Positions 1 through 64,000 of a stretch of 64,000 bases of DNA are shown in pieces. The DNA is taken from positions 1 through 64,000 of IMG/VR virus record IMGVR_UViG_3300032093_000087. One strand, written 5' to 3'. The DNA is from a virus. Each line of letters opens with the position of its first letter. The stretch's first letter is position 1. Both the position numbers and the translations under genes were made by a program. Under the pieces are notes generated by a model. The model did not search any database, had not been told where the DNA came from, and worked only from the letters and a program-made list of their open reading frames with translations.

Positions 1-391
1 TATCCATTAAATTTGTTAAAATATTTTTTTTACTTTTAACTTTTTCCTCAAGTTTTGTGACGTTAGTGGTAAAAAGGTTGTCAATATCAACATATCTATT
101 TTCCGATTTTAAATGTCCAATCCACATGTTGATTTCATCCAAGTCTGACTTTGTTATATTTTTTTTAATTGATTTAAATTCGGAAATACTTTCAGTTATA
201 AAATCATTACCAACAGATTCTGATAAACCTTTTTTTGATGATAATTCATCATACATTAGGTACAACTTACTTAAATTTTTATTATTTAAAATTAATTGTT
301 CGAAAACAAATAAATCCTTCTTCATTGTGTTATTGACATATGAGTGAACCAGTTTGTCCTCAATTTTTGTTTTTAATATACCAAATTCCAT
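1..391 (-). CDS. Conserved head-region protein after portal (partial)
   Basis: The frame opens at the ATG read from 391 on the minus strand, 20 bp after the portal stop codon, and runs off the left edge; 130 residues are visible. It is rich in Lys, Glu, Ser and Leu, looks helical, and has no signal peptide or membrane segment. Position directly downstream of the portal in a head-gene operon suggests a head-assembly role, and the next genes to the left might include the prohead protease. I do not recognise a named family. Confidence 0.7.
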   Translation of the reverse strand, partial: MEFGILKTKIEDKLVHSYVNNTMKKDLFVFEQLILNNKNLSKLYLMYDELSSKKGLSESVGNDFITESISEFKSIKKNITKSDLDEINMWIGHLKSENRYVDIDNLFTTNVTKLEEKVKSKKNILTNLMD

Positions 392-411
392 GATCTTTTT
401 TAGTATAAATA

Positions 412-2211
412 TTACCCATTTAACAATTTATCTAACTCTTCCGAAATTTCACCCAAAGAATTATTTTTATTGTGGTTAAAATACTCATCAAACGTTGTGT
501 TATTATCCTCGAATAATAAACCTAATTTTCTTGGTGTTACCTCATCAGCTAACGGTTCTTCAGGTCCTGGAGGTGGTGGAGGTGGTGGTGGAGCTCCCCC
601 ACCTGGTGGAGGTGGTGATGATGGTCCACCAGCTGTTGGTGTTGTTGGTTGTGTACTACCGGTTACCGTTTTATATAACCTATCTACGTTATCGAATATT
701 CCAGTCCTGGTAATAACCGTAGCGGTATTATCGAGTTCAGCTGAAATAGCTCTCTCCATTCTAATTTGATTAATGTCAAGTTTAATATCCTCATCAGACA
801 TACCAAGAATATGTTTCTTAGCCCACGTCGCTGACGTTGGTTGTATTGACTTAGGTATTTCACCCACACAATCTTTATAAAGTAACATTTTTTCTTTCCA
901 AACCTCAACCATTAACAAGTCAGCTTGTTTAGATGGGTTTGTTAACCCTAATGTAAAGTTTTGTAATTCATCCTCAAATCCCATTAGGAATAAGTGAATA
1001 ATAGCGATTTTATTTAATTCAGCTAAAATACTTTTTTGTATTTTATTTATTGTTCTAGCAAATCTAATATCCAGTAACGATAAATTTTTACCATCACCAA
1101 CGACCTCCTCAAAACCTAAATAAGCTTTTGGTATTCTTAAAGCGGTAACCAATTTCTTTTGGATATACTCAATATCCGCGATTTCAGATAGGTTTGTACC
1201 ACCTGGTAATGTTTCTATCGGCATTGTTTGGGCTGGATCTCTAACAGGAATAAAATAATCCTGATCGACCGCCATCTGATTAAATCGTAAGTCAACATTA
1301 CCAGTTTTGTTGTCAACAACTTGGTCACGTTTAAATTTATTCGCTACACGTTGTACATAAGCTTCAACATCCTTATCGTCCATGTTACCAACATAAACTT
1401 TAAACACTCTACGTTCTGGTGCTCTCGATGTTCTATATATTAACATAGCGTCCTCAGCTAGTACAAGTTGTTTCCATATACGTCTCGCTTTCTCCAACAT
1501 AGATGTACCGTATGGTAATTTTCTATCATCACCAAGTAATCTGAAGTGAGCTATTTCCCAAGTGTTGAATTCCATATCTTTCGCTTTCCAGTGAAATCTA
1601 ACACCCTTAGCTTTTGGATCCGGTGAAGCGTTTATTGACATAGCTTCTGTACCCCTCTCCAAACGTTCAATCTCAATGTTTGGTAATTGTATACACCCAA
1701 CAATACCCTTTTCTTGGTCCAATTTAAGGTACACAAAGTTATCACCATACTTACATGTATTTCTAATCCACATTTGTAGATTGGTATTAATGTCTAATGT
1801 GTTATTAAACAAATCGGCTAATATTCCCTTAATCCTTTTTGACTCGGAATAGATTTGTAATATGTGACCATCTTGATTTGGTGTTGTAGATTCCTCAGAA
1901 TAGATATCCAAAGCGGTCGATATTTCTGGGGTGTATTCCATTGATTCGTAATCATAGAACGCCGCTATACGATTTGGTTCATAGTAAACCGCTTGGGTGT
2001 ACAAATTATTTTCAACTTTTTGCCACTGACTGGATAAATAAAACGATTGTTGGAGTTGTAATTTTTCTCTTTCGTACGTTTCCTTGTCCGTGGTTTTTAA
2101 TAGTTCTTTTTTATCGAATTTATATGACGGATAATCCATACCCAGTAAGGAGTTTGGTCCAAACGTTTTGGATAACTTCTGCCATATTGTTAAATTTTTA
2201 TTTTGTTCCAT
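412..2211 (-). CDS. Portal protein, T4 gp20-like
   Basis: This 599-residue protein is recognised as a T4-type portal, the dodecameric vertex ring through which DNA is packaged and ejected. Portal-like blocks include MWIRNTCKYGDNFVYLKLD (residues 147-165), RAPERRVFKVYVGNMDD (264-280) and DGKNLSLLDIRFARTINKI (373-391). It is longer than T4 gp20 (about 520) because of a C-terminal low-complexity segment of Pro and Gly (about residues 520-553) followed by an acidic tail. The terminase large subunit lies two genes upstream in the same direction, as expected for a packaging module. The start is supported by an RTATTTATWA motif at 2234-2241. Confidence 0.9.
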   Translation of the reverse strand: MEQNKNLTIWQKLSKTFGPNSLLGMDYPSYKFDKKELLKTTDKETYEREKLQLQQSFYLSSQWQKVENNLYTQAVYYEPNRIAAFYDYESMEYTPEISTALDIYSEESTTPNQDGHILQIYSESKRIKGILADLFNNTLDINTNLQMWIRNTCKYGDNFVYLKLDQEKGIVGCIQLPNIEIERLERGTEAMSINASPDPKAKGVRFHWKAKDMEFNTWEIAHFRLLGDDRKLPYGTSMLEKARRIWKQLVLAEDAMLIYRTSRAPERRVFKVYVGNMDDKDVEAYVQRVANKFKRDQVVDNKTGNVDLRFNQMAVDQDYFIPVRDPAQTMPIETLPGGTNLSEIADIEYIQKKLVTALRIPKAYLGFEEVVGDGKNLSLLDIRFARTINKIQKSILAELNKIAIIHLFLMGFEDELQNFTLGLTNPSKQADLLMVEVWKEKMLLYKDCVGEIPKSIQPTSATWAKKHILGMSDEDIKLDINQIRMERAISAELDNTATVITRTGIFDNVDRLYKTVTGSTQPTTPTAGGPSSPPPPGGGAPPPPPPPPGPEEPLADEVTPRKLGLLFEDNNTTFDEYFNHNKNNSLGEISEELDKLLNG

Positions 2212-2233
2212 GGTTATAATTTAAACATTTTTT

Positions 2234-2241
2234 AATAAATA
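2234..2241 (-). promoter_or_regulatory. Phage promoter-like motif TATTTATT (portal)
   Basis: On the minus strand the sequence reads TTATATTTATTAAA, 23 nt before the portal ATG. It is one of more than 30 copies of an RTATTTATWA motif placed just upstream of starts in this window and always in the sense orientation of the gene. Confidence 0.55.
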
Positions 2242-2251
2242 TAAATAATTC

Positions 2252-2989
2252 CTAAACACAAGGTCCAATCTCTGTAATGTTTAATCCCTTACACATGTAG
2301 TCAAAACCGGATGTTGAACAAATAGATACAGTATCAAACGGACCTACAGTATAAAATCCTCTATCACCAAAACAATCAATGTAGTAAACTTCACAAGGTG
2401 CTCCTAGTGGATTGTAAATCTCATATTCTATACATACACCAAGACCACATAATTCGTCACAAACACCATTATCAATTACCTCAACAATTGAACCTCTACA
2501 CCCTGATGTTAGGATAAAACTACTCTGATCTTTTGTACACACATAGTTATCCCCCACGTTAAGAGTTACTTCATTATTATTGTCCTCACAATCCATATAT
2601 CTTGCAACACACCTATCTTCACGACCACTAAAACTATAAATAAAATTATAACATTTACACTCTGGTAATCCACTTGGTGTTGGGGTCATTGTTGGGGTTA
2701 CAGTAGGTGTTTGTGTTGGGGTTACAGTAGGTGTTTGTGTTGGGGTATTGGTCATTGTTGGGGTATTGGTCATTGTTGGGGTATTGGTCATTGTTGGGGT
2801 TGGTGTGTTAGTAGGTGTTGGAGTTGGTGTTGGAGTTGGTAATGGAATATCGTCATAATTATCTTTTTTTATCCCAGATTTACCGACGAAATTGTTATAT
2901 TTTTTTATACTATAAACACCTTGACCAGGTACTATTAAACTAGACCCACCAAAATAATTACCAGAAACCCTACGTCTTACAAATCCCAT
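2252..2989 (-). CDS. Pro/Thr-repeat, Cys-rich probable surface or structural protein
   Basis: The 245-residue product has a short basic N-terminal part ([14 protein letters not shown]), a linker of [11 protein letters not shown] and TMTNTPT repeats (about residues 50-107), and a C-terminal half with about 15 Cys. The Cys-rich half contains two blocks resembling CxxYxxxNPxGxxCxVxYxDC. There is no signal peptide. It lies between TerL and portal, unusual for such a composition. A decoration or fibre-like virion component with an extended linker is a guess from composition only. Confidence 0.7.
2680..2850. repeat. Coding tandem repeats (Thr-Pro linker)
   Basis: Short direct repeats of about 18 bp (for example GGGGTATTGGTCATTGTT three times around 2738-2796) encode the Thr-Pro-Thr-Met linker on the minus strand. 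The reading frame is kept, so these are protein repeats rather than a CRISPR or an origin. Confidence 0.8.
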
Positions 2990-2992
2990 ATT

Positions 2993-3000
2993 AATAAATA
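2993..3000 (-). promoter_or_regulatory. Phage promoter-like motif TATTTATT
   Basis: The minus strand reads AATATTTATTAATATG, so the motif ends only a few bases before the ATG of the Pro/Thr-repeat gene. If it works like a -10 element the transcript would be nearly leaderless. Confidence 0.5.
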
Positions 3001-4773
3001 TTACCTACCACCAAATAACCAACCGTATTTAACATAGTCACTTTTGGAAGCTTCCGTTACTTGTCGACCATATCTGTCGTGTTTAACATTAACATTTGGT
3101 AATGTGGGATTAAAGTAGACCTCATTTGCCACCGTTTCGTTATGAGCCACTGACCACGAATCTAACATTTTTTTTGTGTGTTCAGTTACACGTTCTAATT
3201 TTGAAAATGATGATTCTCCGACATATATCGGCATTGATATCCCCATTATTAAATCATCATGTTGACCTTTCTGGTGATCTGGTCGACCATTTAAATAAAT
3301 AAATGTGTTCATTTCATTGTATAACCTAACACTACGGATCTTAAACTTATGTCTAACATACTCCTCAAAAGCCGCGATAATCTGAACCCGTTTATTGTTA
3401 AAATTTATACCTGGGATCTTTTCACCAGCTTTTGGATTGTACGACCATATATTAGTACTATCTACACCATCAATGTACATATTTTTATAACCAAGTTCCT
3501 GCATTTTTCTTACCGTAGTAATACCCATACCACCTGTGATATCAACAACCACAAAACATGAATACATTGTCCCCCATTTATAAGCTATTTCAGCTAAAGT
3601 ATCCGGTGGTATTTTACCAACATATTCCAATACTTGCTCACGTTCGTCAAAATCAATAATTTGTATTGAACTAAAGTCATCACTATCACCTCTGGATACA
3701 TCAATACCCATAATATACTTGTGACCTTGTTCTGGTTCCTTCCAAATCCACAATGAATTACCCATAAGTTTAGTCACAGGTTCCATTATTGTATTTTCTT
3801 TAATATATTCTAATTGTTTTGAGTCAAATACGTTGTCCCCGGATCCAAGAAACTCACAATTTAACTCCTGATTTATTTTTCTCTTATCATATTTTAGTTT
3901 TTTAACCATCTTTTCATACCATGTTGAACATGGTTTATATCCTTGGTTAAATAATCCCTGTAACTCATTATAATCACGTTCATATGGATCTACATGTTCA
4001 AATGAAATATTCTTGGAATGATCCCTTTCCGACTTATTTAGTAAATAATCAACCATGTCATCTGTTGGTACCAAAAACAAATCTTTGGAATATCTGGGGT
4101 CTCTCCACCAGAACATCTCAGATATTTTAAACTGGTTCATCCCCTTAACCGCTTGGTTGTAGATTTCATAGTAAATTGGGTCAAATCCATTTGGTGTTGA
4201 CACTACGATAACTTTACCACCCGTGGATAGTGAAGCCATACAAGCTGCCCAGAAATCCCCATCAGCTTCGATAAACGCGGCCTCATCAAATACAAGTATC
4301 GTGGGGGTATATCCACGTAACGCATCCCGGGATGTCGCAACCGCTTTAACTTCACATCCGTTTGTTAACTTATAATGTCTTTGTGAATTTTTGTCAGATG
4401 AAAATCCAGTCCCAACCCATTTCGGCCATTGGTCGATAAAAGATCTAATTTTATTAGCCATCTCCATGGACGTATCCAACTTGTTCGCGATTATTAGAAT
4501 TTTTTCCGGTCTTTCCTTTTTAGCGAAAACCAATCTCTTTGAAACCCAAGCTGCGGTTACTGTTGATACACCAGCTTGACGATATTTAAGTGCGATATTC
4601 TCCTCATATTCCTCATAGTCGTTCAATAGTGAAACTTGGTCTGGGAATAACTCTAGAGGTACATATCTCGATACGGTATTGTCATATGTCTGTAAGTAGG
4701 TTCTTAACGCGTACGGTGTGTCTTTCATACATCGAACATACTCTAACATTAATTGTTCTTTTGATAAACTCAT
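3001..4773 (-). CDS. Terminase large subunit, T4 gp17-like
   Basis: This 590-residue protein is the packaging motor ATPase and headful nuclease. The deviant Walker A is KYRQAGVST (residues 63-71), Walker B is ILVFDEAAF (159-167), and the coupling motif is VSTPNG (191-196). The RNase H-like nuclease half carries acidic residues in [11 protein letters not shown] (356-366), VVVDITGG (408-415) and HDDLIMG (505-511). Size and order match T4-type large terminases. No small terminase is recognised in the window. An RTATTTATWA motif lies at 4787-4794. Confidence 0.95.
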
Positions 4774-4786
4774 AAAGATATTTCTA

Positions 4787-4794
4787 TATAAATA
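4787..4794 (-). promoter_or_regulatory. Phage promoter-like motif TATTTATA (TerL)
   Basis: The minus strand reads GATATTTATATAG, 13 nt before the TerL start codon. This copy sits immediately after the terminator of the upstream gene, so TerL starts a new transcription unit. Confidence 0.55.
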
Positions 4795-4795
4795 T

Positions 4796-4829
4796 CAAAA
4801 CCCCCAATTATTTCTAATGTGGGGGTTTC
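4796..4829 (-). terminator. Rho-independent terminator
   Basis: An inverted repeat AACCCCC / GGGGGTT with a 15-nt loop is flanked by T and A runs, so it could act in both directions. It ends the scaffold-like operon (genes 8893 to 4851) before TerL. Confidence 0.75.
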
Positions 4830-4850
4830 TACTGTTTTTATATTATGAAC

Positions 4851-6212
4851 TTAATAAGTCATACCACCTTCTTCCTCCTCATCATACTCGTCATCATCGT
4901 CATCACCACCTTCTTTGTATTGTTTATACTGTTCTTTAGCTTGTTGTAAAATCTCAACAAACTTTCTAGAAGCTTTTTGATTGTCATCTCTATCATTGGA
5001 TACCACATTAGATATGATGTCACGTAAGAATGATTCAGCTGGTACACTATATAAAATTTGTTCAAAAAATGGGTAATATTTTTTACCTTCAGGATCTGTT
5101 GTTAATTCATCCGGTAATAATAATCTTATTTTTCTAACTAATTCAGCACCAACACGGAAATTCATTGGTTCGTTTGTCATTGTGTCGGTTTGACCAATAA
5201 CATCTTGAGCCATACCAAGATCCATATCAGTCCATTGAGCTCTTGACGTAACTATTGAAAACGTTTTAAATAATTCGTGTAGTAAAATTGGAAAGATTAC
5301 ACCGTTAGCGAAATATGTGTCGTTTTCTTCATTTTCTTCACCCCCACCTTCATCTTCATCCTCATCTTCATCACCATCCATTTTACCAGCGGATCCAGCT
5401 GCGTTACCACCTAGAGCTTCAATAAGATCCTCATCGGTGAAATACATTAAGTCATTAGCGGCCATAATTTTATTATACAATGGATATAAAGAAGGATCAA
5501 TTTCATCCAATCTATCCTTATACATTTGATAAGCAAATTGACCACGTTTACCCTTACCCTGGATAATCGCGTTTATTACATTTCTTTTCTCAATCTCAAG
5601 TTGTCTTTGTTCATCCGGAGTTAACTCATCAATATCAAATGAGAAGTTTTTAGGTAATTCCAATTTTTTCATTTCTTTTGACTTCATCTGAAATTGATTC
5701 GGGTCAATTCTTTGTTCACCTAAAAATGTTAGTACGTTGATGAAATCAAACTTATAAACAACACCACCCTCTTTTCTTTCTTTGGATACAACGCCCTCTT
5801 CTACAGCTTCTTCCATTGTCATGTTTGACGGTATCCACCCTTCTTCCTTTGCCGCTATCTCCATAGCTAAATCTCTAAGTTCCTCCCTATAACTAGGTTC
5901 GATACCCATAACCTGTCTTACGGACATCATTTGTTCCATTTGGATCGCTCTTTTAACTTGTGGATTGGTTATGTTTTCTTGGGTACCGTAGTATCTTTTA
6001 ACATAATCAACAATTTCTTTAAATCGTTTTTCTGTCATTTTCTCAACGTCACCAACACCACCTTTAAACCCTCTATTTTTAGCGTAAATTCCTTCAGGAT
6101 CCTCGATTCTTTGTTGGGTCCTTGGGTGCATTCTTTCTGGGTAATCACCGTACTCCACGGGAGCCTCGTTTACTATTTTTCTTATTAATCTTTCTAAATT
6201 TCTATTTCCCAT
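4851..6212 (-). CDS. Leader-bearing head-region protein, acidic
   Basis: The 453-residue product begins MGNRNLERLIRKIVNEAP, a variant of the shared leader ending in hydrophobic-x-E (V-N-E). The body is helical and charged; an Asp/Glu/Gly tract lies near residues 280-297 and another at the C-terminus. The start codon overlaps the stop of the gene before it (TAATG), so translation is probably coupled. Placement between scaffold-like genes and TerL points to a core or head protein. No enzyme motif is visible and no family is recognised. Confidence 0.75.
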   Translation of the reverse strand: MGNRNLERLIRKIVNEAPVEYGDYPERMHPRTQQRIEDPEGIYAKNRGFKGGVGDVEKMTEKRFKEIVDYVKRYYGTQENITNPQVKRAIQMEQMMSVRQVMGIEPSYREELRDLAMEIAAKEEGWIPSNMTMEEAVEEGVVSKERKEGGVVYKFDFINVLTFLGEQRIDPNQFQMKSKEMKKLELPKNFSFDIDELTPDEQRQLEIEKRNVINAIIQGKGKRGQFAYQMYKDRLDEIDPSLYPLYNKIMAANDLMYFTDEDLIEALGGNAAGSAGKMDGDEDEDEDEGGGEENEENDTYFANGVIFPILLHELFKTFSIVTSRAQWTDMDLGMAQDVIGQTDTMTNEPMNFRVGAELVRKIRLLLPDELTTDPEGKKYYPFFEQILYSVPAESFLRDIISNVVSNDRDDNQKASRKFVEILQQAKEQYKQYKEGGDDDDDEYDEEEEGGMTY

Positions 6213-7093
6213 TACATTAAATTTAACGCTTGTTTTATTACTGAGATAAACTCATTCTTTTTTTCCTCCTTGCCTTTTTTAGCTTTTGGCTGTTCTTTTG
6301 GTCCAGGTCTTTTGAATGGGTTTTTATCTTTACCAGGTGATTTTGTTTTTTCTTTGGTTCCAGGTTTTACTGGAGCTGTTTCGGTGTTTTCTGACATTTC
6401 TTTACCCATACTAAATAATTTACCAATCGGTTTTTTCATAGTTTTCATTTCTTTACCTTCATCTTTTGAAAACATAGTCATTTTTTTTGGGTTTCTCAAT
6501 ATCATTGAGTCTTCTTTTTTTGTTTTTTCTAAAATAACCTTAATTAAATCACCTTTGGTCATTGATGGGTTTATGTGACCCTCAATTAATTTAACAATTT
6601 CATTTTCTAACTGTTCCTCAACCTTTGATTTTTCTTTTTTCTTATTATATTTTACAGTTTTTTCTGGGTGTTTCTTCTTTGGCATATCTTCATACTCTTT
6701 TTCAGTTGTACTATCTGAAAATTCTCTTGCCATATCACACCACTTCTTTTTTTCCTTACCTTTTGATTTGTTACATTTGGCCCAAAATAAACCTTGTTGA
6801 GCTTTTGATTCAAATCTCTCAGTAACTTCCCCCTCCATGGTTACGGATACACTACCATCTTGATTTAATTTTACAGCTTTACCACCAGGAAGTGACTCTC
6901 CTGATGATTTCGCACTACTAACTTCCCCAGGACTAAAGGTTCTAATTTTACTTACGGTATCAACAGCTTCATCTGTTTCTTGTTTTTTAAATTTCTCAGA
7001 TAACGTTTTAATCTGAGACTCACTTAACCTTGAAACGGTTTCAATCTTTAACCCATTTTTAATTAAATTCATTATGTCTTTTTTAGTTCTCAT
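6212..7093 (-). CDS. Lys-rich head-region protein with SKAQQ motif
   Basis: The chosen ATG gives 293 residues starting MRTKKDIMNLIKNGLK and overlaps the previous gene by 11 bp; an ATG 18 bp further upstream is possible. About residues 95-130 contain ESKAQQGLFWAKC, resembling the SKAQQ motif of DUF3008-type small proteins, followed by two more Cys-Lys patches. The C-terminal third is Lys/Pro-rich. Composition resembles internal head or core proteins. Function is unknown. Confidence 0.7.
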   Translation of the reverse strand: MRTKKDIMNLIKNGLKIETVSRLSESQIKTLSEKFKKQETDEAVDTVSKIRTFSPGEVSSAKSSGESLPGGKAVKLNQDGSVSVTMEGEVTERFESKAQQGLFWAKCNKSKGKEKKKWCDMAREFSDSTTEKEYEDMPKKKHPEKTVKYNKKKEKSKVEEQLENEIVKLIEGHINPSMTKGDLIKVILEKTKKEDSMILRNPKKMTMFSKDEGKEMKTMKKPIGKLFSMGKEMSENTETAPVKPGTKEKTKSPGKDKNPFKRPGPKEQPKAKKGKEEKKNEFISVIKQALNLM

Positions 7094-7490
7094 ACACCAT
7101 TTTTTTTTCAAACTCTAATACGATATCTCTTTCGTATAATTTATCTTTTATTTCAGTTTCGGAATCACCAAATCTGAAAACCATTCTTTTTGTTATTGAA
7201 AAGTCTATATCCCCAGTTTCTTTTTCCCACCCAAGAGCTAAAACCCCATCCATTGAGTCAATAATGGAAAAAACATCAGAATCTTGAACTAATTCTAACG
7301 ACACCTTTTCATTACTTAATACACCCACCTTCTTGATATATTCAATATCAGGTGGACTCGGGTATCCATTAGCTGGTTTTGATTCCCAGTTATCACCCCA
7401 AACCTCTAAGGTGTCCGAAAATATAAATTCATATATATTGTCACCCTTATAGTTTGGACCAAGTTTATTTATGTAAATTAAACAATTCAT
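7083..7490 (-). CDS. Hypothetical protein in head operon
   Basis: A 135-residue acidic soluble protein. It overlaps the stop of the upstream scaffold-like gene by 4 bp (ATGA), so it is translationally coupled. Conserved-looking features are the motifs GDNWESKPANGYPSPP and LALGWEKETGDIDF. No family is recognised; a small head-assembly accessory is suggested by position only. Confidence 0.7.
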   Translation of the reverse strand: MNCLIYINKLGPNYKGDNIYEFIFSDTLEVWGDNWESKPANGYPSPPDIEYIKKVGVLSNEKVSLELVQDSDVFSIIDSMDGVLALGWEKETGDIDFSITKRMVFRFGDSETEIKDKLYERDIVLEFEKKMVYEN

Positions 7491-8893
7491 AGTACTTTAC
7501 CGTCTGGTGTTATTTTATTCTCTTTTAACCCAGTTTTAAATAACAAATTACCTTTGCTTGTTGACCCAACTAAGAATGAATTTGGATTCTTTTCTAAAAA
7601 TTTTAAAGCTGATCTTTCTTGTCTGATTGATTCAGAAAGATTAATAATTTTTTCTTTTGTTTTTGTTATTGATTTAGAATTTGAAATCTTAATTTCATTT
7701 TCGTCAATATGATTATTGATAACCTTATCAATTATTGATTCGTATATTGATTCATATTTTTCGTGAGGATATCTTCTAATCTTTTGTCTAGCTCCATGTT
7801 TCGGATAATCATCATCATCGTCATCATTGTCAAACTCATTCATTAGTTCGTTTGAATATGACCCACCCATGTAATCACTAAAAGCGTCAGCGTACGATCC
7901 ATAGGTTTCTGCCATCTCACCAGATGGTTCCGCTGGTTCAGCTACATTCTCATCTCCATCCCCAAAGTCAATATCTTCATCATCACCAAAATCTTCATCT
8001 TCATCATCTTCCGTCCCTTCTAATCTAGATATAATTTCTTCAACATCATCCTCATCCAAGACTGATAGATCTAAAGATGATAATATGGAATTAATAATGT
8101 ATTTAACATCATTTGAATCCATATCATCTTTTGATAAGTACGCTCTGATTTTTTGTGCTGATTTACCGATTAATTTTTGAATTAACTTCATTGAAACTTT
8201 TCCATCTTTCTTAGATCCTCCCATGTCATCGTCATACCCATCTGATGATGAGGATGATCCCATGTCGTCATATGTATCTGAAGCGTCTGAAGATTCACCA
8301 CCATCCATAGGTGGTACATCACCTCCCTCCATAGGTGGTACATCACCACCTTCCATAGGTGGTACAGCTGGTGACACATCCCCACCCATAGGTGGTACGT
8401 CACCACCTTCCATTGGTGGTACAGATGGTGGAGTTACCGGTTCTGGTGAAGCTACTGGACCTTCAGGTGTGGTTGGTTCACTTACTGATGGTGTTTCAGT
8501 AGATTTTGTTTTTGGTAATTTTAGTTTAAACTTTTTTTTTTGCTCTGAAAATAGAGAAGTACCTTCGGAATTTTCGTGTAAAGTGTTAAATTCCTTAGCC
8601 ATTAAATTTAATTTTTTAAGTGCTTGGGAGTATGAAGAATAGTATTTTCTATTTTTCATTGGTTCAATATAATCGGATACCGACTCATTAATCGATCTTT
8701 TTATAATGTATCCTTGTTTTTCTTTAACGATTTCGTAATGATTTCCGTCAGATAATGATATCCCATATTCTGTTGATTCACTCTCATTAAGTCTTGACGG
8801 TCTATTTTCATTATATCTAGCGATTTCCATAATACGCTTGATTTTATCCATACCCTCAAGTTTCTCACTTCCAATTGGTCTTAATCCTGACAT
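7487..8893 (-). CDS. Scaffold-like acidic protein with PPMEGGDV repeats
   Basis: I choose the internal ATG giving MSGLRPIGSEKLEGMDKI (468 residues), because an RTATTTATWA motif at 8925-8932 lies inside the longer frame. Residues about 125-200 hold five or so PPMEGGDV/PPMGGDV repeats, followed by Asp/Glu/Ser-rich stretches, an ordered helical part near residues 205-275, and a basic end. A large acidic, repetitive protein first in the head operon fits a prohead scaffold or core protein. That function is inference. Confidence 0.7.
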   Translation of the reverse strand: MSGLRPIGSEKLEGMDKIKRIMEIARYNENRPSRLNESESTEYGISLSDGNHYEIVKEKQGYIIKRSINESVSDYIEPMKNRKYYSSYSQALKKLNLMAKEFNTLHENSEGTSLFSEQKKKFKLKLPKTKSTETPSVSEPTTPEGPVASPEPVTPPSVPPMEGGDVPPMGGDVSPAVPPMEGGDVPPMEGGDVPPMDGGESSDASDTYDDMGSSSSSDGYDDDMGGSKKDGKVSMKLIQKLIGKSAQKIRAYLSKDDMDSNDVKYIINSILSSLDLSVLDEDDVEEIISRLEGTEDDEDEDFGDDEDIDFGDGDENVAEPAEPSGEMAETYGSYADAFSDYMGGSYSNELMNEFDNDDDDDDYPKHGARQKIRRYPHEKYESIYESIIDKVINNHIDENEIKISNSKSITKTKEKIINLSESIRQERSALKFLEKNPNSFLVGSTSKGNLLFKTGLKENKITPDGKVL

Positions 8894-8924
8894 AGTGTAT
8901 TTTTTTAAATAATTATTTTTTCTT

Positions 8925-8932
8925 AATAAATA
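8925..8932 (-). promoter_or_regulatory. Phage promoter-like motif (scaffold operon)
   Basis: Minus-strand GATATATTTATTAAG is 32 nt before the chosen ATG. It would start the operon running through genes at 7490, 7093 and 6212 to the terminator near 4800. Confidence 0.5.
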
Positions 8933-8968
8933 TATCAATAAATAGTATTATCTATTTTAAATTATAAA

Positions 8969-9700
8969 TTATTGATTCATCGATAATCTATCATCAAGTA
9001 AACCTATTGACGCGTCATGTAGTTTTTCAATATATCCGTTTCTTCTCAGTATTTTAAATACCAAGTTTTCAACAGAGTATTCACCACCAGACTCTAATCC
9101 AGATGTTCTATATTTCTTAAGTTTATCTTTATATTTTGATAGCAATTCCTTAGCTGTTTCGAGATCCTCATCCTCAATATTCTCAAGAACACCATCAATA
9201 ATATCCATCCATTGTTTAGTTTTCCTCTTTAATAACCTACGATCAATATTAACACTTTCTTTTTTTGGTTTGTTTGACCAATCATCGTATAGTACAGAAT
9301 AAACCCCACTACTAAAATGAGCCTCAACCTCATTTTGGACATATAACTCTACCTCATAACCAAATAGCTTTATGTCGTGTTTCTGATTAAATAGTATTTT
9401 TTTTAGGTTGAAGAACTTTTCATATAACTCAATCTGTTTTTCATTGTATTGTGAGAAATTAGCGACAACATGTAAATCAAAATCTGAATACCGGGACCAA
9501 TTATAATTAGATAATGATCCTGTTAATATTATATCCGTCACCACAATGTCAACATCTAAAAATTCAATAAATTGGTGAGATATCTCCAATAATTTATCTC
9601 TAACATCACGTTTCATTTTTACAGTACCGTCAACCTTTTCCCAAATTTTGGGATTTAAAGATGTCTTAGGGATAAAACTACGTAATATTTTACTGTCCAT
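8969..9700 (-). CDS. Nucleotidyltransferase-fold protein
   Basis: The 243-residue product has GSLSNYNWSRYSDFDLHVV (about residues 60-78). This is the GS-x9-DxD pattern of Pol beta-superfamily nucleotidyltransferases, the metal-binding core of MNT toxins, CCA-adding and aminoglycoside-modifying enzymes. A later acidic residue in KLFGYEVELYVQ fits the third catalytic position. The C-terminal helical part carries many Lys. Substrate is unknown. It stands alone with its own phage-type motif at 9719-9726. Confidence 0.75.
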   Translation of the reverse strand: MDSKILRSFIPKTSLNPKIWEKVDGTVKMKRDVRDKLLEISHQFIEFLDVDIVVTDIILTGSLSNYNWSRYSDFDLHVVANFSQYNEKQIELYEKFFNLKKILFNQKHDIKLFGYEVELYVQNEVEAHFSSGVYSVLYDDWSNKPKKESVNIDRRLLKRKTKQWMDIIDGVLENIEDEDLETAKELLSKYKDKLKKYRTSGLESGGEYSVENLVFKILRRNGYIEKLHDASIGLLDDRLSMNQ

Positions 9701-9718
9701 TTTAATTATTGATTCAAT

Positions 9719-9726
9719 AATAAATA
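9719..9726 (-). promoter_or_regulatory. Phage promoter-like motif TATTTATT
   Basis: Minus-strand ACTATTTATTATTG, 18 nt before the nucleotidyltransferase-like gene. Confidence 0.5.
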
Positions 9727-9741
9727 GTTAAACTATATAAA

Positions 9742-9987
9742 TTAGGTTAATTTTTGATACTTAAATGTTTTTGATATTTTACTATTAAAGAACGACCCCT
9801 GTGATGGTGACATTCTAAATTGTGTATATAATTGGTGTGGTACGTCGGAATACTGGTATTTCATCCCCCCTTTAAATTCAGCCACCAATGTTTTTGTTTC
9901 GGTATCATATTCTGTTTTAACTAAATTACTTGATTGTATTTCATTTATAATTTTAGTTCCGGATATTACTTCTTTTAATATTGCCAT
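9742..9987 (-). CDS. KTSC-domain protein
   Basis: An 81-residue protein whose second half (AEFKGGMKYQYSDVPHQLY, then SPSQGSFFNSKI) matches the KTSC domain, a small beta-rich domain common in phages and bacteria and sometimes fused to tRNA or RNA enzymes. Role here unknown. The gene is divergent from the ClpC-like gene, with an 84-bp intergenic region holding phage-type motifs for both directions. Confidence 0.85.
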   Translation of the reverse strand: MAILKEVISGTKIINEIQSSNLVKTEYDTETKTLVAEFKGGMKYQYSDVPHQLYTQFRMSPSQGSFFNSKISKTFKYQKLT

Positions 9988-10001
9988 ATTATCATTTTTT
10001 T

Positions 10002-10009
10002 AATAAATA
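10002..10009 (-). promoter_or_regulatory. Phage promoter-like motif (KTSC gene)
   Basis: Minus-strand GATATTTATTAAAA, 15 nt before the start codon. Confidence 0.5.
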
Positions 10010-10042
10010 TCTTAATAAAAACATTATGTACTTTTAGTGTTT

Positions 10043-10050
10043 TATTTATT
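10043..10050 (+). promoter_or_regulatory. Phage promoter-like motif (ClpC-like gene)
   Basis: Plus-strand TTTATTTATTAAAC, 21 nt before the ATG of the Clp ATPase gene. No TAnnTTTG element is seen there, so this gene appears to follow the phage promoter class. Confidence 0.4.
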
Positions 10051-10071
10051 AAACTTATAAAAAATAATATT

Positions 10072-12129
10072 ATGATTGAATATGTAGATGGTGATGATAA
10101 GAACAAGAAAAAATCCGAAAGTGGTACACCTGTTCTAGACAACTTCAGTAAAGATTTAATAAAACTAGCTGAACAAGGTAAGTTAGATCCAGTTATAGGT
10201 CGACAAAGTGAAATTTTTAGAATAGCTCAAATTTTATCAAGAAGAAAAAAGAATAACCCAATTATTATTGGTGAACCAGGAGCTGGAAAAACAGCTATTG
10301 TTGAGGGGTTAGCTATGATGATTCATAATGGTGAGTGTCCAAAAAATTTAATGGACAAACGAATAGTATCATTAGATATTAACTCTATTGTAGCTGGTAC
10401 AAAATACCGTGGACAATTTGAGGAAAGAATGAAGGTAATTATCGAGGAATTACAAAACACAAACAATATAATCCTTTTTATTGATGAAATCCACACCATG
10501 GTTGGTGCTGGGAATAGCTCCGGATCCCTGGACGCTTCAAATATCTTTAAACCAGCGTTATCAAGGGGGGAGATTCAATGTATTGGAGCCACAACTCTAG
10601 ATGAATATCGAAAACATTTTGAAAAAGACGGTGCTTTGGAGAGAAGATTCCAAAAAGTTATTGTTGACCCTTCATCAAAAGACGAAACATTTGAAATTTT
10701 AAAGAGGAGTAAGTCAAAATATGAAGAACACCACAAAGTACATTATTCCGATGAATCACTTTGGTTGTGTGTTGAGTTAGCTGACAGATATATCACCGAT
10801 CGTGAGTTCCCGGATAAAGCTTTTGACATCCTGGATGAGGTTGGGTCAAGAATGCAGATAGACATTAAATTACCAGAAGTAATTGAAAAACTAAAACAGG
10901 AAGCTCAGGACATTAAAAAGGAAAAAGTTGATGTGATTAAAAAACAAAATTACGAACAAGCTGCTGAACTTAGGGATCGTGAAAGAAGCGTGGTATTAAA
11001 ACTAGAGGATGAAAAGAAAAAATTTGAACTTGAGTTATTAAGTAGTAAACGTGGAATTCCGGAAGATTTGATTTATGAGGTGGTTTCTAATATGACTAAA
11101 ATTCCGGTTAGTAAATTAAACGTTGATGAAAAAAACTCATTGGTTAGTTTGGAGTCTTCTTTAAATTTAAAGGTTATTGGACAAGAGGAAGCTGTATCTA
11201 AAATATCAAAATCTATCCGTAGAAACCGTATCGGAATTAAAGACCCGAATAGACCTATCGGTTCATTTATATTCTTAGGTTCTACTGGTGTTGGTAAAAC
11301 ATTTTTAGCTAAACAATTAGCTAAAGAAATATTTGGTAGTGAAGATAGTTTAATTCGTGTTGATATGTCTGAATACCAGGAAAAACACACAATTTCGAGG
11401 TTGATTGGATCACCTCCAGGATACGTTGGTCACGAAGAGGGGGGTCAATTAACAGAACAAGTTAAAAATAAACCATATTCTGTAATATTATTTGATGAAA
11501 TTGAGAAAGCTAATAAAGACATATTCTCAACCCTATTACAAATGTTGGATGACGGTCACATAACAGATAGTTTAGGTAGAAAGATTAATTTTAAAAACTG
11601 TTTAATTATTATGACATCAAACATTGGTGTTAAAAAATTACAAGATTTTGGTACCGGTGTAGGGTTTAAAAGTAATATTAGTGAAACAATCCAGGAAGAA
11701 CACAAACGTGACGTATTAAAAAAGGAATTGAGTAAGTTTTTCGCTCCCGAGTTTTTAAATAGGATTGACGATGTAATCATATTCAACTCACTTAAAAAAG
11801 ATCATGTTGATAAAATTGTAAAACTTGAAATTGATAAGTTAATCGAGAGATTGAAGTCCATGAAATACAATTTTACGTATGAGAATTCTGTAACTGAGAA
11901 AATATCTGAGGTCGGGTTTGATGAACAATTCGGTGCTAGACCAATTAAACGAGCTATTCAGGATAAGATTGAGGATCTAATATCTGAGAAGATATTAACT
12001 GGTGATGTTACCGAGGATAGAGAGTATATGTTGTTTGTCAAAAAAGAAAACGATGAATTGGTAATTGATTTGGAAGAAAGGTCAAAACCAGAACCAAAAA
12101 AACGTGGTAGAAAGAAAAAGGAGGATTAA
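10072..12129 (+). CDS. ClpC/ClpA-type double AAA+ unfoldase lacking the N-domain
   Basis: This 685-residue protein is a Hsp100 unfoldase. The first AAA+ domain has Walker A GEPGAGKT (residues 67-74) and Walker B LFIDEIH; a short UVR-like helical stretch (VDVIKKQNYEQAAELRDRE) follows. The second AAA+ domain has Walker A GSTGVGKT (about 402-409), LFDEIEKA and the sensor segment IIMTSNIG. The Clp N-terminal repeat domain is missing: the AAA+ part begins near residue 20. After the second Walker B lies GTGVGFKSN, resembling the ClpP-docking loop of ClpC, which suggests docking to host ClpP. No clpP gene is seen in the window. The C-terminus is basic (RGRKKKED). Confidence 0.93.
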   Translation: MIEYVDGDDKNKKKSESGTPVLDNFSKDLIKLAEQGKLDPVIGRQSEIFRIAQILSRRKKNNPIIIGEPGAGKTAIVEGLAMMIHNGECPKNLMDKRIVSLDINSIVAGTKYRGQFEERMKVIIEELQNTNNIILFIDEIHTMVGAGNSSGSLDASNIFKPALSRGEIQCIGATTLDEYRKHFEKDGALERRFQKVIVDPSSKDETFEILKRSKSKYEEHHKVHYSDESLWLCVELADRYITDREFPDKAFDILDEVGSRMQIDIKLPEVIEKLKQEAQDIKKEKVDVIKKQNYEQAAELRDRERSVVLKLEDEKKKFELELLSSKRGIPEDLIYEVVSNMTKIPVSKLNVDEKNSLVSLESSLNLKVIGQEEAVSKISKSIRRNRIGIKDPNRPIGSFIFLGSTGVGKTFLAKQLAKEIFGSEDSLIRVDMSEYQEKHTISRLIGSPPGYVGHEEGGQLTEQVKNKPYSVILFDEIEKANKDIFSTLLQMLDDGHITDSLGRKINFKNCLIIMTSNIGVKKLQDFGTGVGFKSNISETIQEEHKRDVLKKELSKFFAPEFLNRIDDVIIFNSLKKDHVDKIVKLEIDKLIERLKSMKYNFTYENSVTEKISEVGFDEQFGARPIKRAIQDKIEDLISEKILTGDVTEDREYMLFVKKENDELVIDLEERSKPEPKKRGRKKKED

Positions 12130-12147
12130 TAACCCTCCTTTTTTTAT
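12117..12147. terminator. Bidirectional terminator
   Basis: AAGGAGG / CCTCCTT separated by 9 nt and followed by a T run, placed between the convergent Clp ATPase and M20 peptidase genes. Confidence 0.75.
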
Positions 12148-12930
12148 TTAGTACTTTTCGTAACCAAGTTCATCTATCATTAACTGACCAACTTTAATAC
12201 CGTTATATGTATCCTCCACAACCACGTATTCATTCCTTGTGTGATAATTATAATACCCAATCGATATATTGAAACATTGAATACCGAACATCGTTCTAAT
12301 GGGGTATATATCGGTATATGGATGTTTGTGATATTTGGTATCCGACGGGAAATGTTCAGTAATTAGTCTACCACCAACCTCAAAGAATTTACTATCACGA
12401 TCAAACATATTAATATTCATCAAAAACTCTGAAATCATATTGTTTTCCGGAGCGTCAAACTGAATTGAATACCCGACATTATCAAAAAACCCAGGATCAG
12501 CTTTGAAAGATCCCTTACACCCAGTCTCCTCAGACACAAAGAAAGCTGCTTTTACATTTGGTAGTTCCTTTAGTAATTCAAGACAAGCGTAAACACCACA
12601 TTTGTCATCACCCCCAATTCCAGTCGGGTTCCCATCATCGTTATACGCTTTTAAGGACAATTTAACATTACCCTGTGCGTCAGGTAACATCTCCTCAACC
12701 ACATTTATGGTCTCAATGTTATGTACGGTGTCTGTGTGGGATATTACACATGGGAAAAAACTAACCTCATCAGTTTTTTTTGTAGCGTAAATATTGTGAA
12801 ACTCATCAACATAAAATGGTATATTGTTTTCGGTTAACCAATCACAAATAAATTTAACCATTTTTTCCTCCTGGTACGTTTTTGTTGGTACCGATAGAAC
12901 GTCTTTTAATAACTGATAATTTCTTTCCAT
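12148..12930 (-). CDS. M20-family (peptidase T-like) zinc peptidase
   Basis: A 260-residue protein with the ordered motifs of dinuclear zinc M20 peptidases: SHTDTVH (about 64-70), GGDDKCG (about 105-111), the catalytic acidic pair SEETG (about 133-137), QFDAPENN (about 153-160) and a late YHTRNEY (about 229-235). It is shorter than cellular peptidase T (about 400) and seems to lack the dimerisation domain. A host-type promoter at 12935-12965 would start transcription at the ATG. It probably cleaves small peptides or amidates; substrate unknown. Confidence 0.82.
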   Translation of the reverse strand: MERNYQLLKDVLSVPTKTYQEEKMVKFICDWLTENNIPFYVDEFHNIYATKKTDEVSFFPCVISHTDTVHNIETINVVEEMLPDAQGNVKLSLKAYNDDGNPTGIGGDDKCGVYACLELLKELPNVKAAFFVSEETGCKGSFKADPGFFDNVGYSIQFDAPENNMISEFLMNINMFDRDSKFFEVGGRLITEHFPSDTKYHKHPYTDIYPIRTMFGIQCFNISIGYYNYHTRNEYVVVEDTYNGIKVGQLMIDELGYEKY

Positions 12931-12934
12931 ACAA

Positions 12935-12965
12935 CAAATGTATGGGTTTTATATTTAATTACCAA
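12935..12965 (-). promoter_or_regulatory. Bacteroidota-type promoter (M20 peptidase)
   Basis: Minus strand carries TTG, 20 nt, then TACATTTG, ending 5 nt before the ATG triplet. The predicted transcription start falls on or next to the start codon, so the mRNA would be leaderless. Confidence 0.65.
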
Positions 12966-12966
12966 A

Positions 12967-13680
12967 TTAATTTAACACGTATGTTTTTTTAAATCCGGAC
13001 CAATCCATGTAATAGTCATACATTTCCAGATCTATTGTGGTCATATTACGTTTTACTGTGATCACACCAACAGAACCGTCACTTAAATACCAATTCCTGG
13101 TAAAATATTTAGTCACAAGATCAGCGAATGTATTTTGACCAATTGATCTAACATCACCCGGGAGAATATTATCACCCTTAACATAACTAAAATCAAATTC
13201 GTAATCATTTTCACGACCCCAGAAATTTAATTTGAAGTATTCTGAGTCATTCTCAATTAAAACCTCTAAAAATTCTTTTGGTGTTTTGAATTTTTCAATT
13301 TCCCGACCACCATCATTGTATGAAGATTTTGTCTTTAATACTAATTTTTTTTCTTTTGGGTAAATAAAAAATACAACCTCATTATATGAGTAATTACCAT
13401 AATCGTCACCCCCTAACGCACTTTTTGGTTCACCCTCAATATACTTAAATCTTTCTTCATTTGTCATTAAAGTTATATCAACCAAAAATTGTGTAAGGTT
13501 ACCTGGTAATTTAAGACTTTTAGATTTAAGTCGTTGTCCTTTTTCGTTCAGACCATAGACATATCTCTCAACATCATCTATCTGTGGACCATCCAATAAT
13601 ATTGTGAAAGTTGACACGTCCCCCAGTGAACGACAAAATATGAATAAACCGTTTAATAAATTTCTTTCATTATTTTCCAT
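12967..13680 (-). CDS. Hypothetical protein
   Basis: A 237-residue acidic, aromatic-rich soluble protein beginning MENNERNLLNGLF. It overlaps the 3-prime end of the larger upstream gene by 28 bp, so the pair is probably co-translated. The overall texture (many DxD, YxxY segments) is like several other unknown proteins of this genome. No family recognised. Confidence 0.7.
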   Translation of the reverse strand: MENNERNLLNGLFIFCRSLGDVSTFTILLDGPQIDDVERYVYGLNEKGQRLKSKSLKLPGNLTQFLVDITLMTNEERFKYIEGEPKSALGGDDYGNYSYNEVVFFIYPKEKKLVLKTKSSYNDGGREIEKFKTPKEFLEVLIENDSEYFKLNFWGRENDYEFDFSYVKGDNILPGDVRSIGQNTFADLVTKYFTRNWYLSDGSVGVITVKRNMTTIDLEMYDYYMDWSGFKKTYVLN

Positions 13681-15062
13681 AACTTTAATTTACTCTCATT
13701 AAACAGTTCATAATTATATAGGAATGAATTTAATTCATCCATTGTTAATTTACGATATTCTGGATCTCTTTCCCCAGTATCAATCGCGATTGTAGCTTTG
13801 TTTGTTGATCTATCAAGATCCGTAATTACGAATTTTTTATTTTCACTTTTTGGTATAGTTATCACGGTACCAAATCCACCGAGTTTTTGAATATAATCCA
13901 AATAATTACCATATTCTTCAAAATTCATAAACCCGAATTCTTCAGATTCTTGAATCTCATCAAGAATGTTATCAAATACATCCGAAATCCGATCATTTAA
14001 TTTTTCATAATCAAAATCAGGACACCCAACACTGTACTCAAGTTCTGACCAATCACCCCTATAATTCTTACCGTACTTATCAATCAATTTTGTCAATAGG
14101 TCTTTTACCGTCCCACCAATCATATTTAATTGTTTAAACCATGTCAATAACACAGAAATATTAACTTCATATTTGTAAGAGTGGTTTACTTCCTTAATCC
14201 CAAATTTCATAAATGGATTATCAAACTCAGAATTGATGGAGTCTTTAACATTGTCGTCAACACAATCTTGATAGTCCGACGCGTAATCGTAAATAAAATC
14301 ATCGGAATATTTACCAAAAAATTGATCAAACACTTTAACTTTTTGACGTATATCTAAATTAATTGATTTTGGTGATACCAGTGAAAGTATTTCATTAAAT
14401 TTTTCTTTGTTCACATCATTTAACGTACCATCAATAAAACTCCCATCTTCCCACTGTTCATCATACCAGTATCTATCAACATCCCTTTCTCTGTAATAAC
14501 TATTAGCGTCTTTATAGTAATACCTATCCTCATTATCGATATTAAATACGTCTAAAAAATCATCACTCTCCTCAAATTTAATCGTTACAATACTAGATGA
14601 GGGTCTATCTTCTTTGTAATCAATATCACCAATCAATGGATCAAACCTATCATCCCACCGTGGTACTCTTTTACCGGACATAATCGACTTTAAATATTCG
14701 AATGTTTCACCACCTTTGAATATTTTATTAATGTTTTCTTTTAACTGGGGGTATTTTGAGATCACGTCCCTAACATCGGTAGCTTCTGATGACTTAAACC
14801 CGTCTGTCACATTTAATATCTTTGTCCCATCCCCATATTCTTTAAACATGAATATCTCAGATTCCGGATCCTTACCGACAATAAAATAAATGTCCTCACT
14901 AAATACCCCAAACTCAGTACTCACATCTGTTAAATCTTGAGTATCAAAATCCGGTAATAAATACCTAAGACCTTTTTTTGTCATAACGTCAATTAATCTG
15001 ACACTATCATCTTCATAAATAACGTCCAGGTCTTCTTCGTATGGATTATAATTTTCTCCCAT
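13653..15062 (-). CDS. Hypothetical large acidic protein
   Basis: A 469-residue protein starting MGENYNPYEEDLDVIYEDD, with many Asp, Tyr and Phe and no membrane segment or catalytic motif that I recognise. A central stretch YEVNISVLLTWFKQLNMIGG looks more ordered. It is paired with the overlapping gene ending at 12967. Function unknown. Confidence 0.7.
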   Translation of the reverse strand: MGENYNPYEEDLDVIYEDDSVRLIDVMTKKGLRYLLPDFDTQDLTDVSTEFGVFSEDIYFIVGKDPESEIFMFKEYGDGTKILNVTDGFKSSEATDVRDVISKYPQLKENINKIFKGGETFEYLKSIMSGKRVPRWDDRFDPLIGDIDYKEDRPSSSIVTIKFEESDDFLDVFNIDNEDRYYYKDANSYYRERDVDRYWYDEQWEDGSFIDGTLNDVNKEKFNEILSLVSPKSINLDIRQKVKVFDQFFGKYSDDFIYDYASDYQDCVDDNVKDSINSEFDNPFMKFGIKEVNHSYKYEVNISVLLTWFKQLNMIGGTVKDLLTKLIDKYGKNYRGDWSELEYSVGCPDFDYEKLNDRISDVFDNILDEIQESEEFGFMNFEEYGNYLDYIQKLGGFGTVITIPKSENKKFVITDLDRSTNKATIAIDTGERDPEYRKLTMDELNSFLYNYELFNESKLKLWKIMKEIY

Positions 15063-15124
15063 TATATAATAAAATACTTTTTTTACTAATTTTAACTTGT
15101 TATATAAGATAAATATATTTATAC

Positions 15125-15155
15125 TTGTATATATGTAGGAATATACGTATATTTG
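15125..15155 (+). promoter_or_regulatory. Bacteroidota-type promoter (tmRNA)
   Basis: TTG at 15125-15127, a 20-nt spacer, then TATATTTG at 15148-15155. The expected transcription start is about 15 nt before the mature tmRNA end, leaving a short 5-prime leader for RNase P to remove. Confidence 0.8.
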
Positions 15156-15176
15156 TACATAGTTCTTTGATAATAT

Positions 15177-15561
15177 GGGGGTGTTTATGGATTTGACAGG
15201 TATTGGCTGGAGAATAAGGGCATGTGGGGACTGAATTAATCCCCTTAAAAACTGATTCAGAAAACAACTGGCAATGTGCTAAACAAAATGGAAACTCTTG
15301 GTTTACTAAGAGGTTCTGAAGTTACTGTAGCTTAAGAAGTTTACGGAAACGGGGGGTCGGTGGACATACAACCTAGCAACAGAAGTCTTTACAAAGGTGG
15401 ATCACGACTGAACCCAAAATCGAGTCGTCCATTGGTTGTTGATTAACGATGGTGAAGAACAAATTAACTATTTTGGGGTATTAGAAAATACCAACCTAAA
15501 CATGTAGTCCTTACCTTACGGGGTATTATGGACGAGGGTTCGAGACCCTCCACCTCCACCA
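15177..15561 (+). ncRNA. ssrA: tmRNA (transfer-messenger RNA)
   Basis: The 385-nt RNA rescues stalled ribosomes by acting as tRNA-Ala then mRNA. The acceptor stem pairs GGGGGTG (15177-15183) with CACCTCC (15551-15557), followed by an encoded ACCA end. The T-arm GAGGG-TTCGAGA-CCCTC precedes it, and the 5-prime TATGGATTTGACAGG matches the tmRNA signature. The best tag frame starts with GGC at 15270 and stops at TAA 15333-15335. It encodes 21 residues beginning GNVLNKM and ending GSEVTVA, much longer than the usual ALAA-type tag. Gly as resume residue agrees with Bacteroidota tmRNA. Own promoter and terminator are present. Confidence 0.93.
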
Positions 15562-15563
15562 CT

Positions 15564-15596
15564 TAACCTCATTACACTTGTGATGAGGTTTTTTTA
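15564..15596 (+). terminator. tmRNA terminator
   Basis: AACCTCAT / ATGAGGTT with a 10-nt loop and a T7 run, three bases after the encoded CCA. Confidence 0.85.
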
Positions 15597-15605
15597 TGCC
15601 AAATA

Positions 15606-15635
15606 AAAACCCCATTCAATTAAGAACGGGGTTTC
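15606..15635 (-). terminator. Terminator of mini-lipoprotein gene
   Basis: AAACCCC / GGGGTTT with a 14-nt loop, A-rich on the plus side, so it gives a T run on the minus strand just after the lipoprotein stop. Confidence 0.65.
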
Positions 15636-15656
15636 ATAATCCAGGTAAAACCTAAA

Positions 15657-15821
15657 TTACTTAACAGTAACAGAATCTTTTACAGTTGATGTAGCTGTAC
15701 TATCTGAAACTTCAGTGGTTGCGTCTTGAGTCGCGTTTCCAGTTGATGTGTTTTCACCACAAGATGTCATTAGAGAAATTGTCGTGAAAACCACGAAGGA
15801 AATTAAGAATAATCTTTTCAT
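15657..15821 (-). CDS. Small lipoprotein (54 aa)
   Basis: The frame encodes MKRLFLISFVVFTTISLMTSCG followed by a Thr/Ser/Asp-rich tail. The hydrophobic segment and lipobox (LMTSC) indicate a signal-peptidase-II lipoprotein with Cys at residue 21. The acceptor tail is short and unstructured. It sits between the tmRNA and the giant RNA. Phage lipoproteins can act in superinfection exclusion, but nothing in this sequence proves that. Confidence 0.75.
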   Translation of the reverse strand: MKRLFLISFVVFTTISLMTSCGENTSTGNATQDATTEVSDSTATSTVKDSVTVK

Positions 15822-15896
15822 TTTTTTTTAATTAAGTTATTAGTTTATTATACATAATATATAGTGATTTTTTTTGTAAAAATCAAGTTTTCACAT

Positions 15897-15923
15897 AAAA
15901 AAAAAGACAACTAATTGTTGTCT
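15897..15923 (-). terminator. Terminator of the giant noncoding RNA
   Basis: On the minus strand AGACAAC-AATTA-GTTGTCT is a perfect 7-bp hairpin followed by at least eight T. No minus-strand gene other than the RNA from 16866 could use it. Confidence 0.85.
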
Positions 15924-16866
15924 AAGTTATTTTTCCAGTAAAATTTAAAAAAAGGTTGAGATTACACCTGTTATTGAGAACCTTTGGAAGGATTATTGTT
16001 TCCCTTCGTATCCACCATCTTTTGAACGGTATTTCTCAGTGACGGTTATTTAAGTGAACCACTCTTTGAGGTTTGATCTACTCTCCTATTACTTAACTCT
16101 CTCCGAGAATGCCTTCCCAGTTGATCCTTGCGAGATTAGAGGTCTTTGGTAAAAATACACTCAGACTTGGGGTCTTTATGTGCAACGAACAACTCGTTAC
16201 TAGGTAGTCACCTTTCGACCAAACCTGACGGACACTTTTCCTTTCTGTAGTTTAATAATAGATTTATTACTTTCCATAAAGTTTTTGTGTCGTGGATTGT
16301 GAAAGTAGTGGTCCGTCTCGAGATTCATTATCTTTTGGACAACGAAATACCCAACTACCCTCTGAAATGTCCCCATTTCCATACTTTAAGACTACTTCGA
16401 AACAAATCCCTTGGTAGAGATTTATTAAGGACAATTTCAGCACCACCTGTTTGTTGTCATACCTTTCGGTTTTAAGTATCCTTTAATATTGGAATACGTA
16501 ATTGTAAATTTGGATAACCTACTTCTCACATAATTCCTACGGGTTATTCCTATTGGGGTTCCCCCCTCAATCAGATGACCCACATCACCTAATCATAAGA
16601 TCACTTTCCCTACACCGTTGGCCTCGGTACTAAAGATCTTATGGTATCCCGCTTGTGTACTCGACCTCGATAATCCGAAGACTAACAAGACGCAAATCAA
16701 TTTGACAGTTGACTCACTTTATCCCACTTTCGTGGTTTATTTAACGACTATACACAGCCAATTATCGTTTATCAGTTCCTGGTGTTTGTCCCGAAGGATC
16801 TAACCGTACTCCTGAACGGATAATTTCTTAATTTTCAAAGAACGTTTCGGTCATTTCCGAATTCTG
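15897..16866 (-). ncRNA. Giant structured noncoding RNA (~970 nt), possibly GOLLD/ROOL-like or new
   Basis: This 970-nt stretch has no convincing frame on either strand but has its own promoter and a strong terminator on the minus strand. Read on the minus strand it holds many compact hairpins capped by stable tetraloops: CCAC-GAAA-GTGG, GGGG-GGAA-CCCC, ACC-GAAA-GGT, GAAATG-GGGA-CATTTC, TCC-TTCG-GGA and AGTC-TTCG-GATT. There are also longer pairings such as ATAAGATC with GATCTTAT, enclosing ACCG/CGGT. Giant phage RNAs such as GOLLD and ROOL share this size, tetraloop content and neighbourhood to tRNA/tmRNA genes. I cannot match a known consensus by eye. Confidence 0.8.
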
Positions 16867-16869
16867 ATA

Positions 16870-16900
16870 CAAATATAATATGAATTTTTCTTATTGTCAA
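16870..16900 (-). promoter_or_regulatory. Bacteroidota-type promoter (giant RNA)
   Basis: Minus strand TTG (complement of 16898-16900), a 20-nt spacer and TATATTTG (complement of 16870-16877). Predicted start is near 16864-16866. Spacing and -7 box are identical to those of the tmRNA promoter. Confidence 0.8.
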
Positions 16901-16906
16901 GTATTT

Positions 16907-17635
16907 TTATAAATATTCACCAAAAAAATTCAAAAATTTTTCACCATGACTTATTTTACAGTGTTTTGTGAACTTAATATCCCTGGTTACACCGATCATA
17001 TTCATTTTTGAATCAACTGAGGATGTACCAAAATAAACACCATCATGGTATGTATTATAATTATTATTTCTATTTGAAATTTTGTCCCAGAACAAAATAA
17101 AGTTATTTAACTTTTCGTTATTCTTAAAAATAACCCTAGTCTCATTCGGATTTGGTGACCTATCCAATTCTGGGTAATATAGATCTCCGAACTCATTGGT
17201 AACCTTGTCTTGGAAATGACTGTAGTTTCTCCTTAGATCACCTAATTGTGGATGTACGTGTGAGACGTAAGCTACATCAAAATCTCTCGAACAAAACTCA
17301 ATAAAACTTTCATGGTCCCATCCGTCAATAAAACAATCACAATCATTATAGAATACCACGTCATATCCTAACTCTTTTGCTAGGAATATTGATTTTCTTT
17401 TTATGTGCATATTAAAAAGACCGGCGGAAACCACCGGTTCTTTAAATTTATCATCGTAATTAATTAGTTTAACCCTATCAGTGGACAAATCCTGTAACTG
17501 GTCCATCCTATTGGTTAATACGATAATATCGTAGTTGGTGAACTCAATATGTGAATTTATTAGATCACGACATTTTTCAGTATACCTAGACCCCTCTTTA
17601 GTCTCAACACACAGTGTTGTCACACATATGTTCAT
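16907..17635 (-). CDS. Glycosyltransferase-like protein
   Basis: A 242-residue protein. The N-terminus MNICVTTLCVETKEG and the block DVVFYNDCDCFIDGWD (about residues 95-110) look like a GT-A nucleotide-sugar-binding fold with a DxD metal motif. A following VYFGTSS segment also fits. No membrane segment. It may modify host surface glycans or virion proteins; donor and acceptor are unknown. It follows a 49-residue gene and shares its host-type promoter at 17811-17840. Confidence 0.6.
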   Translation of the reverse strand: MNICVTTLCVETKEGSRYTEKCRDLINSHIEFTNYDIIVLTNRMDQLQDLSTDRVKLINYDDKFKEPVVSAGLFNMHIKRKSIFLAKELGYDVVFYNDCDCFIDGWDHESFIEFCSRDFDVAYVSHVHPQLGDLRRNYSHFQDKVTNEFGDLYYPELDRSPNPNETRVIFKNNEKLNNFILFWDKISNRNNNYNTYHDGVYFGTSSVDSKMNMIGVTRDIKFTKHCKISHGEKFLNFFGEYL

Positions 17636-17637
17636 AA

Positions 17638-17787
17638 TTAATATTTTTCTACGTATACATGTTCGGTACCATACTTAGTCGCTTGATTGTGAGCGAACTC
17701 AGCACTTGGTGTGTGGTACTTCATACCGTTAGATCCGAAATAGTAAAAAATAATGTTCTCAATGGCAACAGTTTCTTGTTCTGACAT
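17638..17787 (-). CDS. Small protein (49 aa)
   Basis: Begins MSEQETVAIENIIFYYFG and ends GTEHVYVEKY. It is the first gene after a clear host-type promoter and lies two bases before the glycosyltransferase-like start, which supports it as a real gene despite its size. Function unknown. Confidence 0.6.
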   Translation of the reverse strand: MSEQETVAIENIIFYYFGSNGMKYHTPSAEFAHNQATKYGTEHVYVEKY

Positions 17788-17810
17788 ATTAATAAGTTTT
17801 AAATTTGATA

Positions 17811-17840
17811 CAAATATAACTGATAAAAATTTAAAAACAA
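17811..17840 (-). promoter_or_regulatory. Bacteroidota-type promoter
   Basis: Minus-strand TTG, 19-nt spacer, TATATTTG; directs the 49-residue gene and the glycosyltransferase-like gene. Confidence 0.65.
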
Positions 17841-17844
17841 AATT

Positions 17845-18963
17845 TTATAATAATTTTTTAAGTATTTTTTTGATTTCGTTAACATTCTCAGTTACCTCAG
17901 AAGTTTCTTTGGGTGTCATCATTTTACCGAAAGACCCAAATAGATCAAAAAGAGTCGCGTTACCACCTTGGCCAAAAAATCCAGAATAAGCGTCATCGTA
18001 GGTTGACTTTGTATCCCCACTTGTGGATTCCCCACCTTCATCAGAAGATTCAGAAGCTTTACCGGAACCTTTTAATAATGTCCCATCTACCGACAAATAC
18101 TCCTTAATATGTTTTTTATCGTCAATACCAATATGTACGTGGGTTATTGTAGGAGCTGAGTCCCACTCACTTATCTCACCAACTAAATCACCAACATTTA
18201 TCTCATCACCAACATTTAGTTTCACATTTTTTAAGTGTGTGTAAAATGTATTTGGGTATCCTTCGGTTCCTGTAATTGACACCTGAGTACCAAAAACTTT
18301 ACCGGTAGTTTTATTGGTTACTTTTACTTTTTTGACTTTACCAGGTAATATGGCGTAAACCTTTGTACCAGGTTTAGCAAATATATCCCAAGCGTTATCT
18401 GATTCCCAATTACCAAAAGCTCTAGCTCCATGGTTTTTTGGTCCATTCTCATAACCAGAATTCTTATTATCACCCCAACCAGGTTTAATGTCCCCAAAAA
18501 TTTTAGGTAATGTTTTAGATACTACTTCATCACCCCCTTCAGTATCACCCCCTTCAGTATCACCTCCTTCAGTTTTATCATCGGATGTGGACTTACACAA
18601 TTCTGGAATTCGACCAATTAAAGTCTCAAGTTTTGTTAAATCGGTTTTGTCTTCCGGATGACAAGTTAACATAGATTTAGCTGATTGTATACCATTTTTA
18701 GCTTCATCAATCTCACTTAATTTTGAACAAGCTTTATTTGGATCAATCGCTCTCAGGTCCTTCTCCTTATTTTCAATTTGAGTTTTAACAAACCCCGAAT
18801 GTCTATTTTTTAAAGTTGACAATATTGATAACGCTTCGGTTTTGACCTTTGTTATCTCGTCAACTTTAGATTCGTTTAATAGATATTCTTTACCCTTTAA
18901 GAATTTAGTCTCAAGTAATAAATTAGATTTTGTTAAATTTTCACGTTTTGAGTTATGTCTCAT
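17845..18963 (-). CDS. M23 (LytM-type) peptidase-like protein with altered first zinc ligand
   Basis: The 372-residue protein has an N-terminal helical region with a leader-like KGKEYLLNES, a TEGGD repeat linker (about residues 132-146) and a C-terminal M23 domain. Domain signs are AKPGTKVYAILPGKVKKV, FYTHLKNVKLNVGDEINVGD and THVHIGI. The usual first motif HxxxD is represented by NAWD, so the first His ligand is replaced by Asn while Asp and the HxH pair remain. It may be a weak endopeptidase or a structural peptidoglycan-binding virion part. Confidence 0.8.
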   Translation of the reverse strand: MRHNSKRENLTKSNLLLETKFLKGKEYLLNESKVDEITKVKTEALSILSTLKNRHSGFVKTQIENKEKDLRAIDPNKACSKLSEIDEAKNGIQSAKSMLTCHPEDKTDLTKLETLIGRIPELCKSTSDDKTEGGDTEGGDTEGGDEVVSKTLPKIFGDIKPGWGDNKNSGYENGPKNHGARAFGNWESDNAWDIFAKPGTKVYAILPGKVKKVKVTNKTTGKVFGTQVSITGTEGYPNTFYTHLKNVKLNVGDEINVGDLVGEISEWDSAPTITHVHIGIDDKKHIKEYLSVDGTLLKGSGKASESSDEGGESTSGDTKSTYDDAYSGFFGQGGNATLFDLFGSFGKMMTPKETSEVTENVNEIKKILKKLL

Positions 18964-18979
18964 TTGAATTGATATATCT

Positions 18980-18987
18980 TATAAATA
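18980..18987 (-). promoter_or_regulatory. Phage promoter-like motif (M23 gene)
   Basis: Minus-strand GATATATTTATAAG, 16 nt before the start. Confidence 0.5.
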
Positions 18988-18989
18988 TA

Positions 18990-19466
18990 TCATTGGGGTA
19001 AAAACCACTCCGGTTTGTTTCTATTTCTCCAGGTTGTAAAACCAGACTTAGCTCCTATGTAGTATTTACGATATGATTCAATTACGGAATCAACCTTATA
19101 TTCATCTGGCATTGCTTTTGGTGGATCTGTAAACCCACTATCCGGAATACCTGGTTTATTAATTATACACCACTCAATAATCTCCTGGGATTTATGACGT
19201 TTACCGTATCTGTACGTGTACTCACGACATAGTTCTAATCCAAGATCACACAGATAAAAATAATTTGATAAACTTTCCCTAGACCATATAGCACACGGGT
19301 GATTTTTATGGGACAATTTATAGGGGATATCGTCAGTATTGTCTTTAGTCATGTGATGAACACCACATAGGAGTTGTGCGGTCTCCAAAATCATTTTTAC
19401 CACATGTTTATCACAATGGTATGTAGCACATTTTTTTGTGTCGAAGTCTAAAAAGAAAATATTCAT
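18990..19466 (-). CDS. Conserved phage protein (YHxDKHxVKMxLE family)
   Basis: A 158-residue protein of a family common in large phages. Shared traits seen here are LDFDTKKCATYHCDKHVVKM (residues 6-25), SHKNHPCAIWSRES (about 50-63) and PKAMPDEYK with a terminal WRNRNKPEWF. The repeated His, Asp and Cys suggest a metal or nucleic-acid site, but the biochemical role is not known to me. Confidence 0.75.
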   Translation of the reverse strand: MNIFFLDFDTKKCATYHCDKHVVKMILETAQLLCGVHHMTKDNTDDIPYKLSHKNHPCAIWSRESLSNYFYLCDLGLELCREYTYRYGKRHKSQEIIEWCIINKPGIPDSGFTDPPKAMPDEYKVDSVIESYRKYYIGAKSGFTTWRNRNKPEWFLPQ

Positions 19467-19523
19467 AAAACTAATTTACTGGATATAAACCAATAAAACA
19501 AATTTTATTAAATATTTTTTATA

Positions 19524-20135
19524 TTAATTCTCAAGATGTGAGATCAGAACACCCCCAACGGATGTCGCGTGAACCTGAAGGTGATTAATACTTTCCATAT
19601 CTAATTTAGATTTTTTCTTAGTGTAGTCCACACCAAGAATACCTATGAATTTTTCATCTATTGTTTTAATTGAGAATAGGTACCCGGACTTACACCCACT
19701 TTCTTCCGCTACATATTTTAATCCAAAAGTAGCTATGGTTTCATTTTTAAAGTCGGAAATTTCGATCGTATCGTTTTGTAGGAGTTCATTTATAGCTTTT
19801 GAAAACAGATTAACCGGAATATTATGGAAATTACTCTGTATTGACGTTGTCCCCAGATTAACGGTTTCGTATATTATTGAGAATTTAGCCATTGACTTAC
19901 CGGTTGGGTAAAAATTTCCTCCGTTGTGGAATTGAGCTATCCAAACTCTGTCAGCGTGAAACTCTTCTTTTATATGTTCAATTTTTTGTGTTATTAATTC
20001 ACTAACTCTGAGTGTATCTCTTACCATATCTGGTTTTTTCTTTCTTGATTCTAACCAATTTCTAACAAAAATTACTAAAATTGGTCCTAAAACACCGGTA
20101 ATAAAAGCTACCGAAATCATCATGAAGTTCTCCAT
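19524..20135 (-). CDS. Membrane-anchored GAF-like domain protein
   Basis: One N-terminal membrane segment (ISVAFITGVLGPILVIFV, residues 7-24) is followed by basic residues and a soluble domain. The soluble domain contains ADRVWIAQFHNGG, PTGKSMAKFSIIYE and a late GILGVDY, typical of a GAF-like sensor found in several large marine phages. Ligand unknown. It precedes the holin gene in the opposite transcription order, near other lysis genes. Confidence 0.7.
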   Translation of the reverse strand: MENFMMISVAFITGVLGPILVIFVRNWLESRKKKPDMVRDTLRVSELITQKIEHIKEEFHADRVWIAQFHNGGNFYPTGKSMAKFSIIYETVNLGTTSIQSNFHNIPVNLFSKAINELLQNDTIEISDFKNETIATFGLKYVAEESGCKSGYLFSIKTIDEKFIGILGVDYTKKKSKLDMESINHLQVHATSVGGVLISHLEN

Positions 20136-20193
20136 TTGTTTTTTATTTGATAAATATATTTAAGTGTGTAAAAATACGTATGTTTAAAAATAA

Positions 20194-20219
20194 AAAACCC
20201 CCATTTTAGGTGGGGGTTC
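20194..20219 (-). terminator. Terminator after holin gene
   Basis: AACCCCC / GGGGGTT with a 6-10-nt loop and a T-run on the minus strand. Confidence 0.7.
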
Positions 20220-20235
20220 ACAAAAAATGTATTGG

Positions 20236-20406
20236 TTATTTTACTTTCTCAATAACAGACCAGATAGATCCCGCTAATGTTATTACACCACCGACAACTT
20301 CAGTTACGACTGTTTCATCAATAAGACCTCTCATTACCAAAATACCACCAACAAACGTTAACGCGTGTCTTACGATACCTAGTACTTGTTCTTTTGTTAA
20401 TTTCAT
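20236..20406 (-). CDS. Holin-like protein, Pam3-gp28 type (56 aa)
   Basis: Encodes MKLTKEQVLGIVRHALTFVGG followed by two hydrophobic stretches (ALTFVGGILVMRGL and VVGGVITLAGSIWSVI). The RHxLTxxGGxLVxxGxID pattern matches the Pam3-gp28 family of putative holins. Holins form the timed membrane hole that lets endolysin reach the wall. The endolysin gene lies 1.4 kb away. A phage-type motif precedes the start. Confidence 0.8.
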   Translation of the reverse strand: MKLTKEQVLGIVRHALTFVGGILVMRGLIDETVVTEVVGGVITLAGSIWSVIEKVK

Positions 20407-20488
20407 AAAATTTGTTTTTATAATGTTTATTTAAATATAAATATAAAAAAACTTAAAAAAATGTCAATCACTAATTGATTTGGTTACT

Positions 20489-21700
20489 TTACTGGATGTA
20501 TACCGCTTGTCCAGATTCGGGTGAAGACGGTGAAGATGGTGGAGGAGGTACCGGTGTGTCATTAACCTCCGGAGTACTAATAGTTGATATTGTAAGTTTA
20601 CCTTCTTTAGGTTTAAGTGCTAAAAAATAAAAAGTCGTTAAATCTTCAATTTCAAGTAACATTTTACTTTTTTTGAATATTTTTTCGGTAATTGTTAAAG
20701 TATCGCTATTATTTTCTTTGTCAATATCCGCTGTTGTTTTATTTAAATCGGACAGTAAGTTAAAATTTACGTATATTGTATCGGACTCACGTTTAGCAAA
20801 TGAAAAATTAGAAAATAGTTGTTCAACGTTTTTACTTGATAATTCACCAATAAATATTCTACCTGTTAGGTACATATTAAGACTTTTGGCAACTTCAGTG
20901 GTATTTTTCTTAAATGTTGATGGTGTATACTGTCCCTTAGCGGTTAAAAAGTTAAAGTATGGGGAGGATATCTTACCTTCTTTAACCTTTGACATAAATT
21001 TATCTAGTAAACTTTTAGGATCATCCATAGGACCAGCTCCAATAGCGGTTCTAAGTACACTAAGTCTAGAAAATTGATCCTTATCATTTATTATGTAGTT
21101 TTTTTCGTAATCGTCTCTATTGTAATTGTCATGTGTTTTTAAATATATATTTTCACCATTAACCCTAAAATAAGAATCTATTATGTGACCCATTTCATGG
21201 TGGATAACATCGTACAAACTGTTTAAATAATTTTTACCATCATGTAATTGATAAACATTAATATTTATTACACCCCACTTATCACCTAAAAGTTTAACGT
21301 CACTCTCAACCGAAGGTACCATAACCCAAGCGATTGATTTTGGTTTTGGTGATTTTGAGGGATCTGTATAATAAGTTATTGGTTTACTTAGTAACTTATC
21401 TAAAAATGATGGTAACGTTTTGAGTAAACTTTTTTTGGTTATTTTCTTTTGTGTTTCTGGTTTATTATACCAGTTTTTGTATATCGTAACTGAATTTGAT
21501 AATTGTAGTTTTGCCGCGTCCTGTATTGATTTTATAAGTACGTTATTTTCGGTTGGGAACGATGTGTTTATTTCATTCTTCACATTTACATTACAAAAAT
21601 CACTGGAATCCCCAAAATTGTCGGTGGATCCACTGATCTGTTCACTCACTAAGTTTACGAGTTTATTTAATTGATATTCACTTATTATTATTTTTCCCAT
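20489..21700 (-). CDS. Leader-bearing HExxH metalloprotease-like protein
   Basis: The 403-residue protein begins MGKIIISEYQLNKLVNLVSEQ, a leader ending V-S-E before Gln. Around residue 166 it has VIHHEMGHIIDSYF, a zincin HExxH site; the third ligand is not clear. A Pro/Ser-rich tail closes the protein. If the leader is a capsid-targeting propeptide, this would be a virion-carried protease acting on the host envelope or inside the head. The promoter-like motif AATATTTATAG precedes it. Confidence 0.7.
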   Translation of the reverse strand: MGKIIISEYQLNKLVNLVSEQISGSTDNFGDSSDFCNVNVKNEINTSFPTENNVLIKSIQDAAKLQLSNSVTIYKNWYNKPETQKKITKKSLLKTLPSFLDKLLSKPITYYTDPSKSPKPKSIAWVMVPSVESDVKLLGDKWGVININVYQLHDGKNYLNSLYDVIHHEMGHIIDSYFRVNGENIYLKTHDNYNRDDYEKNYIINDKDQFSRLSVLRTAIGAGPMDDPKSLLDKFMSKVKEGKISSPYFNFLTAKGQYTPSTFKKNTTEVAKSLNMYLTGRIFIGELSSKNVEQLFSNFSFAKRESDTIYVNFNLLSDLNKTTADIDKENNSDTLTITEKIFKKSKMLLEIEDLTTFYFLALKPKEGKLTISTISTPEVNDTPVPPPPSSPSSPESGQAVYIQ

Positions 21701-21807
21701 GAAGTTACTAATAACTATAAATATTAAATTAATTAAAAAGATTAACAGAACTTCCCTTTCTTTATTTTTTAATAATTTAACCTATAATTATATATAAATA
21801 TATTATT

Positions 21808-22686
21808 ATGGAAACATTAAAAAAAGGTAGCAAAGGAGAATCAGTAAAAGTATTACAGGAGTTCTTAAAAATAACTGTTGATGGTAACTTTGGTCCTAAA
21901 ACTGAAAGTGCTGTTAAATCATACCAGAAAAAAAATGGACTGATCGTTGATGGAGTTGTTGGACCCAAAACTTGGGCACACATGGGTATTCTAACCACGG
22001 ATAACGCTGAGAATAGTGAGGTAGTAAACGCTCTTCAAATTAAAAAATATTGGATGCCGGAAAATACATATTTTAAAGGTCCGGTACCCAAAAATTGGAT
22101 ATTTCTACACCACACAGCTGGTGGACCTAACCCATACCAGGTAGCTGATATGTGGGCTAGAGATAATCGTGGTAACGTAGCTACAGAATACATCTTAGGT
22201 GGTCAAAACGTATCAAACGGTAATAATAAATTTGATGGTGAACTAATCCAATGTTTTCCTGAAGGTGGGTATGGTTGGCATACCGGAACCGGTAATTCAG
22301 TAATGCACAGAAATTCAGTTGGTATTGAGGTTTGTAGTATGGGTCAAATTGTAAATGGTAAAACTTATGTGAATACCCCAGCTGACTCATCACAGATAAT
22401 TAAATTGGCAAAACCATTTAGAGGGTACCAGTACTGGCACAACTATTCCGATAGTCAGATCATATCCTTAAAAAATTGGATATTATTTATTTCAAACAAA
22501 TACAATATTGATCCTAGAGTTGGATTAGTTCAATGGGTTAAAGAGAAGGGTGCTGACGGGTTTGATGTTTTGGATTTAACAAAAGCTAATTCAACCCCAG
22601 GTATGTACTCACACACAAACGTGATTAGAGGTAAAGTGGACATGTACCCACATCCAGATTTAATTGATATGTTATTAAGTTTATAA
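21808..22686 (+). CDS. Endolysin: N-acetylmuramoyl-L-alanine amidase with peptidoglycan-binding domain
   Basis: The N-terminal domain (residues 1-55) is a PG_binding_1 repeat with GSKGESVKVLQEFL and VDGVVGPKTWAHMG. The rest is an Amidase_2 zinc domain: LHHTAGG (about 99-105), ATEYILGG, YGWHTGTGN, MHRNSVGIEV and a late PHPDLI. It cuts the amide between MurNAc and L-Ala of peptidoglycan. It has no signal peptide, so export would need the holin. Two genes on this strand are adjacent (22686/22689). Confidence 0.9.
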   Translation: METLKKGSKGESVKVLQEFLKITVDGNFGPKTESAVKSYQKKNGLIVDGVVGPKTWAHMGILTTDNAENSEVVNALQIKKYWMPENTYFKGPVPKNWIFLHHTAGGPNPYQVADMWARDNRGNVATEYILGGQNVSNGNNKFDGELIQCFPEGGYGWHTGTGNSVMHRNSVGIEVCSMGQIVNGKTYVNTPADSSQIIKLAKPFRGYQYWHNYSDSQIISLKNWILFISNKYNIDPRVGLVQWVKEKGADGFDVLDLTKANSTPGMYSHTNVIRGKVDMYPHPDLIDMLLSL

Positions 22687-22688
22687 TT

Positions 22689-23297
22689 ATGTGTTACACT
22701 AGAAGTCAAATAGAAACAGCTGTAAAATCAAAAGGATACGTTTGGTTTTCAGACCCCAATAAAAAAGGGTATGATGTGAACATAATTGGTGTTAGAAATA
22801 ATTCACCAAGTGTCGCTGATAAAGTAACAAATGTTTTTGATGATTGTCTAACACTATCATTTTTTGACGAAAGGGGTGTTGAACAATTCTACTGTTGGAT
22901 GGCAACAACTGATCCTGGTAAAAAGGGTGTACAACAATTTCATAATAAAAATGGTGTAGCTAGATTAATACCTGGACAATATAGGGGGGTATATTCTATA
23001 GACAAACATCAAGGTAAGTATGACGCTTTATGTCAAAGACTCGGAAATGTAAAGGTATTTAGAGATTCAAATAGAGATTTAGTTTTTGAGGAAGTTAAAA
23101 TTGATACCGGTATGTTTGGTATTAATATTCACAAAGCTGGTCAAGACTCTACCTGGGTTGAAAATTGGTCTGAGGGATGTCAAGTTTTTAAACGTGTTAA
23201 GGATTTTGACGTGTTCATGTCAATATGTAAAAAAGCCATGAAGATATGGGGTAATAAATTTACCTACACACTTATTGAATCCACGGATATTAAGTAA
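22689..23297 (+). CDS. Conserved protein with His...SxGCQ motif
   Basis: A 202-residue protein starting three bases after the endolysin. Near residues 149-168 it has GINIHKAG and WSEGCQVF. The His and Ser-x-Gly-Cys order resembles the active site of YkuD L,D-transpeptidases, but the fold is not recognisable by eye. Its pairing with the endolysin supports a cell-wall role. Call kept general. Confidence 0.65.
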   Translation: MCYTRSQIETAVKSKGYVWFSDPNKKGYDVNIIGVRNNSPSVADKVTNVFDDCLTLSFFDERGVEQFYCWMATTDPGKKGVQQFHNKNGVARLIPGQYRGVYSIDKHQGKYDALCQRLGNVKVFRDSNRDLVFEEVKIDTGMFGINIHKAGQDSTWVENWSEGCQVFKRVKDFDVFMSICKKAMKIWGNKFTYTLIESTDIK

Positions 23298-23298
23298 A

Positions 23299-23388
23299 TT
23301 AGTCTTTCTTATACGTAATGTAAGAAATTACAAAAATACTAAATATAACCAGTGGTGTGATGATTGAAACTATGATTTCACTTTCCAT
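23299..23388 (-). CDS. Micropeptide, single membrane segment (29 aa)
   Basis: Encodes MESEIIVSIITPLVIFSIF followed by VISYITYKKD: one hydrophobic helix with a Lys/Asp end. One of three such frames in the tRNA operon. No promoter of its own is clear; it would be transcribed with the tRNAs. Low confidence because of size. Confidence 0.4.
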   Translation of the reverse strand: MESEIIVSIITPLVIFSIFVISYITYKKD

Positions 23389-23483
23389 ATTCTTTTTATT
23401 TTAAGACGAATAAAGTCGTTGTTGGTAGAATTAGATGAATAAAAACATGTTGTGTATTATCATACATCTTATGTTGATTATTA

Positions 23484-23564
23484 TTAATTAATTTTTTCAT
23501 TATAAGCTATGAAAATACTGATCATGAATATAATAGTAAAAAAACCAATAATAATTAAACCCAT
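23484..23564 (-). CDS. Micropeptide, single membrane segment (26 aa)
   Basis: Encodes MGLIIIGFFTIIFMISIF then IAYNEKIN. It is a strongly hydrophobic single helix between the end of the tRNA-Met gene and the neighbouring micropeptide frame. Confidence 0.35.
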   Translation of the reverse strand: MGLIIIGFFTIIFMISIFIAYNEKIN

Positions 23565-23578
23565 ATTTTTATTTTTTG

Positions 23579-23652
23579 TGGTCCTTGTTGGGATCGAACC
23601 AACCACCTACTGATTATGAGTCAGTTGCTCTAACCGAATGAGCTAAAGGACC
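23579..23652 (-). tRNA. tRNA-Met (CAU)
   Basis: Minus-strand cloverleaf with acceptor GGTCCTT / AAGGACC, anticodon arm ACTGA-CTCATAA-TCAGT (anticodon CAU) and T-arm TTGG-TTCGATC-CCAA. With a G1-C72 pair it is an elongator Met or, if modified to lysidine, an Ile (AUA) tRNA. Confidence 0.9.
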
Positions 23653-23656
23653 TTTG

Positions 23657-23734
23657 ATGTTAGGGTGGGATTCGAACCCACAATGAGAAACCTTTTAACA
23701 GGATTCGGCACCTAGCCTCATTACACTCCTAACA
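23657..23734 (-). tRNA. Atypical tRNA-like element, isotype unresolved
   Basis: It has a 7-bp acceptor TGTTAGG / CCTAACA and a perfect T-arm GTGGG-TTCGAAT-CCCAC, but the middle does not fold as a normal cloverleaf. The likely anticodon arm GAATCC-TGTTAAAA-GGTTTC has a T-T mismatch and an 8-nt loop. AATGA can also pair with TCATT across the D and anticodon region. The loop contains GUU (Asn) overlapping UUA. It may be degenerate, an unusual decoder, or a tRNA mimic. Confidence 0.55.
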
Positions 23735-23743
23735 AACACGACT

Positions 23744-23817
23744 CTTCAGCTTTCTACTCCCAGCACCGAGGAATTGTATATAACTTAGCCCATCTCACCG
23801 CTGTGTGGGAACTGAAG
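23744..23817 (-). ncRNA. Structured inter-tRNA spacer 1
   Basis: Closed by CTTCAG / CTGAAG with an inner TTCCCA / TGGGAG pairing; no T-arm sequence and no frame. It lies between tRNA genes of the operon. Confidence 0.4.
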
Positions 23818-23849
23818 TTTATCGTCTTTTTCTTATTACAAATATAAAC

Positions 23850-23870
23850 AAGTTAGACACTGTCTAACTT
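23850..23870. promoter_or_regulatory. 21-bp palindrome in tRNA operon
   Basis: AAGTTAGACA-C-TGTCTAACTT is a perfect inverted repeat with one central base. It could be an operator for a dimeric regulator or a transcript hairpin. On the minus strand a TATATTTG box follows just downstream (about 23839-23846), so a regulator binding here might control an internal promoter. Confidence 0.4.
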
Positions 23871-23875
23871 ATTTG

Positions 23876-23959
23876 TACTCGGAGCCGGAGTCGAACCGGC
23901 ACGGACAAATGTCCACAGGATTTTAAGTCCGGCGTGTCTACCAATTCCACCACCCGAGC
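23876..23959 (-). tRNA. tRNA-Leu (UAA)
   Basis: An 84-nt class II tRNA with long variable arm: acceptor GCTCGGG / TCCGAGT, D-arm GTGGAATTGGTAGACAC, anticodon loop CTTAAAA (UAA), T-arm GCCGG-TTCGACT-CCGGC. Fits Leu UUA/UUG decoding, the commonest Leu codons in this AT-rich genome. Confidence 0.93.
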
Positions 23960-23963
23960 AAAT

Positions 23964-24032
23964 TTATTCGTTTTTTCTTTTCCTTATGAGTAATATAAAC
24001 CCAAAAAATGTAATAAATAATAATAGTTCCAT
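23964..24032 (-). CDS. Micropeptide, membrane (22 aa)
   Basis: Encodes MELLLFITFFGFILLIRKRKNE: one hydrophobic helix followed by a basic tail, between tRNA-Asp and tRNA-Leu. Third member of the micropeptide set. Confidence 0.35.
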   Translation of the reverse strand: MELLLFITFFGFILLIRKRKNE

Positions 24033-24036
24033 ATTG

Positions 24037-24108
24037 CGGTCCATCCGGGAATCGAACCCGAAGCACATCCGTGACAGGGATGTATGTTAGCCGTTACACT
24101 AATGGACC
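24037..24108 (-). tRNA. tRNA-Asp (GUC)
   Basis: Acceptor GGTCCAT / ATGGACC, D-arm GTGT-AACGGCTA-ACAT, anticodon arm CATCC-CTGTCAC-GGATG (GUC), T-arm CGGG-TTCGATT-CCCG. Confidence 0.93.
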
Positions 24109-24114
24109 AAATAA

Positions 24115-24253
24115 AAGATGATAAATAACTTTATCAGGAATCTCGTCATTTAACTTCACACACCATTAGAGAGCTGGGTATTTCTACCTATCCTTAGTGT
24201 GTACCCTTGTGAACACCTCTCCGTGTTTGTTATTTTACACTTCCTATCATCTT
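24115..24253 (-). ncRNA. Structured inter-tRNA spacer 2
   Basis: A 139-nt segment closed by a perfect 9-bp helix AAGATGATA / TATCATCTT. Nested pairings include GAGAG / CTCTC and GGGTA / TACCC. No coding frame. Confidence 0.5.
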
Positions 24254-24256
24254 TTG

Positions 24257-24338
24257 TACTCAGGGAGAGACTCGAACTCTCACGTCTTTCGACAGTGGAT
24301 CCTAAATCCACCGTGACTACCAATTCCACCACCCGAGT
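24257..24338 (-). tRNA. tRNA-Leu (UAG)
   Basis: Class II tRNA: acceptor ACTCGGG / CCTGAGT, D-arm GTGGAATTGGTAGTCAC, anticodon loop TTTAGGA (UAG), T-arm GAGAG-TTCGAGT-CTCTC. Decodes CUN Leu codons. Confidence 0.9.
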
Positions 24339-24343
24339 AAATT

Positions 24344-24421
24344 AGATGAGTCGTGGACTTGTGTACCACTTCTGTTCCCCTTTAAATTATTAACTAACCC
24401 TGGGTGTGGGAAAACTCATCT
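24344..24421 (-). ncRNA. Structured inter-tRNA spacer 3
   Basis: A 78-nt segment closed by a perfect 8-bp helix AGATGAGT / ACTCATCT, with inner TTCCC / GGGAA and GTGG / CCAC helices, giving a junction-like fold. The closing helix begins with AGATGA as in spacer 2. Confidence 0.5.
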
Positions 24422-24424
24422 TAG

Positions 24425-24497
24425 AGCGGAAGAAGAGACTCGAACTCTCAACAACCTCCTTGGAAGGGAGGAGCTCTACCAATTGAGCTACTTCCGC
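24425..24497 (-). tRNA. tRNA-Gly (UCC)
   Basis: Acceptor GCGGAAG / CTTCCGC, D-arm AGCTCAATTGGTAGAGC, anticodon arm CTCC-CTTCCAA-GGAG (UCC), T-arm GAGAG-TTCGAGT-CTCTT. Confidence 0.93.
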
Positions 24498-24499
24498 AA

Positions 24500-24717
24500 G
24501 TTGTGACTACTCCTTTGGGTTTTGTTTCGTCACATTTACGTGAATGAGGTGATCAAACCTACTAACATCACGGGTGTAAGTTTATATGTCAAACTATCTC
24601 CACAACAACATCAGTTTTTATCAACAAAACTAAAAAACGACTTGACACCTTGTAACCCCCCTTTAAAGTGTGTGTTACCATCTTCTCTCAAGTAGAACTC
24701 TACTGTATACACTCCCG
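24500..24717 (-). ncRNA. Structured inter-tRNA spacers 4a and 4b
   Basis: A 218-nt gene-free stretch. The first part (24500-24606) is closed by GTTGTG / CACAAC and contains TCAC-ATTTAC-GTGA and a GTGAT / ATCAC hairpin. The second part (24640-24693) is closed by ACTTGA / TCAAGT around GTAAC / GTTAC, with GTAG-AACT-CTAC beside it. Minus-strand TTTAAAGGGG occurs here and in spacer 3. Confidence 0.4.
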
Positions 24718-24798
24718 TACTGACGGTTGGATTTGAACCAACGTTTTCAACTTACCGCTACAGGTATGGACGATATAAGCGTCCACTGGTACGTCAGT
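24718..24798 (-). tRNA. Atypical tRNA-like element, no D-arm (UAU loop)
   Basis: Acceptor ACTGACG / CGTCAGT and T-arm GTTGG-TTCAAAT-CCAAC are normal. Between them only seven bases separate the acceptor from a perfect hairpin GGACG-CTTATAT-CGTCC, whose 7-nt loop has UAU in the anticodon place (Ile AUA). A second hairpin TACC-TGTAGC-GGTA follows. This would be a D-armless tRNA with a variable arm, or a tRNA mimic; a Tyr GUA reading of the second loop is an alternative. Confidence 0.5.
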
Positions 24799-24805
24799 AT
24801 TTTAG

Positions 24806-24878
24806 TTGCGGGAGCCAGATTCGAACTGACGATCTCGGCTTATGAGACCGAGCGGATAACCATCTTCCACATCCCGCA
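24806..24878 (-). tRNA. tRNA-Met/fMet (CAU)
   Basis: Acceptor TGCGGGA / TCCCGCA with U1-A72, anticodon arm CTCGGT-CTCATAA-GCCGAG (CAU) and T-arm CAG-TTCGAAT-CTG. Overall sequence parallels bacterial initiator tRNA (GTGGA in the D-arm, CCCGCAA end), although the classical C1/A72 mismatch is U-A here. First tRNA after the operon promoter. Confidence 0.85.
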
Positions 24879-24911
24879 ATCTTTTCATGACCAATATTTC
24901 AAAGAACATTA

Positions 24912-24942
24912 CAAAATTAAGTATAATTTATTGTATTGTCAA
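24912..24942 (-). promoter_or_regulatory. Bacteroidota-type promoter of tRNA operon
   Basis: Minus-strand TTG, 20-nt spacer, TAATTTTG (TAnnTTTG). Start would be about 30 nt before the first tRNA. Confidence 0.75.
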
Positions 24943-24971
24943 ATCGTTTCGGTTATTTTTTTTTTATAAAG

Positions 24972-24979
24972 TATTTATG
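24972..24979 (+). promoter_or_regulatory. Phage promoter-like motif overlapping an upstream ATG
   Basis: AAGTATTTATGTATATG: the TATTTATG element covers the ATG at 24977, so the usable start is the ATG at 24983 that opens the MKLVLTESQ leader. Confidence 0.5.
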
Positions 24980-24982
24980 TAT

Positions 24983-26176
24983 ATGAAATTAGTGTTAACC
25001 GAATCACAATTAGACTATATTATTGAACAAACCTTTAAACCATCATCAAGACTTAGTTCTATTGGTATTGAAAGGGTACTTAAAACTTATACTAATCCGA
25101 TTTCCGATGGTTATAATTACAGATTGATTAAAACCTATTCAAACCCACTCTCTAACACTCCTAATGATTCATATGGTTTAAATGATCAAAATTATGGTAG
25201 GTTTTGGTACCAAAGATTAAACCGTACAAACTCGTTAGCCTATAGAAACGCCACCGAATCCTGGGGTGGGGATAACTCGACGTATCCATTCATCACAAAT
25301 GTCGACACAATCAATAAATTAAACATTAAGTTGTTCCCACAGTCAAGTGGATCAAAAATTGATCCGAGATTATTACCTCGACAGTCCGACACAATAGATT
25401 CAAAATATGAATATATTCCGAAACAACCTAAACAAAAACCTTATGTTTCTAACTGGAGTTGGCATGACGCTGCACCAATATTACAAGTAGCGTCACTTTT
25501 TATTCCTGTTGTCGGTCCACTTCTTGCGGTTGGTATTGGTGCGTCTGACGCTGCCGTTTATTATTCCGAGGGAAAAAATGAGGAAGCTGCTTTATCAATG
25601 ATGTTATTAGCTTTACCTGGAGTTTCAAAAATACCAGGAGTTAAGGACATCGGTAAAGATACAATAAAGTCCATAGTTTCAAAAATAGGAACATCAAAGG
25701 TTCTGACGAAACTTGAAACTAGCACGGTAGGTAAAATCGCGAAAAACGCTAAGTCTTTAAGAGACGAGATGACTAACTTTATATCATCCACATCATCAAA
25801 ACCAACTGTTCAACAATCCATGAAAGCTGGTAAATCGGAAGTTCTCAAGAAAGTTAAAGATAACATTAAATCAAATGTTTTTGGTGAATATGGTGGATTT
25901 ATCACAAGACCAAAAGAAGGTTTAATTGACAATATTGTTAAATACACAAAACCATATTTAAAATCACTAAAAAGTAGGTATGGTGCTCCAGTGTCTCTTA
26001 GCAGTCTAAACTCAGTAATTAAAAGTAGTGCGGATAATAAATACCTTTACACTAAAAACGGAACTGACATTTACTGGACAAAAGCAAAAGAAAATACCCC
26101 TTGGACTAAATTTAACCCCAGTAACAACGCAAGGGTCGCTAATGTTTGGGACAACTTACCGGTAGTTACCTCCTAA
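24983..26176 (+). CDS. Leader-bearing protein with toxin-carrier-like hydrophobic domain
   Basis: 397 residues starting MKLVLTESQLDYIIEQ, a class-2 leader. The first 140 residues are Asn/Ser/Tyr-rich. Near residues 165-225 is APILQVASLFIPVVGPLLAVG, then GASDAAVYYSEGK and a second hydrophobic part. This pattern resembles the pre-toxin segment that precedes polymorphic toxin tips. The basic C-terminal 150 residues match nothing known to me. A packaged effector is a possibility. Terminator follows on the other strand. Confidence 0.7.
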   Translation: MKLVLTESQLDYIIEQTFKPSSRLSSIGIERVLKTYTNPISDGYNYRLIKTYSNPLSNTPNDSYGLNDQNYGRFWYQRLNRTNSLAYRNATESWGGDNSTYPFITNVDTINKLNIKLFPQSSGSKIDPRLLPRQSDTIDSKYEYIPKQPKQKPYVSNWSWHDAAPILQVASLFIPVVGPLLAVGIGASDAAVYYSEGKNEEAALSMMLLALPGVSKIPGVKDIGKDTIKSIVSKIGTSKVLTKLETSTVGKIAKNAKSLRDEMTNFISSTSSKPTVQQSMKAGKSEVLKKVKDNIKSNVFGEYGGFITRPKEGLIDNIVKYTKPYLKSLKSRYGAPVSLSSLNSVIKSSADNKYLYTKNGTDIYWTKAKENTPWTKFNPSNNARVANVWDNLPVVTS

Positions 26177-26180
26177 ATAA

Positions 26181-26203
26181 AAAAACCCGGACAAAATCCG
26201 GGC
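26181..26203 (-). terminator. Terminator after small lipoprotein gene
   Basis: CCCGGA-TTTTG-TCCGGG on the minus strand followed by seven T. Confidence 0.75.
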
Positions 26204-26228
26204 CTGTATTTGGTTATGTAAAATCCTA

Positions 26229-26510
26229 TTAATTATGAATCAGGATTTTTCTAGTCTCAACAACATCACCATTTGATTTAAATATGAACTTGTAGTTACC
26301 TGGGGGGTAATTGTGTATTGTCATTTCGTTTGTCCCAGAACAAGGAACTTTCGGGACTAATAGAGTGTCGGATGAGTACACATCAAATGTGTCCGCTTTA
26401 TCCGAATCCCAGGAAAGGGTAACCTTATCCTCAGAACGGTACTCGGTAATGTTCATTGTTTTACAGGAGAACAAAGAAAACCCAATTAAAATTAAACTGT
26501 ATTTTTTCAT
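26229..26510 (-). CDS. Lipoprotein (93 aa)
   Basis: MKKYSLILIGFSLFSCK is a lipoprotein signal with lipobox LFSC (Cys16). The mature part, with VTLSWDSDKADTFDVY and YPPGNYKFIF, looks like a single fibronectin-III-like beta domain. Probably exported to the host outer membrane or periplasm. It follows the 102-residue gene and ends at a terminator. Confidence 0.8.
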   Translation of the reverse strand: MKKYSLILIGFSLFSCKTMNITEYRSEDKVTLSWDSDKADTFDVYSSDTLLVPKVPCSGTNEMTIHNYPPGNYKFIFKSNGDVVETRKILIHN

Positions 26511-26513
26511 ATT

Positions 26514-26822
26514 TTAGTTATATAAGATTTCATAGTTGTTATTGAAGATCTCCGGTGATTTAAACCCGGTTTTTAATATCGATCTTTTTACCACAAACAT
26601 TTGTTCAATTAGGTGAACACGATGGCAAAGTAACTCACTTAATGTGTTTTTCATTGACCCTTTTATTAAGTCATAATTATCAATCAACATCTCAAGTCGA
26701 ATGGATAAATCAATTCCATCTGAATAAATCATGAATAGGGAATCTTGATCATAATTATCGACTAACGTTTTGGAGTCGTGTTTGATCGAGTAAAATACGG
26801 ATGAGAATACTTCGTTATACAT
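26514..26822 (-). CDS. Hypothetical protein (102 aa)
   Basis: A helical soluble protein beginning MYNEVFSSVFYSIKHD. First gene after a host-type promoter at 26848-26877 and 4 bp before the lipoprotein gene, so the two form an operon. No family recognised. Confidence 0.65.
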   Translation of the reverse strand: MYNEVFSSVFYSIKHDSKTLVDNYDQDSLFMIYSDGIDLSIRLEMLIDNYDLIKGSMKNTLSELLCHRVHLIEQMFVVKRSILKTGFKSPEIFNNNYEILYN

Positions 26823-26847
26823 ATCACAATAATTTAAGATTATGTGA

Positions 26848-26877
26848 CAAATATAACTGTTTTTTTTTAATTCACAA
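26848..26877 (-). promoter_or_regulatory. Bacteroidota-type promoter
   Basis: Minus-strand TTG, 19-nt spacer, TATATTTG; drives the 102-residue protein and the lipoprotein. Confidence 0.65.
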
Positions 26878-26885
26878 AATTTTTA

Positions 26886-27320
26886 TTAAAAATCTTCTTC
26901 GGTTTCTTCACTATCGTAATCAAGTTGACATGATATTGGTGTGTCAATAACCTTCCATCTACGGTGATCAATCCCCTCCGACAATTCATACTCCTCCTCA
27001 TCACGTAACATTTCATCAATAATCTCATAAGTTCTTTCCAGGTGATCACAAATATAATCCCTAACATATTCGAATGTCGGTCCGGATACTGGTAGTTCAG
27101 CTATAATCATTTCATCACCCCACTGTTCACAAACTAAAACAGACCCAAATCTTTTAAATTCTAGATCAGTTGTTTTACTTTGAGCTATTTTAATCTTACA
27201 ATTCTCACCGGTCCTTGGGTGGGTATATTTTAGATCTTCCTCAGAGTAATTACTTTCTGAGATGACTTTTTTTATTAATTTGATTAATTCAGATTCAGTT
27301 AATCTAACTTTACGTACCAT
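26886..27320 (-). CDS. Leader-bearing protein, class 1
   Basis: 144 residues starting MVRKVRLTESELIKLIKK then VISES, a canonical class-1 leader with predicted processing after I-S-E near residue 21. The mature part is acidic with two Cys (ENCKIK and VLVCEQWGDE). Function unknown. A GATATTTATTATAAAA motif lies in front. Confidence 0.75.
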   Translation of the reverse strand: MVRKVRLTESELIKLIKKVISESNYSEEDLKYTHPRTGENCKIKIAQSKTTDLEFKRFGSVLVCEQWGDEMIIAELPVSGPTFEYVRDYICDHLERTYEIIDEMLRDEEEYELSEGIDHRRWKVIDTPISCQLDYDSEETEEDF

Positions 27321-27353
27321 TTTGATATTTTATAATAAATATCAAGTGATTCA

Positions 27354-27467
27354 CTAATTTTCAACTGATGGGGGTTGGGTGTTATTAATCTCCCATAAAT
27401 ATTTTTGATAATCTTCAGAATTTATAAACTCTTCATGTATTTCTTGTATGATATCTTCACTACACAT
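27354..27467 (-). CDS. Small acidic protein (37 aa)
   Basis: Encodes MCSEDIIQEIHEEFINSEDY and ends NNTQPPSVEN. It overlaps the last 8 bp of the upstream DUF2927-like gene, suggesting coupling. Moderate-to-low confidence because of size. Confidence 0.5.
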   Translation of the reverse strand: MCSEDIIQEIHEEFINSEDYQKYLWEINNTQPPSVEN

Positions 27468-28155
27468 TGTATAAAAGTTTTATTAGTTTAACATCAATAT
27501 TTGAATATTCGAATACTTCGTTCCCTCCCTGATAAAAACAACTTTCGGGGTATAACCAACTATCGTTATAAAAACCCAATGATTGGGTTATTTCTTCACG
27601 TATAGCGTCTCTAATGTCATTGTCACTATCCTGTTTTGGTAAATTTATAAAAATCCTAGATGATTTTATTTCATCCGATCTTCCGGTTTTAGTCATAAAG
27701 AACCCCTCACAATTTTTAAGTTTATTGATACGTCTTAAGTCTGGATTTTGGGATATGAAAGAATTATAATCACCAAAATAAATGGTCATATTGGACTCAC
27801 TTTCATCCTTGACGACTGAAAAATTTATGGGGTCAATTAAGTCATTTAAGTCCATAATTACCCTGTTAACCTCATCCAACATGAACTGTTTATAATCCCC
27901 ATGAATATAAAGTCTAACATTTTTTTTATATTTTTTTGGTGACTTACGTAGTCTTGAATTTAATTCACTTTTAAGACATATCTCATTGAAATACTTCATG
28001 GTCTCCGGATCCGAAGTGTATTTAGTCCCCTCGTCGTTTGAAGTCCTAATGGTTTCAGTATCATTTAACATCCGATCAAACTTTCTAAAATATTTTTTAG
28101 GTGTGACCATGACAATTAAGAAACAAACGGTAAATACAATTAAAAAATTTTTCAT
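27460..28155 (-). CDS. DUF2927-like protein with signal/anchor
   Basis: 231 residues. Residues 5-19 form a signal or membrane anchor (LIVFTVCFLIVMVTP). The C-terminal part REEITQSLGFYNDSW then YPESCFYQ matches DUF2927, a family with a degenerate zincin-like motif (here REEITQ in place of HExxH). Probably secreted to the envelope. Role unknown. Confidence 0.75.
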   Translation of the reverse strand: MKNFLIVFTVCFLIVMVTPKKYFRKFDRMLNDTETIRTSNDEGTKYTSDPETMKYFNEICLKSELNSRLRKSPKKYKKNVRLYIHGDYKQFMLDEVNRVIMDLNDLIDPINFSVVKDESESNMTIYFGDYNSFISQNPDLRRINKLKNCEGFFMTKTGRSDEIKSSRIFINLPKQDSDNDIRDAIREEITQSLGFYNDSWLYPESCFYQGGNEVFEYSNIDVKLIKLLYNV

Positions 28156-28177
28156 TGTTATGGGTTTATTTAGTTAG

Positions 28178-28251
28178 TGATCCCGGATGGATTCGAACCA
28201 TCGACCTACTGCTTAGAAGGCAGTTGCTCTATCCAGCTGAGCTACGGGACC
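28178..28251 (-). tRNA. tRNA-Arg (UCU)
   Basis: Acceptor GGTCCCG / CGGGATC, D-arm AGCTCAGCTGGATAGAGC, anticodon arm ACTGC-CTTCTAA-GCAGT (UCU), T-arm GATGG-TTCGAAT-CCATC. Decodes AGA/AGG, frequent in this AT-rich genome; separate from the main cluster. Confidence 0.94.
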
Positions 28252-28257
28252 ATATTG

Positions 28258-28434
28258 TTATATCTTTCTTACTTCGTATTTGTGACCAGAATCAGAGTTT
28301 AATTCAAAAATTTCCCTCATTTTTTCAGCTTCCTCAATAGTATCAAACTCCCAGATTTCACTTTCAGAGTTTAATATAATAACCGGTAAACGTTTTGTTT
28401 TGTCGGTCTTAACGTGTTTAATTATAACATACAT
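28258..28434 (-). CDS. Small protein (58 aa)
   Basis: Encodes MYVIIKHVKTDKTKRLPVII and ends HKYEVRKI, with an amphipathic EEAEKMREIFEL helix; resembles small phage beta-alpha proteins that carry a short Ile/Glu-rich domain. It is preceded by a full host-type promoter and followed by tRNA-Arg, so they may be co-transcribed. Function unknown. Confidence 0.7.
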   Translation of the reverse strand: MYVIIKHVKTDKTKRLPVIILNSESEIWEFDTIEEAEKMREIFELNSDSGHKYEVRKI

Positions 28435-28451
28435 AATTTGACTATTTATGA

Positions 28452-28482
28452 CAAATATAAATGGTTTTATTTATTAAAACAA
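28452..28482 (-). promoter_or_regulatory. Bacteroidota-type promoter
   Basis: Minus-strand TTG, 20-nt spacer, TATATTTG; serves the 58-residue gene and tRNA-Arg. Confidence 0.7.
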
Positions 28483-28483
28483 A

Positions 28484-30241
28484 TTATTTTGATTTTTTAC
28501 CCAAACTAATTATTGGTAAACTTAGTCTTCTATTTGGTAAAATATTTAAAAATTGTTTACTAGTACTTGAAATTAATTTGTTGTTTGTGTTTTTTTGTGT
28601 GATCAAAATGTTGTTTGTTTTTATTTTTTTATTGTGTACATTTTGACTTGGGTTCACAATTTTATTGGGGTCGATAGGTCTATCAACCTTTCCCGTTACA
28701 TTTGTAATTAGGGGTTTATCGTTTTTTATTATTTGTTTTCTGTCAGATACGGTTTTTTTTACCTCATTTGATGTTTTTTTTTCTATTTTTGGTTCTGTAT
28801 AGTCATCTTTAAGACCTCTACCGTTACGAACATCCCTAAGTGACTCGACTAAAACCTCACTTATATATTTTTTAACTGGTATTATATTATATAACTGTTT
28901 ACATACCCTATAATCGCCATTCGTGTAAGGTTCCCAATTTACCGTATATTTGTAATGATGTATAAATCCCGCGGTATCTACCTGAGTTAACTGTGGTTCG
29001 TGACCAAATAGTTTAACATCTGGTACCGTTCTATGTGGAAACTTAACGATCCAAAAAACCATCTCATCATCAGAAGTAATATTACTCATTATTTTGGATA
29101 ATGCGGTCTTATTAACAAATTGATTATCATCATCCAAGTAGAGTATGAAACCCCCAACAACCTCATTTCTAAGGTCATTCATATATAGGTTTGGTATGAA
29201 CTCATTACCATATTCAACACCAATTGGTTTAATACCAAAACGGTAATTATTGTAGTTATATTCCACCATTCTACACTTTTCTGGTTGTACGTATTTTTTG
29301 GATTCCCGATCATCAACACCAACAATGATATTTACATTTTTATAATCTTGTGAGTATACAGACTCAATACACCTTTTGAAAAACTTAGGTCTCCCAGACG
29401 TTCTAATTAATATGTTAACAATCGGTCTATTATCAACCCACTTATGTTTTACTAGATCAATGAGGGATTGATAATTATTTACATGACTAAAAATACCCTT
29501 ACCCAATTTATGATACCATCGATAAAATGAGTTAACATTTGGGTCAAGTTCCCTAGTTTTTTTTGAAAATATAATATTTTCACCACCAAAATAAGCTGAC
29601 ATAATTAGTTGTCCCCCATTTGAAGATACGAATTTGGAACACCCAGCGAACACCCTTAATTGGAGTTCGTTTAAACTCAAACCTGGATACATAGTGAATA
29701 ATTGGGTAAACGTTAAAACGTTTGGGTACTTAAGTAGAACGTCCTTATCATTAAACTCTAGTGGTGGTAAATGGTCATAGTATCTATCGTCATGATTTAA
29801 ATTTAAATAAACTATTTGATATTTACCTGACAACATGTTGAATAGGGTATCTAAAGTTTTTGTATCTAAGAAATTAATTGGGTCTTTACCCCACTCATTA
29901 TTATATCTATTAAAAATTACTATTGTTTCACGATCAAAAGTAATTTTTTTATCCTGGTAATAATCCTTCAGGGGGGGAGGTGTGAATTTAGACCAGTCTA
30001 GTTCACTTTTATGTATGTCAATATTAGGGAAATTTTCCCTTTTCAACTCCAGTACAGAATCCCAGGATCTTTTATTATTAATTTCAGTGTGGTTTGGACT
30101 AAAAAAGTAAAAGCACTTAGTATCAAATCCAGATATTGTGGACTCTAATTGACCGTTTACATATTGATTGTACGCTAATGGGAGTACCGACAATAATTCA
30201 TACCCAAACTCACAACATTTTGAATCTATAGTTCTATACAT
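28484..30241 (-). CDS. Two-part glycosyltransferase with shared C-terminal tail
   Basis: 585 residues. The N-terminal 260 residues look like a separate GT-B/GT61-like domain (CSKFVSSNGGQLIMSAYFGG). From about residue 270 a GT-A family-2 domain follows: VNILIRTSGRPKFF, VGVDDRES and the DxD site FILYLDDDNQF. After about residue 480 there is a Lys/Asn-rich linker, ending in LPNRRLSLPIISLGKKSK. The last segment is nearly the same as the tail of the glycosyltransferase at 30870. It may modify host polysaccharide or virion glycans. Confidence 0.78.
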   Translation of the reverse strand: MYRTIDSKCCEFGYELLSVLPLAYNQYVNGQLESTISGFDTKCFYFFSPNHTEINNKRSWDSVLELKRENFPNIDIHKSELDWSKFTPPPLKDYYQDKKITFDRETIVIFNRYNNEWGKDPINFLDTKTLDTLFNMLSGKYQIVYLNLNHDDRYYDHLPPLEFNDKDVLLKYPNVLTFTQLFTMYPGLSLNELQLRVFAGCSKFVSSNGGQLIMSAYFGGENIIFSKKTRELDPNVNSFYRWYHKLGKGIFSHVNNYQSLIDLVKHKWVDNRPIVNILIRTSGRPKFFKRCIESVYSQDYKNVNIIVGVDDRESKKYVQPEKCRMVEYNYNNYRFGIKPIGVEYGNEFIPNLYMNDLRNEVVGGFILYLDDDNQFVNKTALSKIMSNITSDDEMVFWIVKFPHRTVPDVKLFGHEPQLTQVDTAGFIHHYKYTVNWEPYTNGDYRVCKQLYNIIPVKKYISEVLVESLRDVRNGRGLKDDYTEPKIEKKTSNEVKKTVSDRKQIIKNDKPLITNVTGKVDRPIDPNKIVNPSQNVHNKKIKTNNILITQKNTNNKLISSTSKQFLNILPNRRLSLPIISLGKKSK

Positions 30242-30247
30242 TAAGAG

Positions 30248-30263
30248 TATTTATTAATAAATA
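30248..30263. promoter_or_regulatory. Palindromic divergent phage promoter motif
   Basis: TATTTATTAATAAATA is a perfect 16-bp palindrome between the divergent glycosyltransferase genes; each half gives an RTATTTATWA motif in the sense orientation of one gene. Confidence 0.55.
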
Positions 30264-30281
30264 TAGTAAATATTAATAATA

Positions 30282-30866
30282 ATGATAGACATAATAGCTG
30301 TAACATACGGACATAAAGAAATTTTAAAGTGTTTCATTAATTCAATAAAATCACAAACCAACAATAGATGGAGATTACACCTCATACATGATGGGGTAAA
30401 TAAAGAACTTGAAAATGAATTAACCAGTGAGGGTTATTTGATTAAAGATAAAATAGATTTTATACAATTCCCTAGTAGAACTGGTAATTATGGTCATGTT
30501 CTACGTAATTGGGGTTTAACTAATTTAGTTAAAAATGATTATGTCTTAATTACAAATGGTGATAACTATTACACACCTAATATGGTTGAGTTAGTTTTAA
30601 AACAAGGTGGGGACTTCATATATTTTGACTGTGTCCACTCCCACAATACACCTAAAAATACAAACAAATCTGATTATGGTCATATGATATCAAAATTGGA
30701 ACGTGGTCAAATTGACATGGGGTCTGTCGTTATCAAAACAAATTTAGCTAAAAGTGTTGGGTTTAACCATATTGACTTTGCTGCTGATTGGCATTACTTT
30801 AATGAAGTATTACAGAAAAAACCAAAAATAAGTAAAATAGATAAAATATTATTGGTACATAATTAG
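30282..30866 (+). CDS. Family-2 glycosyltransferase
   Basis: 194-residue GT-A protein: MIDIIAVTYGHKEILKCF, LHLIHDG and the DxD-like ITNGDNYYTP (about residues 87-96), then an acceptor-side DFAADWHYF. Short, single-domain, no tail and no membrane segment. It lies between two opposed glycosyltransferase genes, and ends 4 bp from the convergent one. Confidence 0.8.
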   Translation: MIDIIAVTYGHKEILKCFINSIKSQTNNRWRLHLIHDGVNKELENELTSEGYLIKDKIDFIQFPSRTGNYGHVLRNWGLTNLVKNDYVLITNGDNYYTPNMVELVLKQGGDFIYFDCVHSHNTPKNTNKSDYGHMISKLERGQIDMGSVVIKTNLAKSVGFNHIDFAADWHYFNEVLQKKPKISKIDKILLVHN

Positions 30867-30869
30867 ACT

Positions 30870-31916
30870 TTATTTAATTCTTAGATTATCACGACCCAAA
30901 TTAATGGATGGTAGATCCAATTTCCTATTTGGTTTATTTTTAAACATATTTTTTGATGTATTATTTAATGATGTATTATTTTTCTTAGTATCAATTAATT
31001 CTTGTCTATTTTTTGGGGTTAATTTATTATTTTTTACCTGTGTAGTCTCCTTAATTGGGGCAGTTTTATTCACTGAGACATAATTTATTTCTTTAACCTC
31101 AACCCGTTTTCTAGGTTCTCCGGTTTTAATTAGTCCACCAACAATGTTAATACTAGATCTGGTTGTAAGTTCTGGACTTTTTGTAAATTCCACATTACCG
31201 TTTAGTTCTGAAATGTGAATACAATTTCGAACATTTAGTTTGTCCGGATTTCCAGGTCCAACCTTTTGTTTTATAATTCTAGAATACTTACTTCGTAATA
31301 TTGATCTAAACCCAGTATCTGGTCTTGTTGTCAATCCTGAATTATGTAGTCTACGATAAAACATAATATCTTGTGTGTATAATACTGAAACTTTTGATTT
31401 ATAGATTCTATTCATGAAGTCGGAATCTGCGGCACAAATCCAAGGTTCAAAACCATTCATTGAGATAAATGTTTCTTTTCTGATTGAGAACACTCCTTCA
31501 CCGTAAGATTTTGATCTTTTTACATCTATATTTCCTGAATCGTTATTAAAGTTAAGTAATTTAGCTTTAATACATGTATATTTACTTATGTTTGAGATGG
31601 TATTACCGATCATCAATTCACCCATAATGTCATCTGAATCAAAAAACAGTAGTGTATTCGATTTTGACATTGAGGCTAAGGTATTTTTAATTGTGTACGG
31701 TCCACCATTTTCGGTGAATAGAAAAACTTTAAAATTTTCCGGTAGTTGTTTAGATTTAAAATATTCTAACGTTTTGTCACACCCATCAATCCCAAATAAT
31801 ACTTCATACTTATAACCATTACCTGAAACTAAGATAGAATCAATACACTCATCTAAATATTGTACGTTATTAAACGTTGGGATTATTATTGATACATCAT
31901 ACTGGTTATCGTTCAT
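30870..31916 (-). CDS. Family-2 glycosyltransferase with shared C-terminal tail
   Basis: 348 residues. The GT-A core has DVSIIIPTFNNVQYL, the DxD site LLFFDSDDIMG (about residues 91-101) and AADSDFMNRIY. From about residue 265 a Lys/Asn/Thr-rich linker leads to KPNRKLDLPSINLGRDN, matching the tail of the 28484-30241 protein. No signal peptide. Target unknown. Confidence 0.8.
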   Translation of the reverse strand: MNDNQYDVSIIIPTFNNVQYLDECIDSILVSGNGYKYEVLFGIDGCDKTLEYFKSKQLPENFKVFLFTENGGPYTIKNTLASMSKSNTLLFFDSDDIMGELMIGNTISNISKYTCIKAKLLNFNNDSGNIDVKRSKSYGEGVFSIRKETFISMNGFEPWICAADSDFMNRIYKSKVSVLYTQDIMFYRRLHNSGLTTRPDTGFRSILRSKYSRIIKQKVGPGNPDKLNVRNCIHISELNGNVEFTKSPELTTRSSINIVGGLIKTGEPRKRVEVKEINYVSVNKTAPIKETTQVKNNKLTPKNRQELIDTKKNNTSLNNTSKNMFKNKPNRKLDLPSINLGRDNLRIK

Positions 31917-31950
31917 ACACTTAAAATTAATATCTATATATAAATAGTCC

Positions 31951-31979
31951 GAAAAAACAAAATGAGGCCAAAGACCTCA
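31951..31979 (-). terminator. Terminator after 32604-to-32077 operon
   Basis: Minus-strand TGAGG-TCTTTGG-CCTCA followed by a T-rich run. Confidence 0.7.
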
Positions 31980-32076
31980 CTCTGCTAGATAATTGAACAC
32001 CTCCCCTTTCATTAGTTGGTTTATCCTTATCCGATAACTACATCAGATAAGTTTCGTAAAACCAAAGCTCATCAAC
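31980..32076 (-). ncRNA. Structured 3-prime UTR or small RNA
   Basis: The 97 nt between the stop at 32077 and the terminator fold strongly on the minus strand. TTATCTGAT / ATCGGATAA (9 bp, 6-nt loop) is enclosed by TTGGTTT / AAACCAA. GGGGAGGTGTTCA then follows, similar to GAGAGGTGTTCAC in inter-tRNA spacer 2. Could be a 3-prime-derived small RNA. Confidence 0.45.
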
Positions 32077-32604
32077 TTATAAAGCTTTTGAAGCTCCGGA
32101 AATAACATCTTTAAACACCCCAAATCCCTTACTCAAAATGGGACAAATTACTGGGTTTATTTTTTCTTCTAATTTATTAACAATATCACTATCAGCAACG
32201 GATTCAACGACGGTTTGTTGTAAGAACACTAAAAACATGTTGTTAAAACCTTTTTCATATCTCCATTTATCTATGAATGACGCTATTATTGATTTAGCTA
32301 ATAGTCCAGTCGTAAAAGAACAATCCGTAAATACCTTACCATAGTCAGCGAAGTTTAAACTCGCAAAAGCGTTTTCAAAAACAACCGCGGTCCAGGTATT
32401 TGGATTAATACCAATCTTAGCTAATAACCATCTAACAATTTCCTTTTTTATTGTTTGACCAAAACCAAGACCAGCTTTATCGACCAAAGACCCGAACATG
32501 TCTTTAAGACCAGCTCCAATTTCTTCTTCCGTCAACCCTCTAGATCTCCAGTAGTGGACTTCAGTTAAAATGTCATCAATTATATGTGATGTATCCTCTT
32601 CCAT
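32077..32604 (-). CDS. Hypothetical protein, hydrophobic helices (175 aa)
   Basis: Begins MEEDTSHIIDDILTEVHYWRS. Contains Gly/Phe-rich amphipathic segments (FGSLVDKAGLGFGQ, NPTWTAVVFENAF-like region and FLVFLQQTVVESV). It is the last gene of the 36912-to-32077 operon of large leader-type proteins. DILTEV resembles a leader cleavage site, weakly. Function unknown. Confidence 0.65.
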   Translation of the reverse strand: MEEDTSHIIDDILTEVHYWRSRGLTEEEIGAGLKDMFGSLVDKAGLGFGQTIKKEIVRWLLAKIGINPNTWTAVVFENAFASLNFADYGKVFTDCSFTTGLLAKSIIASFIDKWRYEKGFNNMFLVFLQQTVVESVADSDIVNKLEEKINPVICPILSKGFGVFKDVISGASKAL

Positions 32605-32605
32605 A

Positions 32606-33910
32606 TTATTTTCTACGTCTTTTAAATTCTTCTAATAAATTTTTCTTAACAACATATCCAATTGGGTCTACTGATTTTGTTTTTTTACCTTTAATGGCTT
32701 CAAGTACAAACTTATTTATTGTGTAATCCAATGTATTTGACATTTTTACAGATTCCATTAAATTTTCATTAAACGTACCAATCCCAAATTGTGTGTCAAC
32801 ATCATTTAATAAGTCCTCAAATTCTTTTTTTAACCCAAGACCAAGGATATTCACTGTTTTGTTATAAGCCCCAAGTGTATTACATCTGTGAGCGATATAT
32901 CTATTTGTGAAAACAGTTTTAAATGATTGACATTTTTGTCTATCAACTAATTTACCTTTTTGATATTTACACGAATATAAAAATCTAACAGCTTCCCTAC
33001 ATTGACCCATGTCAGAAGCGTTTTTATCTATCTTAGTCCTTTCACCAGCTTCTGGACAAAACATTGTCCATGAACCCTTTTTTAACCCCGTGTTAGGATC
33101 GTTTATTGTTACTTTTAATTTTTCGTAAGTAATCCCTGGAGGGAATTTTTGTGCCGTTGGGAATAAACCCTTAGCTGTTATACAATATTGGTAAGTATCG
33201 TCTTTTATACTTGGAATTTTTGTGGTTAATTTAGGACTCATGTCCGCGATATAATTTGTAACATCGAGTACTTGGTCAGGGGTCGCGTTCATTAGTCCCT
33301 TCCTAATCCAAATATACATGGTATTAGGTGGGAAATTTTTAAAAGATTCACCAATACTGTTTATTTTAGTAACGTCAAGTTTATCAAATTCTTGTTCACT
33401 ATACCCAGTTGGTGGGTGTTGTGAGTAAACAGCACCTACGGTATCAGCGTAGTTTTGTAATTGAAGTTGTTGTTCAGGTGACAAATCAACTTTATTCAAG
33501 TCACTAACCTCAGCAAAAGCGTTTTTACATCCCCAAGTTCTCCCACTATTAACCTTTATATATGTTTTTCCACTATCAGGAGTGACACATAGTTGGAAGT
33601 GTGTCAATCCATTGGTGTCTGGATTTGGGTTTGTCGCGGTGTCTTTGGAACCAAAAAAATAAACTGTTGTAGTTCCCGTGGTCCCAACAGAGTAATTTGT
33701 TAGTTCACTTACACCACAAGCTGTGGCTAAATCTTTAGTAGCTACCATCATATCACTAATTGGATACCCTTTAGATTTAAAACAGGATGGGTCTTTAATT
33801 GCGTGCTGTAAAACGGATTTTGGGTCGTTTACATTAACTTTTTGTGTTACTTCTTTCCCAGTTTCATCTACTTCAAGTAAAACTCTTCTAACTAATTTAT
33901 CAATGTTCAT
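32606..33910 (-). CDS. Leader-bearing large protein, class 1
   Basis: 434 residues starting MNIDKLVRRVLLEVDETG, a class-1 leader with predicted processing after L-L-E. The body has scattered Cys in pairs (CFKSKGY, TACGVS, CKYQKGKLVDRQKC), Pro/Thr loops and an AYN-rich C-terminus ending in a Lys/Arg patch. Last part, MESVKMSNTLDYTINKFV, looks amphipathic. Function unknown; probably packaged. Confidence 0.72.
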   Translation of the reverse strand: MNIDKLVRRVLLEVDETGKEVTQKVNVNDPKSVLQHAIKDPSCFKSKGYPISDMMVATKDLATACGVSELTNYSVGTTGTTTVYFFGSKDTATNPNPDTNGLTHFQLCVTPDSGKTYIKVNSGRTWGCKNAFAEVSDLNKVDLSPEQQLQLQNYADTVGAVYSQHPPTGYSEQEFDKLDVTKINSIGESFKNFPPNTMYIWIRKGLMNATPDQVLDVTNYIADMSPKLTTKIPSIKDDTYQYCITAKGLFPTAQKFPPGITYEKLKVTINDPNTGLKKGSWTMFCPEAGERTKIDKNASDMGQCREAVRFLYSCKYQKGKLVDRQKCQSFKTVFTNRYIAHRCNTLGAYNKTVNILGLGLKKEFEDLLNDVDTQFGIGTFNENLMESVKMSNTLDYTINKFVLEAIKGKKTKSVDPIGYVVKKNLLEEFKRRRK

Positions 33911-33934
33911 ATCATTTGTTTTTATTTTTCTTTA

Positions 33935-35473
33935 TTAATATATAGCTCTATCTCCGGCTGACCTACCACATATCACCCATATGTTTTCAGGTTTAAAAGT
34001 AGATTTACCCCATTTAGCTAATAATTTTTTTTCCATTATTGGACCAAATTTACCGTTAGTTGGTAAACCTAGACAAGCTTGTACCTCTTTTATATTACCA
34101 TATATATCAGTACATCCTAATTTATATTCACCAGTACAGTCAGCGTAAACCGTCGGATCATTAGCGTCCCCGTCCTCTAGTGATACTTTTGGTTTTTCTT
34201 CCTCATCTTTTTTGTTTTCATCATCTTTAGCACCACCGTCACTATCACCACTATCACTATCACCATCCTCTTCAGTATTGTCACCAGATCCAGCACATTG
34301 TACTTCATAAGTGTTATCACCAGCGGTAATATATAGGATATCACCATCAATTTCCCATTCTCCGGTATAACTACCATTTCCTGTTTTAAATTCACCATCA
34401 TCATAAAATACACCACCACCTAATCTGTCTAATTCAGAGTTACCGGTGTTAGCTATTGATAATGAATCCCCACTACCATCAGCGTAATTTTGTAAATCCT
34501 CTTCACGAGCCATTCCGGTTATACAAACTGGAAAAGGTGATGAGTCCCTTGATGTTAAAAATTTATAAGCTAAATATAAACCAAGAGCTCCACCAACTAT
34601 ATATACAAAGTATCTAACACCTTTATACCCCCATAATCTTGTACCAGTTGCGGCCGCTTTTTCTTTAAAACTTTGCCATCTTGTTTTTTTACCTGTTGGG
34701 TCTGTAGGTGGTTTTTTTGTTCTTTTACCTGGTGTTCCTTTTTTTGGTTTAGTTTTTATTGGTGTAACCTTACCACCTTTAACATTTGTTTGAGCTTGTT
34801 TTAATAATCTATCTCTAGTTCCTTGTCCAGCGTTTGTATTTTTACCTAATCTTCTTTGTTCTTTTTGCCATTGTTTTAATAGTCTATCGTATTCTGTTTT
34901 TACAGCGTTTGAATTGGTTACATTTGATTTTTTACTGGAGTTTTTATAGACCGCTGTAGCTATTTCATCTGCCGCTGAATCACTATAACCCATCTTTTTA
35001 AATCCAGCTTTTATTTGGTCTTTTGATTTTCCAGAAGCTTTTATTAATAGATCATCTGTATTAGCTAATTGTTTAATCAAAACATCTTTAGCAGCTTTGT
35101 TAGCTCCTGAATTAATTACATGAACCCTAAGTTGACCCATTGAAGTTTTAGTCAAAGTTCCCTTACTTAAAGCTATTAAAACATCGTCCGCGTTTCTAGC
35201 TACTTTTGCAACACTTTTACCACCAACCTCAATAGTATAACTTATTTTACCGCCAGCACCTCTTAAAATGTCATCAGCAACGTTTCTAGCGGCCGCTCTA
35301 GCACTTCCTTTTAACGCAGCTTCACTACTAGCACCAAATAAAGCTCTAAACAATCCTTTTAACGGTTGTTCCATTAAAAGGTCTTCGAAAATAAATTCTC
35401 TATTTTCGGTTAAAGTATGTTTTGAGTCATACTTCATCATTAATAAAATTCTTTTTACAACGTCTTCACTCAT
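33935..35473 (-). CDS. Leader-bearing membrane protein with peptidoglycan-binding-like end
   Basis: 512 residues. A leader-like N-terminus ends FEDLLMEQ (residues 29-36). A helical basic region follows to about 270, with SAAADEIATA-like helices and a KTKPKKGTPGKRTKK basic linker. One membrane segment YFVYIVGGALGLYLAYKF lies near 288-305. An acidic GDSDSGDSDGG linker then leads to a C-terminal module with VQACLGLPTNGKFGPIMEKK, like a PG_binding_1 domain. A packaged protein that spans the inner membrane and touches the wall during DNA entry would fit. Confidence 0.7.
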   Translation of the reverse strand: MSEDVVKRILLMMKYDSKHTLTENREFIFEDLLMEQPLKGLFRALFGASSEAALKGSARAAARNVADDILRGAGGKISYTIEVGGKSVAKVARNADDVLIALSKGTLTKTSMGQLRVHVINSGANKAAKDVLIKQLANTDDLLIKASGKSKDQIKAGFKKMGYSDSAADEIATAVYKNSSKKSNVTNSNAVKTEYDRLLKQWQKEQRRLGKNTNAGQGTRDRLLKQAQTNVKGGKVTPIKTKPKKGTPGKRTKKPPTDPTGKKTRWQSFKEKAAATGTRLWGYKGVRYFVYIVGGALGLYLAYKFLTSRDSSPFPVCITGMAREEDLQNYADGSGDSLSIANTGNSELDRLGGGVFYDDGEFKTGNGSYTGEWEIDGDILYITAGDNTYEVQCAGSGDNTEEDGDSDSGDSDGGAKDDENKKDEEEKPKVSLEDGDANDPTVYADCTGEYKLGCTDIYGNIKEVQACLGLPTNGKFGPIMEKKLLAKWGKSTFKPENIWVICGRSAGDRAIY

Positions 35474-35484
35474 TTTTTTTTATA

Positions 35485-36912
35485 TTAAAATTCTTCTGGG
35501 TAATCAATACCAGCTTCTGGTTCACTTTTAACTATTTCATCCGATATTTTACCCTCAGTTTCTTCTTTAGCTTTTTGTATTTGTTCTGGGGTTATCTCAC
35601 CACTTTCAGCTTTTTGTTTACACGTCCAATCGTCAAGACCAAAATAGTCACATATCGCACCTGTTAATAACATAGCTCCACCAGTTGTGGCAACAATAAC
35701 ACCTTTTGATGGCACAACATAATTAGCACCTTGACCAATCAATGTTTGTTTTAGTGTTTCTTTTGATCCCGTTCCAGCCGCTGTTTTAGTTACGGTTTTG
35801 GTCGCGGTTGAGGATCCACCCTTAGCTAAACTAGCTAAACTAGCTTCAGCTTTACTTCCATAATTAGCTAACCATTTAATACCTAATTTTTCGCCTATAA
35901 ATTTAACTCCTTTAGCTATCCACCCACCAATTTTTGACAAACTAGTTGTGATTATCCCTAAAGCTTTACCAAGTATCGGTATTTTACTAGCCAATCTCCA
36001 AACAGCTGAAATAGATTTTACTCCAGCTACCGCTACCGCTTTTAAACCTTTACCAATTAATGGGAATAGTAAGGAAATCGCGTCTATAATAATGTCAAAC
36101 CAACTCCAAGCGTACTTACCACTTTCATATTTACCACTCAACATTTTATAAATGTCCCATATCAACAAAATACCAAATATAATTAATGTTGGTATTTGAC
36201 CAACACCAGGTATAAAGCTAACAGCGGTTAATACACCAATACCAAGAACTGACATCGCTAAACTCCTAAGACCCTCCATTAAACACTCAACAAAGTTATT
36301 AGTTAAACATTTCCAAGCTGCAACTACCGCGTCCTTAACTGTGTTATATATGTTCTTAACTGTTTTAACACCATAATCCCATGTTTTCTTTGCCACATTT
36401 TTAAGTCCACCCTCTTTATAAGCTTTAACAACTTTTTTACCTTTATCATAAGCCCAGGTAACCGGTCTATAAGCGATGAAATCTTTTGAAAATGGGTTGT
36501 ACCAAGACTCTGTCAACCCGATTATAAAGTCCCAAGATTCTGAAACATGTTCTACTATTAAATCATCATCTTTGGATTCATTTATCAACAATAATCGATC
36601 ACCAAATGTATCTTCCCATTCAGTTATAATATTTAACGCTTCATTTTTATCACAAACTATTTCCACTAAGTTATTTAAGAATTTTCTAGAGGATGAAAGT
36701 AAACGATCACGATCTATAATTTTATTTGCGTATTCAAATAAATTAACCTCTTTAACCATATTAACAGCTTGTGGTATGTTTTCTGGTGTGTATTTAATTA
36801 AACTTTTATGATTATTTTCATCTACCGACTCAAACACTGATATTATACCTTTGTTGGTAAACACATACCTCATGTCTCTAGTTAGACCTATAAATTTTAA
36901 ACTTTTTTCCAC
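35485..36912 (-). CDS. Large protein with hydrophobic toxin-carrier-like domain (GTG start)
   Basis: 475 residues starting at GTG (complement 36910-36912), supported by AAGTATTTATAATAAAA upstream. Residues about 205-300 are hydrophobic with Gly (SVLGIGVLTAVSFIPGVGQ, then TLIIFGILLIWDIYKML and LLFPLIGKGLKAVAVAG). This is similar in style to the domain of the 24983 protein. Residues 370-400 are Thr/Ala-rich. The C-terminal tail is acidic. Likely membrane-interacting; function unknown. Confidence 0.68.
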   Translation of the reverse strand: MEKSLKFIGLTRDMRYVFTNKGIISVFESVDENNHKSLIKYTPENIPQAVNMVKEVNLFEYANKIIDRDRLLSSSRKFLNNLVEIVCDKNEALNIITEWEDTFGDRLLLINESKDDDLIVEHVSESWDFIIGLTESWYNPFSKDFIAYRPVTWAYDKGKKVVKAYKEGGLKNVAKKTWDYGVKTVKNIYNTVKDAVVAAWKCLTNNFVECLMEGLRSLAMSVLGIGVLTAVSFIPGVGQIPTLIIFGILLIWDIYKMLSGKYESGKYAWSWFDIIIDAISLLFPLIGKGLKAVAVAGVKSISAVWRLASKIPILGKALGIITTSLSKIGGWIAKGVKFIGEKLGIKWLANYGSKAEASLASLAKGGSSTATKTVTKTAAGTGSKETLKQTLIGQGANYVVPSKGVIVATTGGAMLLTGAICDYFGLDDWTCKQKAESGEITPEQIQKAKEETEGKISDEIVKSEPEAGIDYPEEF

Positions 36913-36956
36913 GACTTTTTTATTATAAATACTTAATAATGATAAAAAATAATTTT

Positions 36957-37202
36957 TTAAATTAAAGTATTTGCTTTACCTCTAGTTGTTTTATATAATG
37001 AAGTCCATGTCACCTTATCATCTATTGTGTTAGCTACACTTCTGGTTAATCCGGTTTCCCATTTTGTCACTGTTGGATATCCGGTTGTTGTACCAGCTGT
37101 TGATGTCCCCGCTCCAGTAGCTCCAGCGTCCTGTTCTTTGAATTCAGAACGACCTAGGTCAATGTAATTATTCATTAATAAAATTATCTCGTCTAGATTC
37201 AT
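36957..37202 (-). CDS. Small protein with Thr/Gly linker (81 aa)
   Basis: Starts MNLDEIILLMNNYIDLGRSE, an amphipathic beginning, then an AGTSTAGTTTG linker and a basic end (KTTRGKANTLI). It is the first gene of the large leader-type operon and carries an AATATTTATC motif. Function unknown. Confidence 0.65.
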   Translation of the reverse strand: MNLDEIILLMNNYIDLGRSEFKEQDAGATGAGTSTAGTTTGYPTVTKWETGLTRSVANTIDDKVTWTSLYKTTRGKANTLI

Positions 37203-37223
37203 AATACTTTTATGATAAATATT

Positions 37224-37253
37224 TTGATTTGAAATAAAAAAACAATATATTTG
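37224..37253 (+). promoter_or_regulatory. Bacteroidota-type promoter (lipoprotein)
   Basis: TTG, 19-nt spacer, TATATTTG, 22 nt before the ATG. Confidence 0.7.
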
Positions 37254-37275
37254 TCAAATACTTAATATAAATTAT

Positions 37276-37782
37276 ATGAGAAAAATAATCAGTTTTGCCT
37301 TAGTGTCAATAGTTCTGTCCTCCTGTTTGAAATATGGTGAACCTGATTCACTATCTTTAAATGGTGAATACCGTGTTGATAAAATAACCTATGAATTGAC
37401 GGATAACTCTCAGACAACAAATTCTATGGTTTTTTATCCGGGTGATTTGTACGTCAACCCAAATGAAAAATTTCCTTTAGACACAATCGAGGTGGGATTC
37501 ACACCAATTCATATTGATTACAGTATGATCAGGTTCAGACCAATTTTAAACCCAGACGGATCTAAAGATTGGACTAAAGAGTATACTTATTATGTCCAAG
37601 GTCACAATAATATATATGATAATGGGTATATGACCTTCGATTGTGAGGGAACCCATAGGATTTGGAAAATTATCGACGACGGACTTGAGTCTTTGGTTCT
37701 TAGGACACAAAATTCTTGGTATAGTGGTAGTTCAGGTCCCTCAGAATCGATAACAATTTACTTAACAAGGGTTGGTCCTTAA
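37276..37782 (+). CDS. Lipoprotein (168 aa)
   Basis: MRKIISFALVSIVLSSCLK has a lipobox LSSC (Cys17). The mature part is beta-rich and resembles small lipocalin-like host-surface proteins (LNGEYRVDKITYEL, LVLRTQNSWYSG). Host-type promoter, so possibly expressed early; may alter receptor access. Function not proven. It ends 4 bp inside the convergent acidic gene. Confidence 0.8.
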   Translation: MRKIISFALVSIVLSSCLKYGEPDSLSLNGEYRVDKITYELTDNSQTTNSMVFYPGDLYVNPNEKFPLDTIEVGFTPIHIDYSMIRFRPILNPDGSKDWTKEYTYYVQGHNNIYDNGYMTFDCEGTHRIWKIIDDGLESLVLRTQNSWYSGSSGPSESITIYLTRVGP

Positions 37783-38087
37783 ATAAATTCTGATTTTGGT
37801 ATTCTGTTTGGATGTACTATGTAATACTCATTCATAAAATTAATTAGTACATCCTCATCTACCGATTTAAACTCATCATCAAAGTCGTCAAACTCGTCAT
37901 CTTCAACGTACTCGGTTAGAAAGTCATAATTTTCCTGTATTAAATCAAACCCAAAATCAGTAGCTTCACCCAGACTAATTATATCTGTCCTTACCTCGTC
38001 CTCAGAATCAATACTCAACCTAAACGACACTTCAATAGTATTTGAGTCTTCATATATGTAATAAGATACAATCTCTTGTATTTCCAT
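37779..38087 (-). CDS. Acidic hypothetical protein (102 aa)
   Basis: Starts MEIQEIVSYYIYEDSNTIEV; nearly one third of the residues are Asp/Glu. It follows the 232-residue acidic gene by 2 bp. No family recognised; acidic proteins may act as DNA mimics or bind cations, without proof. Confidence 0.6.
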   Translation of the reverse strand: MEIQEIVSYYIYEDSNTIEVSFRLSIDSEDEVRTDIISLGEATDFGFDLIQENYDFLTEYVEDDEFDDFDDEFKSVDEDVLINFMNEYYIVHPNRIPKSEFI

Positions 38088-38089
38088 TT

Positions 38090-38788
38090 TTAATTATACT
38101 TCTTAAATCTTCTAAACATGTCCAAGGACTCGTTTAGTTTCTCAATAAACTCCGGTAGTATCTCCTCATCGACCTCCTCGAAGTCAATATTAACATCGTT
38201 AAAACCCTCATCATCTTTAGGTTCTAAAGTATCCCCCATGTCCAAGTCAGACATGTTAATTTTAAATTTATTCGATTTTGGGAATTCTTTCTCACTATAA
38301 TCAACCCCACCTCTTAAATCCATGATGTATGGATCGTCAAATCCCTCACCAAGTTCAATTTCAAAGTCATTATCACAATGATCACAAGAATCCACATCAA
38401 CATCGTCATTAAAAAATTTACCTAGTGATACAAAATCAACATCATCATCCCCTGGGGATGGATAATCATCGTGGTATGAATCTGAATTAGCGTTCATATC
38501 CACCAAACTATCCATATCGACAGTACCATTTTTTAAATGGTTTTTACCATCAGCGATTCTATCATGTCGATCAATGTCTTCATTAATATTCATGTTAGTG
38601 TAGGTCTTAACATTTCCTTTATTTGACACGGTAATTCCGTTTTTATCGTTTGCGAAGTCCTGAACATATAAAGGTTGTTTATTTTCACCTTTAGAGTATT
38701 CGGTAACATATCCGTCGTACACCGTTTTATGTTTGTCAAGAATATTTTCTCTCTCTTCTTTTGTTATTTTGAAAAAGTATTGGTTCAT
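38090..38788 (-). CDS. Acidic protein with class-3 leader-like N-terminus
   Basis: 232 residues. The start MNQYFFKITKEERENILDKH resembles the TEDEKKDIL form seen at 61147. The middle has Cys-x2-Cys-like CDHC and many Asp/Glu. A helix NESLDMFRRFKKYN closes the protein. Preceded by a phage-type motif. Function unknown. Confidence 0.62.
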   Translation of the reverse strand: MNQYFFKITKEERENILDKHKTVYDGYVTEYSKGENKQPLYVQDFANDKNGITVSNKGNVKTYTNMNINEDIDRHDRIADGKNHLKNGTVDMDSLVDMNANSDSYHDDYPSPGDDDVDFVSLGKFFNDDVDVDSCDHCDNDFEIELGEGFDDPYIMDLRGGVDYSEKEFPKSNKFKINMSDLDMGDTLEPKDDEGFNDVNIDFEEVDEEILPEFIEKLNESLDMFRRFKKYN

Positions 38789-38814
38789 AATAAATTTTTA
38801 ATATAAATATATGT

Positions 38815-39654
38815 TTATTTCATCTTTTTTGATCCACCCTTAATGTTGGTCCATAATTTGAATAATTCCATTGAATCTCGTTTGATTATTTGGGTCATGT
38901 TCCTAAAATATCTTGAGTTGTATTCATCGTATTCCTCATCACTCATTTCCGAGTCGTCACTCTTGTCGTCCTTCATTTGTTTTTCAGCTCCTAGGACCAT
39001 TACACGTTTAACATCATCGGCCATATCTAACATCATATCATAATATTCCTCAAAATCATCAAATATATCTGTATATTTGTGTTCATGTTCAATTCTTTCC
39101 CTACCTAAATAAAGGTATTGGGGTGACATCATCATATTTACTATCCCAGATCTTCTAAGTAATTCAAAAAATTTAGATATTTTACCAACATCATAAAATT
39201 TAGATAAATCCACAAATTTTTGAGCTGGACCATTTTGATCCGCTTCCATCAGAAAACGTTTTTTACTTTTTAATATATATCTTTCTGTTACCTGATTATC
39301 GACCCACTCAATTTTCCACCACTCATCGATCCATTTCAATTTTTCCGGATTACCGGACTCAACAGATGAACAATTTTTATTTTCACAAAAATCTAAATCT
39401 GATTGATACTCTACCTTACATATTTTACAAAATTTACCGTCAATTAGATCCAATGTAGGTCCAACTTTCCATTTTACTTGATATTGTTTTAATCCAAATA
39501 CTGTATATACTTTCTCCACCTTTCCAGGTGTACCTTTTACCTTTTTTTCACTTGACGGACCTTCTATAGTGTCGGACATTGATTTACAAACGACCATATC
39601 ACCGATATTTAATGGAGCGTTTTCCGTTTTTATCATTCTCTTACCTTCAGACAT
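38815..39654 (-). CDS. Zinc-ribbon-like hypothetical protein
   Basis: 279 residues. An N-terminal beta region (NIGDMVVCKSMSD, KVEKVYTVFGLKQYQVKWK) resembles a small SH3-like fold. A Cys4 cluster CKICKVEYQSDLDFCENKNC (about residues 76-95) could bind zinc. After it come KKRFLMEADQ (a leader-like L-M-E inside the chain) and a helical acidic C-terminus. Function unknown. Confidence 0.65.
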   Translation of the reverse strand: MSEGKRMIKTENAPLNIGDMVVCKSMSDTIEGPSSEKKVKGTPGKVEKVYTVFGLKQYQVKWKVGPTLDLIDGKFCKICKVEYQSDLDFCENKNCSSVESGNPEKLKWIDEWWKIEWVDNQVTERYILKSKKRFLMEADQNGPAQKFVDLSKFYDVGKISKFFELLRRSGIVNMMMSPQYLYLGRERIEHEHKYTDIFDDFEEYYDMMLDMADDVKRVMVLGAEKQMKDDKSDDSEMSDEEYDEYNSRYFRNMTQIIKRDSMELFKLWTNIKGGSKKMK

Positions 39655-39699
39655 TACTATTTTTATTAAATAAATATTAGGGATATTTATAATGTAGTT

Positions 39700-40320
39700 A
39701 TGAAAGTTTTAATATCACAAAATCAATATAAACACCTAGTACTCGAGAGTACCAATTCCAAGATTAGTAATGAATTGGAAAAAATGAAGTCGTTCACCAA
39801 AGATTTACTAATTAAGAGTAAAAAACAGTTGGGTTTTGATTTAAAATTTCTTTTAACCTGGGGAGCTACAATTGGGGGTTTAATGTCCCCTGTATCAGAT
39901 TTTATATCTGGTGAGTATCCAGAACTATCAGATAAGGATTTAACATTACTTACAGTTGGGTGTGTTCTAACTTACTTTACCGATAATAGGGAAAAACTAA
40001 ATGTTGTCCTAGAAAAGATTAAAAAGGAAGGTCTTGTTGATGTTTTCGATTCAATGTTATTGAAAGTTGACGAATTAAAAAATACTTTTATTTCTTTTAT
40101 TGATAGTTTATCAATTACCACTCATTCATTGAGTAATATGTTAGCTTACACCTTTTTAATTCCAATACTACCACAATTATACGATATGTCAGTGTCTGGT
40201 GTTGATACTAACGATATTAATGAAATAACAAAAAGAATTGTTTTATTTTTTGGGTCCACGGTCTCTGGGATAACAATCAAAGAAATTATATCAAAGATTG
40301 TTGGTAAATTTAAAAACTAA
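39700..40320 (+). CDS. Leader-bearing membrane protein
   Basis: 206 residues starting MKVLISQNQYKHLVLEST, a class-2-like leader with V-L-E at residues 14-16. Four hydrophobic stretches follow (LLTWGATIGGLMSPV, LTLLTVGCVLTYF, MLAYTFLIPILPQL, VLFFGSTVSGITI). Likely an inner-membrane protein, or one that inserts on ejection. GGATATTTATAATG lies just in front. Confidence 0.68.
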   Translation: MKVLISQNQYKHLVLESTNSKISNELEKMKSFTKDLLIKSKKQLGFDLKFLLTWGATIGGLMSPVSDFISGEYPELSDKDLTLLTVGCVLTYFTDNREKLNVVLEKIKKEGLVDVFDSMLLKVDELKNTFISFIDSLSITTHSLSNMLAYTFLIPILPQLYDMSVSGVDTNDINEITKRIVLFFGSTVSGITIKEIISKIVGKFKN

Positions 40321-40721
40321 CCAGCTGTAGTTACCACATGTAACCCGACCTCCAGTGTTAATGAACCTAATGACATGTTTATATATGGCGTTGTTGTCCA
40401 TACTTGACCAGATTCATTTTTAACCACATTTAACTCACCATCAAACGAAATATTATTAAATGACCCAGATAATTTGTCAACATAAAAATTTATGTTATCA
40501 ACTAATGACGAAACTTCATATTCACACTCATCACAATCAACATCAAGTAACTTAACATAAATAATAAATTCGTAAACTGTATTACCATCTGTGGAATAGT
40601 CGTGTATATCATAGTCCCATTCAGCTTGATCCCTGAGAACTGAGTGTAATCCGGATCTAGCAATCATCATTTGTTTTATAAAACCTACTTTGTTTTTATA
40701 TCTTTCTTTATATCTACTCAT
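40317..40721 (-). CDS. Hypothetical protein (134 aa)
   Basis: Starts MSRYKERYKNKVGFIKQM; a basic start and then a mostly beta region with a VDCDECEYEV segment. It overlaps the start of the zincin gene by 4 bp, so the two are coupled. Function unknown. Confidence 0.62.
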   Translation of the reverse strand: MSRYKERYKNKVGFIKQMMIARSGLHSVLRDQAEWDYDIHDYSTDGNTVYEFIIYVKLLDVDCDECEYEVSSLVDNINFYVDKLSGSFNNISFDGELNVVKNESGQVWTTTPYINMSLGSLTLEVGLHVVTTAG

Positions 40722-41338
40722 TGTTTATTTTTCATCATTAACAATTTATTTATAATTTTTTCAGACTGTGAGTCAGTTAAACGGTGTAAATCCTTATGAG
40801 TTTTATACCAATTCCTAACAATTTCCTCAAATGGTTTTCTTGTCAACTTTGATAACCGGTTAAATCCAAATATCTGAGCGTCCATTTCATGTGGTTGTAG
40901 GTAATATTTGTATGGATCAGTCTCATCTTTTTTATTTAAATCAAACATACCTTTATTTTTTTGGTCCACATGTCTAATTTCATGAGCTACGATCTCATTT
41001 AACTCACCAATCAGATCATAAGCCATCACCCTTTTATTTTTTGGGTTGTACTCCAGGTTAATTTCGATTATTTCCTCCTCACCATAGTAATTCGCGTCAA
41101 CTCTAAAGTTATCAATTGACTCATTTATCGACATTTTAAATTCAATCGTCAAACTTTCATTCAATCCAGGAAAATCATATATCATAATACGATCCTCAAA
41201 ATACTCTGGTAAATAAAAGTCACCCTCCTCATTATCCTTAAATACAATAATAAGATCTTTTACTATTTTTCTAATAACTTCACGTCTTCTATTGTCCTCG
41301 ATTAATACGGTTTCCATTATAATTTTTTTCAAATTCAT
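40718..41338 (-). CDS. HExxH metalloprotease-like protein
   Basis: 206 residues. Around residue 127 it has NEIVAHEIRHVDQ, a zincin active-site helix (HEIRH). The N-terminus MNLKKIIMETVLIEDN contains leader-like I-M-E and L-I-E. It is adjacent to a 134-residue gene. Possibly a virion-associated protease like that at 20489. Confidence 0.68.
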   Translation of the reverse strand: MNLKKIIMETVLIEDNRRREVIRKIVKDLIIVFKDNEEGDFYLPEYFEDRIMIYDFPGLNESLTIEFKMSINESIDNFRVDANYYGEEEIIEINLEYNPKNKRVMAYDLIGELNEIVAHEIRHVDQKNKGMFDLNKKDETDPYKYYLQPHEMDAQIFGFNRLSKLTRKPFEEIVRNWYKTHKDLHRLTDSQSEKIINKLLMMKNKQ

Positions 41339-41359
41339 AACAATAAATACAAATCTAAT

Positions 41360-41390
41360 TTGATTATTAACCCTAATATACGTATTTTTG
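41360..41390 (+). promoter_or_regulatory. Bacteroidota-type promoter (thioesterase/GMP reductase)
   Basis: TTG, 20-nt spacer, TATTTTTG, 14 nt before the ATG. Confidence 0.7.
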
Positions 41391-41404
41391 TAAAAAATTA
41401 AACA

Positions 41405-41827
41405 ATGGAATTATTAAACTCACACCCAATTAAGAAGTCCGATTTAGGTTTTCATGGTAATTTATTTGGTGGTAAACTTTTAGCTTGGATTGACGCTTCC
41501 GCCGCTGGTTACGCAATGCAGTTATGTGACACCCCCAGGATGGTAACAGTATCAATTGACAAGTGTAACTTTGAAAAACCAGCTAGGGAAAGTCAGTTAC
41601 TAAAAATATATGGAAAACCTTCCGATATTGGTCATACCTCGGTTACATTATACATGGAAGCTAGAGCACATAACGTATATACTGGAAAACAAGTGTTGGT
41701 ATTAAAAACACAAATAAAATTTGTCCATATTGATGAGGAGGGGAACCCAATCCCAATTGGAGAAAAAGGTAAAAATAGAATAAATAGAATAATTGAATTG
41801 GAGAACAACAATGAGAAAGAAGTTTGA
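41405..41827 (+). CDS. Acyl-CoA thioesterase, hotdog fold (YciA-like)
   Basis: 140 residues with hotdog thioesterase features: NLFGGKLLAWIDASAAGYA (residues 20-38) and the following VTVSIDKCNFEKPAR and GHTSVTLYMEARAHN. It hydrolyses acyl-CoA to free fatty acid and CoA. Rare in phages; it is transcribed from a host-type promoter and overlaps the GMP reductase start by 17 bp, suggesting a coupled metabolic pair. Confidence 0.88.
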   Translation: MELLNSHPIKKSDLGFHGNLFGGKLLAWIDASAAGYAMQLCDTPRMVTVSIDKCNFEKPARESQLLKIYGKPSDIGHTSVTLYMEARAHNVYTGKQVLVLKTQIKFVHIDEEGNPIPIGEKGKNRINRIIELENNNEKEV

Positions 41828-42773
41828 TTTTAATGATATAACCCTACTACCTAATTTTAGTTTAGTTGAGAGTAGGTCAGAATGTGATACAACCTGTACA
41901 TTTGGTAATCACCATTTTAAATTACCAATAGTACCGGCAAACATGGAAAGTATAATCAATGTGGATTTAGCTATTAAATTGTCACAAAAGGGGTACTTCT
42001 ACATATTACATAGGTTTGATGTTGATGAGGTGTCGTTTGTTCAATATATGACAGACCATAATCTAATATCGTCAATATCGATTGGTGTAAATGAGGAATC
42101 GTATAAACTTATTGATGAACTTTTATCCAGGGATCTAATACCACATTTTATAACTATAGATATCGCTCACGGACACTCAATCAAGATGAAAAAAATGGTT
42201 GAGTATGTTAAAAACAAATTACCTGGTGTATTTTTAATTGGTGGGAACGTTTGTACCCCAGAAGCTGTAATAGATCTTGAGTCCTGGGGGTGTGATTCGG
42301 TTAAATGTGGTATTGGTGGGGGATCCGCTTGTACAACTTACCACTCAACCGGATTTGGAAACCGGGGATGGCAGGCTTCGATGATCGAAGAGTGTGTTTC
42401 TGTAGCTAGAAAACCAATTATAGCTGATGGATCAATTAAAGAACATTGTGACATCACAAAAAGTCTTGTTTTAGGAGCTTCTATGGTTATGGTTGGTGGA
42501 ATGTTATCAGGATACGTAGATTCACCTGGAGAGAAGGTTAAAAACGTAATAGACGGACACTGGTATAAGGAGTTCTGGGGGAGTGCTTCATCGTCCCAAT
42601 CAGGTAAAACAAATAGAATAGAAGGTATTAGAAAATTAGTCCCTTACAAGGAGATATCTGTATTTGAAAAATTACGTGAGATCGAGGAGTCTTTACAAAG
42701 TTCAATATCTTACGCTGGTGGGGATCATAAAACATTAAAAAGTTTGGATTTAGTGAAGTACGTCATTAAATGA
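41811..42773 (+). CDS. guaC: GMP reductase/IMP dehydrogenase family protein
   Basis: 320 residues from MRKKFDFNDITLLPNFS; an alternative upstream start is unlikely given the overlap. The TIM-barrel motifs are LPIVPANMES, DIAHGHS (about 115-121), LIGGNVCTPE and the catalytic Cys loop GIGGGSACTTYHSTGFG (about 171-187), followed by KPIIADGSIKEH and MVMVGG. GMP reductase would convert GMP to IMP, altering purine pools during phage growth. No CBS domains are present. The loop reads YHSTGFG where cellular enzymes usually have RxxTGVG. Confidence 0.85.
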   Translation: MRKKFDFNDITLLPNFSLVESRSECDTTCTFGNHHFKLPIVPANMESIINVDLAIKLSQKGYFYILHRFDVDEVSFVQYMTDHNLISSISIGVNEESYKLIDELLSRDLIPHFITIDIAHGHSIKMKKMVEYVKNKLPGVFLIGGNVCTPEAVIDLESWGCDSVKCGIGGGSACTTYHSTGFGNRGWQASMIEECVSVARKPIIADGSIKEHCDITKSLVLGASMVMVGGMLSGYVDSPGEKVKNVIDGHWYKEFWGSASSSQSGKTNRIEGIRKLVPYKEISVFEKLREIEESLQSSISYAGGDHKTLKSLDLVKYVIK

Positions 42774-43148
42774 TCACCATGTTCTACAAGCCCAGTATCT
42801 AGGTTTCCATCTAGGTCCTGGATTATCACAATTATGTCTGGCCCTGAACGATTTTCGTCGTTCGGGGTTATTCTTTTTAATTGTCATTCGTTTACCTTTT
42901 GCTGATTTACCACCAAAACCAAAATTTACTTTAACAACCTTACCTTTGTCATTTTTTACGTAAACTTTAAACTTCTTAATGTCACCCTGCATTATTTTAC
43001 CTAGTTGTACTTTTCTACCCTGGTACTCAGCTTCGTTTAGGTACCCAACCTCCTCAACAGAACCATAAACATCCTCATACAGATATACATCAAATTCCTC
43101 TTTGATGATTTTATGAAGTATTTTTTTTATTTGTGATTCATTAATCAT
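42774..43148 (-). CDS. Leader-bearing protein with Arg/Cys-rich C-terminal motif
   Basis: 124 residues starting MINESQIKKILHKIIKEE (leader, I-K-E). The longer upstream frame is rejected because a phage-type motif at 43181-43188 lies inside it. The C-terminus NPERRKSFRARHNCDNPGP and then RYWACRTW forms a compact basic, aromatic, Cys-containing module seen repeatedly in phage proteins. The module may bind DNA or RNA. It meets the GMP reductase gene stop to stop. Confidence 0.75.
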   Translation of the reverse strand: MINESQIKKILHKIIKEEFDVYLYEDVYGSVEEVGYLNEAEYQGRKVQLGKIMQGDIKKFKVYVKNDKGKVVKVNFGFGGKSAKGKRMTIKKNNPERRKSFRARHNCDNPGPRWKPRYWACRTW

Positions 43149-43180
43149 AAAATCTTTTGTTAATATTCGATATTTATTAT

Positions 43181-43201
43181 TATAAATACACAATATTTAT
43201 A
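43181..43201. promoter_or_regulatory. Divergent pair of phage promoter-like motifs
   Basis: TATAAATA at 43181-43188 gives TATTTATA in the sense of the minus gene starting at 43148. TATTTATA at 43194-43201 faces the plus gene starting at 43218. Confidence 0.5.
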
Positions 43202-43217
43202 ATTAAAATCATTACAT

Positions 43218-43751
43218 ATGAAAAAAATTAAATTAACTGAAGATACGTTACGTAGAATTGTTAAAAGGGTTTTATCTGAATCCGAAATGTCCGGTAATTC
43301 AGAAAAGAAGGAAGAAACAAAACCAAGGTGTTTACCAGAAAATACAATGCCCCTCGATGAGATTGTTGGTAAAGCTGGGGACTATATAAAATATTCACCA
43401 GGTATTAAAAAAAGATCTGGAGGTGTGAATTCTATGGTCGATACACTTGGTATTTTAAATAATATTAGATGGACTAACGATATAAATGACGGTGGGACTC
43501 ATTTAGCTTTTGAAATGATGAACGGACTAAATAAGTTTAGAAATAAAAACTATTATGATGAAACTAGTGGTGAATGTCATAAAGCTATGGATAAAATCTT
43601 AGAACTGTATAAAGAAAATGAACACGGTACTGAATTAGTTAAAGACATTGAGAAAGTTTTAAATCTACAAACTAGGGACGACGAACAAACTCCATCAGCA
43701 AGAGCTAAAGAGTACTTAAAACAATGTGTTAATATTGTTAAAGGAAATTAA
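43218..43751 (+). CDS. Leader-bearing protein, class 1
   Basis: 177 residues starting MKKIKLTEDTLRRIVKR then VLSES, a class-1 leader with L-S-E at about residues 19-21. The mature part is helical and charged with EMMNGLNKFRNKNY and a Cys in ETSGECHKAMD. Followed by two hairpins, one a terminator. Function unknown. Confidence 0.78.
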   Translation: MKKIKLTEDTLRRIVKRVLSESEMSGNSEKKEETKPRCLPENTMPLDEIVGKAGDYIKYSPGIKKRSGGVNSMVDTLGILNNIRWTNDINDGGTHLAFEMMNGLNKFRNKNYYDETSGECHKAMDKILELYKENEHGTELVKDIEKVLNLQTRDDEQTPSARAKEYLKQCVNIVKGN

Positions 43752-43769
43752 TAATCTTTAATTAGGACC

Positions 43770-43787
43770 GTTACCGTTATCGGTAAC
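43770..43787 (+). other. Hairpin before terminator
   Basis: GTTACCG-TTAT-CGGTAAC, perfect 7-bp stem with a 4-nt loop between the stop codon and the terminator; could stabilise the mRNA end. Confidence 0.5.
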
Positions 43788-43790
43788 ACG

Positions 43791-43821
43791 AAAGGGACAA
43801 TTCGCTACTGTCCCTTTTTTT
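43791..43821 (+). terminator. Terminator after 43218-43751 gene
   Basis: GGGACA / TGTCCC stem with a 9-nt loop and a T7 run. Confidence 0.85.
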
Positions 43822-43850
43822 ATTACATGATATTTATATTAAAAACAATT

Positions 43851-44087
43851 ATGATGAAGAATTATTGGAAACCAACACCGAAAAAGTGGAGAAAACTTGG
43901 TGATTCTCTATTAGCTGTCGCGACTATAATAGCTGTTGGTGGTATTTGGCAATTTGACAGTCTAAAAGAGTTATTTACCACAAATGAACTAAAAATAATG
44001 ATAATTTCATCAATAGTGTTAGGTGTTATTGGTAAATTTTTAACAAATTTCTTTAAGGAAGACGAAACACCAAGTGAAAATTCTTAA
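43851..44087 (+). CDS. Small membrane protein, holin-like (78 aa)
   Basis: Starts MMKNYWKPTPKKWRKLGDSL; two membrane segments (ALLAVATIIAVGGIWQF-like near residues 20-36, and IMIISSIVLGVIGKFL near 52-67) with an acidic end. The topology and the basic N-terminus fit a class II holin. GATATTTATATTAAAA precedes it. A second holin-like gene besides that at 20236. Confidence 0.65.
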   Translation: MMKNYWKPTPKKWRKLGDSLLAVATIIAVGGIWQFDSLKELFTTNELKIMIISSIVLGVIGKFLTNFFKEDETPSENS

Positions 44088-44116
44088 TTTTATTTACATT
44101 TAATAATTTTTTTCAC

Positions 44117-44124
44117 TATATTTG
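44117..44124 (+). promoter_or_regulatory. Host-type -7 element TATATTTG
   Basis: Lies six bases before the ATG at 44131 (leaderless layout); no clear TTG at the usual distance. Confidence 0.45.
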
Positions 44125-44130
44125 TGGTGT

Positions 44131-44286
44131 ATGAGTGATAAAAAGGTAAAAAAACCAGTGGAACACAAAAAAAGTGAATTATCCTTCAAATACGATGATT
44201 GTACCGTTATATGGAGGTTTGATAACCATAAAACAACTACGGGACCATATGAAGTTGAGGTCAAATATAAAAAATCAAACAAATAA
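44131..44286 (+). CDS. Small basic protein (51 aa)
   Basis: Encodes MSDKKVKKPVEHKKSELSFK and ends EVEVKYKKSNK, with YDDCTVIWRFDNHKT in the middle; a beta-rich basic mini-domain. Its position after a TATATTTG element supports it. Function unknown. Confidence 0.6.
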   Translation: MSDKKVKKPVEHKKSELSFKYDDCTVIWRFDNHKTTTGPYEVEVKYKKSNK

Positions 44287-44287
44287 T

Positions 44288-44518
44288 TTACAATTTTAAG
44301 TTTCTTTTGTTAAAATAATCTTTGATTACCCTCAATTGGTCTGAAATGTTTGGGGTTTTACCATTATTTTGTTTTTTAATCATTTGGTTATTCATTTTGA
44401 TGATGTCTTTTGTCATTTTTATTAGATCAGACCCAAAATTTTTCCACCAAACGTACACCATCAGTAAAAAAACAATAAAAGCTATTAGTAATAATGATAA
44501 AAGGATATTTAATAACAT
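44288..44518 (-). CDS. Small membrane protein with coiled tail (76 aa)
   Basis: One N-terminal membrane helix (ILLSLLLIAFIVFLLMVYVW) and a basic amphipathic tail with IKMTKDIIKMNNQMIKK. Could be a lysis accessory (spanin- or anti-holin-like) but no lipobox is present. Function unknown. Confidence 0.6.
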   Translation of the reverse strand: MLLNILLSLLLIAFIVFLLMVYVWWKNFGSDLIKMTKDIIKMNNQMIKKQNNGKTPNISDQLRVIKDYFNKRNLKL

Positions 44519-44577
44519 ATTTTTTTATTTTTATAACAATACGATAGTAATTACCGGGAAAATGTAAATGACATAGG

Positions 44578-44608
44578 TTGATTCTTACCCATTTGTATTG
44601 TATATTTA
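44578..44608 (+). promoter_or_regulatory. Bacteroidota-type promoter
   Basis: TTG, 20-nt spacer, TATATTTA; predicted start falls on the ATG at 44615, so the mRNA would be leaderless. Confidence 0.65.
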
Positions 44609-44614
44609 AAAAGT

Positions 44615-44893
44615 ATGAGAAACAATAAGGAACTACTCCAAAAAATGATTAATTTACCTCTACGTGGTGAATTAATGTCTATGTTTGGATCCGGAAGTAC
44701 CCTACACATTGACAGACTCGACTATATCTCAAGTAAAAAATCTCACATGGTTCATGTTAGACTATTATTAACAGATGTAGAATTAGGAATGGACCTTTTT
44801 CCGGATGGAGTTGAGGTATTAGTTAAAAAAGCTTGGAAAATACTGACTCAAAACGATAAAATTATCATTGTTTCTAGTGTTGACGTTAAATAA
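44615..44893 (+). CDS. Hypothetical protein (92 aa)
   Basis: Starts MRNNKELLQKMINLPLRGEL; a small mixed alpha/beta protein without Cys or signal. Transcribed alone from a host-type promoter. No family recognised. Confidence 0.68.
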   Translation: MRNNKELLQKMINLPLRGELMSMFGSGSTLHIDRLDYISSKKSHMVHVRLLLTDVELGMDLFPDGVEVLVKKAWKILTQNDKIIIVSSVDVK

Positions 44894-44895
44894 AT

Positions 44896-45486
44896 CTAAT
44901 CCCACCACCACCTCATTCTTTCTTTTAAAATTTTAAACAATAAATCGTGGGATTTTTTTTCATTATGTTTTGAAACATAGTAACATAAGTCTTTTTTAGT
45001 TAGATCAGGTCTTTCTTTTAATACTTTACGAACACTTGACGGGTATTTTTTTAAAAACTCATCATATTTCTCACTTAAAACATCTATTTCTAACGATGTA
45101 AGGTTTTCACTACCCTCAACAGGTTCAAATCTGAATTTAGATTCCTCATAATCATGATACTCAGTTCCATAATATTCTTCTTTTACCCTTTCTATAAGAT
45201 TTAAAACAATTGTCATATCACGATTATCACGATCAACCTGTGTGTGACGATTTGCGTAGATAATTTCCTTTCTTTGGAATTCTATCTTCTTTTGGAGAAT
45301 TGTGAATATGTACCAATCGTCCCAATCTTTGTCTTTGTATAGAGTTGGAGCCCACCTGATAATGTTTTTACACCCCTCAATAAAATATCTTATTCTCCAA
45401 TGAAGGTTTCTCCAAATATAAGCTGAAATAGTCTTTCTATTCCAAGAAGAATCTTCAGGTATCGTTAGTTTTTTGTAATTTTTCAT
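44896..45486 (-). CDS. Conserved Trp-rich phage protein (196 aa)
   Basis: Contains RNLHWRIRYFIEGCKNII and the block YKDKDWDDWYIFTILQKK, a layout (NIIRW...DxDWD...I..LQ.K) that I have seen in many phage proteins of unknown function. A helical, charged C-terminus ends RMRWWWD. It overlaps the upstream membrane-protein gene by 32 bp, suggesting coupling. Confidence 0.7.
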   Translation of the reverse strand: MKNYKKLTIPEDSSWNRKTISAYIWRNLHWRIRYFIEGCKNIIRWAPTLYKDKDWDDWYIFTILQKKIEFQRKEIIYANRHTQVDRDNRDMTIVLNLIERVKEEYYGTEYHDYEESKFRFEPVEGSENLTSLEIDVLSEKYDEFLKKYPSSVRKVLKERPDLTKKDLCYYVSKHNEKKSHDLLFKILKERMRWWWD

Positions 45487-45670
45487 TTTTTTTATCTTTC
45501 CACTCTAGGTATACGGAGAATACAACTAAAAAGTTCACAAGTAAACATAAAAAGATTTCAAAAATATAATGTAAATCAACCATTGTCACACCTACATGGG
45601 TACCAAACCACATAAATGATCCATATCTATTCATTATTGTTATCAATAAATGTTTAAAAAACTCTATCAT
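45455..45670 (-). CDS. Small membrane protein (71 aa)
   Basis: Starts MIEFFKHLLITIMNRYG and has one long hydrophobic part (YIFEIFLCLLVNFLVVFSVYL), then a basic tail. It overlaps the Trp-rich gene. Function unknown. Confidence 0.55.
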   Translation of the reverse strand: MIEFFKHLLITIMNRYGSFMWFGTHVGVTMVDLHYIFEIFLCLLVNFLVVFSVYLEWKDKKNEKLQKTNDT

Positions 45671-45675
45671 AATTT

Positions 45676-46233
45676 TTATTTTACCGTTGGGAACACTTCA
45701 TCAGTTAAAAAATAACTAAACAACGATTTAAGTGATTTAGGGTCCTTATCCGGATTCATACTGGACAATTCTTCGAAGAATTTATTTGATGACTCCTTAA
45801 AATCGTCCAAATTTGATATTACATAATCAACCAAAAGTCCTTTTGGGGTTATGGCAAATGATATTATGTACATTTTATCCTCTTCCCAACCGATCTGACC
45901 ACCAATACTAACCATCCCGTCTAGTTTTGGGTCACTTTCAATTTCCTCATCATCCAGATCCATGGTCTCATCATAAATAAATTTTAAATCATGTAGTTCT
46001 GGTATTTCAGATGTTATGACCATACCATATCTATCATCATATTCATCTACATCTTTAAAATCGTCTAGTTCACCCCCTTTTTTTAGGTGTTTTTGATACT
46101 TACGATATAGTGTCAATTCTGACGGTCTTAAAGATTCTATCCCACCAGATTTTATTTTCTTCACTAGGTCAAAGAATACATCTTCATTTTCCATTAATAA
46201 ACCTATTTGGGATTCTGTTAATATTATTTTCAT
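45676..46233 (-). CDS. Leader-bearing protein, class 2 (MKIILTESQ)
   Basis: 185 residues starting MKIILTESQIGLLMENED, a class-2 leader (L-T-E). The mature part is acidic with helices (ESLRPSELTLYRKYQKHLKK) and a beta region. Preceded by AATATTTATC. Function unknown, probably virion cargo. Confidence 0.75.
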   Translation of the reverse strand: MKIILTESQIGLLMENEDVFFDLVKKIKSGGIESLRPSELTLYRKYQKHLKKGGELDDFKDVDEYDDRYGMVITSEIPELHDLKFIYDETMDLDDEEIESDPKLDGMVSIGGQIGWEEDKMYIISFAITPKGLLVDYVISNLDDFKESSNKFFEELSSMNPDKDPKSLKSLFSYFLTDEVFPTVK

Positions 46234-46253
46234 TACTTTTATAGATAAATATT

Positions 46254-46284
46254 TTGGTTATATCAAAAAAACCAGTTATATTTA
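46254..46284 (+). promoter_or_regulatory. Bacteroidota-type promoter (micro-gene 46304)
   Basis: TTG, 20-nt spacer, TATATTTA. It directs the 37-residue frame, which would otherwise look like noise. Confidence 0.6.
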
Positions 46285-46303
46285 CGGTATAAAATTTTGT
46301 ATT

Positions 46304-46417
46304 ATGATAAGAAACACATTAATTATTTCGGTAACAGGGTACATTACTTATGTTTGTTATGACTACATTAGAGTAGTGGTAGACGTGGTTAATAATGTAG
46401 TTGAGTTTTTTTCTTAG
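46304..46417 (+). CDS. Small hydrophobic protein (37 aa)
   Basis: Encodes MIRNTLIISVTGYITYVCY and ends VDVVNNVVEFFS: one membrane helix after a short basic start. The promoter at 46254-46284 is complete and the frame overlaps the convergent gene by 4 bp. Not found in size-limited gene calls. Function unknown. Confidence 0.6.
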   Translation: MIRNTLIISVTGYITYVCYDYIRVVVDVVNNVVEFFS

Positions 46418-46860
46418 GATTTTTTCTTTTGTTCTGGTTCAGGTTCTTTGAACTTTTGATCAACAATCGACCCTAATGACGCTATTGAACTCTTATAAGA
46501 GTCATAACTTGATATAGCTCTACCTAAATGACCCAACAACTCATTTTTTTTGTCATCCGGAATATCTGATTCACTTATATCAACCTGAGCGTACTTTAGA
46601 TCCTTCATTACATCAGCGTAAGCCATTTCATATCTCTTTGATTTGGATACAGCTCTCTTTAATATATTTAATTGTCTATAGTAGTTATACCCTTCACCTT
46701 TCCATAGACCCTTAAATCCTTGTCTAATGTTACCAAATCTTAGTCTACCTAAGTCACTAACAAAATCACCAATAGCCCCCTCCTCAATCTCTGATTCGGA
46801 CTGAACACGTTCAACAATACGTTTGAGGTCTGATTCTGTAAGTCTAATTATTTTTTTCAT
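46414..46860 (-). CDS. Leader-bearing protein, class 1
   Basis: The start at 46860 gives MKKIIRLTESDLKRIVER then VQSES. The longer frame from 46959 is rejected because the motif AATAAATA at 46866-46873 lies inside it. Mature part helical, charged, with DLKYAQVDISESDIPDDKKN. 148 residues. Function unknown. Confidence 0.78.
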   Translation of the reverse strand: MKKIIRLTESDLKRIVERVQSESEIEEGAIGDFVSDLGRLRFGNIRQGFKGLWKGEGYNYYRQLNILKRAVSKSKRYEMAYADVMKDLKYAQVDISESDIPDDKKNELLGHLGRAISSYDSYKSSIASLGSIVDQKFKEPEPEQKKKS

Positions 46861-46865
46861 ATTAT

Positions 46866-46873
46866 AATAAATA
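46866..46873 (-). promoter_or_regulatory. Phage promoter-like motif deciding the start
   Basis: Minus-strand GATATTTATTATAATATG; the motif is 5 nt before the ATG at 46860. Confidence 0.5.
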
Positions 46874-46933
46874 TCAACAATAAATATTTTACTATTTAAA
46901 AAAGTTTGTTTATAATTATACCAAAAACATATT

Positions 46934-47359
46934 ATGAGTAAAATTGAAACAAACAGCACGGTGACTGTTCATTACACCGGAAAACTAGATGATGGGACTG
47001 TGTTTGACTCATCTTTAACTGAAGGTCGTGAACCGTTAACAGCTACTTTAGGTCAAGGACAATTAATTCCTGGGTTTGAATCTGGTCTAATTGATATGAC
47101 AATTGGTGAAACTAAAACAATTGAAATTGACCCATCTAACGCGTATGGTGAGGTTAACCCAGAATTAGTACAGGAAGTTGAGTTAAGTCGAGTTCCTGAA
47201 GGTGTAGCTGTTGATCACATGTTACAAGCTAACACCCCGATGGGTCTTATGAACTTCAGAGTTGTTGAGGTTAAGGAAGATACTGTGTTATTGGATGGTA
47301 ATCACCCTTTAGCTGGTAAAAAATTAATATTTGATTTAGAAGTAGTTGGTGTCCAGTAA
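46934..47359 (+). CDS. FKBP-type peptidyl-prolyl isomerase (SlyD-like)
   Basis: 141 residues with FKBP core (VTVHYTGKLDDGTVFDSS, GQLIPGFESGLIDM) and an inserted flap (GEVNPELVQEVELSR, ANTPMGLMNFRVVEV, then NHPLAGKKLIFDLEV) as in SlyD-type chaperone isomerases. No His-rich metal tail. It may fold phage or host proteins during infection. Unusual cargo for a phage. Confidence 0.93.
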   Translation: MSKIETNSTVTVHYTGKLDDGTVFDSSLTEGREPLTATLGQGQLIPGFESGLIDMTIGETKTIEIDPSNAYGEVNPELVQEVELSRVPEGVAVDHMLQANTPMGLMNFRVVEVKEDTVLLDGNHPLAGKKLIFDLEVVGVQ

Positions 47360-47388
47360 TTGGATACCAACTTTTTTTATTCAAAAAC

Positions 47389-47418
47389 TTGTATATTAAA
47401 AAAAAACCGGTATATTTG
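47389..47418 (+). promoter_or_regulatory. Bacteroidota-type promoter
   Basis: TTG, 19-nt spacer, TATATTTG, 23 nt before the ATG at 47442. Confidence 0.7.
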
Positions 47419-47441
47419 TTTAAATATTAAATTAATATACT

Positions 47442-48152
47442 ATGAAATCGATCACTTATTTTTCAGTAATCTCTTTTTTTTCCATTAGTTGGATTTTTGA
47501 CATTTTCCCATTTACAATATTTGATGGGTCCGACAAATCGATTAATACTAAAATCGTTAAAGAGGGTAAATTTGATGTTTATCGCATTGATAACAATGAG
47601 ATGTCTTTCGGTGTATCAATGACAAAACCAAAAAAATCTGAATTTTTTATAAATAGTAACTTCTTCTCACCTTCCGGTGACCCTATTGGGTTAGTAGTCA
47701 TGGATCGAGAAAAACACAGCAACAGGACAACTGGTGGTGGTTATTTTTACGTTGTTAACGGTGTACCACATGTTAGGGTTGGTGAATGTCCTAGAATGAC
47801 TGATTTCGCTTCACAAACCCTTTTTTGGGGTATCAACAATGGTAGATTGAACACCAGTCTATTTGATAAATCATCCTCAAATGAGGTAACGAGTAGATCT
47901 ATCATCGGTGAAGATAAAAATGGTAATATAATGGTTGTGTCATCCCAGGATGGTTGTACAATCAAAGAATTGGTTGAGTTCGCTAGTAATAACGGAATGT
48001 ATGAGGGTATCCTACTTGATGGTGGTAGTTCCACGGAATACAAGTTTACCGATAACACAAGTGAAGTTAATTTTAAATCAACAAACTCATTAATAAAAGA
48101 TTTTGTGGGTAGAAAAGAACCACCAGTATTTATTTATGGGTATTTTAAGTAA
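47442..48152 (+). CDS. Phosphodiester glycosidase-like protein (NAGPA domain)
   Basis: 236 residues with a signal or anchor (ITYFSVISFFSISWIF). The motifs FFINSNFFSPSGDPIG, RTTGGGYFYVVNG, RSIIGEDKNGNIMVV and EGILLDGGSSTEYKF match the NAGPA/phosphodiester glycosidase domain. The family cleaves sugar-phosphodiester links of glycoproteins or polysaccharides. Secreted, so it may act on the host surface or capsule. Confidence 0.8.
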   Translation: MKSITYFSVISFFSISWIFDIFPFTIFDGSDKSINTKIVKEGKFDVYRIDNNEMSFGVSMTKPKKSEFFINSNFFSPSGDPIGLVVMDREKHSNRTTGGGYFYVVNGVPHVRVGECPRMTDFASQTLFWGINNGRLNTSLFDKSSSNEVTSRSIIGEDKNGNIMVVSSQDGCTIKELVEFASNNGMYEGILLDGGSSTEYKFTDNTSEVNFKSTNSLIKDFVGRKEPPVFIYGYFK

Positions 48153-48153
48153 T

Positions 48154-49458
48154 CTATTTCTTATTGTTTTGATAAACCAAACCATCCGGTTTGCTTTTCA
48201 AGAAAGCTGTTAGATAATATCTTTTACCATTACCACCTTTAAGTTGTACAATTGTTTTTGATATATCCTCACCAGCGTACTTACCACCATAAGTGGTTAT
48301 CTTGCCAACAACAGAAGTTTTATTTATAGTCCCGTTACCACTTTGAATTGGATATCCACCATTTTTACTAGTATCCTTCCATATTACCCACGGACCGGAA
48401 TAAAAATAATTAGCGTTTTCAATTTTACCATTAGCTTTTGGGTCTAATTTAACCGGTAAACCAGCTTTGCCTATTGCACTGTACAAAGCTTTCCAATACC
48501 TTAGATCACCAGGTTTACTATCCCAGGGTGATTTGGTTAAATTTGATAACCACTCATATCCCGTACCTAAACCAGATTTCAAAGTATTAAAAGCTTTAGA
48601 AATAGACCCACTCCAATCGTTATCCACACAGGAAAAACTCTTCATTCTTTTTGATACTTCAGTGACATAGTTATGAGTTGTCAATTTTGTACCGTAATTT
48701 GGTAAATAATTTGCTACTGGTTTATTATATACTGTAACACCATCTTCAACCTTACCAGCCAAAGAACAAAACTTTTTGATTTTTGGGTTTGATGTTTCAC
48801 AATATTTGGTCATTTTAGATTCACCAAGATTGTGTCCAGCTATAGCTAAATCTAAAGCTGCGTTTCCAGTACCATTTGTAAAATTTGACGAAGGTTTGTT
48901 TGTGGAATATCCGTTTTTAATTGCTAAATTATAATTTGATAGTAGTATTTTGTAAGCTCCGTTAACCGCTGTAGATACATCATTTAGATCGTTAGGGTTA
49001 ATCCCGTATTGTTTAGCTGTTTGTGGTGTTATTTGTGCGGGACCAAGTGATGTTGGGTCGCCACTGTAATCATCAAAAAGTGATTTAAGGTTTTTAACCT
49101 GGGATTTCAGTTTATAGGACCACCACTTTTTCGACATCATACTTTCACCCCCACCAAAATCACTTTCACGACCAATAATACCAAGAGCGGCTTTTAATAA
49201 AAGGGTTGACGCTCCGGAATTTTTTAATTTACGAATAGCGGATGCGTAGGGTCCTGGAACACAAGAACTAGCTTGTACGGATCTAGAGTTTTCCATCTGT
49301 TTATTGAAAACCTGATTATCAAATTTTAAATTCCCGGTAGCTGGTAAACCAGAGGATATCCTAGCAGCACCAATACCACCAGACGGATCATATCCTGATG
49401 GGTCAGCTTTATACTCGAGTAACACTTTTTTTATTATGTTATCTAAATTCTTACTCAT
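48154..49458 (-). CDS. Leader-bearing lytic transglycosylase-like protein
   Basis: 434 residues starting MSKNLDNIIKKVLLEYKADP (leader, L-L-E). A lysozyme-like domain lies near residues 60-200: KAALGIIGRESDFGGG with the catalytic Glu, and SLGPAQITPQTAKQYG, then DLAIAGHNLGES. The C-terminus (GGYPIQSGNGTINKT, TTYGGKYAGEDI) is beta-rich. It would cut glycan strands; the leader implies packaging into the virion rather than export for lysis. Confidence 0.78.
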   Translation of the reverse strand: MSKNLDNIIKKVLLEYKADPSGYDPSGGIGAARISSGLPATGNLKFDNQVFNKQMENSRSVQASSCVPGPYASAIRKLKNSGASTLLLKAALGIIGRESDFGGGESMMSKKWWSYKLKSQVKNLKSLFDDYSGDPTSLGPAQITPQTAKQYGINPNDLNDVSTAVNGAYKILLSNYNLAIKNGYSTNKPSSNFTNGTGNAALDLAIAGHNLGESKMTKYCETSNPKIKKFCSLAGKVEDGVTVYNKPVANYLPNYGTKLTTHNYVTEVSKRMKSFSCVDNDWSGSISKAFNTLKSGLGTGYEWLSNLTKSPWDSKPGDLRYWKALYSAIGKAGLPVKLDPKANGKIENANYFYSGPWVIWKDTSKNGGYPIQSGNGTINKTSVVGKITTYGGKYAGEDISKTIVQLKGGNGKRYYLTAFLKSKPDGLVYQNNKK

Positions 49459-50651
49459 TATGGTTGTTTAATCCACATTATTTTACCATCCCCCTGTAAT
49501 TTACCAAGAGGATCGGCCCATACGGTACCACCTATGTTATGAAATATAATCGGAACACCATTTTTCACCTCCCCAACAATACCAAGGTGTGTATTAAAAC
49601 TCCATACACGTCCACCATCAAAAGTTTTACCTAATTTAGGGAATCCATCTGTACCTTTTACCATTTTACCATTAGTATCTGATTTAACATAACTTGATGA
49701 TATTTGATTTCCTTCACCATCTTTTCCTGTAGCAGCTTGATAAAAAGCTTCTACGTGGTGTGATGATTTTGGGTAATATATACCAACAATGTCACCTTTT
49801 TGTAGGTAACTTTTTAATGACGACTGGTTTGGAATTAGAGCCGATTGTAAATTTTTAATGTTTTGTGAGAATTCAGAAGCTTTTGCCCACCCACCTTTTT
49901 TCCAGATAGCGTTAAACACTCTACGAGCTCCTGTTTTTACTGAATCCGGAACTTTAGTATAAACACTATATTTTCGTTTACCAGCTCCATCTAGATCGTG
50001 TGTAAACCAAGCGTTACCAACATAAGATACTTTATCTGAAAATGAATTAACAAAAGCCGCACAGTCCGTCACATTTGACGTACCTAGTTTAACACTTTTG
50101 GTTGAGTCAGCTAAACAGTTGTTTATATTGTCGAAATTTTTAATTTTTACTCTTGAACATGATTTTTTATCTTCATCTGTTGATTTTGATGTACCACCTG
50201 GACAACCAGAAGACAAGTATGATGATCCGTATTTTATCCAAGCCTTTTTACTGTTATTACCCCATTTTCCGTCAGCACCAAAACTACCAAGTATTTGTTT
50301 ATCTTTTTTAACATCTATAACAAAACTTTGGAAACCTGGGATATCAATTAGTGATGGTGGGTATTCGGATCCGTATTTATCAAAAGCTAATTTTGTATTT
50401 TGTCCCCACTTACCATCAGCCCCAGTAGGTCCTAAAATTTTTGAGTCTTGTTTAACCGATTTAACCCAATTTTGAAACTCCCCAACACAATCACCTGATG
50501 ATGATTTGAATCCTGATGTAATTTTATTATACTGATCCTTAACCCAGTCATAAACACCGGATGGTGATAAAGTCTGTTCAGAAATAACAACTCCACGTTT
50601 ATAACGGGTCATATATTTCATTAACTCTATTTCATTTAAAATATCACTCAT
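49458..50651 (-). CDS. NlpC/P60-like peptidase with two PG-binding-like repeats
   Basis: 397 residues. The N-terminus ends RYKRGVVISEQTLSP (I-S-E leader type, about residue 25). Two repeats with GADGKWGQNTKLAFDKYG and GADGKWGNNSKKAWIKYG (about residues 78-145) resemble peptidoglycan-binding modules. The C-terminal part has VTDCAAFVNSF (Cys), LQKGDIVGIYYPKSSHHVE and THLGIVG (His), a papain-like NlpC/P60 or CHAP arrangement. It shares one base with the transglycosylase start. Confidence 0.76.
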   Translation of the reverse strand: MSDILNEIELMKYMTRYKRGVVISEQTLSPSGVYDWVKDQYNKITSGFKSSSGDCVGEFQNWVKSVKQDSKILGPTGADGKWGQNTKLAFDKYGSEYPPSLIDIPGFQSFVIDVKKDKQILGSFGADGKWGNNSKKAWIKYGSSYLSSGCPGGTSKSTDEDKKSCSRVKIKNFDNINNCLADSTKSVKLGTSNVTDCAAFVNSFSDKVSYVGNAWFTHDLDGAGKRKYSVYTKVPDSVKTGARRVFNAIWKKGGWAKASEFSQNIKNLQSALIPNQSSLKSYLQKGDIVGIYYPKSSHHVEAFYQAATGKDGEGNQISSSYVKSDTNGKMVKGTDGFPKLGKTFDGGRVWSFNTHLGIVGEVKNGVPIIFHNIGGTVWADPLGKLQGDGKIMWIKQP

Positions 50652-50688
50652 AACTTTATATAAATATTATCAATTTTAAAAATGTAAC

Positions 50689-50719
50689 TTGTATAGTTCA
50701 CAAATATCCCCTATATTTA
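50689..50719 (+). promoter_or_regulatory. Bacteroidota-type promoter (micro-gene 50732)
   Basis: TTG, 20-nt spacer, TATATTTA, 12 nt before an ATG; identical spacing to the tmRNA and RNA promoters. Confidence 0.6.
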
Positions 50720-50731
50720 CAGTAAAAACAT

Positions 50732-50812
50732 ATGTGGGTTCCTATTACATTAATTGTCGTTTGGTTAGTTAAAGATTTAATTAGTAATTACCAATCAAAT
50801 ACTGATAGATAA
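50732..50812 (+). CDS. Micropeptide (26 aa)
   Basis: Encodes MWVPITLIVVWLVKDLISNY then QSNTDR: one membrane helix. It has its own host-type promoter and overlaps the convergent leader gene by 32 bp. Low size but the promoter supports expression. Confidence 0.5.
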   Translation: MWVPITLIVVWLVKDLISNYQSNTDR

Positions 50813-51011
50813 ATTGTGGGACTTTAACACATTCGTGTTTATTCCCTTCACTATCGTAACACTCGTGTTCATCTAGATTTGTAATATATTTTTTATATTG
50901 TCTAGGAGCTTTCTTTAATATATTTACGACATAACTTTTTTTATATAATTTATCTGGGTCGTAAGTTTCCTTTAATTGTCTTAATTGTGATTCTGTTATT
51001 ACTATTTTCAT
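50781..51011 (-). CDS. Leader-bearing small protein, class 2
   Basis: 76 residues starting MKIVITESQLRQLKETYDPD. The longer frame to 51050 is rejected because GGTATTTATTTG lies inside it. Mature part has a Lys-rich helix and DEHECYDSEGNKHEC, a possible metal site (two Cys, two His). Function unknown. Confidence 0.72.
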   Translation of the reverse strand: MKIVITESQLRQLKETYDPDKLYKKSYVVNILKKAPRQYKKYITNLDEHECYDSEGNKHECVKVPQFIYQYLIGNY

Positions 51012-51035
51012 CTTACAAATAAATACCTTGTAAAA

Positions 51036-51064
51036 TAAAAAAACCCACATTATGTGGGTTTTAT
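51036..51064. terminator. Bidirectional terminator
   Basis: AAACCCACA / TGTGGGTTT with a 3-nt loop, with A and T runs on both sides, between the leader gene and the nuclease pair. Confidence 0.75.
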
Positions 51065-51083
51065 AAATAGTGTAGGTGTAATG

Positions 51084-51563
51084 TTAAACAATACCGTGTG
51101 AAGTTAAATACTTATCTAACCCAGGAATGTCAATCCCAACAGACTTATAAATCCTAAAATTAAATATACCGGTGTTTTTCGTTATTCTCCCAATAGATTT
51201 ATGTTCTTCACGAAGAACCTCAACAGTAGACCCATATTTCTTAATTAACGACAAAAATTCTTTAGACTTCATGTTAGGGTTATTCACCAGTTCATCAAAA
51301 ATTAACCCCATAGCTAATGATCTTTGGATATAATGTTCCTTAGAAGTTTTAACTTCCGGATCAACTGAAATAGATCCGGTTGACCTTAACCCGGTGGAGA
51401 AGTATTTGAGATTGGTTAAATCCCACAATGGGTTTCTATTTCGAGTACAGAAACTTTTTAACTTTTTGGGACTACCTTTACACTCCAGGTACCTTGGAAT
51501 TAAACATTTAAAATCCTTTAATGTTTCCTCAACCTTAACCATTTGTTTTCTACTTAACTTCAT
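51084..51563 (-). CDS. Hypothetical partner of DUF262-HNH nuclease (159 aa)
   Basis: Starts MKLSRKQMVKVEETLKDFKC; basic helical N-terminal half with ECKGSPKKLKSFCTRNRN, then a segment SKEFLSLIKKYGSTVEVLREEHKSIG resembling a helix-turn-helix. It is 12 bp downstream of the DUF262-HNH gene and under the same promoter, so a functional pair is likely. May be an immunity, regulator or DNA-binding subunit. Family not recognised. Confidence 0.68.
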   Translation of the reverse strand: MKLSRKQMVKVEETLKDFKCLIPRYLECKGSPKKLKSFCTRNRNPLWDLTNLKYFSTGLRSTGSISVDPEVKTSKEHYIQRSLAMGLIFDELVNNPNMKSKEFLSLIKKYGSTVEVLREEHKSIGRITKNTGIFNFRIYKSVGIDIPGLDKYLTSHGIV

Positions 51564-51575
51564 ATATTATTTGTT

Positions 51576-52868
51576 TTATTGATTTAAAACTTTGTCAGAT
51601 TTTAATAGATTCTCTTCCCTGGTCATTAGAGATAGATTTTCTATTACTGTTTCACCCCCTTTAGAATGTGGCGTTTTATGATCCCCCACAATATATTTCG
51701 GATTTAACACTTGGTGAAGTCTGTACTTCCTTTTTGATCCATCCATAGACTCTAAAATACCTTTAGTTTCGATCCACTTTGAAATCTTTTGATCCTCAGT
51801 AAACAACCTATTAGGGTCCAGTATACTGAAATACTTATCATACACGTTACAAAACCCACATAGAATCAATTCAAACTTGTACTCTAGATACTTAGTCCCA
51901 CCACGGTTCAGTTCGTTCCATTGAGAACTTAAATTTGTTACAGGATCAACGGTCAATTTGATTCGATCTTCCTCAAGTTTTAAATACATATCAGAAAACT
52001 CACTAATCATTTCCTTTTTGAGTTTCATGTTGAATTTTCTTTGGGTTTCCAATAAAAATACAAATAGGTTAATTGAAAATGACTTGGTCACCACGGACTT
52101 GGTACTTACAATTTTAGTAATTACCTCTGACCAGGATTTTATTATTGACTCAAACTCAAGTCGTTCTGTGACATCATTTTGTACTGTGATTTGGTCTAAT
52201 AAACTAGAGTCAATGTTTGTGGTTGGTTTTTGGTGATATGTTAATAAAATTGACATTAATTCACGGTCACCCATTCTAGTCATGGTTACACCTTTTATTT
52301 TTGTTAGTACATCAATATACTTATCGGACATATTTCTAATGTAATTTGATGTAAAACTTCTAACCGCGTTCCTTTTCTCTTGTTGATTCCAAGCGGTACC
52401 ACTATTTCGGTTAATTGCGATATCATGTAAGTCTTGTTTACTTGAAAAATGTACCTCAACAATTGAAACCACACTGTCAAATAATTTTGAATCTTCTTGA
52501 CTGGCTTTTTTCCAGTCAGTAATCTTTGAGAATCTCTCAAACAGACACTCTGTCCGGTTAGATCCGTCAATTGATATGTATTCATAACCTTGATCACTTA
52601 ATTTTTTAAAGTACTCAAAATCATCATCATTTTTCTCAATATAAGCTTTTTGTATAGCGGAGTTAATTTCAGCTAAAACGATATTATCGGTATTTGTGTT
52701 GTGGAGAACCGAATCAATAAACTCAACTCTATCCTTTTTTTTCCATACTTTACGCCTCTGGATTCCATCATCGTAATATATCTTATCCTTTGTTCTACTT
52801 AAATAGTTGTGGATTGTAACGTCTGATTTGTTAATCAGTTTGATACTAAATTCTGGGTTTGAATTCAT
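51576..52868 (-). CDS. DUF262-HNH nuclease (GmrSD-like)
   Basis: 430 residues. The N-terminal part has GIQRRKVWKKKDRVEFIDS (residues 35-53) and ISIDGSNRTECLFERF (about 97-112), the ParB-like DUF262 motifs with a DGxxR core. The C-terminus has VGDHKTPHSKGGETVIENL and REENLLKSDK, an HNH nuclease. Proteins with both parts act as modification-dependent restriction enzymes. A phage copy could cut competitor DNA or help take over the host. Host-type promoter at 52891-52921. Confidence 0.85.
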   Translation of the reverse strand: MNSNPEFSIKLINKSDVTIHNYLSRTKDKIYYDDGIQRRKVWKKKDRVEFIDSVLHNTNTDNIVLAEINSAIQKAYIEKNDDDFEYFKKLSDQGYEYISIDGSNRTECLFERFSKITDWKKASQEDSKLFDSVVSIVEVHFSSKQDLHDIAINRNSGTAWNQQEKRNAVRSFTSNYIRNMSDKYIDVLTKIKGVTMTRMGDRELMSILLTYHQKPTTNIDSSLLDQITVQNDVTERLEFESIIKSWSEVITKIVSTKSVVTKSFSINLFVFLLETQRKFNMKLKKEMISEFSDMYLKLEEDRIKLTVDPVTNLSSQWNELNRGGTKYLEYKFELILCGFCNVYDKYFSILDPNRLFTEDQKISKWIETKGILESMDGSKRKYRLHQVLNPKYIVGDHKTPHSKGGETVIENLSLMTREENLLKSDKVLNQ

Positions 52869-52890
52869 ATAATAAATTTAAAATTGGAGA

Positions 52891-52921
52891 CAAATGTACC
52901 AATTAAATTATATAAAACCAA
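52891..52921 (-). promoter_or_regulatory. Bacteroidota-type promoter (DUF262-HNH pair)
   Basis: Minus-strand TTG, 20-nt spacer, TACATTTG. Confidence 0.7.
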
Positions 52922-52939
52922 ATATTTTTTGAAAAAAAA

Positions 52940-53299
52940 TTAACAATCATCACCATCCCACAAAGAAACCAAATAATCGTAGTACTCTTCGTACATTAGG
53001 TTTGTAACCTCATCTCGCTCTGGATAATCGTCATCTATATATATGGAGTCCTTTTTTGTTCTTGGTTCATCCTCATCTTCGTCATAATATTCATCATCAT
53101 CCTCATCATCTTCACAATTTTCATCTCTATAAAAAAAACATAACGCTTCACTTATACAAAAATCAGCGTATTCCTCACCATCCTCAAAATTACACGGGTC
53201 CTGGATTTCAGTTTGAAAGTCAATACTATCTCTTATTTCTTGGATTCTCCTAAGTCTTTGTCTCATTTTATCTTGAGACTCCGTAATGATATATTTCAT
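52940..53299 (-). CDS. Leader-bearing acidic protein, class 2
   Basis: 119 residues starting MKYIITESQDKMRQRLRRIQ. Mature part is about 40 percent Asp/Glu with ENCEDDEDDDEYYDEDEDE and three Cys. Last of a four-gene leader run. Function unknown. Confidence 0.72.
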   Translation of the reverse strand: MKYIITESQDKMRQRLRRIQEIRDSIDFQTEIQDPCNFEDGEEYADFCISEALCFFYRDENCEDDEDDDEYYDEDEDEPRTKKDSIYIDDDYPERDEVTNLMYEEYYDYLVSLWDGDDC

Positions 53300-53301
53300 A
53301 A

Positions 53302-53868
53302 TTATAAATATCTAACGTAGTCAAAAGCACTTTCACAGTACTCAGAAACTATTTTCATATATTTGTTATTGAACCAGTCTTTAATTTCGGAAAATGAATT
53401 AAACTTCATTTTAAGAGGTTCCTCTTCGTAAAAACCACCCGGATCAACCTCAAGTTCCTCGTCGTATCCTGTTTCACTGTCTTTATAGTTATAAAAATTT
53501 ACTTCTAGTGGCAACTTACAAACACCATCCCAGTATGGTGTAGCGTATCCAGTAATTTTGTCGTTCCTGTTTTTATCCGTACATATAAAGTAAATTGACC
53601 CTACCATATCGTCAGAATAAAATCTAATGTTATAAAGATAAGTATTGTATTCATAATCGACTAATCCATCCTTAAATAATTCCCATATTATATCATTTAA
53701 ATCACCACAATCTAACTCAGGAAAGTATTCTCCGGATAGTAATCTATCCATCATATCTATATTTAATCTAAATTTTTTCTTAGTTCTATAAAAACCAATT
53801 TCTTCAATAGATCGTTTTAACTCCCTTCGTACAATACTGGATTGAGATTCTGTGATTAAGTAGTTCAT
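53302..53868 (-). CDS. Leader-bearing protein, class 2 (paralogue of 63261-63845)
   Basis: 188 residues starting MNYLITESQSSIVRRELKRS. Features: DCGDLNDIIWELF, then TGYATPYWDGVCKLPLEVNF and a late FSEIKDWFNNKYM. The protein at 63261-63845 has SCTDLYEICDSVV, GVATPYWDGNCFLPVDVDLY and FETFKDIITWLNVTY, so the two are paralogues. Function unknown. Confidence 0.75.
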   Translation of the reverse strand: MNYLITESQSSIVRRELKRSIEEIGFYRTKKKFRLNIDMMDRLLSGEYFPELDCGDLNDIIWELFKDGLVDYEYNTYLYNIRFYSDDMVGSIYFICTDKNRNDKITGYATPYWDGVCKLPLEVNFYNYKDSETGYDEELEVDPGGFYEEEPLKMKFNSFSEIKDWFNNKYMKIVSEYCESAFDYVRYL

Positions 53869-53870
53869 AT

Positions 53871-54182
53871 TTATCCTATTGTTTCTTGATATCGTTTTTT
53901 GAGATAATCGTAGTAATTATTTTGAATATATCTTTGTAATTGGTTTCTAAATGTCACAAAACTATCATTATCATCATCATCTGTTGGTTTAATGTCGTCT
54001 TTAGCTATTATCTGAGCTATTGTGTATGAAATAAATGAAATAAACTCATCAAAATTAACCCTGGTTGTTCCAAGAACCCTATAAATAAACTGATCATCGT
54101 CGACATATTTTTTAAATAAATCTTCGATCATACCTCTTCGTCTTAATAGATGAAACTGTGACTCAGTTATAATAATTTTCAT
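53871..54182 (-). CDS. Leader-bearing protein, class 2
   Basis: 103 residues starting MKIIITESQFHLLRRRGMIE. Mature part helical with FKKYVDDDQFIYRVLGTTRV and a Tyr-rich end (QNNYYDYLKKRYQE). The motif CATATTTATAATATATG places the promoter element next to the ATG. Function unknown. Confidence 0.73.
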   Translation of the reverse strand: MKIIITESQFHLLRRRGMIEDLFKKYVDDDQFIYRVLGTTRVNFDEFISFISYTIAQIIAKDDIKPTDDDDNDSFVTFRNQLQRYIQNNYYDYLKKRYQETIG

Positions 54183-54198
54183 ATATTATAAATATGGA

Positions 54199-54909
54199 CT
54201 AATCCATAAAGTCTTCTTTTGTGATTATAATACTCTCACCCGAAATAAATTTTTTCTCGGTGTGATTTAAAATTAACATGGAATCACCCTCATGAGTAAA
54301 CTTTAACATACCATCGTATTCCATATCATCATCCGGACCAACAAAGTCCCTCATGGTTATAAAAATTTCGTTATCAGCGTTATCCCTATTAAACCCAACC
54401 GAGATCGTAGTACCTTCTGAATGTAGTAATACTTCACCCACTCTAAAATCCATACCTTCACCAGAAAACTGAATATAAAGTGAATAAGGTATCCCACTAT
54501 TTAGTGTGGGTATGTTGTTCTTAATTATATCTCTAAAATGATGATCTGAATCTTTTGGTAAAGGTATTTTATTTTTTTTTCTATCATAGTTCCAGTATTT
54601 TGGTGTGAGTATGATTTCTTTATCTGACGGATTTATAATTATATCACAAACAAATGTATTGTCCTGTTTGTTTGTATTTTGGTACAACAAATTACCGTAA
54701 GATAAAAGTACTTTTTCTAAAAACTGTTTAAACATTCTTGGGGGGTTAACCTGGTCACCGGTTGTACTAAAAAACACATCATCGAAGTACTCAATCTCAT
54801 CCCAATACATGTCAACATTAGTCCCAACGGAACCAATAGGATTAAGATACATCATTAACATCTTGAATGTATTCAAATCTTTTCTATCGAAGTCACCCTT
54901 ATTACTCAT
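54199..54909 (-). CDS. Hypothetical protein (236 aa)
   Basis: Start chosen at the ATG whose codon overlaps the upstream stop by 8 bp (MSNKGDFDRKDLNTFKM). A mixed alpha/beta soluble protein with ILTPKYWNYDRKKNKIPLP and a C-terminal beta part. Coupled to the gene before it. No family recognised. Confidence 0.62.
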   Translation of the reverse strand: MSNKGDFDRKDLNTFKMLMMYLNPIGSVGTNVDMYWDEIEYFDDVFFSTTGDQVNPPRMFKQFLEKVLLSYGNLLYQNTNKQDNTFVCDIIINPSDKEIILTPKYWNYDRKKNKIPLPKDSDHHFRDIIKNNIPTLNSGIPYSLYIQFSGEGMDFRVGEVLLHSEGTTISVGFNRDNADNEIFITMRDFVGPDDDMEYDGMLKFTHEGDSMLILNHTEKKFISGESIIITKEDFMD

Positions 54910-55588
54910 TGAATGAATCAACTGTAAGTGTTATTTCGTGATCAAAAAACTCACTCTCTTCGGTATTCCACCGGTGATCTATGTCGATACTTTTTTTTGT
55001 TAGTGTTATCTTTCCTTGTGATCCCTCATTAATTTCCCATCCACCAAAATCTTCTAGTAAATTATAACAAATGTCCTCAATTCCCGCTGGTACATCCCCC
55101 GATCCGTTCTTACTTTGATACTGACCTTCCACATAACCTGAGTCACCACCACCACTATAATCAATAACAACCCCATTTGAGTTGATTTCTTCTAAAAATT
55201 TTTGTACCTCAATAAATGTGTCATAAATAGAGTCACCTTCTTCGTAATCCCCAAACTCATAATATGATCCGGTATCTTCAGTACCATAAGTTGTTACGTT
55301 CATACCCCCAATTCTCATGGTTGTTTTATCAAAATAAACGTCAAAATTCGACCATGAACTCATTTCGTCATCAAAATAATACCTAGCTTCATCATACAAT
55401 TCTTTAGCAGAACCCTCAACTACATCTGTTAGTAAATCTGTCATGTTTTGTGGTATACTTTTATCACCACTATTACAGTAAAATGTAACGTATTCAATGT
55501 TACCCTCATCGCACTGTACGTTAGCGTATGGTTTTTCACACGATAACAGAGATACAAATCTCATAAAAAGTTTAAATTTATTTTTCAT
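54902..55588 (-). CDS. Hypothetical protein (228 aa)
   Basis: Starts MKNKFKLFMRFVSLLSCEKP; the first 17 residues are hydrophobic and could be a weak signal. Mature part is acidic with NSGDKSIPQNMTDLLTDVV and DYSGGGDSGYVEGQYQ. The TATATTTATTAATATG motif is directly upstream. Function unknown. Confidence 0.62.
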   Translation of the reverse strand: MKNKFKLFMRFVSLLSCEKPYANVQCDEGNIEYVTFYCNSGDKSIPQNMTDLLTDVVEGSAKELYDEARYYFDDEMSSWSNFDVYFDKTTMRIGGMNVTTYGTEDTGSYYEFGDYEEGDSIYDTFIEVQKFLEEINSNGVVIDYSGGGDSGYVEGQYQSKNGSGDVPAGIEDICYNLLEDFGGWEINEGSQGKITLTKKSIDIDHRWNTEESEFFDHEITLTVDSFNE

Positions 55589-55686
55589 ATTAATAAATAT
55601 ATGAAAATATCTTATATGTTAAATGTTCATTTACCTAACAATTTAATATTTATTAAAAAAATAAACATAAAAAAAAACAATTAAAA

Positions 55687-56529
55687 ATGGAGTACGTACC
55701 ATCTAGTAAAATCAGAAAAGAGATACCAATACTTACAAATTCAATTAAACGAAACGAATTAAGACTTAGTAATTTATCTAAACCAATTTCATTAATGAAG
55801 AAATTAGAAGAAAAATCTAAAGACCTGGAAGAAAGAATTGATAAGACTGTTAATGAAAAAGAAAAATCCTTACTAATTTTAGAATTAAACTTGGTAAAAA
55901 AACAAATTGACGAGACTAAAAAATTAATAACTGTCGAACTAGAAAAAGAAATGTCAGTATTACGAGGTGTAATTGAAAAACAAAAAGAGGAATTGGATTT
56001 ACTTAATGTAAAATTAGAGGAATCATTAAAATATGAGGAGGAGGTTAGAGTTAGAAAAGGTATTACTGTTTGTGAAACAATAGACATTAGACCGTTTTTT
56101 CCAAATACCATCAGATTAACTATCAATAAGGGGGAGGTTGTTGAGTATCTAAGATCAATAGATACAAACACGGTATACTTAAAAATATCAACAATGGTAA
56201 ATTCGGAGTCCACTAACGAGACCCCAACTAATATAAAACCTGTTGATTATAATACAATATTTTTAAATGATGGTGGTCGTGTTATTATTGACGACAGTGT
56301 TAAGTACCCACTTGAGGAGGGGGTTAAAAATGTAATTGGGGACGCCATCAAAAACCCAGTCAATGGTTTTGGGTCTGAGACAAACTATATAAGTCAGGTT
56401 CTTAATTTTAATATGGACATTGTTATTAACCCTAGCAGTGGATTTATTGTTAGAGATGTTGATAGAAACGACGGTGATTTATCTGTCTGGGTTTTATCTA
56501 GTTCGGATGGACCAATTAAACAATTATAA
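55687..56529 (+). CDS. Coiled-coil protein (280 aa)
   Basis: Residues about 30-120 are a long Lys/Glu/Leu coiled coil (KKLEEKSKDLEERIDKTV, EKQKEELDLLNVKLEES). After it come two beta parts with RPFFPNTIRLTINKGEVVEY and a C-terminal NPSSGFIVRDVDRNDGDLSV. Could be a tail or structural part, or a host-interaction protein. Ends at a strong terminator. Confidence 0.7.
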   Translation: MEYVPSSKIRKEIPILTNSIKRNELRLSNLSKPISLMKKLEEKSKDLEERIDKTVNEKEKSLLILELNLVKKQIDETKKLITVELEKEMSVLRGVIEKQKEELDLLNVKLEESLKYEEEVRVRKGITVCETIDIRPFFPNTIRLTINKGEVVEYLRSIDTNTVYLKISTMVNSESTNETPTNIKPVDYNTIFLNDGGRVIIDDSVKYPLEEGVKNVIGDAIKNPVNGFGSETNYISQVLNFNMDIVINPSSGFIVRDVDRNDGDLSVWVLSSSDGPIKQL

Positions 56530-56532
56530 AAC

Positions 56533-56560
56533 AAAACCCCCACCTAAAATGGGGGTTTTA
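56533..56560. terminator. Bidirectional terminator
   Basis: AAAACCCCCA / TGGGGGTTTT with a 7-nt loop between the convergent coiled-coil gene and the leader mini-gene. Confidence 0.8.
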
Positions 56561-56716
56561 TTATTTTTTACGACCCTGACAGTGAGCTCTCTGGGAGAAA
56601 CCTTTGGGGTTTTTACAATTTATTGATTTTTTATATTTTTCGGACCATTTTTCATTAACCACACGTTCTATCATGTGAATTAATTCCGATTCTGTTAATC
56701 TAATTACTTTTTTCAT
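56561..56716 (-). CDS. Leader-bearing mini-protein (51 aa)
   Basis: Encodes MKKVIRLTESELIHMIERVV then NEKWSEKYKKSINC and KNPKGFSQRAHCQGRKK. The first 22 residues are a canonical class-1 leader (V-N-E); the rest is a basic Cys/His peptide. Just below common length cut-offs, but the leader shows it is a real gene. Basic residues suggest nucleic-acid binding inside the capsid. Confidence 0.8.
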   Translation of the reverse strand: MKKVIRLTESELIHMIERVVNEKWSEKYKKSINCKNPKGFSQRAHCQGRKK

Positions 56717-56720
56717 GTAA

Positions 56721-57086
56721 TTAATCTTCAGATCTTCTTCGTCTAACCTTCATTGGTCCTTTCTTATCCTTATAGGTGTCAAACATTGATTTTGAGTGGG
56801 GACCTTTACCAAATTTATTCAGGGACTGTTTAGGATATTTTTCACTGTATTTGTCAAAATCGTCAAACTCCTCCTCATCAAAATCCACATCATCTAATTT
56901 AACACTTACGTCTTCATCATTAAACCAATTCTCATCATCGAAAGATGAAAATGTTTCCTCAGAATCTCTATTTGATTTCCAATTTTTATCAGCGTCCTTA
57001 AGAGATGACTCATCTTCCATTTCCGTAACCATCCTTTTAATTAGTCTGGTTAATTCGTTTTCGGTTAATCTAATTACCTTTTTCAT
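56721..57086 (-). CDS. Leader-bearing acidic protein, class 1
   Basis: 121 residues starting MKKVIRLTENELTRLIKRMV then TEMEDE (V-T-E). The middle is Asp/Glu-rich with VKLDDVDFDEEEFDDFDKY; the end is basic (KVRRRRSED). Promoter-like TATAAATA complement at 57099-57106. Only 4 bp before the mini-protein, so same operon. Confidence 0.78.
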   Translation of the reverse strand: MKKVIRLTENELTRLIKRMVTEMEDESSLKDADKNWKSNRDSEETFSSFDDENWFNDEDVSVKLDDVDFDEEEFDDFDKYSEKYPKQSLNKFGKGPHSKSMFDTYKDKKGPMKVRRRRSED

Positions 57087-57098
57087 ACAATATTTATT

Positions 57099-57106
57099 TA
57101 TAAATA
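57099..57106 (-). promoter_or_regulatory. Phage promoter-like motif
   Basis: Minus-strand GATATTTATAAATAA, 12 nt before the ATG of the acidic leader gene. Confidence 0.5.
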
Positions 57107-57116
57107 TCTAAGTTTA

Positions 57117-57686
57117 TTAATATGATACGTAAACATCTGTAAATTTAATACCGTATTCGTCCAGATACTCAGCAAAAATACTCTCTAGTGATCCTCTAAA
57201 CCAGTTATCCCATTCCCAGTAATCCTCATCGTCCGACCATTCTTCATGTGATGTAACATAACCACCCTCCTCTGTTGAATATATTTTAAAGTCATATAAA
57301 TCACCTATATGTATTTCAACATCGAGATATAGAGAGTTTTTTCTTTGGGTTCTATCTATTCCGATAATATTAAACTTAAATGTATCATTAGTTTGGAATC
57401 CGTTTTTAATTAGGAAGGTCTCGTCAAGTTCCTGACCAGTAAACTCAATATCGAAACGTTTATATCTTTCCTCTTCATTTAGATTTAAATAATCATTATA
57501 CAAATTAAGTATTTCTTCTTCCGACCCAAATTCCTGTGGATCCCACAACCTCATCTTCTTCAACCGAGTCCAATTAATTTTTGGGATAAGGGTAGCTTCT
57601 TTTTGTGAGTCCCAGACTTTTTTAATCATTCGTTTTCTCTGATCATGAATCTCCTCGTTTAATATATTTCTAATAAACTCTTTCAT
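57117..57686 (-). CDS. Leader-bearing protein
   Basis: The start at 57686 gives MKEFIRNILNEEIHDQRKR (leader with L-N-E at residues 9-11). The frame to 57773 is rejected because GTATTTATCATATATG lies in it. 189 residues; acidic, Trp-rich, with SDDEDYWEWDNWFRG. Function unknown. Confidence 0.72.
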   Translation of the reverse strand: MKEFIRNILNEEIHDQRKRMIKKVWDSQKEATLIPKINWTRLKKMRLWDPQEFGSEEEILNLYNDYLNLNEEERYKRFDIEFTGQELDETFLIKNGFQTNDTFKFNIIGIDRTQRKNSLYLDVEIHIGDLYDFKIYSTEEGGYVTSHEEWSDDEDYWEWDNWFRGSLESIFAEYLDEYGIKFTDVYVSY

Positions 57687-57702
57687 ATATGATAAATACA
57701 AA

Positions 57703-58047
57703 TTAATACCTACTTTGATTACATTTACGAACATATAAATTTCGAATATAATTCCCGTAATTTTCATCCACAAGTTTATTTAAAACCGATAGATCCATAT
57801 CAGATCCACCATTTTCCGTATTATCGTGAAAAAAATCCCAATTCTCATTAACAAATTCCTCAATCGACCTATCCCTAAGATTATCCAAAAAAGTATCTGG
57901 GTTAAACACTGAACACCACCAAGGTTGATCTGAATTATTCTCATACCCATTAATCTGATCCTCAACAATTTCAACAAACTGATTAATTCGTCTTAAAACA
58001 TATCGTCTAAGATTATTATTTTGATCTTCTGTTATGATAATTTTCAT
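57703..58047 (-). CDS. Leader-bearing protein, class 2
   Basis: 114 residues starting MKIIITEDQNNNLRRYVLRR. One Cys in QPWWCSVFNPDTF; last part NYIRNLYVRKCNQSRY is basic. A GGTATTTATTTATATG motif is directly upstream. Function unknown. Confidence 0.74.
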   Translation of the reverse strand: MKIIITEDQNNNLRRYVLRRINQFVEIVEDQINGYENNSDQPWWCSVFNPDTFLDNLRDRSIEEFVNENWDFFHDNTENGGSDMDLSVLNKLVDENYGNYIRNLYVRKCNQSRY

Positions 58048-58070
58048 ATAAATAAATACCCCAGGAAATA

Positions 58071-58098
58071 AAAAACCCCACTAATGAGGTGGGGTTTT
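58071..58098 (-). terminator. Terminator after Cys-rich leader gene
   Basis: AAACCCCAC / GTGGGGTTT with a 7-nt loop. Confidence 0.75.
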
Positions 58099-58113
58099 AA
58101 ATAAATTCAGAAT

Positions 58114-58458
58114 TTATTGAGCTGCACAGCTTTGTCCACCGTACTTACCAGTGTCAATACAACTAACAACACAAGCTGTAATTTTTATAATATCATCAGT
58201 GTGTGATAATATCTGTGATGTACAAGCCATGGTACCAAAACCGGGACTCAAAATCATTGTTCCACAGTCAATAAGAAAATCTTGGAATTCCTTAGCTGTG
58301 GACATTTTTCTAGCACAATACATTAATGATCTTTGACCTGGAAATTTATTTGAGGTCATTTTTATTTTTTTACTTAGGTCCTCAACAACCCCTTCAGTCA
58401 TAACTCTTTTTACTATTCTAGTCAAATCTGACTCAGTTAATCTAACAACTTTTTTCAT
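58114..58458 (-). CDS. Leader-bearing Cys-rich protein, class 1
   Basis: 114 residues starting MKKVVRLTESDLTRIVKRVM then TEGVVED (M-T-E). Mature part is about 90 residues with six Cys (LMYCARKM, LIDCGTM, MACTSQI, ACVVSCIDT, SCAAQ) and looks like a small disulfide-rich or helical hairpin fold. Could be effector-like. Function unknown. Confidence 0.78.
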   Translation of the reverse strand: MKKVVRLTESDLTRIVKRVMTEGVVEDLSKKIKMTSNKFPGQRSLMYCARKMSTAKEFQDFLIDCGTMILSPGFGTMACTSQILSHTDDIIKITACVVSCIDTGKYGGQSCAAQ

Positions 58459-58497
58459 AATTTTTTATTTGTATAAATAAATATCATTAAAAATGAA

Positions 58498-58524
58498 AAA
58501 CCTCACCCGAAAGGATGAGGTTAT
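58498..58524 (-). terminator. Terminator after YceI gene
   Basis: Minus-strand AACCTCA-TCCTTTCGGG-TGAGGTT with a T run. Confidence 0.75.
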
Positions 58525-58542
58525 CACTTTTTTAATAAATTG

Positions 58543-59079
58543 TTATTGTTCTGATTCTACAGTTTCCGTAACTACCTCCAAAGTTTGTAAGTCAATAGTT
58601 AAAGTAACATCATCACTAACCAAAACACCACCGGTTTCAAGGGGAGCGTTCCAGGTTAAATCAAAATCATCACGACTTATTTTACCAGAAAACTCAAATC
58701 CGTGTTTTCTATTTCCCCACGGGTCAACACTGGTACCATTGTATTCAGAACTTAATGTGACTACACGAGTTACACCTTTAATTGTTAAATCACCAGTGAT
58801 TGATTCATCACCAACGTTGTACCCATTCGAAACAAATGAGATACTTGGGTATTTTTCCGAATCAAAAAATTCAGGTGACTTTAAATGATTATCCCTATCC
58901 AAATTACTAGTATTAATTGAATTGGTGTCCAACGTAAAGTTTACAGATAACTTATCCATTTCACCTTTAAGGGATCCATCAAATTTTGTAAAATTACCCC
59001 TAACTGTTGAGATCATTAAATGTTTCACTTTAAATCCTACCTCAGAGTGAGCTGAGTCAATAATTAAATTTTTTTCCAT
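58543..59079 (-). CDS. YceI-family protein
   Basis: 178 residues with the YceI pattern: DSAHSEVGFKVKHLMISTVRG (seen as DxxHS..F..KH), KSPEFFDSEKYPSISF and GDLTIKGVTRVVTL, then SRDDFDLTWN. The family has a lipocalin-like barrel binding polyisoprenoids or other lipids. Cellular YceI proteins are exported; this one has no signal peptide. Rare in phages; might bind undecaprenyl or quinone lipids of the host. Confidence 0.9.
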   Translation of the reverse strand: MEKNLIIDSAHSEVGFKVKHLMISTVRGNFTKFDGSLKGEMDKLSVNFTLDTNSINTSNLDRDNHLKSPEFFDSEKYPSISFVSNGYNVGDESITGDLTIKGVTRVVTLSSEYNGTSVDPWGNRKHGFEFSGKISRDDFDLTWNAPLETGGVLVSDDVTLTIDLQTLEVVTETVESEQ

Positions 59080-59136
59080 AATATATTTTTTATGTAGAAT
59101 GAATAGATAAAATAATTTGATTTGTCAATAGTGATT

Positions 59137-60024
59137 TTAATCCTCGTTACACAATTCCAACCTATCGTGATAAGATCTTTTAATTGAATTACCAAACTTT
59201 TGTTCCATAAATGAATAAACAAAGTTGTCAATTTCATTTATTTGTAAATCATCAAGTTTAGTAAATTCTGGAAATGTATTAATAAACGTTATAGAAGACC
59301 CGTTAAGTATTTCATGTAAAAATTCTTTGAATCCCCCATCATAATCATAGTCACAAACATCGGTATAATCAAATCCTTCAGCTATGATATCCTTCATTAA
59401 GGCCAAGTATTCGGGGTCATGTATTAGTCTTCTTCTCAACCCAAAGACCCCAACTTGTGACTCCGTAATCAAATCTTCAAAATTATCCTCAATGAATTGT
59501 CTTAAATTGTATAAATTTTCATCGGTGAACTTAAGATCATTGTCCGAATTATCCAGGTATGAGAACGCACTGTGGTCGATTACAACCTCTTTCGCGTTTT
59601 CAGGGTAATACTCTTGCCTCAATAAATACTGATAATCAGATTTAACCCAAGATTTTATTTCCTGGTACCTCCTCCTTAAGTTCAACTTATCAATTTGTGA
59701 TTCTAACATAACATCAGAGTCATCGGAACAATCCCCATCACCATACTTGTCATAATGATTTCTAATTCTTTCATCAAACAATGGTATGAGTTGATCCCTA
59801 AAATTAAAAAGATCACTAGCACTCAAATTGTCAAACGAATATGTACTTCGGTCTTCATCATGTGTCATCATCGAAATAGCGTCGTTAATTACCACTCTTC
59901 TATATTGTTCATACCTGGAATACTCACATGCGTCGTTCCTCATAAGAGACAGACCAATTTTATCCTCAACTCGACCAATTCGTCTAACTAAATTGTGTTG
60001 GTTTTCATTTAATAGTATTTTCAT
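59137..60024 (-). CDS. Protein with three tandem leader-like modules
   Basis: 295 residues. It starts MKILLNENQHNLVRRIGRVE and repeats the leader signature inside the chain: VMLESQIDKLNLRRRYQEI (about residue 105) and LITESQVGVFGLRRRLIHD (about 188). Each module has a following helical part with Tyr/Asp. The protein looks like three fused copies of the small class-2 proteins at 53871 and 57703. Function unknown. Confidence 0.73.
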   Translation of the reverse strand: MKILLNENQHNLVRRIGRVEDKIGLSLMRNDACEYSRYEQYRRVVINDAISMMTHDEDRSTYSFDNLSASDLFNFRDQLIPLFDERIRNHYDKYGDGDCSDDSDVMLESQIDKLNLRRRYQEIKSWVKSDYQYLLRQEYYPENAKEVVIDHSAFSYLDNSDNDLKFTDENLYNLRQFIEDNFEDLITESQVGVFGLRRRLIHDPEYLALMKDIIAEGFDYTDVCDYDYDGGFKEFLHEILNGSSITFINTFPEFTKLDDLQINEIDNFVYSFMEQKFGNSIKRSYHDRLELCNED

Positions 60025-60034
60025 CTATCGAAAA

Positions 60035-61147
60035 TTAATATACCGAAGGTGAATTATTTTGTTGGTCTGTTTGTTGAGTTGTTGATGAACTCGTAGTACT
60101 TGATGGTGAATAATTCGTAACCGGATTACCCTTTGGTAGATAACTTTTTAAAACCCAAGCGGTATTTGGACCAACAATACCATCCACCTTTAAGTCGGAA
60201 GACTTTTGAAACTCCCTCACAGCGGAATCGGTCGTATCATCAAAAACATTATCACATTTGTTGGTATCCGATTGACAACCAGACATATCAGATGTTATTT
60301 GGGCGTCACCGATTTTATCTGAAATTATTAGTGATCTCTTAAGTTCCATAACCCCAACCCCTTTAGATCCTTTTTTTAAGTATAAGTCATTTTCCGATAT
60401 ATCTTCTAATTTAGATGTCTCAGTTGCTGGTGTTTTAGCTTTTCTTTCTGTAAAAGTGATGGTATTACCATCTAAAGTAAATTTAACATTTTTGGACCAT
60501 TTATAACCATCCCAATATTCTATAGATCCCCCATCTTTAGAGGATTTAAACCAAATAGATTTAAAGTTATCCCCATTAAATCTGATAGTTAAGTCAATAC
60601 CCCAATTCTGAAAATCAACATCAAAAATGAACGATTCACTATAACCGTTTAGGTTATTATTTTTATAAAAATCGAAAAATGTTTTTAAATACTTTGAATT
60701 TTGATTTAGTTCAGAGTCGGTTATATTCCCGTTCTTAAGTTTCTCAACAACGTCCTTAATGTGATCTATCGCGGTTGTGTTTTCAGTTTTAAAGTATTTT
60801 GTGTATGCGACAAATTGATCTGGTTTTGTTCTAAGTGTGGTTGGTATATTTATAAATTTAATGTAAAAATAACCCGGAAATCGTCTATCATGTATTAATT
60901 CTACGGTACCTTTATCAATCCCAAATAACTCCTTAGAGTTTGTTACTTCCTGTTTGTCCTTAGTTAGTGGACCCAACTTCATACCCATTAATTCATTCAT
61001 GGTTGTAGTACTATTTGATTGGGTTGTTGCGGTATTTGATGGGGTTGAATCTGTTGACCCAACCTCCTGTTCACTAACAATTCGTTTAGACATATACATT
61101 GATAATATGTCTTTTTTTTCGTCTTCGGTAAGAATAAATCGTTTCAT
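60035..61147 (-). CDS. Leader-bearing PG-binding-domain protein
   Basis: 370 residues starting MKRFILTEDEKKDILSMYM and reaching RIVSEQEVG (V-S-E at about residue 27). The middle is beta-rich and unknown. Near residues 255-335 is a PG_binding_1 module: LKKGSKGVGVMELKRSLI and REFQKSSDLKVDGIVGPN. A Ser/Thr/Gln-rich tail closes. A virion protein that grips peptidoglycan would fit. Confidence 0.75.
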   Translation of the reverse strand: MKRFILTEDEKKDILSMYMSKRIVSEQEVGSTDSTPSNTATTQSNSTTTMNELMGMKLGPLTKDKQEVTNSKELFGIDKGTVELIHDRRFPGYFYIKFINIPTTLRTKPDQFVAYTKYFKTENTTAIDHIKDVVEKLKNGNITDSELNQNSKYLKTFFDFYKNNNLNGYSESFIFDVDFQNWGIDLTIRFNGDNFKSIWFKSSKDGGSIEYWDGYKWSKNVKFTLDGNTITFTERKAKTPATETSKLEDISENDLYLKKGSKGVGVMELKRSLIISDKIGDAQITSDMSGCQSDTNKCDNVFDDTTDSAVREFQKSSDLKVDGIVGPNTAWVLKSYLPKGNPVTNYSPSSTTSSSTTQQTDQQNNSPSVY

Positions 61148-61159
61148 AATATTTTTTAT

Positions 61160-61402
61160 CTAACTATCCAGTTTATCAGCTAGTTTTTCCCACTCTTCGT
61201 GACTACTAAATCTATTTTTATTTTCTTGTCTAAGTTTTCTCGCTAATTCCTTGGGGGTATTTTCTTTAAGTCCGATCATACCGTACCCAAGTCTACTAAG
61301 TATTATACGAGCCTCCCTTTCAAGAGACTCTTTATTTTCTTTAATTACACGATTAACAATCTTTGTTAAATCACTTTCAGTTAGTCTAATTATTTTTTTC
61401 AT
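61160..61402 (-). CDS. Leader-bearing small protein, class 1
   Basis: 80 residues starting MKKIIRLTESDLTKIVNRVI then KENKESLE (I-K-E). Mature part is basic and helical (ARKLRQENKNRFSSHEEW). GATATTTATTATTATG is directly in front. Same operon as the 60035 gene. Confidence 0.78.
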   Translation of the reverse strand: MKKIIRLTESDLTKIVNRVIKENKESLEREARIILSRLGYGMIGLKENTPKELARKLRQENKNRFSSHEEWEKLADKLDS

Positions 61403-61405
61403 AAT

Positions 61406-61413
61406 AATAAATA
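61406..61413 (-). promoter_or_regulatory. Phage promoter-like motif
   Basis: Minus-strand GATATTTATTATTATG; three bases between the motif and the ATG codon, so the mRNA would be leaderless if this is a -10 element. Confidence 0.5.
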
Positions 61414-61429
61414 TCTCTGAAAATAATTA

Positions 61430-62344
61430 TTACAATTTTTGATACAATCCTGGTAGGTCTTTTTGAATATAAATAACCTTTTCCTTAAATGATTTATTTA
61501 CATAATACTGAATTGGTAAACTCCACTCATATGGCCCAACATATCGGTTGTGCATTTTTAAAAAATTATCATTAATATAAACATATACAACCCCAGCGTC
61601 TACCCAATTGGTCCACAAACTAACAGTTGGTGGTGGGATAACTATTTTTTCCTTCCCAATAATTTCTAGGGTTCCATTTATTTTCGGATAAAAATTTGTA
61701 TGGGTACCTAGTATGAAATTGTCAAGGGATAAACCGGCGTATATATTCGCGTAACCACTATATTTTACAATTACTTTACCAGATCCCCTGGTTAATGTTA
61801 CGTTTTGTAAGATTAACCCATTAAATTTAACCGTTAGGTGAACCCCAAAACATGTTTCACCAAATGGCCAAACATCGTAACAGCTACCATACCATTTATT
61901 GGTATTTGAATTTAGGTAATTGTTTATTTTTGGTATTATATATTTTTGTATCACTTGATTTACTTCTTGGATTAAAAGTCCCTTATTGTTTGTAAATATG
62001 GTGTACGGGTCCACATTTGTGGATTCAGTTAGATTTGTTTGTGTTGATCCGGATGTTTGACCGGTAACAGCTGGTGGTGTCGTTGGTGTTAAACTCTTAG
62101 GTGTTTGTTTGGGTCCTTTTATATAATCAAGTAACTCTTTTTGACTTGGGTTTTCCTTTTTAAAAATATTTAACGACCAATTTTTAATTTTGTTGTCAGA
62201 TTTAATAAGATTCACAAATTTAGAAAATAGATTATTAATGCTAGTCTTTTCTTGACTTTGTTCAGACGAAGTAACTTCCATCAACAATGGTTTAACATTA
62301 CCTAATTTCGACTCAAGTAGTTCTTTAAATCTAAAAATGTTCAT
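61430..62344 (-). CDS. Leader-bearing beta-rich protein
   Basis: 304 residues starting MNIFRFKELLESKLGNVKPL then LMEVTSS (L-M-E). A Thr/Pro linker (TPKSLTPTTPPAVTG) precedes a C-terminal beta-rich domain with YGSCYDVWPFGETCFGVHLT. That domain has two Cys that may pair, and lipid-binding-like repeats (GLILQNVTLTRG). Function unknown. Confidence 0.7.
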   Translation of the reverse strand: MNIFRFKELLESKLGNVKPLLMEVTSSEQSQEKTSINNLFSKFVNLIKSDNKIKNWSLNIFKKENPSQKELLDYIKGPKQTPKSLTPTTPPAVTGQTSGSTQTNLTESTNVDPYTIFTNNKGLLIQEVNQVIQKYIIPKINNYLNSNTNKWYGSCYDVWPFGETCFGVHLTVKFNGLILQNVTLTRGSGKVIVKYSGYANIYAGLSLDNFILGTHTNFYPKINGTLEIIGKEKIVIPPPTVSLWTNWVDAGVVYVYINDNFLKMHNRYVGPYEWSLPIQYYVNKSFKEKVIYIQKDLPGLYQKL

Positions 62345-62347
62345 ATA

Positions 62348-62617
62348 TTACATACCGATATTTCCTCGTAGATTACGTATTGTATAATTAAAATCCTTCT
62401 CTAACTGGTCAATAGCTCTTTCGTATTGTCTACGATTTCTTGGTCCATCTGGAGCGTAATTATTTAACATCTCATAACCAAAGTCCATAACTTTATTAAT
62501 GTCCCCACCCATTCTTTCATCGAACATTTCATCACCCATAGATTCTTCATTTTCTTTGATGATCCTTTTAATCAGTCTTGTTAACTCTCTTTCATTAAGT
62601 CTTATTGTATTTTTCAT
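62348..62617 (-). CDS. Leader-bearing small protein, class 1
   Basis: 89 residues starting MKNTIRLNERELTRLIKRI then IKENEESM (I-K-E). Mature part is helical, charged, ends LRGNIGM. It lies 3 bp before the 61430 gene. GTATTTATAAAT is upstream. Confidence 0.76.
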   Translation of the reverse strand: MKNTIRLNERELTRLIKRIIKENEESMGDEMFDERMGGDINKVMDFGYEMLNNYAPDGPRNRRQYERAIDQLEKDFNYTIRNLRGNIGM

Positions 62618-62684
62618 AACATTTTTTTATTTATAAATACATTGATTAGTAAAAAAAAACAAATCGAGTGGGTGGTGGATTAGA

Positions 62685-62864
62685 TTATAAACGGGAAGCG
62701 GTTTCCATAATAGACCTTAATTTATTTTCCAATTCTCGGACCTCCCTTAATTGACTCTCATTTAAATCTAATGACTCACCTTTTACTGATGAGATTTTGT
62801 TTTGGGTTCGTGTGTACTCCATCATTAATTGGGTATACTTTTGTGCTTTTTCTTCGTTGTTCAT
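62685..62864 (-). CDS. Small coiled-coil protein (59 aa)
   Basis: Encodes MNNEEKAQKYTQLMMEYTRT and ends KLRSIMETASRL, a single helical coiled coil with LNESQLREV inside. AATATTTATC lies upstream. No strong identity; just under the usual length limit. Confidence 0.6.
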   Translation of the reverse strand: MNNEEKAQKYTQLMMEYTRTQNKISSVKGESLDLNESQLREVRELENKLRSIMETASRL

Positions 62865-62901
62865 ACTTTATATATAAGTGATAAATATTAAAAGGAAATA
62901 A

Positions 62902-62934
62902 AAAAACCCCACTTTATAGGTGGGGGTTTTTTAT
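62902..62934 (-). terminator. Terminator
   Basis: CCCCAC / GTGGGG stem with flanking A and T runs, after the 62935-63249 gene. Confidence 0.75.
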
Positions 62935-63249
62935 TTAATATTCTTCATACTCGTCGTAATCGTCATCCTCGTCATCCTCATCGGATCTAACATCCCAATC
63001 ACCGTAACTATCCCTAAACGCGGTCCATCCGTAGATGTTAGGACCAACTTCACCGATCCAATCCTGGATACCCATTCTATCGTCCGGATCGTTACTTGAA
63101 TTCCATTTACTTAGATCCTGTCTAACCATGTCCCACCACTCAGTTTTACTCTTAGCTACCCTAGGGCTGTCATCTTTTTTCATCTCATTTATTGTTCTAC
63201 GAATAACCTTAGTTAATTCAGACTCCGTTAATCTTATAGTTTGTTTCAT
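62935..63249 (-). CDS. Leader-bearing acidic protein, class 1
   Basis: 104 residues starting MKQTIRLTESELTKVIRRT then INEMKKDD (I-N-E). Middle part has KTEWWDMVRQDLSKWN and IQDWIGEVGPNIYGW; the end is Asp/Glu/Tyr. AATATTTACTAG precedes it. Function unknown. Confidence 0.76.
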   Translation of the reverse strand: MKQTIRLTESELTKVIRRTINEMKKDDSPRVAKSKTEWWDMVRQDLSKWNSSNDPDDRMGIQDWIGEVGPNIYGWTAFRDSYGDWDVRSDEDDEDDDYDEYEEY

Positions 63250-63260
63250 ACTAGTAAATA

Positions 63261-63845
63261 TTATAAAAATTGATTTTCATATTCCATTTGTTTAAATATC
63301 GGACGACACATATGTAGTATATTTGAAACGTAGGTTACGTTTAACCAAGTTATTATATCCTTAAATGTTTCAAAATCTTGTTTAAGTTCAAATCTCACAT
63401 ATTCATCTAGGGGTCTCCCGGTTATAACACCTTTTTTGATGTACAGATCAACGTCAACCGGTAAAAAACAATTCCCATCCCAATAAGGAGTCGCGACACC
63501 ATCAAGGACATCACCGGTACTTATTTTTGTAACTTTAAAATATACCGTCTCACCATAACCACCAGGGTAAATTTTAACCACATAATCACCCCATTTATGT
63601 TCTAATTTCATTACTTTCTTACTTCCACCCCACCATTCCATAGACTCGGATCCAGAATTTACCACGGAATCACATATTTCATACAAATCAGTACAACTAA
63701 GTTTTGGTAACTTGTGATCACCATAAATTTTAAAAATCTGAGGTAATGTTAGTCTCATTCTTTCCATGGTCTCAACAAACCCATGTTCTAAAAATGATTT
63801 TGATAATAGGTTTTTTAAATTAGATTCTGTGATGATGTATTTCAT
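63261..63845 (-). CDS. Leader-bearing protein, class 2 (paralogue of 53302-53868)
   Basis: 194 residues starting MKYIITESNLKNLLSKSF. Shares ATPYWDGNCFLPVDV and the ordering of Cys and Trp with the 53302 protein. Possibly a small enzyme or binding domain. Function unknown. Confidence 0.74.
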   Translation of the reverse strand: MKYIITESNLKNLLSKSFLEHGFVETMERMRLTLPQIFKIYGDHKLPKLSCTDLYEICDSVVNSGSESMEWWGGSKKVMKLEHKWGDYVVKIYPGGYGETVYFKVTKISTGDVLDGVATPYWDGNCFLPVDVDLYIKKGVITGRPLDEYVRFELKQDFETFKDIITWLNVTYVSNILHMCRPIFKQMEYENQFL

Positions 63846-63854
63846 ATATGTTAA

Positions 63855-64000
63855 TTATCTATACCCGTGTCTGAGTCTAGGGTTATCAAGTCCGTTTCTC
63901 TCCAACCAATCAACAAGTGAATTGTATAGATTCTCATCCTTATTAGCTACGGTATAAAAAAGGTATGATTCTGCTTCATCCTCCTCAAAAAACCCAGGTT
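63855..64000 (-). CDS. Hypothetical protein (partial, C-terminal end)
   Basis: The frame enters from the right edge and ends at the stop codon at 63855-63857. It shows 48 residues including EEDEAESYLFYTVANKDENL and ending NPRLRHGYR. It probably belongs to the same leader-type run; the N-terminus is outside the window. Confidence 0.6.
   Translation of the reverse strand, partial: PGFFEEDEAESYLFYTVANKDENLYNSLVDWLERNGLDNPRLRHGYR

What the first reader, a model, noticed from the sequence alone, without database searches (positions are those of the whole stretch)
15897..16866. Giant (~970 nt) independent structured RNA next to the tmRNA
Seen: no plausible frame, a perfect terminator on the minus strand, a host-type promoter with N20 spacing, and at least six hairpins with GNRA or UUCG loops, plus a long-range 8-bp helix. 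Base composition is less AT-rich than the flanks. Known: GOLLD and ROOL are giant phage RNAs often near tRNAs. Inference: this is a member of that group, or a new class of similar size. Its role in the phage is unknown.
Basis: partly seen in the sequence, partly recalled or inferred. Interest (0 to 1): 0.9.

Follow-up and report, generated by a model that had tools for sequence, protein, structure and literature searches.

The report
GOLLD cage RNA with rRNA-type leader
The stretch encodes GOLLD, a known giant phage RNA that can self-assemble into a hollow cage; here its start carries an rRNA-style "boxA" signal that the phage's tmRNA and tRNA-array leaders also carry, which suggests how the phage might make such a long non-coding RNA.

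Summary
In detail: 15897-16866 (minus strand) is a non-coding transcription unit with its own Bacteroidota-type promoter, terminator and extensive structure. It is a GOLLD RNA: Rfam RF02032 matches 15953-16362 end to end at 328.5 bits (cut-off 150), so "a new class" is rejected. At least 96 related loci share its 5' half. Across 42 non-redundant homologues, 41 base-pair couplings exceed a tree-based null, in both halves and including pseudoknots. One matches a contact that is intermolecular in the published GOLLD 14-mer cage, so a cage is the likeliest form. Its function remains unknown.

A match lies in 39 of 48 non-redundant GOLLD leaders (0.3 expected), near tmRNA 5' ends in relatives, and in all three promoter-led stable-RNA units of this window, but after none of 15 other promoter matches. 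(2) tmRNA lies within 6.4 kb of GOLLD in 30 of 31 contigs carrying both, in three relative arrangements. These point to a phage stable-RNA regulon borrowing the host's Nus (rRNA) transcription complex. That mechanism is inferred, not shown.

The parts
16870..16900 (-). Bacteroidota-type promoter (TTG-N20-TANNTTTG): TTGACAATAAGAAAAATTCATATTATATTTG
   Evidence: Sequence; same pattern upstream of 76/89 homologues, often 2-3 tandem copies
16846..16861 (-). Leader hairpin UUCGG-N6-CCGAA just 5' of boxA (boxB-like position; stems differ but pair in relatives)
16835..16843 (-). boxA-like element GTTCTTTGA
   Evidence: 39 of 48 non-redundant GOLLD leaders, 0.3 expected; also in the tmRNA and tRNA-array leaders of this window
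16363..16769 (-). GOLLD 5' domain (not in the Rfam model)
   Evidence: 96 loci align in the 5' half; covariation
16538..16653 (-). 5' multi-branch core: 33 pairs, 25 with double-sided changes
   Evidence: the model also finds the 635-642 kb huge phages and, weakly, an Acinetobacter phage
16655..16755 (-). Pseudoknot/kissing helix 1: 16751-16755 with 16655-16659
   Evidence: 41/42 fully paired, 7 distinct helices, arm shuffles at most 27
16292..16583 (-). Cross-domain helix 2: 5'-domain loop 16580-16583 with linker 5' flank 16292-16295
   Evidence: 42/42 fully paired, 5 distinct helices, arm shuffles at most 34; coupling 289:576 significant
15953..16362 (-). GOLLD conserved 3' domain
   Evidence: Rfam RF02032, 328.5 bits, model 1-416
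16228..16316 (-). Pseudoknot 3: 16312-16316 with 16228-16232
   Evidence: 40/42 fully paired, 18 distinct helices
16243..16291 (-). Variable A/U-rich linker (31-58 nt in relatives); its counterpart is disordered inside the published cage
   Evidence: PMC12286853
16168..16241 (-). L20 loop (16168-16171) contact with linker 3' flank (16240-16241), matching intermolecular bridge B7
   Evidence: 42/42 paired; coupling 630:700 is C-G in 24 and G-C in 18
16110..16132 (-). L21a (CGCAA) and L21b (GGCA) loops with self-complementary GC, as in half-shell bridges B8/B9; L21a switches GC to CG in 2 relatives
   Evidence: PMC12286853
15897..15922 (-). Intrinsic terminator
   Evidence: Sequence
15177..15561 (+). 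tmRNA, convergent with GOLLD, 391 nt from its 3' domain
   Evidence: Rfam RF00023, 108 bits
15125..15170 (+). tmRNA promoter (15125-15155) and boxA-like GTTCTTTGA (15162-15170)
24899..24942 (-). tRNA-array promoter (24912-24942) and boxA-like GTTCTTTGA (24899-24907)

Best explanation
This is a GOLLD RNA of a tailed phage whose host is probably a Bacteroidota. Host RNA polymerase starts near 16864 from a dedicated Bacteroidota-type promoter. A leader hairpin and a boxA-like element recruit the host NusB-S10 (rRNA) complex, which keeps polymerase going through about 0.95 kb of untranslated RNA and helps it fold as it is made. The same leader signal stands before the phage tmRNA and tRNA array, so the three form one stable-RNA regulon. 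The mature RNA folds into a 5' cap domain and a 3' ring domain joined by a linker and self-assembles, probably into the 14-subunit hollow cage solved for another GOLLD, with the linker inside. The cage most likely acts on the translation machinery (tRNA, tmRNA or ribosomes) during lytic growth. Shown here: family membership, structure by covariation, promoter pattern, boxA-like element, shared leaders, tmRNA proximity. Inferred: host, Nus recruitment, cage assembly (about 0.75), cargo and function (about 0.25).
For: GOLLD: Rfam 328.5 bits, whole model. Structure: 41 couplings at or above the highest value of 20 tree-simulated nulls, nearly all forming standard pairs; non-nested helices with 3-18 distinct paired versions that are lost when slid. 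Cage: the L20-linker coupling and the self-complementary L21a/L21b loops match bridges B7-B9 of PMC12286853. boxA: 39/48 leaders against 0.3 expected; in this window it follows exactly the 3 promoters of stable-RNA units and none of 15 other promoter matches; 15 of 20 tmRNA leaders carry GTTCTTT[GA]A and the other 5 GTTATTTGA. Flavobacterium 23S leaders carry GTTCATTGACATATTG (25/28 ITS) and the E. coli rrnA leader has a hairpin then GCTCTTTAACA in the same order. Translation link: tmRNA within 6.4 kb in 30 of 31 contigs with both, in three arrangements. Phage: portal and terminase hits.
Against: No transcript data, so promoter use and boxA function are untested. For the tmRNA and tRNA array the element lies only 4-7 nt after the -7 box, so it may sit at the very start of the transcript. 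The host rRNA boxA differs at 1-2 positions and the 16S form was matched in only 13 of 25 leaders. The two huge phages with GOLLD have no tmRNA above cut-off. GOLLD was dispensable for phage production in a Lactobacillus brevis prophage (cited in PMC7567579). The solved cage is another GOLLD; the 5' domain could not be compared with it directly.
Confidence: 0.6

Rival explanations
1. It is GOLLD, but GTTCTTTGA is not an antitermination signal; it is an RNA-processing or initial-transcribed-region signal shared by phage stable RNAs.
For: In tmRNA leaders it sits a short distance before the mature 5' end, and in L009 it lies directly between a tRNA and GOLLD with no promoter matched.
Against: The match to boxA in sequence and in hairpin-then-boxA order, and the variable distance from promoters (about 4 to over 130 nt), fit an RNA element read by a protein.
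Confidence: 0.25
2. The tmRNA-GOLLD proximity is only inherited gene order of one phage clade, with no functional link.
For: The block Clp-like ATPase, M20 peptidase, F0, tmRNA, GOLLD is conserved.
Against: More distant relatives keep the two close while order and orientation differ; spacing ranges from 137 to 6316 nt with different inserts.
Confidence: 0.4
3. A new giant RNA class unrelated to GOLLD.
For: The 5' half is absent from the Rfam model.
Against: Full-length 328.5-bit match in the 3' half, and the 5' half co-occurs with it in 96 loci.
Confidence: 0.01
4. A protein-coding or degenerate gene region.
For: Small ORFs exist.
Against: No frame conserved; compensatory base-pair changes throughout.
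Confidence: 0.01

Closest known systems
GOLLD RNA (Rfam RF02032; cryo-EM of env-38, PMC12286853)
   Same: Whole conserved 3' domain, separate 5' domain, A/U-rich linker, L20 contact, L21a/L21b self-complementary loops, phage location near tRNA genes.
   Different: 5' part about 505 nt here against 420 nt in env-38; own Bacteroidota promoter; boxA-like leader; tmRNA neighbour. The 5' domain was not compared directly with env-38.
rRNA (rrn) leader boxB-boxA antitermination element
   Same: Hairpin followed by G[CT]TCTTT[AG]A soon after the promoter of a long untranslated RNA.
   Different: Precedes phage GOLLD, tmRNA and tRNA units rather than rRNA; the Flavobacterium rRNA version reads GTTCATTGACATATTG; protein binding untested.
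ROOL RNA
   Same: Giant phage/prophage cage-forming RNA (PMC12286853).
   Different: No ROOL match even at E up to 1.

Membership tests
GOLLD (RF02032) | Covariance-model match above the gathering score | tested here: met
   328.5 against 150 bits, model 1-416
GOLLD (RF02032) | Additional structured, less conserved 5' region, over 800 nt in all | tested here: met
   About 505 nt upstream with covarying structure
GOLLD (RF02032) | Phage or prophage location, often near tRNA genes | tested here: met
   Portal/terminase in the window; tRNA array 7-8 kb away; some relatives have tRNA-Met next to GOLLD
GOLLD (RF02032) | Intermolecular bridge contacts of the 14-mer | tested here: inconclusive
   L20 contact covaries and L21a/L21b loops are self-complementary, but loop names were mapped from text, and covariation cannot tell pairing within a chain from pairing between chains
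GOLLD (RF02032) | Assembly into a homo-14-mer cage | not testable with these tools
   Needs mass photometry or cryo-EM
GOLLD (RF02032) | Expression rising in lytic growth | not testable with these tools
   No RNA data
rrn-type boxA leader | boxA consensus in the leader of a long untranslated transcript | tested here: met
rrn-type boxA leader | Same sequence as the host's own rrn boxA | tested here: inconclusive
   1-2 mismatches; 25/28 ITS and 13/25 16S leaders carry the Flavobacterium-type motif; the host is inferred
rrn-type boxA leader | NusB-S10 binding and antitermination | not testable with these tools
   Biochemistry needed
ROOL | Rfam ROOL match | tested here: not met
   None at E up to 1

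The most novel reading that the evidence does not exclude
Bacteroidota phages run a stable-RNA regulon (GOLLD cage RNA, tmRNA, tRNA array) whose transcripts carry an rRNA-type boxA, so the phage borrows the host's rRNA antitermination and folding complex to make a giant cage RNA, with GOLLD and tmRNA working together on stalled or captured ribosomes.
Probability: 0.3. Interest if true: 0.8.

Novelty: new member of a known kind. Interest (0 to 1): 0.55.

Why it matters
What GOLLD does has stayed open since its discovery. A boxA-like leader shared with tmRNA and tRNA units gives a specific, testable account of how a phage makes about a kilobase of structured, untranslated RNA, and ties GOLLD to the translation machinery by regulation and by position. 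The 96-locus set also gives an alignment of the 5' domain, which the Rfam model lacks.

Tried and rejected
A pattern scan of bacterial and archaeal genomes gave 30 hits, about the number expected by chance for 17 fixed bases, and none aligned to GOLLD. The weak Rfam hits near the locus (EF3314_EF3315 and others) are below cut-off and treated as chance. The leader's long-range helix is not conserved beyond close relatives. A covarying inverted repeat in the promoter spacer (17 of 77 against 7.5 shuffled, maximum 13) is suggestive but confounded by relatedness and absent in the window. boxA was not found upstream of GOLLD in the Acinetobacter phages. A first tmRNA tag regex failed and was replaced. 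MAFFT Q-INS-i did not run. Strict GTTCTTTGA was not found in Flavobacterium 16S leaders (0 of 24); a looser motif was then defined after seeing the sequences, so that comparison is post hoc.

Full report
What is there. The interval 15897-16866 on the minus strand is a non-coding transcription unit. cmscan places Rfam GOLLD at 15953-16362, model 1-416 complete, 328.5 bits against a cut-off of 150. The remaining 5' half is not in the Rfam model. It is the only GOLLD in the 70.6-kb record. Portal and terminase hits show the record is a tailed phage; the Bacteroidota host is inferred from the promoter type, which I know from the general literature.

Relatives. A conserved 3' pattern in viral contigs returned 117 loci (a capped scan, so there are more). 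Of the loci compared, 96 align with the 5' half of the window RNA, the closest at 95.7 and 92.7% identity. Two huge-phage genomes (642 and 635 kb) share it too. Acinetobacter phages share only the 3' half by BLAST; one shows a weak 5' match by covariance model (22.9 bits, E 0.011).

Structure. On 42 non-redundant full-length homologues, 41 column pairs reach or exceed the highest value seen in 20 alignments simulated on the same tree, nearly all compatible with standard pairing. The exception is a triple coupling 219/291/330 in which 291:330 is not a standard pair; it is unexplained. For the 5' core, 25 of 33 pairs show double-sided changes. Four non-nested contacts hold in 40-42 of 42 sequences and beat dealing the arms among sequences. 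Those shuffles do not keep relatedness, so they are supportive rather than probabilities. No reading frame is conserved.

Assembly. The published GOLLD structure is a hollow 14-mer (PMC12286853). Here the L20 contact covaries perfectly (24 C-G, 18 G-C), and L21a/L21b keep self-complementary loops, with a GC-to-CG switch in two relatives, as reported for the cage's half-shell contact. I mapped loop names from the paper's text, not from coordinates. A helix between a 5'-domain loop and the linker flank (16580-16583 with 16292-16295) is not mentioned in the sections I read and should be checked against the model.

Leader. Of 18 Bacteroidota-type promoter matches in the window, three precede stable-RNA units (tmRNA, GOLLD, tRNA array). 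Exactly those three are followed within 30 nt by GTTCTTTGA, which occurs five times in the window against 0.85 expected. The separate tRNA-Arg at 28177-28251 has neither promoter match nor element directly upstream. The element is in 39 of 48 non-redundant GOLLD leaders against 0.3 expected, including L009 where GOLLD follows a tRNA with no promoter matched. One of the 39, L119, matches in a different context and may be chance. In 20 tmRNA leaders, 15 carry GTTCTTT[GA]A and the other five GTTATTTGA. The E. coli rrnA leader shows a hairpin then GCTCTTTAACA; Flavobacterium ITS regions show GTTCATTGACATATTG. In E. coli boxA binds NusB-S10 and is needed for rRNA maturation and for antitermination in a reporter (PMC4807359). 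By analogy I infer antitermination and co-transcriptional folding help here.

tmRNA neighbour. Over two searches, 31 GOLLD-bearing contigs also have a tmRNA above cut-off, and in 30 they lie within 6.4 kb; the exception is 175 kb apart. In the first set of 23, the 22 near cases are all convergent, and 19 of them, window included, share a gene block around the pair, so they count as few independent events. Of the eight further contigs, one is convergent and seven are same-strand, with tmRNA on either side. Many contigs are fragments, and I have no background rate of tmRNA in phages.

Verdict. A GOLLD RNA, confidently. The cage is likely by homology and conserved contacts. The boxA-like leader is real as a sequence feature; its mechanism is inferred. 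I ran no search joining GOLLD with boxA directly; none of the 21 papers naming GOLLD appeared in the boxA searches. The library is limited, so novelty of the leader is not established.

Noticed in passing
window 15177-15561 and relatives L154-L173: The phage tmRNA encodes an unusual 21-aa tag (GNVLNKMETLGLLRGSEVTVA) conserved in related phages (ends such as VTVA, VSVA, VAVA, VVVA or AVAA) rather than the LAA-type end known from E. coli.
   Followed up: partly
window 10072-12129 (+): Clp-type AAA+ unfoldase gene (PHROG ATP-dependent protease) in the conserved block beside the tmRNA; it might act on tagged proteins.
   Followed up: partly
homologues with tandem promoters, e.g. L014, L066, L105: Up to three tandem Bacteroidota-type promoters about 100 nt apart before GOLLD; spacers often carry a covarying inverted repeat (candidate operator), absent in the window.
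   Followed up: partly
G017 (loci L045, L121): One phage contig has two GOLLD genes about 16 kb apart.
   Followed up: no
window 15657-15821 (-): Small lipoprotein-like ORF of 54 aa between tmRNA and GOLLD, shared by several relatives (family F12).
   Followed up: no
L014, L066, L107 and others: In many relatives a tRNA-Met follows about 10-20 nt after the GOLLD 3' end; in the window a terminator is there instead.
   Followed up: partly
L116, 5866-5937: A tRNA inside the GOLLD match of a distant relative, probably in the linker.
   Followed up: no
alignment positions 219, 291, 330 (window 16651, 16579, 16540): Three-way coupling in which one of the three pairs is not a standard pair; possible base triple or lineage effect.
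   Followed up: no
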